This document shows positions 1-64,000 of a stretch of DNA of 64,000 nucleotides, piece after piece (the stretch's first letter is position 1; every line of letters starts with the position of its first letter). The stretch spans positions 1,922,001 through 1,986,000 of the forward strand of contig JANTQA010000015.1 in NCBI GenBank assembly GCA_027625915.1. Reading direction: 5' to 3'. The translations under genes and the position numbers were made by a program. A model generated the notes under the pieces. That model had not been told where the DNA came from, searched no databases, and saw only the letters and a list, made by a program, of their open reading frames with translations. This DNA comes from Anaeramoeba flamelloides. Its lineage: Eukaryota; Metamonada; Anaeramoebidae.

Positions 1-3000
1 TTTTTTACATTTTTTTTTAAAGATTTTTTTATTTTTATTTTATTTTTTTAAATCAGAAATTTTATTACATTAATAGTAATTCAAAACTCAACACATTGAT
101 TTATTAATAATAACCACCAACAATATTGCTAATTTTAAGATAAAAAAAATAAATAAAACAATTAATTACTTTGAAATTTATTTTTTTTTGTTAGAAAAAA
201 TTTCAATAAATATCCAATTAAGAGAAAAATGAAATTTTTTTCTTTAGGCCAAAATTAAATTTTTAATATGATTAATTTTCTAAAACTTTTATTTAAGCAA
301 TAGATAATAATTGAAAATCAAAAAAAAAAAAAAAAAAATTTTAAAATAATTTCAATTTACTAAATTGGAATAAAACAAATATAAATTACTTTTTAATCTA
401 TAAAATATTTATACCTAAATTTAAAATAAAATAAAAAATAACTCTTAAATATTATTCCAATATAATAAAATAATCTCCAAAACCAAATTTTTTTTATTGC
501 ATTTTGTTATTGGTAAAAATTTGAATAATATATTTGCGATATTTGGATTTTTCCTTAATAAATTAATCCAGATCTTGTTAAATAAGTTCTGATATATGGT
601 CTTTAATTCAACAATATTGTTTATTTTATGTCTAGATTTTAAAAAGTCAAAAATTAAAAAATTGTAAAAAATAAAAAAAAAAATCAATTATTAATCTGAC
701 TCGAACTATTGGCCAAATCATTTAAAATTTGAAAAAAATCTTGTTGAAAAAATTGTAAAATTTTGCAATTGAAAAAAAATTTGATTTTTTATTCAAATTT
801 AATTTATATTTTTTTTTATTTAACATTTATTTAGAATCAAATATAGATATTGATATTGAATGGTAAAGGTAGATAAAATAAATTTTCTCTGTGATGTCAA
901 AATAACTTTTGTAATGAATAAATTATTTAATCAAGCATTTTAGGCAATTTTGGGGTGCAAAGGGCCCCAAAAAAATTTCCAGTGAAGTATGATGTGTTTT
1001 AAATGTTAAAACTAAGAGTTTTTTGATGTCTAGACAAACTTTTCAAAAAAAAAAAAAAAATTTATTTAGATAAAATTTGGAAAAATAATAAAATCACAAT
1101 AACCAAAAAAAAAAATTCCCAATGTTAAAAAAATTTTTTCAAGTTATTTTTTTATTTTAAGTAACTATACAATTTTTAATTATAAAATTTTCTTTCTAAG
1201 ATAATTATTTATTAATTCTATATCTTATTATCCTTTGATAACATTTCAAATTCAAATTTTGGTTTGAAATGTTTTTAGGTTATTTGGGGTGCTAAGGGAT
1301 ATATATATATATATATAAATATATATAAACTTTGTTTCAGTCAAAGGCGTACCCAACATTTTTTTCAAATATCAATTATTTTATATAATTGACCTTTTAA
1401 GAACAAATGAGAAATAAGCAGAATAATACACATCAAACAATTGCTGATACGCAACCAAAATAAAAGTAAGAAACCAATGTATTTTCTTAAACATTGAAAA
1501 ACTCAGATTCTTAATACCTATTGAGAAAAACAAGTATTTTCTTTTTTATCTTTTACTGTTATTATTCAAATATCAGGATCAAAGATTGAATAAAAGTCCA
1601 ATAGAAATCAATAACATTTCGCAACGATCATTTCCATGATTTCAATAACTTTAGAATAAATATTTTTACCAAGTGACTATTGAACCCGTAATAAAAAAAA
1701 TTTTACAACTGAATTACACACCAAAAAAAATCGAAAAAAAAAAAAAAAAATGTGAAAAAATGATTTCAATTTTGGAATTTCTAAATTAATATTTTTTTCT
1801 TCTAATATCTATGTAAACCCTTTAAACATATGTAAGCCACCTACTACAACTGGGCCCGTTTAATTGGAAAGTGGTTTATAAATATATAATAAGAAATCCC
1901 AAAATTGAATCAAAGTTCGAGTAAATCTTTCATTCCACACTAAAACAAAAAAAAAATAAAAAAAAAAAAAGTAAAAAAAATGGAAATTTTTAATTTTTTT
2001 TCATAAACTAAGAGAAAAAACCGAATAACTATTTGGACTAAAAATGATTACTTTTTTTTAATTGTAAATATGAATAATAATGAAAAGTAAGTTTACCAAT
2101 TTTAAAACATGTCGGCTTTTTATACATTTACTAAAAGGTTTTATTAAGAGTTTTAATTTATTTTAACTCTCCAATGTCATTTAGACTGTTCGAAAAGGTA
2201 AAAAAAATCCAATGAATATTACTGAGAAGTGTAGTCATGACTCCTAAGGTTATTTCCTTTAAAAAAAAAAAAATTATAAATTTATATTGAAATTTTGCAA
2301 AATTTTATGAGGAACATTACCTGGGAATTCCATCAAAATTTATTAAAGAATATTCGAAGAGTTAATTGGAATTATAAAGAAATTTTCAAGCTTAAAATGT
2401 TTTTATGAAACTGATTAAAATATCAGTCAAAATTCAATGATTATATACATATATATCTTTGTACTCGAATTAAAAAGCAATTATTTAAATCTTTTGGCAG
2501 ATAATATCGATCCCATGAAAAATTAAGGAATGATATTATTCAACTTTGAAATCTGAATATTGGTGATTCAACCTTTAAAAATATCTCAAAAAGCAGTTTT
2601 TTATCTAAAAATTTTTGTATTTTTGACAAAAATAATGAACATATTGGAATGATGGAATTAAACAAATAGTATTACCAGACTAATTGGCTTTATTAGAGAC
2701 ATTTGAACCTTTTAAGAACTATAACCATATACACCCAATTACAAAAGACTTTAATTTGGAACTTCTCTCTTTTGGACACAATTATCCTTTAAGAATAAAA
2801 ACTCTATTAATAACGATAACTTAATTCCCAATTTCTAAATTGCAAATACAATAAGACAATTGGTACCTAAATACTCTTCCAGTCTCATTAGATACAGAAA
2901 AATAAATTTAATCAGAAAATACAAAATTACTTTTGTTTTGGTTTCAAAATTTTCAATCTACGAACATAAACAAAAAATGGTCTCAAAACCAAGGAAAAAA

Positions 3001-3384
3001 CAAAGAGAAACTAATAATAGGATTTTTTTGACAAAAAAAATCAATCTCGTACTTTGTGACTTTTGATCTGTAAATTTTCTTTGCTTTCATAGACTTTCAA
3101 TTTTCGTCACAATGATCAGAAGAAAGTAACTTTCATATGAAAGTTACTTTCTTTGACCAAGCTAAATTATTATTTTGAATTTGAAAATATTGTAAAATGA
3201 AAATCTTTGTGTTAGTACTAATGAACTTTCTTATCTTAAAGAACCATTGGTATCGGAAATAAAAAATTTCCATAAAAGGTAAAAAATTCTTAATAAAAAT
3301 CATTTTTATTTATATCTTTGCGTTTTAAACTACTAAGTATTTAAACACTATTTTTTTTTTTTAAAAACACTTAGACTTTTTGAA
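1..3384. other. AT-rich intergenic DNA, no gene seen
   Basis: No convincing coding region is visible on either strand; the open frames at 445-687 and 2860-3066 are short, AT-driven and resemble no family. The stretch holds many A or T homopolymers and an (AT)n tract near 1301-1325. A short motif ending in ggggtgc-aaggg occurs near 945-975 and again near 1276-1300. A 34-base perfect palindrome lies at 3120-3153. The segment around 2695-2770 resembles DNA near 47225-47300 and, more weakly, near 57040-57120, so part of this spacer is old repeat. Confidence 0.6.
3120..3153. repeat. 34-bp perfect palindrome
   Basis: The sequence equals its own reverse complement across 34 bases, with centre catatg at 3134-3139. 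There is no spacer. It lies about 230 bp upstream of the start codon of the PB1-domain gene. It could be a protein-binding dyad, a cruciform, or the relic of a palindromic mobile element; nothing seen decides between these. Confidence 0.9.
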
Positions 3385-4930
3385 ATGATAAATCAAGAAA
3401 AACTAAAGGTTAAATTATTTGTCAACAATGAGTATCGAAGATTTTCAATCCAACCAAGGATGAACTATGAAGCGTTAGTCGAAACAATCATGAACTTAAC
3501 TCAGATGAAAAAGGAAGAATTGAACGACTGGCAGCTCTTTTATATAGATGAAGAAAACGAAATGGTACTGTTTAGTTCTGATCTTGAATTAAAAGAAGCA
3601 ATTAGCATTGTTCTCCAAAACGAAAATCCAATTTTAAGACTAGTTCTGAAAAGTATGTTTTTTATATTACACCTTTTCCACTCAATAATTCTTATAACAG
3701 ATCTTTGGCTAATTGATCTTAATGTCATTTTTTCCATTTATTGTTCTTTTCTCTTCTTACTAGCTCTCTCTTTTTTCTATATACCTATCTATTTTTTATT
3801 GTTTGCCTGTTCTTTCTTTTGCAAATTAACCACTAAATTAAATAATAGATGAGGACAAGCAAATAGCCGAAACAACCAGAAGAAAAGAAAAAGAAAAAGA
3901 AGAACGAGAACGAGAACGAGAAATTATTCCAATCGAACCACTTTTTTTCACACCGATCTTAGTTTCACAAATCCACCAACTTGTTCTTTTGAATCAAGAA
4001 GATTTAATACAATTGATCCAAGACAGGGACTTTATTTCTTGGTTTAAAACTGTATTCGATCAAATATTGGATCAGTTATATATGCTTTTAAATGAAGGAG
4101 AAACAAAAGTTTCACAATTTTTTGAGGCCACACAAGAGCTAACAACAAATAATGGGTTGGAAGAAATCACAAACCAAAGGTTTTCACATGTTGTTTCAAA
4201 TTTATTGGATTCAATTTTACATCTTCGCCAAGTTGTGGGTGTGAAACCCTTAATCTCATTTCTCAAAGGAATGTTTTCAAATACTTTAAGCACACTTTTA
4301 ATGGGTTGGCTCTCGATCCCCTTTAATAAGAAGCATATGAAGCAAATTAAGAAATTTAAAAAAAAGGGAAAAAGGCATTTCAAAAAGCACCACAAAAGAA
4401 AGAAATCCGAGTACAAAAGAGGCAAAAAAAAACTCAATAAGAAAATGCAGGATTCCTTCTTTTTGAACAATGGCCCGAAATGGAGCAGGCAGCAATTGGA
4501 AACAGAACGAAAAATGGAAAAACTTACATTAAGCGATAATAACGACAATTATACCTCCGACTCTGATCAAAATTATCTTAATGAAATACAAGAACAAGAA
4601 GAAGAAAAAGACAATAATTCCATTAGAAAATTCCAAAAGAATCGAAAAGAAAAGAAGAAAAAAGAAAAGAAAAAGAAGAATAAAAAAGAAAAAAAATTGC
4701 ACAAGTTCAAGAAAAACAAACACTGGAAAAAGAAAAAGAATAAAGCTAAATGGGGGAAATCGAAGAAAGAGAAAAAGCAGAAAAAGTTCCTTAATAAAAT
4801 TAAGAAAGAGGATTATGACCAAAATAGAGACACACCTATGATTACAAATACAAACCCAAATAATAATGACACGCAGAACAATGAACCAGAAAAGATCGTT
4901 CAAATTGAAGAAGAAAATAACAACAACTAA
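3385..4930 (+). CDS. PB1-domain protein with Lys-rich C-terminus (two exons)
   Basis: Exon 1 is 3385-3652, an intron of 196 bp (GTATGT...ATAG) is 3653-3848, and exon 2 is 3849-4930. The joined reading frame gives about 449 residues. Residues 5-90 form a PB1 domain: basic first strand (KLKVKLF, RRFSI) and an acidic OPCA-type loop (YIDEENEMVLFSSDLELKEAI), the pattern of PB1 domains carrying both basic and acidic faces. PB1 domains pair with other PB1 domains in signalling scaffolds and selective-autophagy receptors. The rest has a charged KEKEERERE linker, a helical segment (about residues 115-240) without a recognised family, then Lys-rich low complexity. Reading through the donor gives a false hydrophobic tail that is intronic. 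Joining phase 1 to phase 1 restores one frame. The partner and role are unknown. No NBR1 ZZ, FW or UBA domain is seen. Confidence 0.82.
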
Positions 4931-5458
4931 TCAATTTCAGAATATTACAATAATTAAACTCTATTGGAGAAATTAAATTGAAAAAATTAAATCAGGAAAC
5001 ACTTTATTTTTGTTAATGCATTTCACTATGCTATTTTTTTTTTGATATTTTTATTTTTTTTATTTTATCACATTTTACATCTTATTTTAAATTATTTATA
5101 TGTTCTTTAGACCTTTATTATGATTTTGGAACTTTATTTTTTACTCAAAAAAAGAAATGAAACAAGAAAAATTTTTATTAATGATCCTTTTTTTTTTTAG
5201 TATTTATCATAAAATAAAAAAAAAAAAAATAATTTTTTTTGAATTTTTTTAATATTTCTTTTTAGATTTTTTACATTTTTTAAACTTTTAGATAAATTTT
5301 TTTTTGGAGAAATATAGTATTTTTAACAATTAATATCTAAAATATATTATTACTTTTAATATTAGTTTTTAATTCAGTGAAATAATAAAGAAAAAATTCA
5401 AAAATTAAAACTTTAAACACCAAGTTAATAATCATAAGAAGGAAAAACCAATAAAAAA

Positions 5459-5459
<1 letters not shown>

Positions 5460-5501
<42 letters not shown>
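5460..5501. repeat. (AT)n microsatellite
   Basis: About 21 uninterrupted AT units. (AT)n and (ATGT)n tracts elsewhere in this window are where the TCACAGGT-ended elements sit, so this is an unoccupied tract of the same kind. Confidence 0.9.
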
Positions 5502-5503
<2 letters not shown>

Positions 5504-6899
5504 TAGTTCCTTTTACTTATATTTTAAACATAAAGGGGAAAATTTTAATTTGTGTTTTTTTTATTACATGGTAATATATGTACCTACCACCCAAAAAACA
5601 CTTGAAATTGAAAACTGATCAAATACCTTCCATTAAAAAAATTAAAAAAACTAAATGAAAAAATAAAAATAAATAAAGTTTCAATTTAGCTTTTTCTTGA
5701 TAACATTTTTTGCTAAAATGATTGAATTCAAAGTTGAAATTCTGTTATATTTTTATATACACTAGCTTGTTTTAATACATTTACTAAAACAAATTATAAA
5801 TTATGGGAATTTTATTTTCACAAAAGAGACTAATTTGGTCTTCAAATTATTTTTATTTTATTTTTAAATGCTAAAATTAAAAAAAAAAATTCAACTAAAA
5901 AGATAAAATCTCAGGAAAAATATTCTAATTTAATGCATTAACTTATTCTATGATTTCAAAATTTTCTCAACGCCATTTTACAAAAAAAAAATAAAAAATT
6001 GCATAGTAATTTCAAAAAATATTTTCGATTTTCAATAGTTGAGAGTGTTTTTATTCTTAAAAAAAATTACCCTAGTGGTTAATTGAATCAATTTATAAGC
6101 TATATTTCGAAAAATATCAATCAGAAAAAAAATGTTACTTAATTTTATTAAGGACATATATTTAAGCAGTTTTTAAACAACATAAATTTCAGAATTGTTG
6201 AAAGTGAAAGATAACATAAATATTTTTGGGTTACATATAAAGAATTTTGTTTGGTTTTTTTATTATTTTAAAATATTTTTGTGGAGTCTCGTTAAGTACC
6301 TAGAGTTCCAAGTTTTATCATGATTACAAAAATGGAGAAAAATCAAAGAGTTTACTCTATTATTTTGAAATTTGGAAAACCCTAAAGTTACTCCCAAATG
6401 GTAAAATATAACAACTAATTATAATTAATATTATAATTTTTTTTTTTTTGAAGAATCAATGGGATTTTTGGAGTCCAATTGTTTTTTTTGTTGATTCTTT
6501 CATCGGATTTTATTATTTTTTCAAGATATGTCAAGATAAATTATTTAATTTATTTTTTAATTTAATTTTTTTTTTATTATTGAAATTATCATATTTTCGA
6601 TTTTAAATTCAGTTTTATATATCAGAACTGGTATATTCTATTAATTTTACATACTTTCGTAATACATGCATTTATCCAAGAATTTAAATAATTTAGTGTT
6701 GTTAATATATGATTATATATTTCTACAACATTTGTAAATCGACTCAATATAAAAGATTTAAATAATCTAATTTTCAAATGATTATTCATTAATTATTTAT
6801 TATTAAATAATTGTTTAGAATTGCTCTAAGTTTCTTTTACCCTTTCCAAATTATATACTAAATATGAACTTTTTTCCAAAAAAAAAAAAACAAAAAAAA

Positions 6900-7200
6900 C
6901 CAGTTTTATCTTTAAACATATACACCTAAAATCACAACCATATTACTTTTGTTTTCAAAAATATTTGATAATTGACCATGAATGTTAACATTGGGGATCA
7001 TTGGGTAATTATTGTAATTTCTTTTTTCCTTTTGAACTGATACTTTGAACCTTTAGCAATTTTCCCACTTTTTTGTTTTTTAATTTTTATTTTCAAGTTA
7101 TACATATATTGGTGTTACCGGGTCTCAATATTAGCGAATAACCACTTGATCTTTTTCCTTTTTAACTCTTCTTCCTAATATAAAGAAAATTCATCCACTG
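6900..7200. repeat. Dispersed repeat, copy 1 (partner at 55740-56050)
   Basis: Collinear similarity to 55740-56050 by eye. Shared landmarks include aattacaacca/atcacaacca followed by tacttttg, then catgaatgtt, and then tctttttcctttttaactcttcttc. No coding capacity is seen. The class is unknown; it may be a non-autonomous transposon or an old segmental duplicate. Confidence 0.55.
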
Positions 7201-7723
7201 TTAAATACTGGAAAAAATAATAACAATTTAATTTTAAGAAAAAAATTATTTTTGACGAAAATCTCCAAATATATCTTTTAATCTTTATGAAATAATTAAA
7301 AAAAAAAAAAAAAAAAAAAATCTTTAAAGTTTAAAATTTTATATATGATAATATATGAATGTTACAAATTAAAATTTTATTTATTATATTCCACCATATA
7401 ATTTTCAATAATGATATTTTATTCATTTTTTTTTTATTTCATTTTTAATGTTTTCATAGAAAATGTTATCATTTTTAATGAAAGATACAACAGCAGATTT
7501 GGCATAATAAAGATGAACTATTTAAAAGATAATAATAAAATTTTTACAAATAAATAAAATATAAAAAATATAACCTGAATAATTAAAATTTAATAATTAC
7601 ACAAAAACATAATAAAAAGTTTTAGATACAGATCAAGTTTTTGAAAAACAAGTAATTTTTTTTTTGTTATTGTTGAAAAATGAAATATAACACAGAATCT
7701 AATATAATATAATTTCTTGAAAA

Positions 7724-10663
7724 TTATTTTTTTGTATTAGTTGTATTGTTACGAGTTGATTCATTATTATGAAAATTTGGTTGTTTTTCATCAACGTTAT
7801 TTAAATTCATTTTTGAAAAAACATCATCATCATCATCATCATTTAAATTAGGGGAAGGGGAGCTAATCACATTGTTTTCAATTTTATAAATAAATTGTGT
7901 TTTGTTTAAGATCAAATGATAACTGCACCAACATTCAAATTCAGAATGAAATTTAACACTATAAGGGTGGTTTTGGTCATTTAGATAAAAATTTAAAATT
8001 TTTTTATTATTTTTTTCAATATGAATCCGATTGATATCCTTCTTTGAGAAATTTAAAATTTCATTGAAAGTGTTTCGGTTGGAAATTATTTGAATTCGAT
8101 TGCTGTTGATATGTATAATACCAACTTTCCAATTTTGTTCATTATTTAAGGAATTTTTAAAGGTTATCTTGAAAGAGTTTAAATCGATCATTTGGGAATG
8201 ATAAATTAAACGGATGAAAGAAAAACATGTATCCTTTGAGGGCAAGAGTAGAAGAATCGTTCTTTTCGATTGAAGAAATTTCATCACCAATATTTCATCA
8301 GTTGAGGGGTGAATTGATAATCGTAATTGATTCAAATGTGTTTCATAAGTCTTTTTGGCACTTTGGATTGTGATTTTTTTATTATTCGTAATTAATTTTA
8401 CTGTCCCTCTCCAATTTAAATTCCGAGATAATCTAATTGCCGGTATTTTATATTTTGGTAATTTTTGTTTACCATTTGCCCAAATTAATTCAAATTTTAC
8501 TTGATCTTCTGTGTTTTGGAATTTAAAAAGAATTTCCTTCTTATGATTATCCACTAACAACTTGCCAACCAAGTCTTTATTTTTAGTATATTTGACCTCT
8601 TCACAATCTTTGTTAATGGAAATTTCTTTGCTTTGGACGTGAATTTTATTTTGTAAGATGCTAATAATGCCATCTGCAAAATTGTTTTGGTTTTTTTTAA
8701 TTCCAACACTACTGTTAATATTCCCGTTCGTTTTTTCAACTCCTGTTTCTTGCTCTTTTTTCTTGTTGCTGTTCACAAGAAATTGTACTTTGAATATTGC
8801 CTTATGCAAAGATTTTAATTTGACTTTGATTTGTCTCAGTATCTTTACAAAATCATTTCTCTTTCTTGTGGATTGAAACCGTAGATAATAAACAAAATTG
8901 TGTGATATAAATCTCACTCTTCCAATTTCTCCAATTCGACCATTAGACTCAAACATTAAGGTTTCAATAGGCTCAACAACCGGCTTTTCATTACCAAAAG
9001 TTTGATATTCTGCATATTTTTCAGAAAGGTTGATCGTCCCAGATTTCATGACTTGCATTTTTGAATTGACAACATCGACCCGAAATTGAAAAAAATTTTC
9101 GTTGTACTTGTTCGTTACTTGTGTGTTTCGGTTGTATAAATTAGATTGCTTGATAACTTTTATTTTGGAATTTGGTGGCAACCTAAATATTATATTTTTT
9201 TGCTTATTGTTGATGTGATGTGAATTCTGAATAATTGTTTGAGTTCCTTGAGTTTGTTCTTCTTTTGGAACATTTTTGTTCCCAACACTATTTGTCTCTT
9301 CCTTTTTTTTTTTTTCCTTTTCCTTCCTATTTTGATTTTGATTTTGATTTTGATTTTGATTTTGATTTTGATTTTCAATTTGGTTTTTCCTTTCAGTTCT
9401 TTTTCCTTTTTTGATTTCTTGGGTGCTGTTGTACTCACTCGTTCTCTTTTCTTGGCAAGCATTTCTTAAACCTTGAAAATGCTTCCTGAAGGTTTCCAAT
9501 AATTGCTTTTTTTCAAATTGGATTTTGACTTGGTTTTTTTTTAAAAATGTTAATTTCATCATTAAACCAGGAGAAGATCTTGTATAAGATCTAACCTCCA
9601 AGATATCATAACAAATTTTAACTTTTTCTTCATCATTCATTTCAAAAAGATCAGGCTTTAAAATAATTATTCCTCTTCCAATCCTTAAACCTAAATCACA
9701 ACTAAAAATCCACACTTTCCAATAATAGGTCTCATTAGGGTTTTCAATTTTTATGGGATTAAAATATTGTGAGCTCTGTAATTCTTTTTCTAATTTGATC
9801 TTTTTCGTTTCTTCATTTTTTCGCTTTTCTTTTTCGTTTTCATTTTCATTAACCTCACTTTTTTCTCGATATCGATCACATAAATTCTTGATCACAAAAG
9901 ACGGTAAAAAGTCTTTAATTGTCAATTTTTTACGAGTAAGTGGACAACAACCATTCATCCTAATTTGTAATTCAATCGCTTCTCGTTCAAAAGTGTGCCC
10001 ATATTTCGTTGTTACAGGATCAACAAACAATTCTCTTGTTATCGGACAAATTAGATTTGGATCAGGATCTTGAGGCTTGTTAAAACTTTGCGAACTTTTT
10101 TTTAAGTCAATTGGTTTTTGTTTGTTTTTATTTTTTTCTTTTCCTTTTTCTTTTCCTTTTTCTTTTTCTTTTTCTTTTCCTTGTTCTTTTTCTTTTTTCT
10201 TTTTTGTTTTTGTATTCCTTTTCTTCGTTTCCTTATTTTGAGTGAAAAGATTCTCAAAATTAGAATTTTGGTTATTGTTAAACTCAAAGTCAATACTTTG
10301 AATCATATTTGGCTCTAATGAATTTCTTATTTCTTTTTCTTGTTCTTTTTCTTTTAATCGATCAGAACCTTTAGATGCTCTTTTTTTTTCTTTGAGAATA
10401 CCAAGAGGTGTTTTTCTAGAATCAGGTGATTCAACCAAAACCGTTTTTCCATCCATTAAGACCTGAGAAATTTTCTCTTCCTTCGAAATAATACTTTGAT
10501 CCTTTGTTTTTGTTTTTGTTTTTTTTGTCTCAATTAAATCATTTTCGTTTCCTCTATTAATTTCATTGATCACTTGTGAAATGGTCATTTTGGAAGGTGA
10601 CGAGATTGGTGACTTGAAATGTTCACCTTTTACTTTTGCAGTTTGAAAAACTTTCTGATCCAT
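7724..10663 (-). CDS. U-box E3 ubiquitin ligase-like protein with PH/GRAM-like segments
   Basis: Single exon, 979 residues, ATG at 10661-10663, stop TAA. Residues 1-200 are Lys/Glu-rich and disordered. Residues 203-268 form a U-box: LICPITRELFVDPVTTKYGHTF, then CCPLTRKKL and an LPSFVIKNL helix, which is the classic E2-docking fold lacking zinc ligands. After a second charged linker come several beta-rich segments that look like PH or GRAM domains: about 315-405, 525-630, 640-745, 750-840 and 850-945. They share a W.g.i.l opening and a closing Phe-rich helix (for example RKRNDFVKILRQIK). The U-box call rests on visible motifs. The PH-like call is inference from pattern. U-box proteins pass ubiquitin from an E2 to substrates; the C-terminal segments would be expected to bind lipid or protein. 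Simple DNA repeats encode a QNQNQN tract (9329-9375) and a KEKEKGKEKG tract (10130-10200). Confidence 0.85.
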   Translation of the reverse strand: MDQKVFQTAKVKGEHFKSPISSPSKMTISQVINEINRGNENDLIETKKTKTKTKDQSIISKEEKISQVLMDGKTVLVESPDSRKTPLGILKEKKRASKGSDRLKEKEQEKEIRNSLEPNMIQSIDFEFNNNQNSNFENLFTQNKETKKRNTKTKKKKEKEQGKEKEKEKGKEKGKEKNKNKQKPIDLKKSSQSFNKPQDPDPNLICPITRELFVDPVTTKYGHTFEREAIELQIRMNGCCPLTRKKLTIKDFLPSFVIKNLCDRYREKSEVNENENEKEKRKNEETKKIKLEKELQSSQYFNPIKIENPNETYYWKVWIFSCDLGLRIGRGIIILKPDLFEMNDEEKVKICYDILEVRSYTRSSPGLMMKLTFLKKNQVKIQFEKKQLLETFRKHFQGLRNACQEKRTSEYNSTQEIKKGKRTERKNQIENQNQNQNQNQNQNQNRKEKEKKKKEETNSVGNKNVPKEEQTQGTQTIIQNSHHINNKQKNIIFRLPPNSKIKVIKQSNLYNRNTQVTNKYNENFFQFRVDVVNSKMQVMKSGTINLSEKYAEYQTFGNEKPVVEPIETLMFESNGRIGEIGRVRFISHNFVYYLRFQSTRKRNDFVKILRQIKVKLKSLHKAIFKVQFLVNSNKKKEQETGVEKTNGNINSSVGIKKNQNNFADGIISILQNKIHVQSKEISINKDCEEVKYTKNKDLVGKLLVDNHKKEILFKFQNTEDQVKFELIWANGKQKLPKYKIPAIRLSRNLNWRGTVKLITNNKKITIQSAKKTYETHLNQLRLSIHPSTDEILVMKFLQSKRTILLLLPSKDTCFSFIRLIYHSQMIDLNSFKITFKNSLNNEQNWKVGIIHINSNRIQIISNRNTFNEILNFSKKDINRIHIEKNNKKILNFYLNDQNHPYSVKFHSEFECWCSYHLILNKTQFIYKIENNVISSPSPNLNDDDDDDVFSKMNLNNVDEKQPNFHNNESTRNNTTNTKK
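9329..9375 (-). repeat. In-frame hexanucleotide repeat coding for Gln-Asn
   Basis: The + strand reads (ATTTTG) about eight times; the coding strand reads CAAAAT repeats giving alternating Q and N inside the U-box protein. A six-base unit keeps the frame through length changes. Confidence 0.85.
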
Positions 10664-11786
10664 TACTTCTTGAATTTTAACGAATAAAAATATTTGAAAA
10701 ACAAAAAAATAATACTTTATTTTTTTCTTTCCAATTTTACAAAATCAAAACTGTATTGTTAAATAAGTTTTTAACAAGATTAAGTTTCTCTTTCTCTTAC
10801 ACCTATATTTGGATAAATTTGTTCAAATATTTTTTTTTTAACTTAAAAAATTATAAAAATGATCTCTATGTATCATACTCTTATACCCTCATTTGTTATT
10901 TTTAATTTTTCGGTGTGCTTTTAGGATTACTTATAGTCATTATTCCTTTAAAAAATCATGCAATCTTGAAAGGGTTAGTGATCAAATCAATAAAAGATCG
11001 TTTTTTTTTTTAGTAAAAAATAATTTATATTTGTCTTCAAAAGCCATGGTAAAATTTTTTTTGTATCCCCAAAACACAAACCCTGTATATTATTTGAGTT
11101 AAATTTTGATACCAGAATAATGATCATTCAAATTTTTATTTTATCATTTTAAGTTTTTTTATTATCATTAAATTTACAAATTTTTTGGTCATTCAATGAA
11201 CGAATCGATTATTTATTGGTTTAAGTGCCTTTTTTCACCATTTATATCAACAATTGTTTATTTTTAGTACACACCTAACCACTTTGAGACAAAAAAAGGT
11301 GTCACAACAATATAATCCCTTTTACAAAAGAAGAAAAAGATCAATTAGATTTTAATACTTTTTGATCTTTTCTGATCTTCAATATTTTAGATTTTTAATC
11401 AGAGTGATTGGTTAGATGTGATGATAAAATAATTAATATTACCGAACTTTGAATTGAAAGAAATTTCCTTTTGAATATTTCTTTCAAGAATGAATGTTTT
11501 TTTTTGAGTTTTTTCTTCTTTTCTTGAGTGTTCTTCAATTATTCAGATTTATAGCCCTTCGGTCTTGAAATCAAATTTATAATTTTGTTTTTAAAAAATT
11601 ATTACTAACACATCACGATCCTGAAAAAAATTTTCAAAAAAATATTAGACATTTGTTAATTTTACCCTTTTTAGATAAGTTCAATTATAATAGACACTAT
11701 TGGTTTATATAAGATCTTTGATCAAAAATTATTTTTAAAGATAATTTACAATTTAAGTTGAAAAAATCAATTTTCCAGGTTGTATT

Positions 11787-11872
11787 ACCATTGTGAAAAA
11801 AATTTGGGTCATTAAAACAAATTTTTGGCTGACCCAATTTTTTTTAATGACCCAAATTTTTTTCACAATGGT
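11787..11872. repeat. Perfect 31-bp inverted repeat (hairpin) with 24-bp spacer
   Basis: Left arm 11787-11817 and right arm 11842-11872 are exact reverse complements over 31 bases, including accattgtg and gggtcatt. The spacer also contains ctgaccc, which can pair further inside. Perfect arms in a decaying AT-rich spacer suggest a recent insertion of a small foldback element. Confidence 0.9.
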
Positions 11873-12002
11873 TCGGATTTTTTTTAATTTATCGTAAAAA
11901 ATTGAAAAATTTTTTCTTATAGATAAGATTTTATTTTATTAGATTTTAAAATTATTTTACATTTGACGAAGACCAATTAAATAGGGAATTAATTATTTGG
12001 AA

Positions 12003-12203
12003 TACAGACAGTTTCACTTTTAAGACACAAACTTTCCTCGAAATTTAAGGCACAAAAAAAATCTCAAATTAAGGTACAAAATTCAAATTCTAGTAAAACA
12101 ATTTGTAAAAAAAAAATTTTCAAATTTTGTGCCTTAATTTGAGATTTTTTTTGTGCCTTAAATTTCCTTGAAAGTTTGTTCCTTAAAAGTGAAACTGACT
12201 GTA
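12003..12203. mobile_element. Palindromic MITE with Tc1/mariner-like ends, copy 1
   Basis: About 201 bp, flanked by TA on both sides. It starts CAGACAGTTTCACTTTTAAG and ends with the complement of TACAGTCAGTTTCAC. The two halves are imperfect reverse complements: aaggcacaaa...tctcaaattaaggtacaaa on the left against tttgtgccttaatttgaga on the right. The TA target and CAGT terminus are typical of Tc1/mariner-type elements. There is no coding capacity, so it is non-autonomous. Related copies are at 23544, 30738, 46473 and 56524. Confidence 0.85.
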
Positions 12204-13369
12204 TTAAAGAATGATTTGTTCTTTTAAATTAAAAAAAAACCTAACGGAAAATCAAAAAAAGTATTTTATTTTCAAAAAATAAAAATAAAAGAAAAATAAT
12301 ACAAGTTTTGTCTTTGGTGATTTATTTTTTTGGGTCTCATGACGATTCTCATAATTTATGAATACATATCAGTTTCTATTGGATTTCTAATATTCACGAA
12401 GAGTTCTTTTTATAAGAGGATATGATAACCTAAATAATTTTTTCTTTATTTTGATTTCTAATAGAAAACTATTGTCAAATCTTTTGAAATTCTTTTTGTA
12501 TTAAAATATGCATCTTTTCATCATACTCTCTGTTTGGGATTTATAATCCCTCATATTTCTTACAAATTATTTTCATTTTCTCTTTTTTCTAAAGACTTTA
12601 ATTTGGTAAAAAAAAAAAAAAATACAAAATTGAATTAAGGGAGAGAAATTACATAACATCTTTTACATAAAAGAAATTATTTACAATATCTTTTGCAAAT
12701 TACAAAAGTAATATAAATTACATAAAAAAATAAAAGAAAAATTCAGATCAAATCAAATAGACGAATACCTTTTCATGTTTTAAATAACTTTTTCAGTTCC
12801 TACTCAAAAAATTAAAAATAAAATAAGGGTCTTGGTTTCGTTTTTATTTTTATTCCTAGAAGATTTTCTGGAAAACCACCCCTATTTTCGAATTAAAATC
12901 AATTTCACAATTTTTTTCCATAATTTTCTATTTGTAGATTAATTATGTTTTGTATCTATAAAAATATTTACTCAATGAATCTAATATTATTCAATATTTT
13001 TATCACAAGCTATTTTCAAGAGAGTGGGACAAATAGATTTTGTAATATCTCTATTAAACAAAAACTTCAAAAAAGTATTGAAAGATATAAAATCATTAAA
13101 TACCAATTTATCGATTCTTAGTAATAATTCAATTTTTTTCTTAATTTTGTGTTACATCAATAAAATATATTAATTTTTATGTTCTAAGTTTTATCTGATA
13201 TTTTTTAGGGTGGAAATTGTATATTAATTATTTTCCTTTTTGATGGAAAAAATGGTTTTCATAACTTATGTAATCTCAAAAAAATTTTAAATAGAATTGA
13301 ATATATAGAATGCATTTGATTGTTTAAAAAATCATTTTTACCCTTTCCACATTTTCAGTTTTTTCATTG

Positions 13370-13500
13370 AAATTGGTGGTAAATTGGCTCTCCAAAAAAA
13401 TACTATTTTTTTTTCTTTCATTTATTGGAACTATTTCATCTAAAATATTTTGAATTAAATACCATAGCAATTGATTCAATTAGTATTGATATTAAACTTA
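13370..13500 (-). repeat. Dispersed repeat, inverted partial copy (partners near 29690 and 60430)
   Basis: The reverse complement of this stretch shares ordered landmarks with 60430-60510: atcaatactaattgaatcaa, then ttcaaaatatttt. No coding capacity; class unknown. Confidence 0.45.
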
Positions 13501-14347
13501 ATTTTTTATTGTCAAAAAACCGATAACTCCACTAACAAATATGTTTTTTTCTGAAATCGAAAAAAAAATTACCCAGTTTTTGGAAATGCCTTATTTGAGG
13601 GAAACAACCAAGTCAAGTAACAATTTTATGTTATTTCCAAAGTTAACGTGAATTTTTAACAATATTAAATTTTAATGTTGATCTAAATTTTTAAAAAGTT
13701 CAATATAAGAATAATAAAGCTCATATTAAAAAAAAATTCCAAAATGAGCCAATATTCAAGAATTTTTTCTGATTTTCAAAAAATAAATTTTAAGAACCCA
13801 AAATAACTCTAAAAATCAAAAATTCATTGAGAAACTACATGAAATTTTCTCTTAAAAAAATGAATTTATCTTCGATCACATTAGAAGAGTTTATTTTTTG
13901 TATCAACTACTTTAGGAAACAACTATTTTCAGTAAAAGCTTTCTTATTCTTATATTCAACTTTCTCAAAATCTAGATCAACATCAAAATGTGATATTGAA
14001 AAAATTTCTCGGTAGTTTTGGAAGAGCTGTAAGACAAATTCTGCTTATAAAAATATAGAAAACCAACTCTAAAATTTTGATTTCCAAAAATAGGGTGTCC
14101 TCAAAAACAATTTTGTTCGGTTGTGTAAAATTTAACAAAACCAAACCAAGAAAAACAAAAACCTCAAAAAAACAAAACATTTTACTTAATAGAACAAAAT
14201 TTTAATGAAAAATAGTATTTCAAACTTATTACAATTCCAAAAATCAAAAGAATAAAAAAATAATCAGAGTCGTTCCAAAAAGAGAAAAAACATCAAAAAC
14301 AAAAAACCTCAAAAACAAAAAAACACAATGTTGTTAATTATATCCCT

Positions 14348-15169
14348 CTAATGGCGTGAAGTTATCTGTGCATCTCCACTGAAAGAGTTTAAATTGATTT
14401 CTTGGTTTAGTGATTGGTCCAGGGTATTAAGCCATTTGGAGCGAGTGTAACTTTGAAGCACGACTGTTCCAGGCCCCGTGAAGGATGTTATAAAGCAGCG
14501 TTGGAAGCCAAAGGATCGGTTCAAAAAGCCAGGAACCATTTTCAGATTAACCCTCATTTTCTCATCATAGGCAACAACATTGTCACCTGTGACGTTCAAG
14601 GTTTCGCCTTCGTTTACGTGCTTGACAATTGCAGATCCGTCCACGGAAAGGAATGCAATGTTTGAAGATGAGTTTGAGTGTAGCACGGTCCTTGTCCAGC
14701 CCAAAGAAGAAAATAGCCCCATTTTTAACCCCATAAACTTCATTTTCATCATGACATCCAGTGTCGATGCAAAATAGCTTCCCTTTTGCAAAACCCATGA
14801 GGGCGCCTTATGGAAATCAAGGGAGACAAGGTTGCCTTCCCTTCGTTTCTGAAGCCGAAGGGTTTGCACTTGGTTGGTTTGGTTTGTGTAGTGTTGGAAA
14901 AAAGTTGGTTCAGATAAAAACGATCTTCGGATGGAGCTGAAAAGCCCCCCTTTAAGCTCTGTTTCAAAGCCACTCAGGTTTCCAGTCATTGACAGAAAAG
15001 ATTTTGGTTTAAATTGAAATGACTCTTGTGGTTCCAGTTTGATTTCTAAGAACTGCGATTCACTTCCCTTTATTTTGTAATTTAGATTCCTGGCTAATAG
15101 GTGACTACTTTTCTTGAGCAAAGAAAAAAAGTTGTTTTTTTGAAAAAAAAGGTTTGGGTGAAGCATCAT
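14348..15169 (-). CDS. AIM24 family protein
   Basis: Single exon, 273 residues, start Met-Met at 15164-15169, stop TAG. The order of landmarks matches the AIM24 family (TIGR00266, formerly DUF124). These are a beta-rich N-terminus, then LSMTGNLSGFETELKGGLFSSIRRSF, which parallels the family's glycine-rich GGLFGG..R motif. Next come a second beta repeat with VDGSAIVKHVNEGETLNVTGDNVVAYDE, and finally TSFTGPGTVVLQSYTRSKW near the C-terminus. In yeast, AIM24 is a mitochondrial inner-membrane protein needed for MICOS integrity; bacterial relatives have no settled role. The first ~35 residues carry basic and hydrophobic residues with few acids and could be an organelle-targeting peptide, which is inference. 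Base composition is clearly less AT-rich than that of neighbouring genes. This could reflect high expression or relatively recent acquisition. Confidence 0.85.
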   Translation of the reverse strand: MMLHPNLFFQKNNFFSLLKKSSHLLARNLNYKIKGSESQFLEIKLEPQESFQFKPKSFLSMTGNLSGFETELKGGLFSSIRRSFLSEPTFFQHYTNQTNQVQTLRLQKRREGNLVSLDFHKAPSWVLQKGSYFASTLDVMMKMKFMGLKMGLFSSLGWTRTVLHSNSSSNIAFLSVDGSAIVKHVNEGETLNVTGDNVVAYDEKMRVNLKMVPGFLNRSFGFQRCFITSFTGPGTVVLQSYTRSKWLNTLDQSLNQEINLNSFSGDAQITSRH

Positions 15170-16244
15170 TCGTGTCTATTTGAATAAAACAAAAAAATGA
15201 TCTCGTTATTAAATCCTTTTTTCTAAAAGGGTCCACAAAAGTCTACAACGAAATGGTGTAAAGTTTTTATTTCAGAAAAGTTCTTTTAATTTTATTAGAA
15301 CTCATCAACTGCAAAACAATGTTGATTCAAGAAGGACAGTGTTTGTTAAAGTCTTATTTTTATATCCTTTAAAACGTTGTGTAGTCATTCTGAAGTTAAT
15401 TATGAATTGGAGATCAATTTCAAAATTCATATATCACTACTTTGCAAAGAAGTTCCAATATTAAGATAAACAGTATTAAAGAATTAAATACTCCAAACAA
15501 ACTGAACACAATTCATGATTGGAATTAATACAGTTGGGAAATTAAATTCCTTCGGCTATTCTTCTTTTTGGAATAAAAAAGAAAAAATTTACACAATTAT
15601 TTTCTTCTGCTTTGGTTGACCAAATTCTCTACAGTAATACAAGGAAATTTGAATTCTCAATTTTGAGGATTGATCTTTTGTTGTTTCTATTCTGGGTGAA
15701 CTAATTACCAATATAGAATATATTTATTGTAATATTGAATACATTATACATGATTAAATATTATACCAATCAAATTATATGTATCTATGCACAGAGAAGT
15801 CCCAAATTAAAGTATATTGTTATTGAAGTTAAATTATTCCCAATCGTTCAAGTAGATCCAAAAAATTCAAAAGTAAAATAGTGCCAAAAGTTTATCTAGT
15901 TAATTCAAAATCGATCATTATATTTGAAAAAATCCACCTTTCTAGAAAAAAACCTGAATTTCAACACAAATTTAAAGACTGTGAAACATCAATGTTGAAA
16001 CTATTGTTTCATATTTATCTCGAAATGCAGATTAGTTTCCTATAAATTTAATTATTGTAAAAAATAAAACAATTAACCATAGATTATTTTGACTTATTTT
16101 GCCTTATGTCAAAATATTGAAAATAAAACAAGTGTATAAAAAAATCAATAATGTTTGAGATAATTTTAAATCTCTAAATCACCAATATTCAGAATGTAAA
16201 GTTGAAAAATAACTGGTGTTATTTTAGTGAATTCAAAAAATATA

Positions 16245-16303
16245 CTGATTATAATTCTCTATAGGTTATATTAAAAACATCATCTACCGAGAATTATAAT
16301 CAG
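16245..16303. repeat. 15-bp inverted repeat
   Basis: ctgattataattctc at 16245-16259 is exactly complemented by gagaattataatcag at 16289-16303, with a 29-base loop. It could be a terminator-like hairpin or a tiny foldback element; no transcript context is evident. Confidence 0.75.
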
Positions 16304-18247
16304 CCAATTTTGGAGTAATGTACAAAATTGCAAAAGTTATAATTAAAAAACGAGTTATTTAATACCAATAATTAAAATATAATGAAAAAAATACAAAAAA
16401 AGCAAATAAATATATTGACAATTTATCTTTTAGAAAATAAATAAAAAAAATGCAAAAAATTCGACTCAATTTTTTTAATAATTGTGAAAATTTTTCTCAA
16501 ATACAGAATTTCCCAAAATCAACTTTAAAACTACCAAACTCATATTAATTGATAAATTTGATCTAGAAATTTTCAACTAAGATTTTTTATTAGTATTTTT
16601 TGCTAAAAAAATTCAAATTGGATGATTCAGATGATTAAAAGACTCTTTTAATTTTCACTTTTTTTGAAAATTAAGAAAAGCTTGCTATATTTTATCTAAA
16701 TAAAATTTAAGAAAATTTTTTATCCTATAACTCTTCTAATGTTAATGTTTAGAACCTCTTTCATCATCCTAAAAAATTATTTTGAATAAAAAAAATAGGT
16801 TTTCACAATTTGGAAATAGCCAAAATTGAAAGAGTAAGCAAGCATTAAATAATTGATCTAAAGTTGATGCTGATTAAATCATTTTTATAACTTGTTATTT
16901 TTTAATCATTTTTTTAAACAAGTACGGAAAAAAATTTATTACTAATTTAAATCATAAAATATTTGAATTAATATCTTATTTGGGGATTTTAAGGGTTAAG
17001 TCTGCGAGGGTTTACAATAAAACATATTATAAAATTGAAAAAGGAAATGTATTTCCTTTTTTCCAAAATAAAAAATTTTTAATATTTGGATCAAAAATTG
17101 TATTTGCCTTCACTAATCTACAAAAATGGTATTTGTAACGTGTTTATAGGGGAATTTTGAGGTCTAACTCTTTTTTTTTTTTTGATTTTAAATTTAACAT
17201 ATTTTGTAAAAATTTTAACTTTGCCAAAAATATAAAATGAATAAAAAAATCATCCTTTAGTATTAAAGAACAAGTATTCTTAAATATTATTAATAAAAAT
17301 CTTCTTAATTATGATAAACATCTAAAAGCATGATTATTTTAAAAATTAAAAAAAATAATTAAAAAAAAAAGATAATCACATTTTTTGAAAACAATCTTCA
17401 GGATATATTTTTTTTTACTAAACTTTAACTTAAAAAAGGTTAAAAAGATGATATTTTCCATGAATACAAATAAAATTTAACCATAGAATTAACACTAAAA
17501 ATAATTGGAATTCAAATAAATTAAAAACTTAAAAAAGAAATTTATTAATATAATTAGAATGCGTTGCTGAATTCTACAAGTTGGTAATGTAGTTAGGTTG
17601 TTTTTAATTTGAGAAATAAAAAGAAAATTTCAAAAATTTTCTTTTAATTTCTTAAATTAAAAAAAAATATGGTTAGCTTTTCCAAAATTTAAAAGAATCG
17701 GGGGAAAACAAGATCCCCCATTATTTTAACCTCAAGAAAACCTAAGAACTTGATAGAACTCTACGACACGTGACGATACCACATAAAAATATTATAAATT
17801 AATTAAAAACCATAAAAAAAATATTTAGTAATCAAAAATATTTAAGTTATCCTTCAAGTCCAACAATCTTCAAATTCAGGAAATTTATTAACTGCCTAAA
17901 TAGATATTATTATTTAATAAATAAAAACTCAAATAAATTTTGTCATTTACCTTTACAATATGAAAATAAAGGAGATAATAGTAAATATTGATCACCTTTT
18001 TATGAGTTTTCTCTTCCTATACAAAGTATATATTTATTTTTTTAAACAAATTAAAAGAATTAAATCTTAATGAATTAATTTTAAAACAAGACAACTTTTA
18101 ATTATTTTCATTAATTAATAGTTGTGAAATCTATGATTTTACACTTAAATTCTTGAAATGAAATTTAATTAAAAGGGTGACTCGAGTCTAATTCTACACT
18201 TCTTCCTCAATAAAAATAAAAAAAAAAACAAGATGATTTTTTAGGGT

Positions 18248-19030
18248 GTTTGAAATATCCACAAAAATACCCGAAAATCGAAAATACCCGAAAATTCTAT
18301 AACCACCAAAAAACACTTTTTGATCAACTTATAATAAACCCTAGTGAATATATACCCACTTTAACAGTAAAATAACAATTTTACTTTCAGACAATTTTTT
18401 TTTTATTTTATTTTCTACTTTAAGTCCCTCTAGAAGAGGTTTTTGGTTCCTTTTGAGTATATATGAGCATGTTAGTTCTTTATTGGGTGAAGTTGTATGT
18501 TTACTAGGGTATTGACAGTGGCTGTGTTGGGGGTGGGTTGTGTTAGATTATACCAATTACTTTAATGAAATAGGAAGTTAAATAAAGTTTTGCTTTGTTC
18601 ACCTTGGGAAGGGTATGGGTGTTGTGCGCACAATTAGGGTTTACTCCTATATTTTTAGATTTTCTTTAAGATTGCAAAATTATGGATAATGAGATACAAT
18701 TTGAAATTGTCATTACAGGGACATTTTCTCCCATTTTGATAATACCATTTCGAAATGATCAGAAATGTTACAGTCATCTAAGATATCAATATCTTTCACA
18801 CACAATGGATTGAATACTATTCCTAAAATTTTCAATTTTTGATATTTTCAAATCACAAAAAAAAATATTCTACAATAAAATTTGTAATTTACTGCTAAAC
18901 TGGATATAATGGCACCCGGCTTTCTTAGAAGTTGTTCAAAAAGTGTTTTTTAGTGGTTATAAAATTTTTGGGTATTTTCGATTTTCGGGGATATTTGATA
19001 GATTCATTTTTTGTGGATAAATATCTGAAA
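18248..19030. mobile_element. Element with ~80-100-bp inverted terminal arms
   Basis: The left arm, about 18248-18325, contains tttgaaatatccac, then cgaaaatcgaaaataccc, then aaaaaacactttttgatc. The right arm, about 18931-19030, is its diverged reverse complement, with matching gttcaaaaagtgttttttag, gggtattttcgattttcgggg and gtggataa. The interior of roughly 600 bp is richer in G than its surroundings (for example around 18520-18540) and has no long open frame. The structure fits a non-autonomous DNA transposon with long inverted repeats. Target duplications could not be fixed in this AT-rich DNA. Confidence 0.75.
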
Positions 19031-19725
19031 TTTAAAAGACATTATAAATTCTAACTTTTTGAATGTTTATCGATATTCCCTTAGATCTTTTTTTTTTTTC
19101 AAATTGATCTTTCTTTAAAAAACAAAATAAAAATTAAAAAAAAAGAAACAAAAGCATGACTAACTTTAAAAAAAAGAAAAATGAAAAAAAAACGAAAATA
19201 TAAAAAAAAAGAAAAGAAAAAGAAAATTGACTAAATTCGAAAAAACATTTCAAAAAAGGAAAAAAATAAAAAAAATTTGAAAAACAAAAAAAAAAGAAAA
19301 TTCAAAAAAAAAAAATTGATGAAATTAGAAAAAATGATTCTGATCAAAAAATTGAAAATTTTATTTTGAAAAGAATCCTTGGAGAATAAAACCCCACAAG
19401 CCCACTCCCAATAGTATTGTAAAGTGGTCCAACATTTTTGAAAAATATTTTGGGTGAGAAATACTGATAAATTCATAAAAAATGTTTTCAACTTTTTGCT
19501 TTCAATTTCTGTTTTCTTAGATTTTTTATTCAGAAATGAATAAAAATGGATAAAGTATTTTATTGGTTTAACTCTTGATAAACTTTTTAGAATTGATTGA
19601 TCTTCAAAATATTCTTTGTCAATAACTGTTTTTAAAGTAGATTTTAGCTGGGAATTTCAAAAAATGGGAATTGAACTAAAAATATTTTTGCTTTGATTTA
19701 TTTGAATTTATCAGTATTTCTTTAA

Positions 19726-21111
19726 TTAAAGATAATAATCTAAATCTGATTCAATCTTTTGATTTTTTTGATTTAGGTATTGTTTCATATTATTAATTTT
19801 TAAAGGCTGTTTTGATTGAGATTTTTGAGAACAATTATCTAAAATAAAAGGGATGGTTAGTTTTTGGTCTAACAAATCATTTAAATTTTGAGGTTTTTTT
19901 TTAATTTTTTCTCTTTTGGAATTATTGTTTTCAATTAATTGGTTCAAAAAATCGCTTTTCTTATTCAGATCCCTAGATTGGTTTTTATCTTTTTCTTTTT
20001 CTTTTTCTTTTTGTTGGGTGTTATTCTTTTTATAAAATGGGTTGTTTTTCTGATATTTTTTTTGATTATGATTATTATTAAAATTTTTATTATTATTGTT
20101 GTTGCTATTATTCTTTATATTATTATTTTTGTTGTTTTTATTTTTGTTTTTATTGTTGCTTAAACGAATTTGGTTTTTATTGTAAAAATTTTTCTTTTTA
20201 TTTGTATTAAAGCCCTTATTATACTTTTTGAATTTCTCATTCTTTTTTGAGGAAAATCTTTGCTGAATTGGATTTTCTGATGATATTGATGATGAATTTT
20301 TATTTTTTTGTTTTTGTGTTGGCTTGTGGATTGCCTTTTTATTCAAGTTGATATTTGGGTTTTGTTTAAAATTATTATTTTTTGGTTGGATAACATTAAT
20401 GGAGTTGGTGTTTAGATTGTTTTTTGTTTTTTTAAAGCTTTGTTGATTTTGTTGGACTTGTTGGACTTTCTGGACTTGATTTTTTTTTTTTTTTTGGTAA
20501 TGATGATAATTGTCTTTGAGAAATTCTTGTTCCCCATTTTGGACGCATAGTCGGAGGATTAGTTGAAGCGCTAAACGGTAATGTTTAAATAGTGAGTATT
20601 GGATTTCATTTTTGTGAAACATTAGCGAAGACAATTTGCCAATTAATGCTTCGATTACGTCTGCTTTTGTTTTGATTGGGAACAACGTTACTGTTTTGTT
20701 AAACCTGGAAGGGGAACTGTTATTTTGCTTGGCTAAATAGTCCTTAGATCGTTTATTAATTGGGGTATTGTTTGTTTGCAAAAGATCACTTTTTTTTGTG
20801 ATTTCTTTTTTAATAGTGTTTGTTGGGAGGTAAACAAGCTCCTCAATCCGTGCAACATCAAAGCACATTTCCAAATTTTTATTGCAAATGCAGGACTGAA
20901 TCATCAAATTAAAATTACGTGAATCAAGATGCTTATAGCGGCTGTTGATGATATAACGACATACCCTTTCCCTTAACACCGAATCCCCAAAGAATTCAAG
21001 CGATTCGTGATCATGGGTCTGTGGTGTTAGTGCGTCTTTTAATTGAACCCGTAACACAGACAAAATTTGATGTAAACGGACTTCAATTGGCTCATTTGCT
21101 GTGTTGTTCAT
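19726..21111 (-). CDS. RNase III-domain protein with Asn/Lys-rich tail
   Basis: Single exon. The first ATG is at 21109-21111, giving 461 residues; a longer frame upstream has only a TTG start and a Lys run, so it was not used. Residues 12-170 form an RNase III domain. The signature HESLEFFGDSVL supplies the metal-binding acids E36, E39 and D43, and KTKADVIEALIG supplies D151 and E154, so all catalytic positions look intact. About 40 extra residues sit between the two halves. RNase III enzymes cut double-stranded RNA as dimers. From about residue 215 the protein is Asn/Gln/Lys-rich low complexity; no double-stranded-RNA-binding, PAZ or helicase domain is present. It could work in rRNA or small-RNA processing alongside separate partners. 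The domain is clear and the pathway is not. Confidence 0.85.
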   Translation of the reverse strand: MNNTANEPIEVRLHQILSVLRVQLKDALTPQTHDHESLEFFGDSVLRERVCRYIINSRYKHLDSRNFNLMIQSCICNKNLEMCFDVARIEELVYLPTNTIKKEITKKSDLLQTNNTPINKRSKDYLAKQNNSSPSRFNKTVTLFPIKTKADVIEALIGKLSSLMFHKNEIQYSLFKHYRLALQLILRLCVQNGEQEFLKDNYHHYQKKKKNQVQKVQQVQQNQQSFKKTKNNLNTNSINVIQPKNNNFKQNPNINLNKKAIHKPTQKQKNKNSSSISSENPIQQRFSSKKNEKFKKYNKGFNTNKKKNFYNKNQIRLSNNKNKNKNNKNNNIKNNSNNNNNKNFNNNHNQKKYQKNNPFYKKNNTQQKEKEKEKDKNQSRDLNKKSDFLNQLIENNNSKREKIKKKPQNLNDLLDQKLTIPFILDNCSQKSQSKQPLKINNMKQYLNQKNQKIESDLDYYL

Positions 21112-21939
21112 AGAAATTTTTTTTTTTTTCTTTTTTTTTTTCAATTGTATTGTTTTTATCTTTATTAAGAAAGGTAAATTGATTTTTATTGTTTGTTTAA
21201 AGTTGCTCCTTTGTTTTTTGAGAAATTTCTTTTTGAGACTCTAATAACTATGGTTAATTTAGATTGTTTTGTTTTTGAAAAAAATGTAAAAAAATGAGCA
21301 TTAATTTTAAAACTCCTGGCTAGAAAATTTTATGTTGAACCAGTTTTGAGAAAAAAATAAGTGAATTATTGAGCGTCGCTGTGCTTGGTATTGTTTAGAA
21401 ATCTCACAAGATTTTAACAATTTAGATTATGTAAAAAAAAACAGTTAAATATTTTTTTGAGATTTTTGTAAAATTCAAGCTTGTTAAGGACTAAGTTCCC
21501 ACCCTGGAGTGTATATAGTTCTTTTTTTATTTGACATTCAACTTCTCAAGAAGAATTTTCATTCTGAAGAAATTGGACATTAAAACAATTCCTAATTTCA
21601 AAGCTAAAATAAAATTTATAAATAAAAAAGATCCTTTTCAAATAGTTTTTTGATGAAAAATTCTCAAAAAAATAACTTTTATGAATTTTCAAGTTCAAGT
21701 TCAAAAAGGAAAACCTTTCAAACTTGTAAAAGTAACTCCAAAAAATATTTAGAACTGATTGGGAAATTATTTTGTGTTGATAGATACGAAATGGAAATTA
21801 TGTATAATTGTAAAATCCAATTTTAGTAGGATCTATGTAGAGCAAAAATGGGTTAAACTGTTGGAATTATCCATTTTTTTGGAAAAGAAATTTTCAATGG
21901 GTAAATTTCGAAGAATTACTGAACTCTTCCAAGAGTTTT

Positions 21940-22190
21940 TTTGTCAACAACTTCTCTACTATTGGTTCCAAAATAAATGGAATAAAATTTTCATTCAGCT
22001 TTCCAAAAATAAGGTTTATAAAATTATCTGAATTACCAATTCTTACTGTCGCGAAAATGAAGCTTAAATAATTGGTTTACCTTTTAGAATTGGTTTCTTT
22101 GTTGTTTTAATTCTTAATACTTAGATTGTGTATATTTTTTAAGGAAAGCTAAATGAAAATTTTATCCTTTTATTTTGCAATTAACAGTAT
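21940..22190 (+). repeat. Dispersed repeat, copy 1 (partner at 31830-32080)
   Basis: Shared landmarks in the same order are aaataaatggaa.aaaattttcattca, ctttccaaaaa, and then aggaaagctaaat followed by tttattttgcaattaaca. In both copies a short open frame gives an NKWNKIFIQLSK peptide, but this is probably chance or the scar of an old element's coding end. Class unknown. Confidence 0.6.
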
Positions 22191-23543
22191 TTTCACAAAA
22201 AAAAGTTATCACATTTTTTTTTTTATGTTTTAGCTTCTCAATTTCAAAACAATTCCAAGTTATAGCTGTTTTAAAAAAGTGTGGACTCGAAGTTTTGTAA
22301 GTAGGGCTTAAAACTGTCTAATTCATATGTTTTAATCAGTTCAGTCAACATCTAATAAAACTTTTGGTACACACTTTTCTAAAATAGCTGTATCATGAAG
22401 TTATTATTTTGGTTCTTTACTGATCCATCTTTAGCTTTGTATAAATTTATAATTTCATTTTTTAAGGTACCATTAAATTTTTATAGTAAGCTAAAGATAG
22501 ATTGTCTAAGAACAAAAATAATAACTTTGTTAGACCTGATACAATATATTTTTTTTGAAATTTCAGAGATTATAAACCATAATTCAAGAATATGAACTTA
22601 TCAAACATTTATTGCAGTTTGATAAAATATCTTAAAACAAATTTTACAAATGAAAATATCATGTACAAAAATATATTGTTGATTTTACTGATTCTTTGGA
22701 AAGGTTCCATATATTTTTAATTTGTTTAAATTTTTGAAAATTTTTTTTTTTTATTTTTATCAAATGTTCCTTTTACATTTCGTTTTCTTTCGGGGTAAAA
22801 ATACCCCAATATATTCTTCAAATATATTAGTAATCCTTTCTTTTAATCTTGTTTAAGGATATTATGGGTTTTTAGATACACATCAAAATTCTTAATTTTT
22901 TCAAAAAAGGGTATTTATTTTTTTTTTTTAATTGTAATTTGTTTGTTTTTTGTTAACACCCCACTTATCAGTACTTGAAATATCACAAGTTGATATTTTT
23001 ACAATTATTTTATTTATTAAAGTTTATTACAGTTATTTTTCAATAATTACTCAATAAACCCCAATACTTTTTAATAAACAAATACCAAACCCCTAATTAC
23101 AACCTAATAGTGTGTATTTACAATTGAACAAAAAAGAAAAACTCAAAAAAACTACATTTTTTGCTAAAAATAATTTATTTTAATCTTTGAATAAAAGATT
23201 CTTCTGAACTGTAATAAATAAATGGATAACATTCTCAATATATCTGAAGAATCGATTGGGGTTGAAAACCCTGTAAAGATATAAAAAAATTCAGAATCCA
23301 TATGAAAGATTGGAAAAAATGTAGAAAATTTTGTTTTTTGGGACTTTTTTTGTAGATTTTTCCTCTTATTTATGACATTATTTCCAAAAAAATACTAATT
23401 AAATGCTATTTACCAATATCTCCAAATGAATACATGATCTTTCAAAGTTTTTAAAATTTCAATTTACATTAGTATCAATTCATTTTTAGATTATATTAAA
23501 TCAATTTTTTTGTTTTGAAAATATATTGAAATTACTGAACAGT

Positions 23544-23745
23544 TACAGTAAGTTCCACTTTTAAGGCACAAACTTTCAACGAAATTTAAGGTACAAAAAA
23601 ATCTCAAATTAAGGTACAAAATTTGTAATTTTTTTTTTTTTACAATTTATTTTACTAGAAACTGAATTTTGTGCTTTAATTTGAGATTTTTTTTGTGCCT
23701 TAAATTTCGTTGACAGTTTGTGCCTTAAAAATGGAACTGACTGTA
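23544..23745. mobile_element. Palindromic MITE with Tc1/mariner-like ends, copy 2
   Basis: About 202 bp, TA at both borders. Left end CAGTAAGTTCCACTTTTAAG; right end complement of TACAGTCAGTTCCA. Internal halves are reverse complements around a T-rich centre. Same family as 12003-12203. Confidence 0.88.
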
Positions 23746-24689
23746 TTAAGTCAAAACGTAGGTTTCTTGTCTTGAGATTTTATTGATAAAATTTTCTTAA
23801 ATTTTTCAGAAAAAATACTTTTTTATGTTTCTTAAAAAATATTTTCAAATAAATTTAAATTCTAGAATGATATTTGAAAGAAAAAAATTAAAAAATAAAG
23901 AATACACAATTGAAAAAAAAAAAAAGTTAATAATTGAATTAACTATTTAAAAAAACAATTGTTGAATAGAAAAAAATTGAAAAATCTATTTAATTGCAAA
24001 ATGGTAGTAAAAAGATATATTTTTCCAATTTTTATACTTATTTTTACGATGAGTAATAAGAGTATGAAATTTTAATACTCAAAAATCAAATAATAGAATA
24101 TGTTAAACTCTTTTTGTGAATTTATCATGAATCAGAAAATAATAGAAACAAAAAATTCAAATAAATAAATTGCTAATAGTAACTATTAAAGTTAAAATTT
24201 GAAAATTGGGTGAGGCTTTAATTTGGTTTACATTTATGTTTTGAGTTTTATCTTAATTCTAATAATAAACCCAATTTTTGATCTTGTGTTGTTTTTTTTT
24301 GAAATAAAGAGAAAAAATTTAAAAAAATATAAGAAAATTATAGACTTTACTTCGTTCTTAAAACAAAAATAGTTTTTTTCATATTTTTGAGGAAAATATT
24401 TCTTTTTTTTTTTTTTTGTAAAAATCCTGAAAATATAACATTTGTTCTTTAATATATTTAATATGAACAGTACATTTAAAATTCATTGTATATTATTCTT
24501 CAAAAAATCACTTTTTAAAGTTTTGAAATTAGGGTAAATAGGAGTAAAGTAATTTTCTCTCTCAAAGTAAAAATATTAATAAATAAAATATTCAGTTTTA
24601 TTATTAGAGTATCATTTATATAAAGTAAATTGAATAATTTGTATTTAAGAAATAATTCAAATTAAGACTAAAAATAACAATAATAATAT

Positions 24690-25222
24690 AAACCATTTTC
24701 CAGTTAAAGGTTCTAAGTTATAAGGGGTAAATTGAATGTTTTTAAAGGGTTCGCATGGATTTTAGAAGATAAATTTATTTTAGATATTTCAAAATTGAAA
24801 TTATTTTTTCACATTTTTGTATTTTTTTTTCCATTTTTTCGATTTTTCTTTAACAAGTAATTCATTTACAATTTTTTTATTGCAAGATTGATATTCACTT
24901 GGTAAAAATGAGTTATTCTAAGTTTACCGAAACAGTAAAAATGATTTTAGAGTAAACACACTGATTTATATTTGTATTTTATTTTAATCTTTGATCCTGA
25001 TATTTGATTTATAAATGTGAACAAATTTCTCTTCATTTTCATTTCCTTTTTCAAATAGAGACCACAAATACAACACACTTCGTTTGGGGGCTTGATTTCT
25101 AAAAGAAAAGTATGGAAAATGAAGTGAAGATTTTTTTCTATTTATTTTAATCTTTGATTGAAGATCCAAAAATGAACATTGTTGTTTCTCTCCTCTTATG
25201 GTACTAAGAATTTGATTTTTTC
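24690..25222 (+). repeat. 533-bp dispersed repeat, copy A (partner inside RGS gene intron)
   Basis: Starts aaaccattttccagt and ends near tactaagaatttga. It is collinear with 34988-35521 over the full length. Shared landmarks include attgcaagat.gat, a near-identical block with caaatagagaccacaaat, then acttcgtttgggg, then cttgatttctaaaagaaaag. Both copies are in the same orientation and about the same length, so the borders are probably real element ends. No open frame; likely a SINE-like or MITE-like non-autonomous element. Confidence 0.8.
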
Positions 25223-25479
25223 TTTTTTTTAATGAAAATCTTTTGATTTTCCAGTTTTATTTCAAAAATTTTATGAGCTATACTTTGATGTATGATATTT
25301 TTCTAAATTATAATTTGTTTTTCAAAGGTCAATTATATTAAAAAATGGAAACTTAAAAAAAATGTTTAATACTTTGAAAGAAACAAAGTTTATGATATAG
25401 TATTTTAAATAATGATTCATTATTTTTCTTGAAATTATTTAATACTTTTGAAAATAATGATTCTTTATTTAAATTACTA

Positions 25480-25693
25480 AGCAAAAATTAAGAAATTCAA
25501 GTTGATCCATAGGGTTCGGTAGAGTGCTTGGTTTTTTTTTTTAATATTTGGTATAAAAGATAATTTAAGAAATTCTCTATTAATGTCTACAATTAAAAAA
25601 AAACTTATAGCATTTTCCTTAAAGTTTCCAGAAATCAAAAGAATTGAATAAAATAAAGATTTTACTCTATTCATTTAAATACTGGTTAGGTAA

Positions 25694-25726
<33 letters not shown>

Positions 25727-25840
25727 CTTTTGATTCTAAAATCAATTAATTCTCTAATCAAAACAAAAAATATAAAAAAACTAAATATTACATTGGGAAA
25801 TTTATTTTCTCCCTTCAAAATAAAAAAAAAAATATAATTA
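25480..25840. repeat. Hairpin-like repeat family, copy with long T run
   Basis: Contains agtttccagaaatcaaaagaattgaataaaa followed by an imperfect complement (actctattcatttaaatactgg), a ~30-base T run at about 25697-25726, and then a ggaaatttattttctccctt segment. The same arrangement occurs at 49830-50020, and its core recurs at 61860-61920 and 62040-62090. Confidence 0.6.
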
Positions 25841-26084
25841 AATTTTATGTGTACCCCATCTACAACTGGAAAGTATAAAAATAAGTCTGTTATTATGAAT
25901 AGAATCTCAAGAATATTAGTGCACGATGGATAAATTTAGATTAACAATCCAATTAGTAAAATTATATTTAAAAGTTGATCTCCTGAAAAAAAAAAAACAT
26001 CTATGTATTAGCAAAAATTCTACAATTTTAAACAAACCAATTTTATTTTACCACAGATCTAAATCTTCACACTATCAACCTTAA

Positions 26085-26530
26085 TCATTGAAGAATATAT
26101 TTCTTAAATTTGTCTTGGTTTGTGAATTATTCTTAAAAAAAAATTGATTTTTTTTAAAATAATTAAAAAATTAACTCAGGGATTTATTTGGACAAATTAT
26201 TTTCACATCATCGAAAATATTATAATGTTACAACTATCTAAAAAGGGAACAAAACTAATTGATCTTTGGTGTTTTAATTTGATGATTATTGTGAACAAAC
26301 CATCAAAATAAAAAATCTTAAAATAAATTATTTTTTTTATTTTTAAAAAGTAATTTCTAAATGCCAGAATTACTATTATTAACATTTTCAATATTTATAT
26401 TTGGAAAAACAAATTAAAAAAAATTTTTCCAAAATGATAATTTTTATTTTGTGATCCTTATTAAAAAATACAATAAATTATTGTACATTAATATTTCAAA
26501 AAGTTTTTTTTGGGTTATTTGTACTATCTA
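26085..26530 (+). repeat. Dispersed repeat, copy 1 (partner at 46790-47250)
   Basis: Landmarks shared in order: gaatatatttcttaaatttgt, gggacaaattattttc/acaaattatttcc, aatatt.taatgttacaa, aaaagggaacaa, and ttttattttgtgat followed by aataaattattgt. Diverged but collinear for ~450 bp. No coding capacity. Confidence 0.6.
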
Positions 26531-26871
26531 TGATTAATATAAAAAGCTTTTAATTGTTTATGTACTTTAATTTTAAACAACTACATATAATACATAAATC
26601 TCAAAACGATATCCCTATTGATTTGATGCAATTTTATATCAATAAATATAATTTTAATTCCTCAGATCTATTCAGGGTGAAAACAAATAAAGTTTCTCAT
26701 ATTCAAATTAAAAACTCATCTAAATGAAATATTTAAAAATTTGTTCCAGTTATAAGAGTTTTTCATTTTTTTTCGTTATATTAATTGTTACTTTTGTTTG
26801 ATCTTTTTGTTCAAAAAATCTTGCTCGTATTCTAACCCACAACAAAATATTCCAAAATTAAAAAACAAGAA

Positions 26872-28131
26872 ATGTATCTCTCACATATTTCAATTTGTAA
26901 AGTAAACTCAGAAATCCCCGAGTGTTTTACTAACTGGAGAGTGTTCCCAACTTTTGAACAAGCAAAACAGCATGTCCTTACAATTTTCCATAGTGAGTAC
27001 CACCACATGTTTGAAAAAGGGCCGTGGGTGAGTGAGCTGGAATGGCAAGAGTCTGTGTTTTCGCAATTGGAAATCGACGCACAGGCCTTTTCTGGAACTG
27101 TAAGCAAATTATTGGTGGGGAGTTCCTCAGAAGGCCCAAGCTTGATTAAAATAACGTTTCAAGAATTGCAATCTTATGCACTCGTTCAACACCAAAAATT
27201 TAAATCACACCAAACTGTCCGAAACGATTTGATCGAATTAGGCAAAAGCAGAGAATGTTCGGATGTCACAATTATGAACATCCCTGTGAACAAAACATTA
27301 ACAGAGCTTAGAACAGGATTAAAATTTCATCAAGTTCGTAAAAGGTTATCTTCCTTTTCAAAAGATGAGATCAAGATCTTTGTTGAGTGGGTTTTTGGTT
27401 GCTTGTACTTTACTTGTTCTATTAAAAGTACCTTAACAAAAATTTTTAAAAAATTAGGACTTGATGGAACAATTCTAATCAAAAGAGGAATAACAGACGA
27501 TTTAAAATTACTTTTAAAAGACGAGAAATCAAAAGATTTTGGGATCATTATTAAAACAAAATCAAAAAAAAAAAAAATAGAAAAAGAGAAAGAAAAAGAA
27601 AAAAACAAAGATTTAAATAACCAAAAAGAAAAGAATAAAGATTTAAATAACCTACAATCTCCTAAATTTAACCCGCCAAAAAACAAAAGTAATTCAAATA
27701 ACTTTAAAATTGTTGATGAAAATAATTTAAGAAATAGCCAAAACTATTCCCAAACAAATGTTAGGAATAATTTCGGGAATATTAATAATGATAACAATAC
27801 TAATAATTTGAAAACAGAGAATTGTGTGATTAAAAAAGTTCACAAATTTGTTTTACATGCCAGATCTGGATTATTTAAATCTATGTTTCAAAGTATAAAA
27901 AATATCGAAAAACAAATAACAGACTATTCTTATAGATCTTTAAAATTTTGGGATATCTTTTTAGAGTATTTGTACACTGGTGAAATCCAAAGAAAGCACA
28001 TTAATGAAAAAGTATTAGAAGAGCTAATGGATGCCGAGAATTTTTTTCAATTAAATTCGAATGAATCATTATCAGAATATATTAAATGGGGTTTGTATCA
28101 ATCACAAATTCAAAATAAACATCAGTTATAA
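26872..28131 (+). CDS. BTB/POZ-domain protein with split BTB fold
   Basis: Single exon, 419 residues, ATG at 26872, stop TAA. The N-terminal ~200 residues have no recognised family but look folded (Trp/Phe-rich, few low-complexity tracts). A BTB domain follows in two pieces. The opening strand, about residues 205-225, ends DFGIIIKTKSKK. Then comes an insert of roughly 95 Lys/Asn-rich residues. The core then resumes at about 322: IKKVHKFVLHARSGLFKSMF, ITDYSYRSLKFWDIFLEYLYTGEI and LEELMDAENFFQL. The VHK.vL.arS..F..MF pattern and the Y.YTG helix are diagnostic of BTB. BTB domains dimerise and often act as substrate adaptors for cullin-3 ubiquitin ligases. No Kelch, MATH or BACK repeats follow. 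The substrate or partner is unknown. Confidence 0.82.
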   Translation: MYLSHISICKVNSEIPECFTNWRVFPTFEQAKQHVLTIFHSEYHHMFEKGPWVSELEWQESVFSQLEIDAQAFSGTVSKLLVGSSSEGPSLIKITFQELQSYALVQHQKFKSHQTVRNDLIELGKSRECSDVTIMNIPVNKTLTELRTGLKFHQVRKRLSSFSKDEIKIFVEWVFGCLYFTCSIKSTLTKIFKKLGLDGTILIKRGITDDLKLLLKDEKSKDFGIIIKTKSKKKKIEKEKEKEKNKDLNNQKEKNKDLNNLQSPKFNPPKNKSNSNNFKIVDENNLRNSQNYSQTNVRNNFGNINNDNNTNNLKTENCVIKKVHKFVLHARSGLFKSMFQSIKNIEKQITDYSYRSLKFWDIFLEYLYTGEIQRKHINEKVLEELMDAENFFQLNSNESLSEYIKWGLYQSQIQNKHQL

Positions 28132-28539
28132 TAGAATTTGGAAGCACTTATCAAACATTCAAATATCCTTGGAAATATAATTTACATTTATTTTTCTAAA
28201 AATTTAAAAAAATAATTTTTGTACAGTATATCGAATTAAAATTAATGAAAAAAAAATATACAATCTTTCAATATATATAAATAATGCAAATAGATTTATT
28301 AGATTTTTTTTTTTATTTCTCAAAATCAAATATTTATTTTAAATAATTAAAATTGAATTTAAATTTCTATTATTTTTTGCATTTTTCTTGATTTCTTTTC
28401 ATTTACAAAAGTTTTATTGAACAAATATTATTGAGTGCTTTTTTACCATTTGAATTTCTAAAACAACAGAAATTTAGTAAACTAGGCATGATGTTTAAAT
28501 GTTTTATATTGAAAAAAAAAATAAATAAATGGTAATGTC

Positions 28540-29260
28540 TTATGTCTTTTTAAGGTTCAAGTAATAACAGTTAAAAATAATTTTCTGAAATACAAAAAAA
28601 AAAAAAATTGTAATTTTTATTGAATTTAATATAACAATTAAAAAACTAACCAAAATGTAATGCATGATCAATCTCCGAAAAAAATTAAGAATGAAAAACT
28701 TGGATATTTCTAGAAAAATGAGTAAAAGAGTGATACTCAATTTCCAATTTGAAGGTTTCTGAATTATATTTTTCAAAACAACTCTGTTAGTTTTGAAGTG
28801 TGTCTCTTTCAAGACTTTTTGAGATCTAAAAGATTTTTTTTTTCCATTTTTTTAATTTCTTAAATAAGTTATTTTTATCTACAAGTTATTGAGAAAAGAT
28901 TTACTTTGTCGACTTTTGAGTGTTACTAAATAATGATAAATTAGATTAAATCGAATCAAATTGATCGTGTATTAAAAGAAAAACAATTGTTAAAAATTAA
29001 AGAAATGTAACCCCTTTTGAAAAAGAAAATGAGAAAAGATGAATTTTTTTTTAAAATTTTGATTTTTTGAAATTGAGAACTCTTTTAAACTTATTTTTCT
29101 TCGTTGAATTTTTTGTCAAAGAGATCCAATGAAATTTTGTTTTTTTTTTTTTTTGAATTTTGTTAATCACAAGAGGGGAAATTTTAAAATACATTTATGG
29201 TGTCAATTAACCCTTTATGTATATAACAAATCCACAATAAATGACAAGGAACTTAATAAA
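28540..29260 (+). repeat. Dispersed repeat, copy 1 (partner at 47850-48480)
   Basis: Shared landmarks in order: gatatttctagaaaaa, actcaatttccaatt, gttagttt.g..gtgt, tttttgagatct.aaagattttttttt, aaattagattaaa.tcgat and tttttgtcaa. Collinear over roughly 650-700 bp, diverged, no open frame of note. Confidence 0.65.
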
Positions 29261-29689
29261 CACAATTGGTAACATAAACTTTTTTTTTTCTAATTCTTTT
29301 TCTGAAAATTAATTCAAAAAAAAAATGTTTGAAAACCAAAATTAACTTCAAGAAAAGTAAGATTCTATATTTCTATAAAATGAATATATTTAATATGAAA
29401 AATAATATTATGAATTAAAATAATTCATTAAGAAATTTCTAAATTTTGTTTGAAAATTTTCCAATAAAAATTTGCCCTCTAAAATTTTTTTAAAAGTTTT
29501 ATTTTTTTGTAAAATTTATATTTTGTAAAGGTATTTATTTTATGAATATCAACTCTAAACTGTGATAAGATATTTCCAAAAAAAGGTTATATATATTTTA
29601 TATTTTTCTAATAATATTTTCTTTGTTATAAATTCTTATTTGTATATTGTAAAAGGAAATGTAAGATATATGTTACTACTAAAAGAATA

Positions 29690-30010
29690 AGTAATAGTTT
29701 CATTCTTTTTAAAAATTATACATCAAAATATTTGCTAAAAAATGAAAATAAAAATTCAGTTTTTTTGAATAAATTAATACACAGCCAATTTCAGTAAAAA
29801 ATGGCAAATATAAGAAGTATAAAAACAATTTTCATACAATAAAATAAAGTTATAAGTTTTGTATTCTATTTGAAAATTCATCATAATTAAACCCCTTTAA
29901 TTTTTTTTTTAGTATTAAATATAAAATAAAAATCGATTTTAGCTTTTAAAAAAAAAATTTCTAAAAAATTAATCAGAAATTTTGATATCTTTTTTAGTAG
30001 TAATGCCAAT
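29690..30010 (+). repeat. Dispersed repeat, copy 1 (partner at 60480-60810)
   Basis: Landmarks shared with 60480-60810: caaatatttct/caaaatatttgctaaaaaatgaa, ccaatttcagtaaaaaatgg, aaagttataagttttg.tttctatt and gaaattttgatatctttt. Diverged, non-coding; a partial inverted relative lies near 13370-13500. Confidence 0.55.
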
Positions 30011-30737
30011 CAATAAACAAAATGAATCATATTCAAAACATACAAAAATAAGAAAAACAACAAAAATTTAAAATTTGTAGATAAAATTTATACAAAGGAT
30101 ATTCATCGTAGACATTTGAAAAATATATATTACACAAGAATGAACAAACTTTCACCAGTCATTGATCCGATAATTGTATAGAAAAGATCATAATTTACAT
30201 ATTTTATTATTATTATTTATACATTTTAGAATTATAAAAATCTAAATTAAATGAATTGTTCTATTTTTTATTAATTAATTTTTTTTTCAGAATTATTTGA
30301 AAAATTTTTAATAGAATTTTATTTGCTTCTTTGGTTATATTCAAAAGTTCTATTAATTTTGTTTTATTTTAGTAAAAATTTTTTTCAAAACAAAAAGAAA
30401 AATCATTTAAATTTTTAAAATTGGCGAAAATGAAAAATCCTTTTAAATTTTTGATATAATAATAAATTTTTATGATTTTAGAAGTTTTTTTCCATCTTTT
30501 TTTTTTTAATAAAATATTTTCTAATCTTTAGATATGTTTGGTATAATTATATATAGATAGACTGAAGAGTACAAGATCAACAAATAATCTTTTCACCGGT
30601 TTTAATGACTTCAAATCTTGTTAGGTTAATGTTTATTTGTAATGATCAGTGATCTACTTAAAATTTTTAATATTCATTTATAATTTCTGTTTATATAATG
30701 AAATCGGTGAATAAACCCCATATTAACAATTTTTTAA

Positions 30738-30937
30738 TACAGTCAGTTCCACTTTTAAGTAACGAACTTTCAACGAAATTTAAGGTTTAAAAAAATCTCA
30801 AATTAAGACACAAAATTCAGATTCTAGTAAAACAAATTGTAAAAAAAAGAAATTACAAATTTTGTGCCTTAATTTGAGATTTTTTTGTACCTTAAATTAT
30901 GTTGAAATTTTGTGCCTTATACATGATACTGACTATA
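30738..30937. mobile_element. Palindromic MITE with Tc1/mariner-like ends, copy 3
   Basis: About 200 bp. Left end TACAGTCAGTTCCACTTTTAAG is intact; the right end is decayed (ctgactata). The internal mirror-complement structure with tctcaaattaag and ttaatttgagattt is clear. Confidence 0.82.
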
Positions 30938-31829
30938 AAATTCTATTTTTCGACAATCAAAAATTTAAATTATTTTTCTAAAGTAAAATCAAAAAGTAAC
31001 TGATTATTTTTTTAAATAAAAAGTTAATTCTTGAAAATTGAAACATTTTTTTAGTTTTATGTTTGAAAGTCTTTTATTTTGAAAAAAATAAAATTTCTTT
31101 TGTTTATGTTTTTTAATTATTAATACTTCAATTCAAATCCCAATAAATAAAATTAATAAAAAATTTGATGTTAAATAACCCTAAATTAGAGAGAATTTTT
31201 ATAAATATTTATCAAAAAAAAATTCAGATCTCAAAAGTAATAATTTTTCTACTCTTTTAAAGTTGAAAAGGATATTTTTCATGTTTTCAAAGACAAAAAA
31301 TAGTTTTTAAAAAAATTTTCAATTTTGATATTATTTTAAATTATTTAAATATTCTCAGAAGAACAATTAAAACAATTTAAACTATTTTTTTCATGAAAAA
31401 AAAAAAAAGGATTATTAATTTTGAGGATAAAATTAAACTTATTCTCAAATATCCCCAATAAAATTGTATTTTGAATAATTGAATTTCATCTTTAAACAAA
31501 AAAACTTTCTCAAAGTAAAAATTTTAAAAGACTTAAAAATTTTAATAGTGAAAACTTAATTAATATATTAATATTTTACTATATGTTGAATAAAAATGAT
31601 TTTTTATGTTTACTAAAATAATTATCTCAAAAAACGGGAAAAAATATTAACATTAAAAGTTTTGATAATAATGATTTTAGCTAATGAAGTAATTGTGTGT
31701 ATGGGAATGATGATAAAAAGGGTAAAAACTTTTTATAATGTAAGAAATAAAATGAATTTATACAATTGCTATTTCACAAAATTAAAAAATAGTAATTTTT
31801 GGATAAAAAAGGGAATTCGAAAACAAAAT

Positions 31830-32080
31830 CTATTATACTATTTGTTGAAAAATAAATGGAACAAAATTTTCATTCAACTTTCCAAAAAGATTTTCAAAGT
31901 TTGGTTAAATTAGGAAACATTTCACATTTTAAATTCTGTAAACAAGCTTTATATTATAATTTTCTCTGAAGAAATGTAAATTTTGTCAATATATTTTAAA
32001 TAGTGAGAGATTCCTTGTGTTTTTTTAGGAAAGCTAAATCGAAATTTTGATCTGTTTATTTTACAATTAACAATAACAAA
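31830..32080 (+). repeat. Dispersed repeat, copy 2 (partner at 21940-22190)
   Basis: See the landmarks shared with 21940-22190: aataaatggaacaaaattttcattcaa, ctttccaaaaa, and aggaaagctaaat followed by tttattttacaattaaca. Non-coding. Confidence 0.6.
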
Positions 32081-32842
32081 ATAGATAATCAAACTATCAA
32101 AAAAAAATATAATTTAAGTTCTTAACATCAAAATTTAAAAAAAATCGCAACAATATAAAGATCATTGTTTAGAAATTAAAAAATAAAATAAAATAGTTTT
32201 TTCATTTTTTTTTCTTGACTTTAGAAAACCAAATGATAGAATAAATTTGAGACACTCTTTTAGGTACTATTGTATTTGAGAATTTATGATATAAGCTATT
32301 CTTCAACAAATCCCTAAAAAGCAAACTTTAACTCTGCTATTCAATAAAGAAACTTTGAAGAATTTATCGGGGTGTAGGGCTCTTTAAGTGTTGATCAAAT
32401 CATCTGAAAATATTAATAATGACAAATCAAAATTCAGTTATACTTGGGACAAAAACGGAAAATTTTTTCGATTATCCAAAAAGTAAAAAGGTTCAAAATC
32501 TTGAATAAAGAATTTTTGATAAAACATAACAATTCGAAAGAATTTTTCACACTTTTCCTATTATCCTGCCGAGAAAACATAAATCAATTTTGAGTTAGAT
32601 TTTTGAAAAATTTAATATTTCATTTGGCAAACAATTGTTTTATATTCTTTTGAAAAAAAAGAAGAATAAAAAATGTAACATAGTTGTTTCATCAAGAATT
32701 AATGATTATTCATTTTTTGATTTTTTTTAGCAAATCCTTTTCGATTTTTCAGTAATTTGTTTTCAGCACAAAACAAAATTAAGATCGAACAAACAAAGAA
32801 ACAAAAAAAGAAAAGTCGAACTTTCAAAAAACGAACCTATTG

Positions 32843-35800
32843 ATGAGCACAAAGAAGTCTTTTTTTCCGTTTGTGTTTGCCAAATCACAGCAGCACCTTA
32901 AAGCGCCCAAAACCGATGAAGGCTTCAAGTCGCGACAAAGAATCGTTACACGATTGGGGATGTTACGGGAACAGTATAAGGAATTAAATCGAAAAAAAGA
33001 AAGGCTCTTAAATAAGCGATTTGTTGGTGTCTTACCACAAAAGGTGAGGCAGTCACAGTCAAGGCTGAAAAAATTGAAAGAAGAAAACAAAACTTTAAGG
33101 ACAAAATTGACCAAGGCCAAAAACCCAAATCCCAACAACAAGGAAAAGAAACAGTGTCACGGAAAAAATAATAAACCAAAACAAAACGAAAAAATTAAAA
33201 AAGCACAATCGAAAATTCAATCACTTGAAAAAGAATTAGAATGGCTAAAGACGACTTCAAAAAAAGAAAAGCTAATGCAGCTCTTTCGCCACAAGCAGGA
33301 AAAATTTAAAGAAAAAGCCAATTTGACAAACATCCTAAAAGAGGATCTTCAATTTTTACAGGAAACATTCCAGAACGAAAAGGAAATTACAAACCTATAC
33401 ATTTACAAAATGAGTGAAACAAAAGAAGGGAAAGAAAAATGGATGATCCAAGAAAAGCTAAGAAAAAAACATGAAGAAAAATATCTAAAGTATGTACGGA
33501 AGGCACAAAAATACAAATTTGATATTAAAAATTTATCAGAAATAAAAACGAATTTTATTTCAATTCGAGACAGATTAAAAGATATCCAAATCCAATACAA
33601 AAGCCAATTGAAGGAAAGGCAATACCTCTATTCTGAAATTCTAAAATCCAGAGAATTGTTTGATTTGTCTGATAAACAATTCCAATTGATCAATTCCAAT
33701 TTTTCGTTTTATGATTTTGGCTTAGAGAGTGACACGAGTTTGACTGACTCCGAGTCGAGTTCTGTAATTGAAAAGAACTTTGAAGAAAACTTTGAGAAAA
33801 TTGGCAAGATAAAAAAAAAGCCTAAATTCAATTTGTACCAGTACAAAAATAAAAATAGATCTGTCTACAATAAAAATATCAGGAAAAAAGTAAATATTTA
33901 TAGAATTAATTCTGAGGATTATATTAAGCCTGTTAATTCTGCCAAGAAAGGCAATGCCAAAAGACCCTCGTCTCTCCATTCCATAGAATTTTCTATCAAT
34001 TCCACAACAACAATTAGTTCACAAAAATCCTTAATTACAAATTCAGATCAAATATCAAATTCGAATACCAACGAGTCTGAAGAAGAATTTGATGAAGATG
34101 ATTGGTGTGAAATTTTGCCATCTGATTTCCAAAAAAATAAATGTAAAAAAAAAAAGAAAAGATATCAAAAAAAAAATATTCATTCAAAGAAAAGTAAAAA
34201 AAAGCAAATTGTCAATACTACCAATAAGAATCATAAACATAATAATAATAATAATAATAATAACAACAACAACAAGAACAACAACAATAATAATAATAAT
34301 AACAATAATAACAACAATAACAACAACAACAATGATAATGATGATGATAATAGCCAAAACACCAATAATGATAATGATAATAATAACGCTATTAATATAA
34401 ATACAAATAAAAATCAACAACAAATTACCAAGAAAGTAGGAAAGGTGAATAGCAATAATAATGAAAATGGTAATATTAATGAAAATGGTAATATTTATCA
34501 CGATAATTCTAATAAAGAACTTGAAAAAAAAATTGAAACTCAAACTTCTCCAAAACCAAGAATTAAAAAATTTAAAAAAAAAATTTCTCTAAAAACAAAA
34601 CCCAAAGAAATTGATACACTATCATTATTACCAAAACCAAAAATGAGGTCAAGAGGATATTCAGTTATGATTACAGCAAGAGAAAAAAAACAAAGACTGT
34701 TCCAAATCCATTCACTTGATAAATTATTAACAATTCCAATAGGGGTTGCATATTTTCATGATTTTCTTTCAGAGAATTTAAATCAAGAAAACTTAATGTT
34801 TTGGCAAGAAGTTAAATCATTTAAACAGAATTGTATAACACAAAAAGTAACATTAATTTATTTGTTTTCTTTTTCTTTTCTTTTCTTTTCTTTTATTTAT
34901 TTTTTTTTGATAATATTTATTTTCTTTCTTCAAAATCAAAAATTTATAAACCCAAAGTAATTAAGTGAATGAAAGGAAATAAAGAAATAAACCATTTTCC
35001 AGTCAAAGGTGACCAATTGTAATGAGTAAAATACATGTGTTTAAACGATTTGAAAGGATATTAGAAGAAAAAATTTTATTTTGGAAATTATCAAAATTGA
35101 AGTCATTTTTTCAATCACTTTTTTTTGCACATTTTTACTTTTTTTTTTTTCTATTATTTTTTGATACCTAATTAATTTTTAAAAATTTTTTTTATTGCAA
35201 GATCGATAGTCATTGAGTAAAAATGTGTTATTCTAATGTTATTGATAAAGTGAAAATGATTGTATAGAAATCATTTTAATTTCTATTGAAATTTTATTTG
35301 GATCTTCAATAGGAGATCAAAATGAGCATTTTCCTTTTTCTCATTACACATTTCAAATAGAGACCACAAATCCCAACCTACTTCGTTTGGGGACTTGATT
35401 TCTAAAAGAAAAGTATGAAAAATAAAGTGAGAAATGTTTCCTATTTCTTATTCAAATACCATTAGAAGATCAAAAAAAAATTCTTGTTTTTCTCAATAGG
35501 TACCAAAGAATTTGAGTTTTTATATTTTTAAAAAAATATATTGATTGATTATATTTACTCCATACGGATATCAACTGTTCTCTGATGTGTATTATTCTAC
35601 TTATTTCTTATTTGTACTTAAAGATCATTTCTAAAAAATAATTGATATTTGAAAAAAAAAATTGGGCGACCTTTAACAGAAACAAACATTAGTTAAAGAA
35701 ATCGACAAAAATGTTTCAAATGTTAAAATTAAATATATTTTCCCCCTTTTATACAGCAAAAATAATATTAAAAACATATACTTTTATAAAAATAAAAAAA

Positions 35801-37023
35801 ATATTAAATAAAAAATATAATAGCAAATTAGTAAAACAGCAAAAAAAATTATTTTAAAATTTATTCAAACAGAATCTTTATTTGAAATCAATATTGATTC
35901 AAAATGTCGAAATAAGATTTTGGTTCAATTAGAAAGAAAAGAATTTACAATTGAAATGTTTGACGAAGCGCATTTGGTTGTCTTTGATCATATGAATTTC
36001 AATTCATTTGATAAATTTAAATTTTCAAATTATTACCAAACACTGTTGAAAAAACTCCAAAAGGATTCCACAATTGACTTGAATACTAGTAACAAGAAAT
36101 GCACTTTGCAATATCGCGGCCAGGTAAAGAATGCTTTAAATGATGAAAAGGCACTAATTAAGGAAAACAAAAATGCTTATGTGGTCGGAGAACAGTTATT
36201 AACGGCCATTTTAGATATCATTAATATTTATTATAATGTTAGTTCCAATACCATTAATATGAAGCAAATTGGCAGGTCAATCCCCTTTCGAAAATTTGTC
36301 AAACAAACAATCGATTTAAAGCAAGTTGATTTAACGAAAATCAATAGGAATGAGCGATTTTGCTTTTTTTTGAATATCTTCAATGCATTAACTTTGCATA
36401 GTTTTATTGTTAATGGAATTCCGAAGGATAAGCCTGGTATTGAAAGATTTATGAAAAATTCAAAGTATATCATAAACAAAGACTATTACTCCTTGAATGA
36501 CATTTTGCACGGTATATTAAGAAATAACCAAAGTATAAGTCAAAAAAAATACAACATTTCAAATTATTTCTTATCAAATGACGATAATAGAATCCAGTTT
36601 GCCATGAAGCCAGTGGACCCCCGAGTTCATTTTTGTTTAATCAATAGCAATTTTACTTCGTTCGTTCGGATTTATCGTAGAAAGGGTTTAAATAAATTGT
36701 TAAACACAGTCACCAAAACCGTTTTGGAACCGATAATCTCCTCGAATCGCAAAAAGTTAATTTTGCCCAAAATTTTTAATATTTATAATCAAGATTTCGG
36801 TGGCAAAGATTGGATAATTAAATGGGGATATAAACATCTTCGCAATAAATTACTAAGAAAAAGAAATAAAATAATGACAATCAAATTTTCACAAAAAAAC
36901 ATTATTAGTCAACAAATACGTCTTGACTTGAAATCTTCTTTAATCAGAAAATTTATGAATGATGAAAAGAAAAAAATTGAATATAAATCAATTAATGATG
37001 ATCATAGGAAAAATAATAAATAA
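32843..37023 (+). CDS. RGS-DUF547 protein with coiled coil and poly-Asn tract (two exons)
   Basis: Exon 1 is 32843-34846, the intron is 34847-35823 (GTAACA...AATAG), and exon 2 is 35824-37023; total 1067 residues. The first ATG is at 32843. Residues ~30-290 are basic coiled coil. A poly-Asn run is near 465-505. Residues ~624-748 form an RGS domain, begun in exon 1 (LLTIPIGVAYFHDFLSENL, ENLMFWQEVKSFKQ). It is completed in exon 2 (TAKKIILKFI, EINIDSKCRNKIL, MFDEAHLVVFDHM, FDKFKFSNYY). The join is in phase 0 and aligns with human RGS4-type domains without a gap. Residues ~825-995 match DUF547: FCFFLNIFNALTLHSFIVNGI, YYSLNDILHGILR, VDPRVHFCLINSN and FNIYNQDFGG. RGS domains speed GTP hydrolysis by G-alpha subunits, so a role in heterotrimeric G-protein signalling is likely. 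DUF547 has no settled biochemical role. Reading through the donor gives a false hydrophobic tail. Confidence 0.87.
34235..34345 (+). repeat. AAY trinucleotide repeat coding for poly-Asn
   Basis: A mixed (AAT/AAC) run inside exon 1 of the RGS-DUF547 gene encodes about 35 Asn with a few Lys and Asp. The mixture of the two Asn codons suggests the length is kept in part by selection or by old interrupted slippage. Confidence 0.88.
34988..35521 (+). repeat. 533-bp dispersed repeat, copy B, inside the RGS gene intron
   Basis: Collinear with 24690-25222 over about the same length and in the same orientation; the best kept block is caaatagagaccacaaatcc...acttcgtttggggacttgatttctaaaagaaaagtatg. It makes up more than half of the 977-bp intron that splits the RGS domain, so insertion of this element probably created the intron's unusual length. 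Confidence 0.8.
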
Positions 37024-37119
37024 ATATGATGCCATATAATTAAATAGATTAATTTTTTCGTTAATTTTTGAAATCATTAAATTAATATATATTTATATAT
37101 ATATGTATGTATGTATGTA

Positions 37120-39594
37120 TCACAGGTATGACAATTTTTTTGATATCATGAAACGCGTTGGCGTACTGGTGAGCGACGCGTAAAATTCGTTTCTCTGATA
37201 TCTATATCACAAGATATATATATATATATATATATATATAGGTTGTAAAATTTTGTTTACATGGAAAATAATAAAGTATGAAATTCCTGTATATCGAACG
37301 TGTAGACTAAACTTTTTTTTCGAAAAATTTTGTTTACTAAAGATGTATTTAGTTCTTTTAATATATCTCAAAAATACATTATAATCAAAACGAATAAAAA
37401 AAAAATAATAAATTAAATATCCAAATAATTAAAATAATGGGACGAATAATTCATTGTATATATTTATTTTAGCTTGATAAAAAATAAGAAATTATCGAAA
37501 AATTTTGAATTAAAATTTATTTTGGCGAAAGTAAACACATTTAAAAAAAAATTTTTGATCGATCATAAAAAAAAATAAAAGTGTAAACAAAAAAGTAAAT
37601 CACATCAATTACTAATGATTTAAATAATATTTACCAGACACTTTAATTTATCACTCTCTGCGTATGTATTGAGTATTTTTATTTTATCTTTTTTTGGTTC
37701 AGAAAAGTCAACTTGTTATGTTATAGTAAAGAACAATAATAATAGAATAGTTAAATTTAATTCAAAATCATATTATAATTCTCAAAAATTAATTAAAGAG
37801 TGAAAGATTTATTACTTGTGATGGCATATTCTTTGATTTTTTTCAACCATTTAAACAGTGTAATATTTTTAAAAAATATAAAAAGTCGTCATTTTATACA
37901 AAGTAAGTAACATAGGAATTTTTTGAAAGCAATTATTAAAAGGTAAATAATAAAAAATGAAATTATAATTTTACAAAAGATAATCAAGGATTCCTAATGA
38001 AATAAATGTTAAGAAACAATGAAAAACGTGATAACTTATTTAAAAAAAATAGGGGCAAAACAGGTTTTAAAGTATCAAAAAAAAATTAAAATAAGTGTAT
38101 TACCGAGCTGATAAGTTAAAGGAGAATTAATTTGATGAAAAAATTACTGATCATCTTTTACAAATTAGGAATTGTGAAAAAAAAATTTTATGATAATAAT
38201 TTTAAACATTTTTTTATGATCAATAAAAAATTCACTTAGAAGGGGTAAAATCACAATACAAAAAAATTTGACGAGCTGATCTAATATGGAATTACAAAAA
38301 ATGTGAAAGATTGACGTAATTTTCTTTCACAAATAGTAATTTTTTCAAAAAAAAAAATATATATAATTCTTTTTCCAGTCTTTAAAGGGTTTATAATTTT
38401 CAAGATTTTTAAACAGAAATATAATTGTATTGTTTTTGAGTAATCAAAAATCAAAATTCAAACTATTTTCATGATGTTATTAAATGCAAAAACTATGACA
38501 TAAATTTGAAATCGTGAATTCCCATTGTTTTTCAACACTTTTCAAGGAATTACACCATTTCCATATTTTATGTATATATGACTTAGAATCCGGGGATAAT
38601 GTACTCTTTGCCCAAATCTTAAAATTGATTCATAATCAAAAAATAGCAATATTTAGTAGAGCTAAGTTGTTTGATTAAATGATTGGGAAGATCAAGTTAA
38701 TAGAACCAGAAAGAAGGTAAAAATAAAAAATGTTTTCTTTGATCAAGTTTACCACATACAAAAATAAATTTTATTCACCATTTCTCATTTTATTTTTTTT
38801 TAGACTCATATTTCGCTTTAGTACAGAGAGGGTTGCACACACTCAATGATAAACAAAAATGTGGGTGCTCTCATCTTTCAAGAACTGTAAATGTAAACTA
38901 AAATTTTATAATCCATTTTTAGAAAAAGAAAAGTCCTCTAATCAACCCGAAATACATAAAGTATTACAACTTCAAGACTCATTATTTCTTCATTGTCATT
39001 TAAAAAGAACCAATAGATACCTTTTACTTCTTGAATTCTTTTATTTATTGCTAAAACAATAGCTAATTTTAGTACATTATCACCGGACTCAAATCACATT
39101 TTAAAAATTTTTTTGAAATTTATTTCTTTAATTTTCAAATACAAGTCCCATTCCATTCATTCCTCATCAAATTATAAAACTTTTGTTTTGAAACTGATCA
39201 GCTTATTATTTTTTTTACGAGAAAAAAAATTACATACTGCAAAGTTGGTATTTTGAAAAAAATATGTTTGAAAAACGTAAAGCACTTCATTTAAAAATTG
39301 AAGGAATGCATTATTGAACAAAATACCCAAAAGAAAAAATAAATAAAATAGTACTGACATTGTATCGTAAGACATATATTTTTCATTTCATTCATTGTTT
39401 GTAAGTTTTTTCGTTTGAGTTTTTTCACATCCCAGAAACAAAAAGTGTGATTTCAAAAGAATTCGAGGACTTTTTCAAAAAACAAAAAACGAAACAACGA
39501 ATGAATCGAAAATTCATTTTTTTAAAAAAATTCTAAAAAACGCGATTTTATAAATCTTTCGCGTTTTTGAAACGAAAAGTCGTATTACCTGTGA
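37120..39594. mobile_element. TCACAGGT-ended DNA element inside an (ATGT)n tract, copy 1
   Basis: About 2.48 kb, bounded by TCACAGGTATGAC at the left and the complement TCACAGGTAATACGA at the right, and embedded in an (ATGT)n microsatellite on both sides. TGTA directly borders each end and could be a 4-bp target duplication, although the repeat makes this ambiguous. The first ~90 bp are strikingly CpG-rich for this genome (gaaacgcgttggcgtac, gagcgacgcg), and the right end has cgcgatttt and ctttcgcgtttttgaaacg. The left 1.4 kb is collinear with 40358-41690. About 800 bp around 38550-39370 is absent from the other copy. No transposase is seen, so it is probably non-autonomous. The superfamily is unassigned. 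Confidence 0.78.
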
Positions 39595-39949
39595 TGTATG
39601 TATGTATGTATGTATGTATTGATATTTTATAAATACAAACTGTTGAATAAATATTTACTTTTATTTTGCGTTTTTTATTTTAATTTTTAAAATATTCCTT
39701 TGGGTTTAAAAGAAATGTTTTTATTATTATTATCATTTTTTTTATACTTGTTGTATTTTGGAATTTATCACCCGTTCTCTGTGTACACATATTTTTATAT
39801 TTTTATTATTATATCATCATCGAAGAAATATTTCAATTTGAATCAAGTTGTTGATTATTTCCAGTTTCGAATTACCATTTTTGTAACAATGTTTTCAATG
39901 AATTTGTATGATTTTGAGATATCACTTGGTTTTCCAATAATCTTCTCCT

Positions 39950-40324
39950 TTGGATGATTCAATTTTGACATTGACTGTAGATGAGTTTAGTTTTTTTGTT
40001 CTTTTCCGATACCTTCCAATCAATGTATTCTCCCATTCTTTTTCAAATCTTCCACTTTTCATCCTATTTCAGTTTTTTTAATTTCTTGATGAAAATAGCT
40101 TTGCTTTTATGATCATATGTGTTATGTACTCTTTTCTAGTTTTTCATCTGAGCTGGTATTTGGCTGACTTTTGTTCTTTGTTTATGATTTTATTTTTTAA
40201 AATAGGTTTATCTATTTGTTTTATATCTAATGAATTAAATTCAAGATTTTTAGCCCATACAGTATTTGGGGTAAAATAAGTGCTTTGAAAAGCTGAATTA
40301 TGAATAAGTTTGATAATCTTTTAT

Positions 40325-40335
<11 letters not shown>
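39950..40335 (-). mobile_element. LINE (non-LTR retrotransposon) remnant, reverse-transcriptase thumb region
   Basis: On the minus strand, one frame reads IIQLFKALILPQILYGLKILNL, and the neighbouring frame continues KNLEFNSLDIKQIDK. This is the region after the LINE reverse-transcriptase catalytic core (pattern ..LLYG.E.W.L...DI.KID). Downstream on the same strand come FEKEWENTL-like residues. At least one frameshift separates the two pieces and stops follow. The remnant abuts the microsatellite in which copy 2 of the TCACAGGT element sits. Confidence 0.65.
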
Positions 40336-42097
<1,762 letters not shown>

Positions 42098-42867
42098 CCT
42101 TTTCAAACAAAATGGCACACCTCTCAAATTATCTATACTATTGAATTTGATTATTAATAAGATAATTTCTTATTGATGATTTTCATTTTAATTATTCATT
42201 TTTTTTTTTTTTTGCTTATTGGATATTGAACAGATGGAAAATGAAAAAACAAGATAAGAAGAAAACAATTTGGAAATAATCTGACAGTATAAAAATGGTA
42301 ACAGTTTACGTTTGATTTCGAATGAGATAGATATAGCAATTAAGAAATATCATTATTGGATTGATGCATGGAACAAAGAAAAGAGAAAATAAAGAAAAAA
42401 ATAATTCCAACAAAAGACCTAGATGAATTGTGGATTTATCTTTAAAATGAGACTTTAAAGATAAAAGGTTTGATGTGTAAAGAGTTATCAATAACTTGTA
42501 AAGATCTTTTTCTACAATTAACCTCTTTCAATGGTTGTTATTTGTTTGATTATTTTTTTTCTTGCAATTTACAAAACGAGATTTCTCATTTCAAATAAAT
42601 GGGTACATCAATTTTTAAAATATTTAATTTAACTTTTTATTGTTTTATTTTAAGGACGATTCAAATTTTATGCGCTGTGAGAGTTGAGATAAAATACTAT
42701 AAATAGAAAAAAAGCTTTAAAAGACAATGAATTGAGGAAAAGTCCAAATATTACAATTTTTGGGATTTTTGGGATTTTTTAGATTTGGTTAGAAAATCAT
42801 TAATGATCCCAAAACTTTCTGCATTTCCCGTACAAAACAAGGCAAAACTAAAAAGAAATTTTTTTTT

Positions 42868-42911
42868 CTCTGGAACTGCCCAGCCTATTTCTCTGGAACT
42901 GCCCAGCCTAT
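42868..42911. repeat. 23-bp tandem duplication at the 5' border of a LINE fragment
   Basis: ctctggaactgcccagccta occurs at 42868 and again at 42891 with a period of 23 bases. A 23-base shift is not a multiple of three, so only the second copy is in frame with the LINE tail that follows. It may have formed when the truncated LINE inserted or by later slippage. Confidence 0.85.
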
Positions 42912-43115
42912 GAAAATAAACGTAAAATCTGGATATCTGAAATAAAAAAATTTAACATCTCTAATATATTAAAAAATAATATTACTATTTTTGATATTAT
43001 TAGAAAAAGAGATTCATTGTATTTATTAGCCTTAATAGGTAATAAATTTATTTTTGAGTCTTTAACAAAATTCCTGAATCATAATTTAGGAATTCGGGCA
43101 AATAAGAGGAATTAA
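42891..43115 (+). mobile_element. LINE ORF2 3' end, open for ~74 codons
   Basis: The frame reads LWNCPAYENKRKIW, then a helical stretch (IFDIIRKRDSLYLLALIGNKF) and ends GIRANKRN before TAA at 43113-43115. A CP.Y...R..W motif followed by a helical C-terminus is typical of the end of LINE ORF2. It is cut off at the 5' side like most LINE copies. A diverged relative (VLWDCSSYENKTKI) lies near 49580-49620. The absence of stops suggests a fairly young copy. Confidence 0.65.
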
Positions 43116-43182
43116 AAACTCCTCCGTTAAATAATAAAAAAAAAAAATAAAAAGAAATTTTTTTTGATATTATAAAATTGCT

Positions 43183-43253
43183 ACTCCACTTTCTTTTCAA
43201 GTATATTTATACTCTCTCGCTACACTCTAAGTTACTTGAAAAGAAAGTGGAGT
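43183..43253. repeat. Perfect 21-bp inverted repeat with 29-bp loop
   Basis: Arms 43183-43203 and 43233-43253 are exact reverse complements and begin actccactttctt. The loop has ctctctcgctacactct, unusually C-rich here. The hairpin is about 70 bases past the LINE stop codon, so it may be the LINE 3' UTR hairpin or an independent foldback element. Confidence 0.85.
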
Positions 43254-45503
43254 GACATTTTCCTTTTGAAATTTTTTTCAAAATTTGTTGAGAATAATTT
43301 GGTTTTGAGCATTCAAAAAAATAAATAAGCAAAAAAAAAAAGTCAACAACATACTTTTTAATTCAAACACAACTAAGAAGTGATTAGAAAGGAAAGTTTT
43401 GGGGAATAAATAACAACCCATTGACTAAATCAATACACTTATCTTTTATTAACCCAACATAACAAAATTAACCCAAAAAAAATTCAACATCTAATAAGTC
43501 AATTTAGATACACCCAAGAAGAAAGTAAGGAATTCTTTATTTTTTCAAGATACTATCAAGATTTGTGAAGATAAAATAACAAAGATGATAAATTCAACCT
43601 AAAAATGGATTTTACAAACTCAAAATTTCTCAAGTTTGCAAAATATCTTAGATCAAATTTCACTTAAGCCTATAAATATGTTTCTAAGTGGAAAAATAGT
43701 ATTAACTAATCATAAAATTCGAATAATCTTTAATGAGTTTTAAAGATTCGGTTGAGTGTTTTTTTTTATATTTTAAAGAGTTTCTTATCTTTTAGAATGA
43801 TACTAAAATTAATGTGATTAAATTATTAATAATTCTTGAATTTTTTCAAGGTTTAAAAAAAGTACTTGAGGAGAATATTTAATTTAATTGTTTGTTTTTT
43901 TTTTTTTTCATATATTTAAATTCAATAAAAAGAAAAAATTGATTTGAACTGATCTTTGAATCAAAAATTATATTTTTTTTCAAGTTTAAAATAATTATTG
44001 TATTTTTTTTTGATATGAAGTGGATTTTTTAAATTTAGTTGTTTTAGAAATTAGTGGTTTCATTTTAAAACTGTATTTTGTACACTTCATTTATAGACAA
44101 TAAGATTTCTTTCTTCTTTTAAAGGAAATAGTTTTTTTTAAATTATTAAGAAATAGGTGGGATTTTGAATTTTTCAAAAATACGAAACATGATTCAAACT
44201 TTGGAAAACAATAATTCATTTCTGAAAAAAGATTAAAAAGTAATTCTGGTTTTGTTCGAATGAGATTTTTACATTATTTTTCAATTCCAAGATGGGTAAA
44301 GTTTTTTTGAATTTGCTATTAAATTTATGGTAGTTAAAATAAAGCGTACAAAAAAATTTAACCATGTTTCAAAATAAAAAGTATTTTTTTTGTTATAGTT
44401 GCCCTATACATCAACTAATCAAAGAAACTAATAATAAACACTTTTTAAATATTGTTCTTGGTTTCTTAAAGTTCTATTATTTCAAAAGAAATTCTAAAAA
44501 TGAAGGATCAATGTACAAAATTTATCTCAAACAATCGAGTAAATTTTAAAAGAAAATGTTTATAATCAAAAAATCAAGAAAAAATTCAAAAACAATTGAG
44601 AATATTATAAAATATTTTCAACAAATTTCATTCATAATTTAAATTTTACTCAAAATAACAAGGTGTTTACTTTCAAAATTAATTTAAACTTATGTATACT
44701 ATTTGTGTAATCGATTGGATGTTGCCTTGTAACAAGAAGAAAAAAAAAAACACGGATTATATTTTGAAACAAGGATTATAGTTGTTGGGCACATATTATT
44801 TTGATCGCTGTCGTTGAAATTTTTTTTATGTTTACTAGTCCCTTAAATAATAGAACTTTAAGAAACCAATGACAATATTTACTTTTAGTTTATAGTCGTT
44901 TTCTTTGATTGGTTAGTGTATAGGTCTTCGTTAACAAAAAAAATACTTTTTATTTTGAAAAAAGGATTAAACTTTTCTACCCAATTATTTTGACAACATT
45001 AACGAAACGAATCTTATGTAGGATTAATAAAGTAACCTGTTGCTTTTTCTCTCTTAAAGTCCTTGCTTTCAAAAAGTAGGAACAAAACAAACATAGACTG
45101 GATTATTTTTTGAACACTTTGCCAAATATCACAAAGTGTAAAAAAAGATAAAGTTGGTTTATTGAGATTTTTTCCAATCTAAACAGAGTGCAAAAACAGG
45201 TAGTACACATCATAAACTTCTGAAAGAGTGGTTCAAGAATCTCTTTTAATGAGATTTTTTAGATTGAATTCTCTAATTTTTACTTTTTTATTTTTAAAAA
45301 CAATATTTTTTTTCGATTTTTATCAACAAATAAAGAAAGCAAAATTCCAAAATCTTCACTTTTTTCTTAAAATTCAAAAATAGTCAAAGTTTAAGAATTC
45401 TCAGGCCAGTTTTGTCTTTTCACCAAACTCTACAGTTATTTTTTCATTTTAGATTCTTTTGCTTTTTTCTCAAAGTCATTCTTTGAAATAAAAAACATTG
45501 AAT

Positions 45504-48500
45504 ATGTCAAAAAGAAAGCTACTAACAGAAACCCAACTCTTAAAAGAGCAGGAAAAGCGAAGAAAACAGAAAGAAAAGAAATCAATCAAACTAAAAAAAA
45601 GATCAAAAAAGAACAAAAATTTTCATTACGGTGCAATTGATCTTGAAAATCTTCCTCACATACCCAAAAAAGAAAAACTGGAAAAAAAGTTCATTCGGTT
45701 TCTTGTAAGTACTTTGCTACCTTTTTCTTGTTTGTCTTCAAAGAAGAAAGCTTATTTAAAAAATAACATGTCTATTTCATATTGGAATAAATTTTTTAAT
45801 GTTTTTTTACTTTTTTTTCAAATCTTTTCATCATTGTTTTAGAACCAAATTGGAATTACTGAAAATAATAGAGAATCTTTTTTTTCTTTATCGGCCAAGT
45901 CGAAATGGTATTTAGTCCATCAACAAAAGCACCTCTTAAATGCGTATTATGTATGTCTTCTTTTTCCTTTCTTTTCTTTTTATTATCTGCCTCTTTGTTT
46001 CCTTCTGTTAAAAATACATTTTTAAAAAAAAAAAACAAACAAGACTTTATCGATTTTTATCACAACAAAAAGAAAACGAAAGAAGAGTAATAGAATAACA
46101 GTTTCTTAACAGTACTGGAAACCGACTTGGTTTCAGTTAAATTGTGATAGATATGGATCAAATTTTTTTCAACACTCTTCTAAATAAGATTCATAAATTT
46201 CATATACACTTTTTTTGTGTTTACAGTATTCCCTTTAGAAAATTAACCATTTCTTGTCAAACTCGGAGAAGGCTTGCAAAAACATTCCCATCAGATCAAA
46301 GTACTTTTGGTGCAAAAAAAATTGTTTTCACAATTTTTATGAGTACTTGGGATATTATCATCTTCCACGGAGAAGTCTAAAATTAAAGTTTGTTGTTATT
46401 GGGTGTAGCTTACATTCCAACTTCATAGTTCAAATGTCTCTAAAAATTCTATTAGTCACAATTTTAGCAAAATACAGTCAGTTCCACTTTTAAGACACAA
46501 AATTTCAACAGGATTTAAAGTACAAAAAAATCTCAAATTAAGGCACAAAATTTGGAATTTTTAGATATTTTTTTACACAAATTATTTTACTAGAATTTGA
46601 ATTTTGTGCCTTAGTTTGAGATTTTTTTTGTGCTTTAAATTTCGTTCAAAGTTTGGGTCTTAACAATGGAACTGACTGTAGTACTATTAGTCGATCTTAA
46701 CAATTAAAAAATGATCCATAAATTTTTTCAAAAAACCCAATAATTTTAGAAAATAAAGAAGCGCTTCGAGACTAATTTAAGAGGTTGAATTATCAATATT
46801 CGACTTCAAAGTTGAAAAATATATTTCTTAAATTTGTTTCGAAATATAGATTAGTTTCTAAAAAATTCGTTTTTTTTCAAAAAATTCAATAATTCATTCA
46901 GAGATTATTTTTACAAATTATTTCCAAAATATTGAAAATATCTTAATGTTACAATTAGCTTCTTAAAAAAGGAAACAACAATAACCAGTCTTTCGGTTTG
47001 TATGTTGATAATTATTGAGTAAATCTTGGAAATTAAAATTTTGAAAAAATAATTACTTTTGGTGGTTCTAAATATTAGTTGTTAAATCCTGAAATTCTAT
47101 TACTTTTTGGTTTCTATTTTTGGATTTGGAAAAGGAATTAAAAAAAAGATTTTTCAAAAATTACAATTTTTATTTTGTGATTGTTAAAAAAAACAAATAA
47201 TTTATTGTGCAATATTATTTTCAATAGATTTTTTAGAGCCATTTGAACCATGGTGCACTAATGTTATTTACATCCAATTACAACATACTTTAATTATAGA
47301 CGAATCTCTGGTGAATCTAATCCCTTTGGGTGGCCCAAAAATTATGGTAAATTCATAGTACTTTTATGACCAACAACACAATGCTGGTTTAAAAGAATGC
47401 TGAGTAAAGAAATATCCTTAAAATTTAAAATTTAGGCTTTTATGGAAAAACTTATTGTATTTGAATAAAAACATTTTTACTTGAATCCAAATCCAAAATT
47501 TACTTTGGAAAGATTTGAAAATCAGAATCCTCTTGCTCGTCTACCTTCCACTTTTTTTAAAAAAATACTAGAGTTTAGTGCGGTGGTAGAAATATATTTT
47601 CAGTTAAAGTGGGGAGTAAGTGAAATAAGAGGGGAAAAAATTGATATTAAATTTGTCTTTGTTTTGTTCGAGAATTTAGAAAAAGTTATGTGAACCAAGA
47701 AATGTTTTTTTTAATTTTAAATAAAAAAACCAAAAATTGGAATATTTTGTCTTTCCTTCAATTGGAGATCTTTTTAATCATTTTTGTTGAGTAATATATT
47801 GTTTTTCAACCTTTAAATAACATAAAATTAGGATAGTCCTTAATACCAATTAAAAACAAATTCAGCATGTGGTGTCTGCTAGATCTTCAAAAAAACAACA
47901 ATCGAAAAACTGATATTTTTAGAAAAAAACAACCAAATAGACCGACACTCAATTTCCAATTAAAATGGTTGAGGATTATAATTTTAAATACAAATATGTT
48001 AGTTTCGGGAGTGTTGCTCTTTGATGCTTTCTGAGACCTCAAAGATTTTTTTTTTTTTCATTTTTTTCATTCTCTTTGAAAGATTCTTTTTTACTAAAAG
48101 AATATTACAAAATCCTTACATTGTCATATACGGGTGGCTACAAAATAACCAACCACAAATTAGATTAAACTCGATTAAACTGATATTATTCTGAAAGAAA
48201 ATAATTTGTATTAAATTAAAGGAATTTAATCATTTGGGAATCTAAAACAAGAAACAGATTCAATTTTTTTTCGAAATTTTGAATTTGGAAATTAAGAATC
48301 CTTTTTAAAAATTTTTTTTGCAAACTTTTGATTTTTTTGTCAATTGACAACCTTAGAAATTTTTTTTTTATGATTTGAATTTTGCTGACAAAACGAAACA
48401 CAATTTCGCAATATCATTTTTGGTGGCAAATCGACCCCTTTGGTATAGATCAAATATACGATAGGTGACTAGACCCTTAAATTGAAATTTATTTTTAGAT

Positions 48501-51500
48501 AAAATTAAAATCAATGATACCTTTATTGTAAAAATTTTCTTTAAAAAGGCTCGGATTTCATAGATAAAACAGTATATGGTTTAATATCAATTTCACTTAA
48601 ATTTATTTGAAAAATAGCAAATTTCGAGTTTATTTGACGATAATAATTAAAATGAAGTTTTAATTTCTTTTACTGTCATTTTCCAATTCATCAATGAAAA
48701 TTTTTTATTTTAATTTCCCAATAATTGTTTCATCACAATTGGATGAAAAAAATAAAAAGATCTTTATCACCAGATAAATTAAAAACAAAAACTGTCTCAT
48801 GTTAATTTGGATCTTGCTTATTGAACATTTGAGATAAAAGTGAAACTTTATTAATTGGAATTTAACAGTAATTTTTGAAAAAAAATATCATCTCAAAATA
48901 AATTTCGATTTAAAGGGTCTATTTTTGGAAGATATTTCCAATTTTTTTAAGAAAGGATTTATTTTCTAAATTTTACTTACCCTACACAAAAGGTAAATAT
49001 GGAATTAATGAACTTTTCTTCAATAAGAATGTCAAACAATTACATTTTATCTCAAATCCCGAGAAGTAACATCCAAATTGATGTGATAATTTTCGTTTTG
49101 AATTGATCTTGTGAAGAAGATTTAAAATTTTAACTTTTTGTAAAGAGATAAAAAAGATTTGGGATATTAAACTAAAATTATTTCATTTGTTAATTGAAAA
49201 ATGAAAGTAATTTCTGAAAGATTAATTAGAACCTTTTTTTTTTTTTTTCCGAATGATTTAATGATAACCTATCCCATAAAAGAAATGATCTCATTTCCTT
49301 TTTTTTGAATTTACCAATATATAAAACAATTAATGAATTTCCAAATAAAGATTAAAAATTAATACAAAACTATTGGTAAAAATTAAAATTATTTTCAAAT
49401 TGAATGTAGAATTTTACTTTTTTTTAACTATTTAAACCCAGCCCAAAAAATTTGAATTTTAGTTTAATTTCTTTTCAACTTTTCTTTATTTTTTCTCAAA
49501 AATAGAAAAATCCTTACACTTAATCAAAATATTTTTTTTTTCTCAATTTTATTTGGAAAATTTCAACTTTAATAAAATCGAGTTCTTTGGGACTGCTCAT
49601 CCTATGAAAACAAAACAAAAATTTAGATTAAAAATTAACACAAAGAAACAAAAATAATAAACAACTACAAAAATACATCTTTGATATTATTTGGAATTTA
49701 AACTCATAATTTATCTTTCCATTAGTTAATGATGAAGAAAATTGTCATTCTTTATTGAAATTTCGAAACAAAAATGTCGAAATCAGGGAAGTACCGTCAA
49801 GTGTTCTAGAGTGCCTAGGTTTTTTTTTGATTTGAGACATTAAAAGAAAATCTTTGAAATTTTCTTTTTATTTCTCAAATTAAAAAAAAAGCTAACGGCG
49901 GTTTTCCAGAATTCAAAAGAATTGAATAAAATCCAGGATTATACTCTATTCTTTTAAATTCTGGAAAACCCAACGGCTATATGAGGAAATTAATTTCCTC
50001 CCTTAAAAATAAAATGAAAAAAAAAATCTTTCTTTTAAATTCAATTTTTATAATTTTCTCAAAAAAAAAAAAAAAAAAAAAATTCAAACATTAAAAACTT
50101 TTATTAAAATTTTCTCTAACTAATTAGATTTCTTTCTTTAATTCTTATTATCCTTCTTCTTCTTAATACTATTATTCTAATTATAATTATAAATGAAATA
50201 ATAGAATGACATTACAATAATCTCAGATCCAAACGATTTTATTCTGTTATTGAAGGCAAATTTAACAACAAGATGTCTCACCTCTTTAAGGGTTTCCTTT
50301 AGAACAAGAGAATTAACATTTATCGAATCTTTTATTAAACTTGAAGGGCATGTTTTATTAATTGAAAAAATTCAAGCAGAATTCGAAAAAAATCCTAGTA
50401 AAAGGAATTCTATATTAATTTCAGAATTAGTTTGGACAATCTCAGAATTTATGAAAGCAGAAGTAAGTATTAGTTTTTTTTTTAAAATGACATAGTATTT
50501 AAAATCATGTTATTTTAAAAAAGGTGGAAATAAAAAAGTTTTAAAAAGTATCATAATAGTGTACTATTTCATCTTTTGGACTGTCTTATTTGTCATTACT
50601 TTTTAAAAATCACCTACACTTTTATCTAATTAGTGAATCTAGAAATAATCAAATTTTTAAAAAATAAAATACTAACTAATTTAAAAAAAAAATCATATAT
50701 TTATATTAATAGACTGGATATGAAGAAATTTTAAAAATTGAAAATTCGATTGAAATCATTGTATTGGCGCTTTCAATCAGACAGACAACAATTATTAGAA
50801 GAGTTGTAGATTTGTTAAGTTTCATTTTAACAAAAAATCCAAATTCAAGGCAAATCATTTTAAGTATCTTTCAAAAGGAATCGGAACAATTAGGAAAAAT
50901 TCGATTTAGTTCGATTGTTTTAGTTTTCAGAACCAGGTTTTATAACTTACCTTTAATGGCAAGATGCTTAAGATTAATTAATACTTTTTTAGATATTAAT
51001 GATTTAGACGAGAGAATTCAAATTCGATCAGAATTGGAATCCCAGAATATTTTTCAAATAGTAAATGATTTCCCAAGGGGTTTTAATAAAGAGCTTGATG
51101 ATGAAATAGCATTTTTTGAACGACAAACAAACGAAGAAATGGAATATATTCAAAACCAAATTGGTGTATATGGTTTGGTAAATTTAGAAAACAATGAATT
51201 GACGATGCGATCGATAGTTAATAAAGTTGAAAGAAATATAAATAAAAGCCATGTCACAAAGGTTTTCCAATTATTGGTTTATTTATTATATTGTACAAGG
51301 TATTCTCAAGAAAAGGTATTTACTGAACTGAATTTATTTTTAAAAAGTGCCTTTGAAATGTCAAGTAAATTTTTTAATCTTTTTTTTTTTTTTTATTAAA
51401 TATTTTTTTTTTTTTTTCATAGTAATAATAAATAATCTTTGTTCAATAAAAAAAACAATAAAATTTTTTTATTCGGATTTAATAATAATTAAATCACTTA

Positions 51501-54500
51501 ACAATAATTAAATGATTTTATAGAATCTGGATCAGAAATATCTTTTGATAAATTAATGATATTCGGAGAAGAGAAAATTGTTTTTGATAATAGAATAAAT
51601 ATTGGTAAAAAGGCAAAAGTTGATTCAAAATACAACGAAAACAAAGTACAAAACTTGGAAGAATTGCTTGAGCCTACGCACTCTAAACTTTTAAAACAAG
51701 TGGGTGATCTTGAAAAAACTTTATTGAAAGAATTAATGGAATTGCAAAACAAAAAGCATTCAATTAGAAAAACAATTGATTACGAAGAAACAAGATTCAA
51801 TCAAAAAATTCGAAAATTACAAAATGAGGAAAGGCTTCGAGATGAATTTTTATCAAAAACTGTAAATAAAGTCTCTGAAGATATATTAAACCAAGAAAAA
51901 GCAATGAGAGAAAAAATAATTCAAAAATTAAATGATCAATTTCAAAAAGAATATGAAAAAGATATCAAACAAGAAATTACGGAGATCAACCAAATTTTAG
52001 AAAAGGCAACTTCTGAATTTAAAAGTGATGAAAAAGATTATAACGCCAAGATCGAGAAATTAACCGAGGCTTATGATAAAATTAATATTGGGTTTGAACA
52101 ATTAAAAGAAGAAAAAAAAGTAATTGCCCTCCCAATAGATCGAGAGTTGACCGTGGGAAAAGTTCAAGAATTAAAGAAACAACGTGAGGAAGAAGAAAAG
52201 AAAAGAAAAGAAGAAGAAGAAGAACTGGAAAAGGGAAAGGGAAAGGAAAAAGAAAAGGAAAAGGAAAATAAGGGCTCGACTATACCACCACCACCAAATT
52301 CAGGAGGAGGGGGGGGAATACCGCCACCACCGAATTCAGGAGGAGGAGGAGGAAGAATACCGCCGCCACCGAATATGGGAGGAGGAGGAGGGATACCACC
52401 ACCACCAAATATGGGGGGGGGTGGAATGCCACCGCCACCAAATATAGGAGGGGGCGGAATGCCACCGCCACCAAACTTTGGAAAGGGGGGCGGATTACCA
52501 CCACCGCCAAACTTTGGGCAAGGAGGCGGAGGATTAAATTTAGGCTCTCAAGGAAAGAAAAATGTCAAAGCAAAGGTGCCCTTAAAGGCACTGCATTGGC
52601 AAAAGATTAAAGACACACAATCCAAAGAAACTCTCTGGAATGATCTTGATGATGAGAAAGTTGAAATTGATCTTGATGATTTTTTAGAAAAATTTAAAGT
52701 CAAAAAAAGGGTCATAGGTAAAGTGAATAATAAAGATAACACAAAACCAGAAACTGTCAGTGTTAAAAAGGAAGTGATTAGATTGGTCGATCCAAAAAAG
52801 TTTTCAAATTTGGAACTGATTTTACCAAGTTTCCGTTTAACTTATGAGGAGATTAAAAATGCCATTTTTTCTTTAGACGAAAGGATTTTATCTGAACAAC
52901 GTATTCGAACACTTGAAAAGTATTTGCCAGATAATAATGAAATTAACCAATTGAATAACTTTGATGGCGATAAGGAGCTTCTCGGCGATTGCGAAAAATT
53001 TTATTTAGAATTGATTAAAATACCCAGATTACAACAAAGGATCAAATTATTTATTTTTAAATTATCATTTAAAGAAATTGTAACCGATCTTCAGCCTTCT
53101 TTGAAAAAATTGCTACAGGCAACACAGCAAATTAAAACGAATAAAGATTTCAAAAAGTTTTTACAATTTGTGTTAAAATTTGGTAACTATTTAAATGGTG
53201 GCACCAATCGTGGCGGCATTTCTGGCTTTAAATTAAGAACGCTCATAAAATTAAAAGATACCAAATCTTCAAAGGTCTCTCAAATATCCTTCCTTCATTA
53301 TATTTGTATGTACCTAGATAACAAGGAGCCTGAAATTTTTGATTTCTTAGACAAGTTTGCAGTGGTAACCAATGCTTCAAAACTTTCCTTGTCGCAATTG
53401 CAAATTCAAGTGAACGACATTGAAAGGGGAATAATTAATCTCGAGAACGAACTGCCTTTCCATCAAATGCCAGTGACAGATAAGGATAAATTTAAAAAAT
53501 TAATGACCGAGTTTCTTCGAGAAGCCAAAAATACTTTAGAAATCATTTCAAAAATGAATGAAAAAATTGATCCAAATTTTAAGGAATGTGTTTCGTTATT
53601 TGGCGAAAATCCCCAATCTTCAAAGCCTGAAGAATTCTTTGGCTTGGTCAGTTCATTTATTACAGATATTAATAATGCTCGAAAGGATAATAAGAAAAGA
53701 AAATTAGATGAAGAGAAGAAAAAAAGGAAATCAACAAATTTAAAAAGAAAAAGTTTCCGTGGAAAAGCAATGATCAGAGGTAGAGGTAAAGGCCAAGGTC
53801 AAGATCAAAATGTTGATATGGAAAGTGGGCGGGGACGGGGGAAGAGGAGTGGGAGTGGGTTTAAATTTCCAAATGTAAACCAGCGTGGTAGAGGAATTGG
53901 CGGGCTAATGTTTAATCCCAATGAAATAAAAGGTGGGCTGAAGAAAGTGAAAAGCCAACCCAAAAAGAAAGTAGAAACAGAGCATTTACAAAAAATTGAC
54001 TTTAGATCGCATTTAAAAAAATCTAATAAAAATCTAACACAAGTCGGTGAGAACCAAAATATTAATTATAATAACAACCCCAAAAAAACTACTTCTTCCA
54101 AAGAAGACATTATTAAAAGAACTCAAAGGTTGTCTGGGAGATTTAACCCCCCAATGATAACAGGTGATATGAAAATTAATTTAAAAAAAACAAATTCAAC
54201 CAGAGTGAAAAAAAGTAATTCAAAAATTACTGACCAAAATAAATTTATAAGGCCACAATTAAAAAAAACTAATTCGAAGACAAACAGTGGTGACATGCCC
54301 AAGATAGATGAAGGTAACGGTCCAATTGATTTTAGATCGCATCTAAGAAAATCTGGCAGGTTCAAACCTATTGAAACCAAACAGGAAAATTCAAATGAGA
54401 ATAATTTTGATTTTAGATCAGTATTAAGTAAAAGAAATCTCAATGAAAAAAAGACACAAATACCTAAAGAGAACGATAATAATCAAAATTATGTTGTTGA

Positions 54501-54546
54501 TTTTAGAAAAAAATTAAGAAAAGTTCGAAAAACAGACGAGAATTAA
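45504..54546 (+). CDS. Diaphanous-type formin (five exons)
   Basis: Exons are 45504-45704, 45843-45950, 50205-50462, 50713-51364 and 51524-54546; introns are 138, 4254, 250 and 159 bp, all GT-AG, and phases agree. The product is 1413 residues. Residues ~50-400 form the GBD/FH3 region: LPHIPKKEKLEKKF, SLSAKSKWYLVHQQK, then across the 4.25-kb intron DPNDFILLLKANLTT and LTSLRVSFRTRELTFIESF. A coiled coil spans ~430-640. FH1 (about 658-743) has seven IPPPPN-type repeats separated by Gly runs. FH2 (about 757-1130) has the hallmark LKFGNYLNGGTNRGG and GFKLRTLIKLKDTKS. The tail is RG-rich (about 1150-1190) and then has four DFRxxL motifs (1232, 1342, 1369, 1399). Formins nucleate and elongate actin filaments; the GBD/FH3 binds Rho GTPases and autoinhibits. 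No standard DAD was recognised. The first two exons are joined to the rest by domain continuity, which is strong inference. Confidence 0.88.
46473..46680. mobile_element. Palindromic MITE with Tc1/mariner-like ends, copy 4
   Basis: About 208 bp, inside the long formin intron. Both ends are intact: TACAGTCAGTTCCACTTTTAAG at the left, complement of TACAGTCAGTTCCA at the right. The halves mirror each other around a T-rich centre. This is one of the best kept copies. Confidence 0.88.
46790..47250 (+). repeat. Dispersed repeat, copy 2 (partner at 26085-26530)
   Basis: Collinear with 26085-26530 through aaatatatttcttaaatttgt, aaatatcttaatgttacaa, aaaaaggaaacaa and ttttattttgtgat. The upstream part (46360-46440, 46830-46870) also resembles 15785-15850 and 16010-16040. 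Non-coding, inside the formin intron. Confidence 0.6.
47850..48480 (+). repeat. Dispersed repeat, copy 2 (partner at 28540-29260)
   Basis: Collinear with 28540-29260: gatatttttagaaaaa, cactcaatttccaatt, tgttagtttcgggagtgt, tctgagacctcaaagatttttt, aaattagattaaactcgat. Non-coding, inside the formin intron. Confidence 0.65.
49575..49800 (+). mobile_element. Decayed LINE ORF2 3'-end trace
   Basis: A frame near 49582 reads VLWDCSSYENKTKI before a stop, close to the LWNCPAYENKRKIW of the open LINE end at 42891. Further on, IFDIIWNLNS resembles the IFDIIRKRD of that copy. Several stops are present. Confidence 0.5.
49830..50020. repeat. Hairpin repeat, best-formed copy
   Basis: ggttttccagaattcaaaagaattgaata (left) is answered by tattcttttaaattctggaaaacc (right) at about 49892-49972, forming an imperfect hairpin. 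An outer pair of fragments, aaagaaaatctttgaaattttc and gaaattaatttcctccc, flanks it. Related copies lie near 17600-17710, 25480-25840, 61860-61920 and 62040-62090. Confidence 0.7.
52280..52530 (+). repeat. GC-rich minisatellite coding for the formin FH1 domain
   Basis: Seven imperfect ~27-39-bp units, each with ccaccaccaccaaa and a run of gga or ggg codons. It is the most GC-rich stretch noticed in the window. All units remain in frame, encoding PPPPN separated by poly-Gly. Each proline run can bind profilin-actin. Confidence 0.9.
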
Positions 54547-55739
54547 TACTTTTATTTTATTTCTAATATTAATAAAAAAATTTTTTTTGTTATTAATTTA
54601 TCTTTTTCTTTTTAGAATATATTTTTGAAATGAATTTTTTCAATTTGGATTTTTATTTTTGTTTTTGTTTTTTATTTTTTTCTTCTTTGTTTCTTCATTT
54701 ATATTTAAAATAATTCTAGATTTAAATATTCAAAAATAAAATACAAATTTTTATTTTTTTTTTAAAAAAAAAAAAAAACGATTAATTTTCGAAATTTTTT
54801 AAATTATATTGAGGAATAATTCATTTTTCTTCTTCAAAAGTATGTGTTTATTGTTTGATAATCTATTGCTAATAGAATAATAAAAACACTAGAGTATTAT
54901 TATATTTTGAGGAAAAGGATCTCTATTTTTTCATAATATTTATCTGGCAAAATATAATCTTGAAATAATACTTGAGAGATATATTTAACTCGATCCAAAA
55001 AAAAAAAAAATTTGGAACACCTATTGAAATATTGATTAATTAGAAAAAAATTTGATTTTCTTTTTTTTACTTAAATCAAGAAAAACTTAGGTAAATTGTG
55101 TTATTATCTCTAGATGCGGGGTACTGGTACCCAAATTTATATCTTTTTTTAAAGATTTTTAGTATTGTTCATTTTCCGATTTTTAGTCTTAATTTTTATT
55201 TTTTACCTTACTTTTTAAAACCATAAGACTTTGATGTAAAATTTTCATCATTAAACAATAATTTTGATGATTTTGATTAAAGAGATTATTAAGTTGGGAG
55301 TTTTTTTTTCTAAGAATTAATTTGATTTTTTGAGATTTTTTTCAGAATTTGATCTTTTTAGTGGTATAAAATTTGGTTTTTAAAGTTTAAAAATAGGAAA
55401 TAAATCTATTTTGAATTATTTCAATTTCACATATCTTTATTGAGTAACGAATAATCTCTAGAATATTATCAGAATTTTTTTCCTTTTTATTAATATTGAA
55501 GAAATGTAAAATTAGATTCTCGGTGTATTATTACTTGAATTTTCTGAAAGAGTGGTTGAAACATAAAACTACTAGATTTTGCGATTTTTAATTTAAAGAA
55601 TTTTTCCATTTTTTTTTGATATTCAAAGGTCAAAGTAAAAAGCAAAAACATAAAATTGAAAAAAAAAAAAAATGTAATTTAAAATGGGTTTATTGGAAAG
55701 CAATTAGTATAAAAAGTCAAAATTCAAAAAAAAGGAATA

Positions 55740-56050
55740 CTATATTTTATTAACAGCATCCCAAAATTACAACCACGGTACTTTTGGTTAATTTAATTTA
55801 ATTTAATAATTGCTCATGAATGTTCATTTGTGTGATTATTGTTATATTACTCTATTTTCTTTTCTTCTTTTGGATATGATTTTATTAAACTATTTGAAAT
55901 TTTTTTTACCTTTTGTTTTCCCTTTCCATTTTCCCTATTAACCCTGTTATTTTATTAGATTATATTATACTAATAAATAATGAATAGGTCTTTTTCCTTT
56001 GTAACTCTTCTTCTCAATAAAAAAATATATAGAGAGATTGAAGTGGAAAA
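55740..56050. repeat. Dispersed repeat, copy 2 (partner at 6900-7200)
   Basis: Landmarks shared with 6900-7200: attacaaccacggtacttttgg, gctcatgaatgttcat, ggtctttttcctttgtaactcttcttctcaat. Non-coding; orientation the same as copy 1. Confidence 0.55.
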
Positions 56051-56523
56051 AATCAAAAATTTTGCTTTTTACTACTTTGTGAAATAAAAATAGAATGAAA
56101 ATTTTTTTTCATTTTACTTTTTTTCTGTAAATTTCACTTTTTTTATTTGATTGAGTAAGATTTTAAGGTAATTAGAAGATATCATGTTCAAATAAAATAT
56201 ATCTCAATTTTTAAAACATTGTTTCTATCTTTTTTTATTGAAAGATGAATTATTTACTATTTTTTCTTTTAGAAAAATCAATAAAAATTATTTTTCAATA
56301 TAAATGAAAAAAAAAATACCGAGATAATTTGAATTTCATTTAATTGAAAAACATTTTTTCAAGTCATTAATTCATTTCAATAAGAAAAGGTTTTATAAAA
56401 AATACATGAATTTTAAATACAAAAACAATACACTTTAAAATAAAATCGAGAAAATATGTTTATTATAATTTACAATTTGATTATTAAGAAAATTTAATTT
56501 TTTTTTTTTTTGAATAATAAGAA

Positions 56524-56720
56524 TACAGTTGGTTTCATTTTGAAGGGATAAACTTTGTAAGCAATTTAAAGCATAAAGAAATCTCAAATTAAAGTACATT
56601 TTTGGGTTTTTTTTATACCAATTATTTTACAAGAATCCCAATTTAATGTCTTAATTTGGAATTATCCTTGTACCTTAATTTTCATTCAAAATGTGTATCT
56701 TAAAAGTTAAACTTACGATA
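56524..56720. mobile_element. Palindromic MITE with Tc1/mariner-like ends, copy 5 (decayed)
   Basis: Left end TACAGTTGGTTTCATTTTGAAG and right end aagttaaacttacgata are both degenerate, but tctcaaattaaagtac and ttaatttggaatt still mirror each other. This is the oldest-looking of the five copies. Confidence 0.7.
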
Positions 56721-57420
56721 ATTCTTTTTTCTATTGTTATTATTTCATGTTGTAAATAATTTTTAAAATGTAGATTGGTTACAAAGAATGTAAACTGAAA
56801 AAATCTATCTTTTTTTTTCTGCATAAAATAACTGATTAAGTTTAGAAATTGAAAAAATATACTTATAATGGTTCAATATTAATTCTTAAAGTCCTGGAAT
56901 AATATTTTTTTTACTTTCTATCTTTATATTGGTAAAAATAAAATAAAAAAAAATTACAAAATGAAAATTTTTAAGTATGTTTCAAAGTTAAAAATGAAAT
57001 ATTTTATTTATAAATTTTACTTTTAATTAATTTTTCAGACATGTTTGAACATTAGATTACAAATATGATTTATTCCCAATTACAATATTTATTAATTATT
57101 AACAAATATGGGGTTTTATTAATTATGGAAACATAATGAAAACAATTCAGAAAAGTATTTTCAATTTCCAGTAACTTTTATTAAATATTACAAGTTTTTT
57201 CAAAGTTTATTGGAAGGTTTTAAAGTCGGTACCCAGCCAATTTTAACTGATTTCAAACAAGAAGTAAAAGTTTACAAAATTTTGGATTAGCACAATAAAA
57301 GGAAAATTACTTTTACGAACCAAAAGAAATGCTTATTTTATATATTTTTTGAAAAAAAATAACTATATTAAAAATTTGACTTCTTTTTGGTTTGTTAATG
57401 CTGAACCTTCAGATTTATCG

Positions 57421-57820
57421 AAAAGGTGAAGGTGAGTGTTGTATTGTAAAAACATTCTTGAATTGTAATCTGTATCTCTTGAGATAAAAAACAACTAAAA
57501 AATTTCAAAATTTTAGGTATTTGGAATTTTACGATTCCAGATTATAAAATATAAATTTGTAAGTGTTATCGACAACCACTACCATTATTAATAATCAAGT
57601 ATTTTTTTAGTTTCCAATAAAAACCACTGAAAAAATCCTGTTAGAAGAAAAATAGTTGGGTTCAGGAAAACATTCATGTTACAATAATTTCGAAACCGAT
57701 TTTGTAAAATTTTAAATTCCTAAAATCTTGAAAATTTATTAGTTCTTCTGGATCTCAAGAGGCCCAGATTACAATTCAAGAATGTTTTAACAATACAACC
57801 CTCACAGTCACCTTTTTTGG
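57421..57820. mobile_element. Inverted-repeat element with ~115-125-bp arms
   Basis: The left arm (57421-57535) and right arm (about 57695-57820) are diverged reverse complements. They share ttgtattgt.aaaacattct, then tgaattgtaatctg, then ctcttgagat. The ~160-bp centre has no coding capacity. It lies 450 bp upstream of the Sec24 start codon. A foldback DNA transposon or a tail-to-tail duplication would both fit. Confidence 0.75.
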
Positions 57821-58273
57821 GATCAACCTAAAGATTATATCAATCATTCAAAAGAAATTTATAGAAAGGTTGCCACAATATAACTTGAAAACTTGGAAAA
57901 ACATTTTTTTCATTGATCAAAGAAAACCTTTTTTGACATTATGATTGTTAATGAAATTACTGTTCACACTACTGAATTTTTTTTGCATTAAACATAATTT
58001 CAGTAACACCTTAAATAAATCTCTGGAGCACTAAAAGAAAAACAAAAAAAATATTAGTTAGTTTTTAGGATTCCAGAGTTAGTGAGTGATCAATGTCATT
58101 TTCTCAAAGTATGTCAAAAAAGTTTTTAATAGTAACCAAAAATAAGTTTATTAAAGTTTATTAAAAGATTTAATCTTTGGTTTTGGCATATCTTTCATGT
58201 TACTTTTTTTAAATCAAACTCTCATTTTTTGATATTTTACACTATCGAACAAAAAAACAAAGAACAAACTACA

Positions 58274-61200
58274 ATGATGATGTGGCCACTGTACAACTCT
58301 TATTCTCAAAAAGAAGAAACCAAAAAAGAAAAACCCTTATCAAATCTGAATCTTGAACCACAAGGTACCGATCGACAAGAAATAAAAAATTGAAATTTAA
58401 CTTTTTTCCTCAAACACTTTTCTTTTTCTTTGCTTCTGGATTAAAAAAAAAAAAATCAATAAATACTTTTCAAATAGAAATGCAAACCAAAAGTTGTTCA
58501 AATAATTATATCTCTACAAGTCTCAAAACATTTCCAAAAACACAAGATCTTGACCTTCAAACAAAACTCCCACTTAGTGTCACGATCCAGCCATTTGCTG
58601 AAAGAAAAAAGGAAATGAAAAACAATCAGGATATCCCAGTGATTAACTATGGCAAAGAAAATTTTGTTCGTTGTGAATGCGGGGGCTATATGAATCCTTT
58701 TGTGCAACCAAATTTCATGTCTTTTCACTATACCTGTCCGCTTTGTGGCACCACAAGCAATTTCCCGGAGTGGTGGATCAACAGCAATTCCCAGAGCGGT
58801 TATCAAGGCAATAACATGGAATTGAACAAACGAGTTGAATTCAGTGATTCTGTCATCGAATTTCAGGCAAATTCCAAATACCAAAACCGTCAGACAAGCG
58901 ATCCGATCTATTTTTTTTTAATCGAAATATCTGAATATACAATCAATAACAATCTTGTTGCACTTATGTGCAAGTCCATTAAAAAATGGATCAAGTCAAA
59001 GCTGATCGACAAGGAAGCAAGTAATTCTCAAAGCATTAAGGTTGGCATCATTTGTTTCCATTCTGTTGTTGATGCCATCTTAATCAAAAAGAAGTCCAAA
59101 AGACCCGAAATAATTACCCTTGGCGATCTAACAGATTACTTTGTTCCTTGCCCAACAAAGAGTTGTATCGTGAAAATCAAAACGCATTACAAATCCATCT
59201 ATTCTGCACTACAATTAATACCCGAAATATATAAAAAAAAAATCAACCACCAGCCAATAAAGCAAAGCAAGGATCAGCAAAGCACCTCCGAAAGTTGCCT
59301 GAGCTTTGCTTTACAAATATCTTTTGGTTTTTTAAATTCTGTTGGTGGTAAATTAATTTGCTTAATTGCCAATCGCCCCAATCTATCAAAGGGCATGTTA
59401 AGAAACAGAGAAAACCAAGAATTGGTTGGCTCCAAGGAGGAAAGCACATTGCTTAACCCGGAAAAGGATTCAATCCATGGACAGTTTTGGAAGCAAATAG
59501 CGAAGAAATTTTCAAAATATTATATTTCTGTGTCATTGTTTTTGTTTCCTTTCCAATATTTAGATATCGCCACTTTAGCTCAGTTGACACACTACACTGC
59601 CGGTGAATTATTTGTTTACGATAATTTGTCTTTGCAAACTGCTCACAAATTAAGATCATTTCAAAGACAATTGACCCAATTATTAAACAGAGAAGATTGT
59701 TGGGAAGCAATAATTAGAACCAGAATTTCTTCTGGTTTTTCCATAAAGCAATATTTCACTGATTGTTTAATTTCAAACGATGATTTATTATACGTTCCAA
59801 ATATTTCACCTGATTACAGTTTGAATATCCAATTACAAATTCATTCAAAGGAAATTATTTCAAATTATTTATTCATACAAACAGTTGTCGTGTAATTAAA
59901 TTTTTTTCTTCTTCTGATATTTCTTATTATTACTATTCCTCTTTTTTTTATTTTTGTTATATGAATATGAATATACATTCATGTATTAAATGTGATGTTT
60001 GTAAATTGTCTATTATTAGAGAAATTTGAATATTATTTCCGATTTTTTATATTTACAGTTACCTGATAATAATGTATAAATCAAAAAAAAAATTAATCAA
60101 GGTTACTTATTTGGAAATCAGAATAAAAACAAAAATATTGGTTTAACTCAAAATTGAGTTTAATATATTTAATATTCAAAAAAGATTGTGTCTGTCGGTA
60201 TCTCTGTTTCACAAAATTTTTAAGCGGATGAATTTAAAATGATTTTTGTGGTAATTTTTAATAAATATTTTAAAAATAATCCTTTTTTTATGAATAATGA
60301 AAGGGCCAATGATTGAAATAAATTATCAATTAATAAATATATAAGGTATTTCAAAAAAAGTGGAGCATTTTTTTTTATATTTTATAAAAAATCCTCTTTG
60401 TTAGTGGTTCTAATTGTAAATTGGTAATGTTAAATTAAGTGGGATATTAATACTAATTGAATCAACACTTATTTCATTTATTTCAAAATATTTTGATTCA
60501 AATATTTCTAAAAAATGAAACAAAAAATTGCACTTTTTTTGGAGAAAACGATGCACGACCAATTTCAAAAAAAAAAAAAAAATGGGAAATATAGTAAGAT
60601 TACAAACAATTTTTGAAACAATATATTAAAGTTATAAGTTTTCCTTTCTATTGGAAATTTTGTTGATATTTAACTCTCTTTGGAAAACGATTTTTTAGAT
60701 CAAAAAGAAAAAAATAATCACGAATTTTCTCACTTTGAAAGTCCCATATATAATAAAGATGAGAAATTTTAATATCTTTTATTAAAGTAATATCATACCA
60801 AGAAATAAATTGAATTATTATCAACGGTCAATAAATGATTTTTAATAATTTTCTATTTTAACAATTTTATTAGAATTGAGTTGAAGAAAGATATTTTAAA
60901 AATAAATTTATTAATATTATTTTTGGAAATAGCTTATATAATAATAAAAGATTTTAGAAATAACCCAAATGACGATAAAACTAAATAAAAAAAAAAAAAC
61001 TGTACAGCCAAATGAAATTTTATATCTTTGTATTTGGTTAGATAAACAAACTGATTTCCAATTTAACCTTGATAAAAGCCGATAATAATTTTCAAAAGTT
61101 TCTTCATATTTTTAATTAAAAGAGTTTTTCTAATGGGTTAAAAATTCAATTCTTTAAATCTGTTTTACATGGTCAACGAATATATGGATTAGAAATATTT

Positions 61201-63084
61201 GATTTAACAGAAACTGATTTCAAAAAAATTGAAATCTAGACCAAGAAAAAAAAAAATTACATAATCCTTATTAATCAACCCACATTCTCCAAGACTTATT
61301 TATAAAATATACAAAAATTGATTCGGTAAGGATCATAATATAGAAAAGAAAAATCAAATCAATTCAAAAATTAAAAAATCCTCTGTTTTGATGAATTAAT
61401 CAACTATTCTTCCTTTTAGAGAAAAAGAATTAGAATATATTAGTTGGAAATTTCAAAATTTAAAACAACAAGAAATTAAACTAGACAATTATGGAATTGA
61501 TCAATTAGAACAATCCAGTTGGAAATGTCGTTAGATTTTACAAATAAAACAGAAAACCTCAAGAAAACCGCTATTAGGTTTTCTTGAGTTTTCTGTTTAT
61601 TTGGAAAATTGATAGATTTTCGTTAGGTTTTTTTGAGTTTTCTATTTATCTTGGAAAAACTATAGATTTTCGTTAGGTTTTTTTTAATTTTTGAAATAAA
61701 CTGAAAATTTATTAAAATTTTCTGTTTATTTCAAAAAGTAAAAAAAACCTAGAACACTTCACAAATAAAATAGAAAACCTCAAAAAAACCTAAAGCGCTT
61801 AACATTTAAAACAGTAAACTTCAAGAAAACCTAACGCTTCATCTTTTCCTGATTTCAAAAAAAAATAGAGAAAAAGCAAAGATTTTACTCAATTCTTTTA
61901 AATTCTGGAAAAGCTAACAGTGATTTTTTTTTTTTTACTTTTAGGAAATAAAAAAACCTAACGGCGTTTTTTGTAATTGTTGTTTTTGTTTTGAAAATCT
62001 ATCGATTATATAATCAAAACAAAAATTAAAAAAGGCTAAAGGTTATTTTCCAAGAATTCAGAAGAATAGAGTAAAATCTTTGATTTTGTGCGATAAAGTT
62101 GGATTAATCACGGTTTTTTAATATTGCCACGAATTTATTGCTAATATCATGATAATACATGTTATCATCAAACCCTCTATTATTTATAATTTGTTTTATT
62201 ATATTTATTATCCTTTTTGTATTAGATATACTAACCAAGAATCAAAAAGAAGAGTTAGAGTATTATCAAAATGTATTCCTACGACTGAGGTTATTGGGCA
62301 AATTTTACAATCAATTGATATTCAAATATTAATGAATTATTATGTGAAACAATCCATTGAAGAAGGGTTAAAGGAGCCCTTGTTACTAATCAGAAACAAT
62401 ATGATCCATCAATTAAAAACTATTTTTTCGTTATGGAACCAAACTCAAAACGAAAAGCAATATTCCTTAAATTATCAAAATTCTGTAAAAACGAAATCGC
62501 CATTGCCTGGTTCACTGTCGCTTTATCCTTATTTTATAAATTCTTTTATAAAAAATATCTTGTTTACTGGAGATAAACAAATTAAAATCGATACAAGATC
62601 AAATTATTTTTATAGACTAAGATCAAAACCATTAAACGAAATTTTATTAATTCTTTGTCCCCTGTTTTATAGAATTGACAATTTTAAATGGTCAACAAAA
62701 AAAAAAGAAGAGGAAATTCCAGAAAGATTACCTTTAACAGCAAACAATTTATCCGATGATGGTGTTTTTGTATTGACTAATGGGGTGGAAATTTTATTTT
62801 TTATTGGTTCAAATGCTCCATCTTCTTTCCTTTCTCAATTATTTAGTGAAATAAATGTTTTTCAAATTGAGCAATCAAAGCTATCACTATTAAAATTGAA
62901 TAACACAATTAATCGTTCAATTCGATTCTTTTTAAAAATGTTAAAAAAAAAATCTTCTCAAAATATAATAACAATTATTAGACAAGGGGATAAAAATCAA
63001 AATAAAGTTTTTGATTTCTTAATCGAAGACCAAACTCAATTTTATCCCTCATATCAACAGTTCTTTGAAAAAATTATAAATTAA
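58274..63084 (+). CDS. Sec24, COPII coat cargo-binding subunit (three exons)
   Basis: Exons are 58274-58364, 58478-59891 and 62226-63084; introns are 113 and 2334 bp (GTACCG and GTAATT donors, ATAG and TTAG acceptors), with matching phases. The product is 787 residues. Domain order is Sec24-like. The zinc finger is RCECGGYMNPF...YTCPLCG. The trunk follows (YFFLIEISEYTI, VGIICFHSVVDAI, LGDLTDYFVPCP, GGKLICLIANRPNLSKG). The beta-sandwich joins across intron 2 as YLFIQTVVVYTNQESKRRVRVLSKCIPTT. A helical domain (IQILMNYYVKQSIEEGL) and a gelsolin-like end (VFVLTNGVEILFFIGSNAP) close the protein. Sec24 pairs with Sec23 and selects cargo for ER-to-Golgi vesicles. It is short because it lacks the long disordered N-terminus of animal and yeast proteins. 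The first cysteine pair of the zinc finger is C-x-C, not the usual C-x2-C. Confidence 0.9.
60480..60810 (+). repeat. Dispersed repeat, copy 2 (partner at 29690-30010)
   Basis: Shares with 29690-30010 the ordered landmarks caaatatttctaaaaaatgaa, ccaatttca, aaagttataagtttt and gaaattttaatatctttt. The upstream stretch 60430-60510 matches 13370-13500 inverted. Inside the Sec24 intron. Confidence 0.55.
61050..61540 (+). mobile_element. LINE remnant, reverse-transcriptase thumb region
   Basis: The plus strand reads NGLKIQFFKSVLHGQRIYGLEIFDLTETDFKKIEI before a stop, parallel to the IQLFKALILPQILYGLKILNL of the remnant near 40300. Later EKELEYISWKFQNLKQQEIKL could be the continuation in another frame. 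Several stops show it is old and inactive. Confidence 0.6.
61540..62095. repeat. Cluster of mirrored short repeats
   Basis: Variants of aaaacctcaagaaaacc and its complement ggttttcttgagttttc occur about seven times in both orientations. Arms 61550-61569 and 61577-61595 nearly form a perfect hairpin. The tail includes two cores of the hairpin repeat best seen at 49830-50020, each with gaattctttta/attctgg-type halves. The arrangement looks like repeated nested insertion or rearrangement of one small foldback element. Confidence 0.6.
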
Positions 63085-64000
63085 TTTGTAAAATACGTTT
63101 ATAAATTTTTTTATTTTAAATCCAAAGTTTTAAAATATTTCAAAATAAATAAAAATATATATCTTTCACAATAATTTCTGTGTTTTTTTTTTCTTTTTTT
63201 TTCAAATATTGGTTTTTATGCTTATTTTTAATTTATTAAAATTTGTTTTTTTTTTTTTTTTTTTTTTTTCTCAAAAGTTCAAATTTCATATATTTGATTA
63301 TATTTTTGTAATTAAGGTTTCTTATTTTTTAATAAGATTTTTATTTAACAATTTAATAAGATTTTTAATTAGGGGTAGAATAACTTTATTGTTTTTTTTT
63401 ATGCTTGAATTGAAGTAGATTGTGGAACTTTTAAATAAACTCCAATTCAACATTTTTAACACACCAAAATTCAATTTTTAGAAAAATTCTTATTAAATCA
63501 ATTAAAGAAGATTTACCAAATTAGAACCATTCACTAATTGAAATGTTAACACTTTTTTATAAATTACAATACTCACAAAACAATAAATAAATAATTATCA
63601 ATACAAATAAATTATGGGTGTGTTAAAAATTTTGGAGAGAGCTAAAACAAAAAAAAATGTCTTGGTAAATTTATTTAAATTCTATTAGGAATATGTCCTG
63701 ATCAAATGCAAGATATCCTCAAATAATTTTATTTTGAGTTCTATTTTCAACAACTCAACTTTAACCTAATACCAATCGTTGAAAAAAAAAATTACATCGA
63801 ACTAAACAAGTTAGGTAAAACAAAAAATTGAATGAATATAAAAAAAAAAAAAAAACGATGAAAAAATGATTTTTATATTTAACAAAAAGCAAATTTATAT
63901 CCAATTTCAATGAAATTGTATTATTGTGATTGTTTGAACTGTTTGAACTTTGTGGAAAATTTTGAATTGTAGTTTATTTTATAATTAACTCCATTTAATA
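63085..64000. other. AT-rich DNA downstream of Sec24, no gene seen
   Basis: T-rich tracts at 63185-63270 follow an AATAAATAAAAATAT stretch (about 63145) that could be used for polyadenylation. The frame at 63209-63418 is homopolymer-driven. Nothing else is recognised before the window ends. Confidence 0.55.

Follow-up and report, generated by a model that had tools for sequence, protein, structure and literature searches.

What would four DFRxxL hexamers do in the tail of a formin? The question is raised by a locus of the anaerobic amoeba Anaeramoeba flamelloides that we analysed within a window of 64,000 nucleotides (contig JANTQA010000015.1, positions 1,922,001 to 1,986,000 of the forward strand); coordinates below are those of the window unless a contig is named. 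The DFRXXL repeats of myosin light-chain kinase (MLCK) are described as F-actin binding in the available excerpts of two papers (PMC6715661, PMC3317649) and are listed in those of a third (PMC2758594), and a sequence-only reading of the window had proposed a formin that nucleates through FH2 and holds filament sides through its tail.

The window formin and its tail

Pfam analysis shows that the window formin (L009) is of the Diaphanous type, with GBD, FH3, FH1 and FH2 at approximately 50205-54546 (+). The Drf_GBD part (50205-50456, +; PF06371 E 2.1e-9 on 50205-50492) matches residues 68-151 of the published A. flamelloides protein P0001, and the FH3 (DID) part (50713-51363, +; PF06367 E 3.9e-11) matches its residues 154-370; both were placed by an exact-word map of P0001 and their exon limits are approximate. 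A single open frame of 1012 codons (51508-54546, +) encodes FH1, FH2 and a tail of 292 residues. Within it, the open frame and word map place the last coding stretch, comprising linker, FH1, FH2, tail and stop (P0001 residues 372-1361), at 51526-54546 (+). The FH1 (52273-52524, +) consists of PPPP repeats within glycine-rich sequence (PF06346 E 7.8e-6, below the curated cut-off). The FH2 (52555-53667, +) matches PF02181 at E 1.4e-92, which secures the earlier identification as a formin, and also matches DIAPH1 structures. The closest protein is P0001 itself, named 'protein diaphanous', with 98% identity across FH2 and tail. For residues 1-67 of P0001 the exact-word map gave no position in 46,000-54,600, and therefore the gene start is not placed. 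Taken as a Diaphanous-related formin, the protein has the expected FH2, GBD and FH3/DID and lacks the C-terminal DAD. Downstream, 58390-63084 contains a Sec23/Sec24-type gene split over at least two frames.

The tail (53668-54543, +) has no Pfam match, no DAD and no WH2, as judged from Pfam and profiles. All four hexamers that had been read from the letters lie in the 51508-54546 frame (+): IDFRSHLKKS at 53995-54024 (motif 1, DFRSHL from 53998), IDFRSHLRKS at 54325-54354 (motif 2, DFRSHL from 54328), FDFRSVLSKR at 54406-54435 (motif 3, DFRSVL from 54409, 27 residues past motif 2) and VDFRKKLRKV at 54496-54525 (motif 4, DFRKKL from 54499, 30 residues past motif 3). Each is followed by basic residues, again as first read (KK, RK, SKR and RK, respectively). 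Residue shuffles of the 292-aa tail contained a mean of 0.0026 motifs and a maximum of 1, with four reached in 0/100,000. The tail is strongly basic, with a pI of 10.7 and a net charge of +47. In an AlphaFold2 model of FH2 plus tail, built with 8 aligned rows (mean pLDDT 60.9), most of the FH2 is well folded, mostly at pLDDT >75, whilst the tail is predicted to be disordered (pLDDT <50 at model residues 415-656) and motif 4 is placed in a low-confidence C-terminal helix. The sequence between FH2 and motif 1 is RG-rich at 53758-53905, and long RGRGRG runs occur in the paralogues L010 and L015.

Recurrence of the motif among A. flamelloides formins

The genome contains 37 FH2 matches at 36 loci, two matches being pieces of one frame; at two of the loci there is one stop within the FH2. 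Tails of all 36 loci were read as the frame continuing from FH2 (20 + 16 loci), and for 16 of the loci the other forward frames of the stretch contained no DF[RK]..L[RK]. DFR..L occurs in 8/36 tails, giving 19 copies: four each in L009, L010 and L015, three in L016, and one each in L011, L018, L021 and L023. Thus seven formin loci besides the window carry the motif, a recurrence absent from the earlier reading. When all 36 tails were shuffled (5,000 rounds) there was never more than one tail with DFR..L, and no copy was found upstream of the tail in 20 formin open frames (0 in 18,716 aa). Near forms are DFKSNL (L027), NFRSQL (L017), NFKNQL (L011) and NFTNQL (L018). Including these, tandem spacings in residues are 27 and 30 in L009, 28 and 30 in L016, 26 in L011 and 25 in L018. 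In the published A. flamelloides proteins P0001 and P0002 four motifs are likewise retained; P0003 has three, and P0004 contains a single DFKSNL.

Among 15 aligned copies, 11 have a hydrophobic residue (I, L, V, F) before D/N and 10 have S after R/K/T; K/R immediately follows L in 13, and the position after that is K/R in 14. These copies were chosen by [DN]F[RKT]..L and therefore the invariance of F and L is by construction and not evidence. The observed motif is more restricted than DFRxxL, being mostly hydrophobic-[DN]F[RK]SxL[RK]K. At the place of the motif, members of a DAD-bearing clade (L012, L013, L014) have NWLAQLKK or NWLDQLKK, which may be a diverged version; these octamers score no higher than background with the motif profile.

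Constraint on the motif cores

Across L009, L010 and L015, 39/40 positions of the four ten-residue cores are invariant, compared to 101/156 in the remaining tail past motif 1 (Fisher p 5e-6). Values of dN/dS were 0.00-0.08 in the cores (from 0-1 non-synonymous and 3-5 synonymous changes), 0.22-0.32 between cores, 0.08-0.27 for the part of the tail that precedes motif 1 and 0.06-0.09 for the FH2. The sequence-only reading depended on conservation of the motifs, and within A. flamelloides they are conserved, both in these three paralogues and in P0001 and P0002. A profile built on 11 motif copies outside L009, L010 and L015 (the same-clade L016 and L027 included) recovers the window copies at 14.9, 14.2, 8.0 and 11.2 bits. 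The best of 1,800 shuffled tails reached 8.8 bits, and motif 3 falls below it. Further conserved blocks lie at 53881-54282, ahead of motif 1 and in the interval from it to motif 2 (QRGRGIGGLMFNPNEIKGGLKK, IIKRTQRLSGRFNPP and KFIRPQLKK), and therefore the motifs are not the sole constrained part of the tail. The LKK pieces in these blocks resemble eroded motif copies, yet score at background.

DAD and the FH2 tree

A DAD profile built from 17 DADs of the genome was positive in 21/36 tails, 4 of them beyond those 17. The window tail scored -0.2 bits, with shuffles up to 8.5, and the in-species WH2 profile was at background, bearing out the earlier statement that neither element is evident; a cryptic DAD in the window tail was rejected on the same score. 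L027 scored -0.9 bits, and L010, L015 and L016 were not among the tails listed. The FH2 tree comprised 20 of the 36 loci and six outside proteins (26 rows in all), one of the latter cropped too widely, and its root is not fixed. In it, L009, L010, L015, L016 and L027 form one clade with support of 100/99, all five without DAD. The motif is also present in L011 and L018 (100/100) and in L021 and L023 (100/99), both pairs having a DAD, so that it occurs in three separate FH2 clades. The motif is itself not a DAD, because four DAD-bearing formins also carry DFRxxL; as a relative of DAD it was rejected by comparison of profiles (hhalign probability 0.1%).

The clade of the window, four of whose five members have three or four copies, may have lost the DAD and multiplied the motif, which we infer on a tree without a fixed root. 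Given the absence of DAD in this clade, control by DID-DAD closure was probably lost or replaced; the window formin retains GBD and FH3 despite having no DAD.

Occurrence outside formins and outside Anaeramoeba

A strict DNA pattern gave 24 matches in the genome (18 in the reversed control), of which nine were formin motifs and 15 fell in frames of 7-69 codons. The pattern recovers 9/19 of the known DFR..L copies, such that other carriers may be missed. We judged the 15 non-formin matches not to be genes, although a very short exon is conceivable for them. As all 15 lie in short frames, the motif looks formin-specific at this sensitivity of 9/19. A relaxed pattern gave 443 matches against 149 in the control; among the 100 of these that were listed, 53 were one repeated 24-mer and its variants, eight were formin motifs, seven had already been read and 32 were others. 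We therefore take the excess to be mostly the 24-mer repeat.

This 24-mer, which reads DFRKVLKK in one frame, recurs on many contigs. Two copies were read, L075 (C1:1873500-1874600) and L076 (C9:4242500-4243400), in frames of 19 and 23 codons. Close to the copy in L075 is a frame that we take to be a mariner-like transposase. The repeat has no Rfam match and is probably part of a transposon and not a gene.

Word-limited searches returned 19 proteins (P0001-P0019), of which 15 are not named A. flamelloides; A. ignava was not among them. DFR..L is absent everywhere in these 15 formins from outside Anaeramoeba. The scan of formins suggested by the sequence-only reading finds the motif in 8/36 A. 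flamelloides tails and in 0/15 of the proteins from outside the genus. Near forms in the outside proteins occur in the FH3 region (DFRLHI in P0006, NFRLHL in P0010), within FH2 or at its end (NFRAMF in P0006, NFKEIV in P0007, DFKAQI in P0013, NFRQQI in P0017) and in the tail of P0007 (NFRRDL, with no basic residues after it). Some of these proteins have a short tail, and P0012 stops at FH2. A word-limited search with the tail in 5.8 billion proteins returned only P0001 and P0002 of A. flamelloides.

The motif profile was also run against solved structures, where the six sequences matched up to E 10 were judged to be chance. They comprised chains of Plasmodium P230 (best E 0.12) and 3wkv, an 'Ion channel' (E 0.68) that we take to be a voltage-gated proton channel. 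Since 3wkv contains DFRSRLRK, the letters of DFRxxL are alone no proof of actin binding.

Possible function of the tail

Starting from the observed domains, motifs, constraint, charge, predicted disorder and absence of DAD and WH2, we favour a reading in which the tail is a multivalent, basic and disordered leash that keeps the FH2 dimer attached to its filament through motifs binding the filament sides; we put its chances at about even. It is favoured because MLCK repeats are described as F-actin binding and because the Cappuccino (Capu) tail is modelled as touching filament sides, the latter in the available text of PMC10797183. Under such a scheme the FH2 dimer would assemble actin filaments, the tail motifs (mostly hydrophobic-D-F-R-S-x-L-[KR]-K) would bind their sides, and the eight modules per dimer would keep the formin on or near its filament, contributing to processivity. 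The leash may also link neighbouring filaments into bundles, and autoinhibition by DID-DAD would have been lost or replaced in the window's clade. The apparent presence of conventional actins in many copies in the genome counts in favour of the leash. The 110 actin-family matches include 17 full-length frames whose top scores are nearly alike (489.9-493.2 bits).

There is also evidence against the leash. Confinement to formins, as given by the strict pattern, is odd for a general filament grip, and the 8.0 bits of motif 3 fall short of the best shuffle (8.8 bits). Side binding requires no specific motif, as the Capu tail is described as working when scrambled in the excerpts seen of PMC10797183. 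Moreover, the bundling part is weakened because short MLCK is said, in the available text of PMC3317649, to bundle filaments only weakly.

The main rival is that the motif docks a formin-specific partner and that the likeness to MLCK is coincidental. The partner could be the DID or FH2 of the formin itself, or else a separate regulator such as a capping protein or membrane adaptor. This rival would fit the strict pattern, with 9/24 matches in formin tails and the other 15/24 in frames of 7-69 codons, as well as the position of the motif downstream of DAD in several formins and the retention of GBD and FH3 in a window formin without DAD. However, more than half of the known copies escape that pattern, the motif and DAD profiles are dissimilar, and an array of tandem copies fits a ligand that is itself repetitive, as a filament is. 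We consider a formin-specific partner unlikely.

A degenerate WH2 or thymosin-like site, binding actin monomers to feed nucleation, is distinctly improbable. The L-[KR]-K-[STV] of several copies does resemble the LKK[AT] end of in-species WH2s, and many formin tails have WH2-like motifs according to the text available of PMC5047451. However, the 12 canonical WH2 matches listed in the genome include none at a formin, Pfam scans of the tails gave no WH2 match, and nothing was reported at E 10 for the C-terminal 201 residues or at E 1 for the C-terminal 301. With a profile made from the 12 in-species WH2 stretches, L009 scored 0.4 bits, within its shuffles (12 of 31 reported shuffles scored as high). 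The exception to background scores was L015, whose 7.5 bits exceeded the shuffle maximum of 7.1 but came from LKK pieces that are not part of the DFR motifs. By inspection the helix leucines of a WH2 are absent, and the hhalign probability of a WH2/thymosin relative, which we rejected, was 0.2%. Lastly, charge alone, by which a basic low-complexity tail sticks to filaments with incidental DFR motifs, would suit the pI and net charge of this tail and the statements in the excerpts of PMC10797183 that the Capu tail works when scrambled and that processivity loosely tracks tail pI, but is likewise improbable given the residue-specific core constraint in three paralogues and the recovery of window copies by a profile from other formins.

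Returning to the leash, a bolder form of it is that an Anaeramoeba formin clade swapped DID-DAD autoinhibition for tandem, formin-exclusive DFRxxL filament grips, combining nucleator and cross-linker in one protein. As the motif also sits singly or in pairs behind DAD in related formins, the grips would be an independently evolved side-binding module. We offer this form tentatively and lean against it. Formin tails determine filament residence time, and the account for Capu is mostly one of charge in the text available of PMC10797183. A. flamelloides offers a natural series in one cell, from formins with DAD only, through DAD with one or two motifs, to no DAD with up to four motifs. This series would let a defined short motif, and not only charge, be tested for processivity and bundling, and would show how a Diaphanous-type formin is restrained without DAD.

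Comparison with known systems

The SFM motif resembles the DFR motif in being short and linear, in lying within disordered sequence and in the low dN/dS of its core, as described in the excerpts of PMC13364712; it differs in that basic rather than acidic residues come after the DFR motif. We rejected an identity of the two, as [VIL]xx[LIVMF]xxx[FYLIM][ED], a relaxed form of the VxxLxxxFE in that text, was not matched at any DFR copy in the nine tails tested, and one match in L023 overlaps its DAD. The MWHF formins share with the window formin a Drf-type N-terminus with DID and the lack of a C-terminal DAD or WH2. They are an animal family, and the part of PMC5047451 available names no tail motif replacing the DAD.

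MLCK (MYLK) resembles the window formin in repeating the DFRxxL hexamer several times within one protein; short MLCK has three copies (PMC3317649, PMC2758594; both seen as excerpts). The window formin differs in having no kinase or Ig match, in the mostly two basic residues directly after the motif and in its location behind FH2. MLCK copies include DFRSVL and are spaced about 28 residues apart. No common ancestry of tail and MLCK was detected by the tail search of protein sequences or by the motif profile against solved structures, the motif being too short for a profile match.

A further parallel is with formins whose basic tail C-terminal to FH2 sets processivity and is proposed to touch filament sides, namely Capu, mDia1 and mDia2 tails in chimeras and, as a suggestion, Fhod, all from the available text of PMC10797183. 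There, contacts of the Capu tail with filament sides are modelled as raising processivity, and a tail that holds filament sides is thus a less unusual design than first supposed. Side-binding formin tails are an accepted idea; a DFRxxL motif in one was not reported in the open-licence literature that we searched. Whereas the excerpts of PMC10797183 explain those tails mainly by general charge, that of the window formin combines repeated, sequence-constrained motifs with the absence of a DAD.
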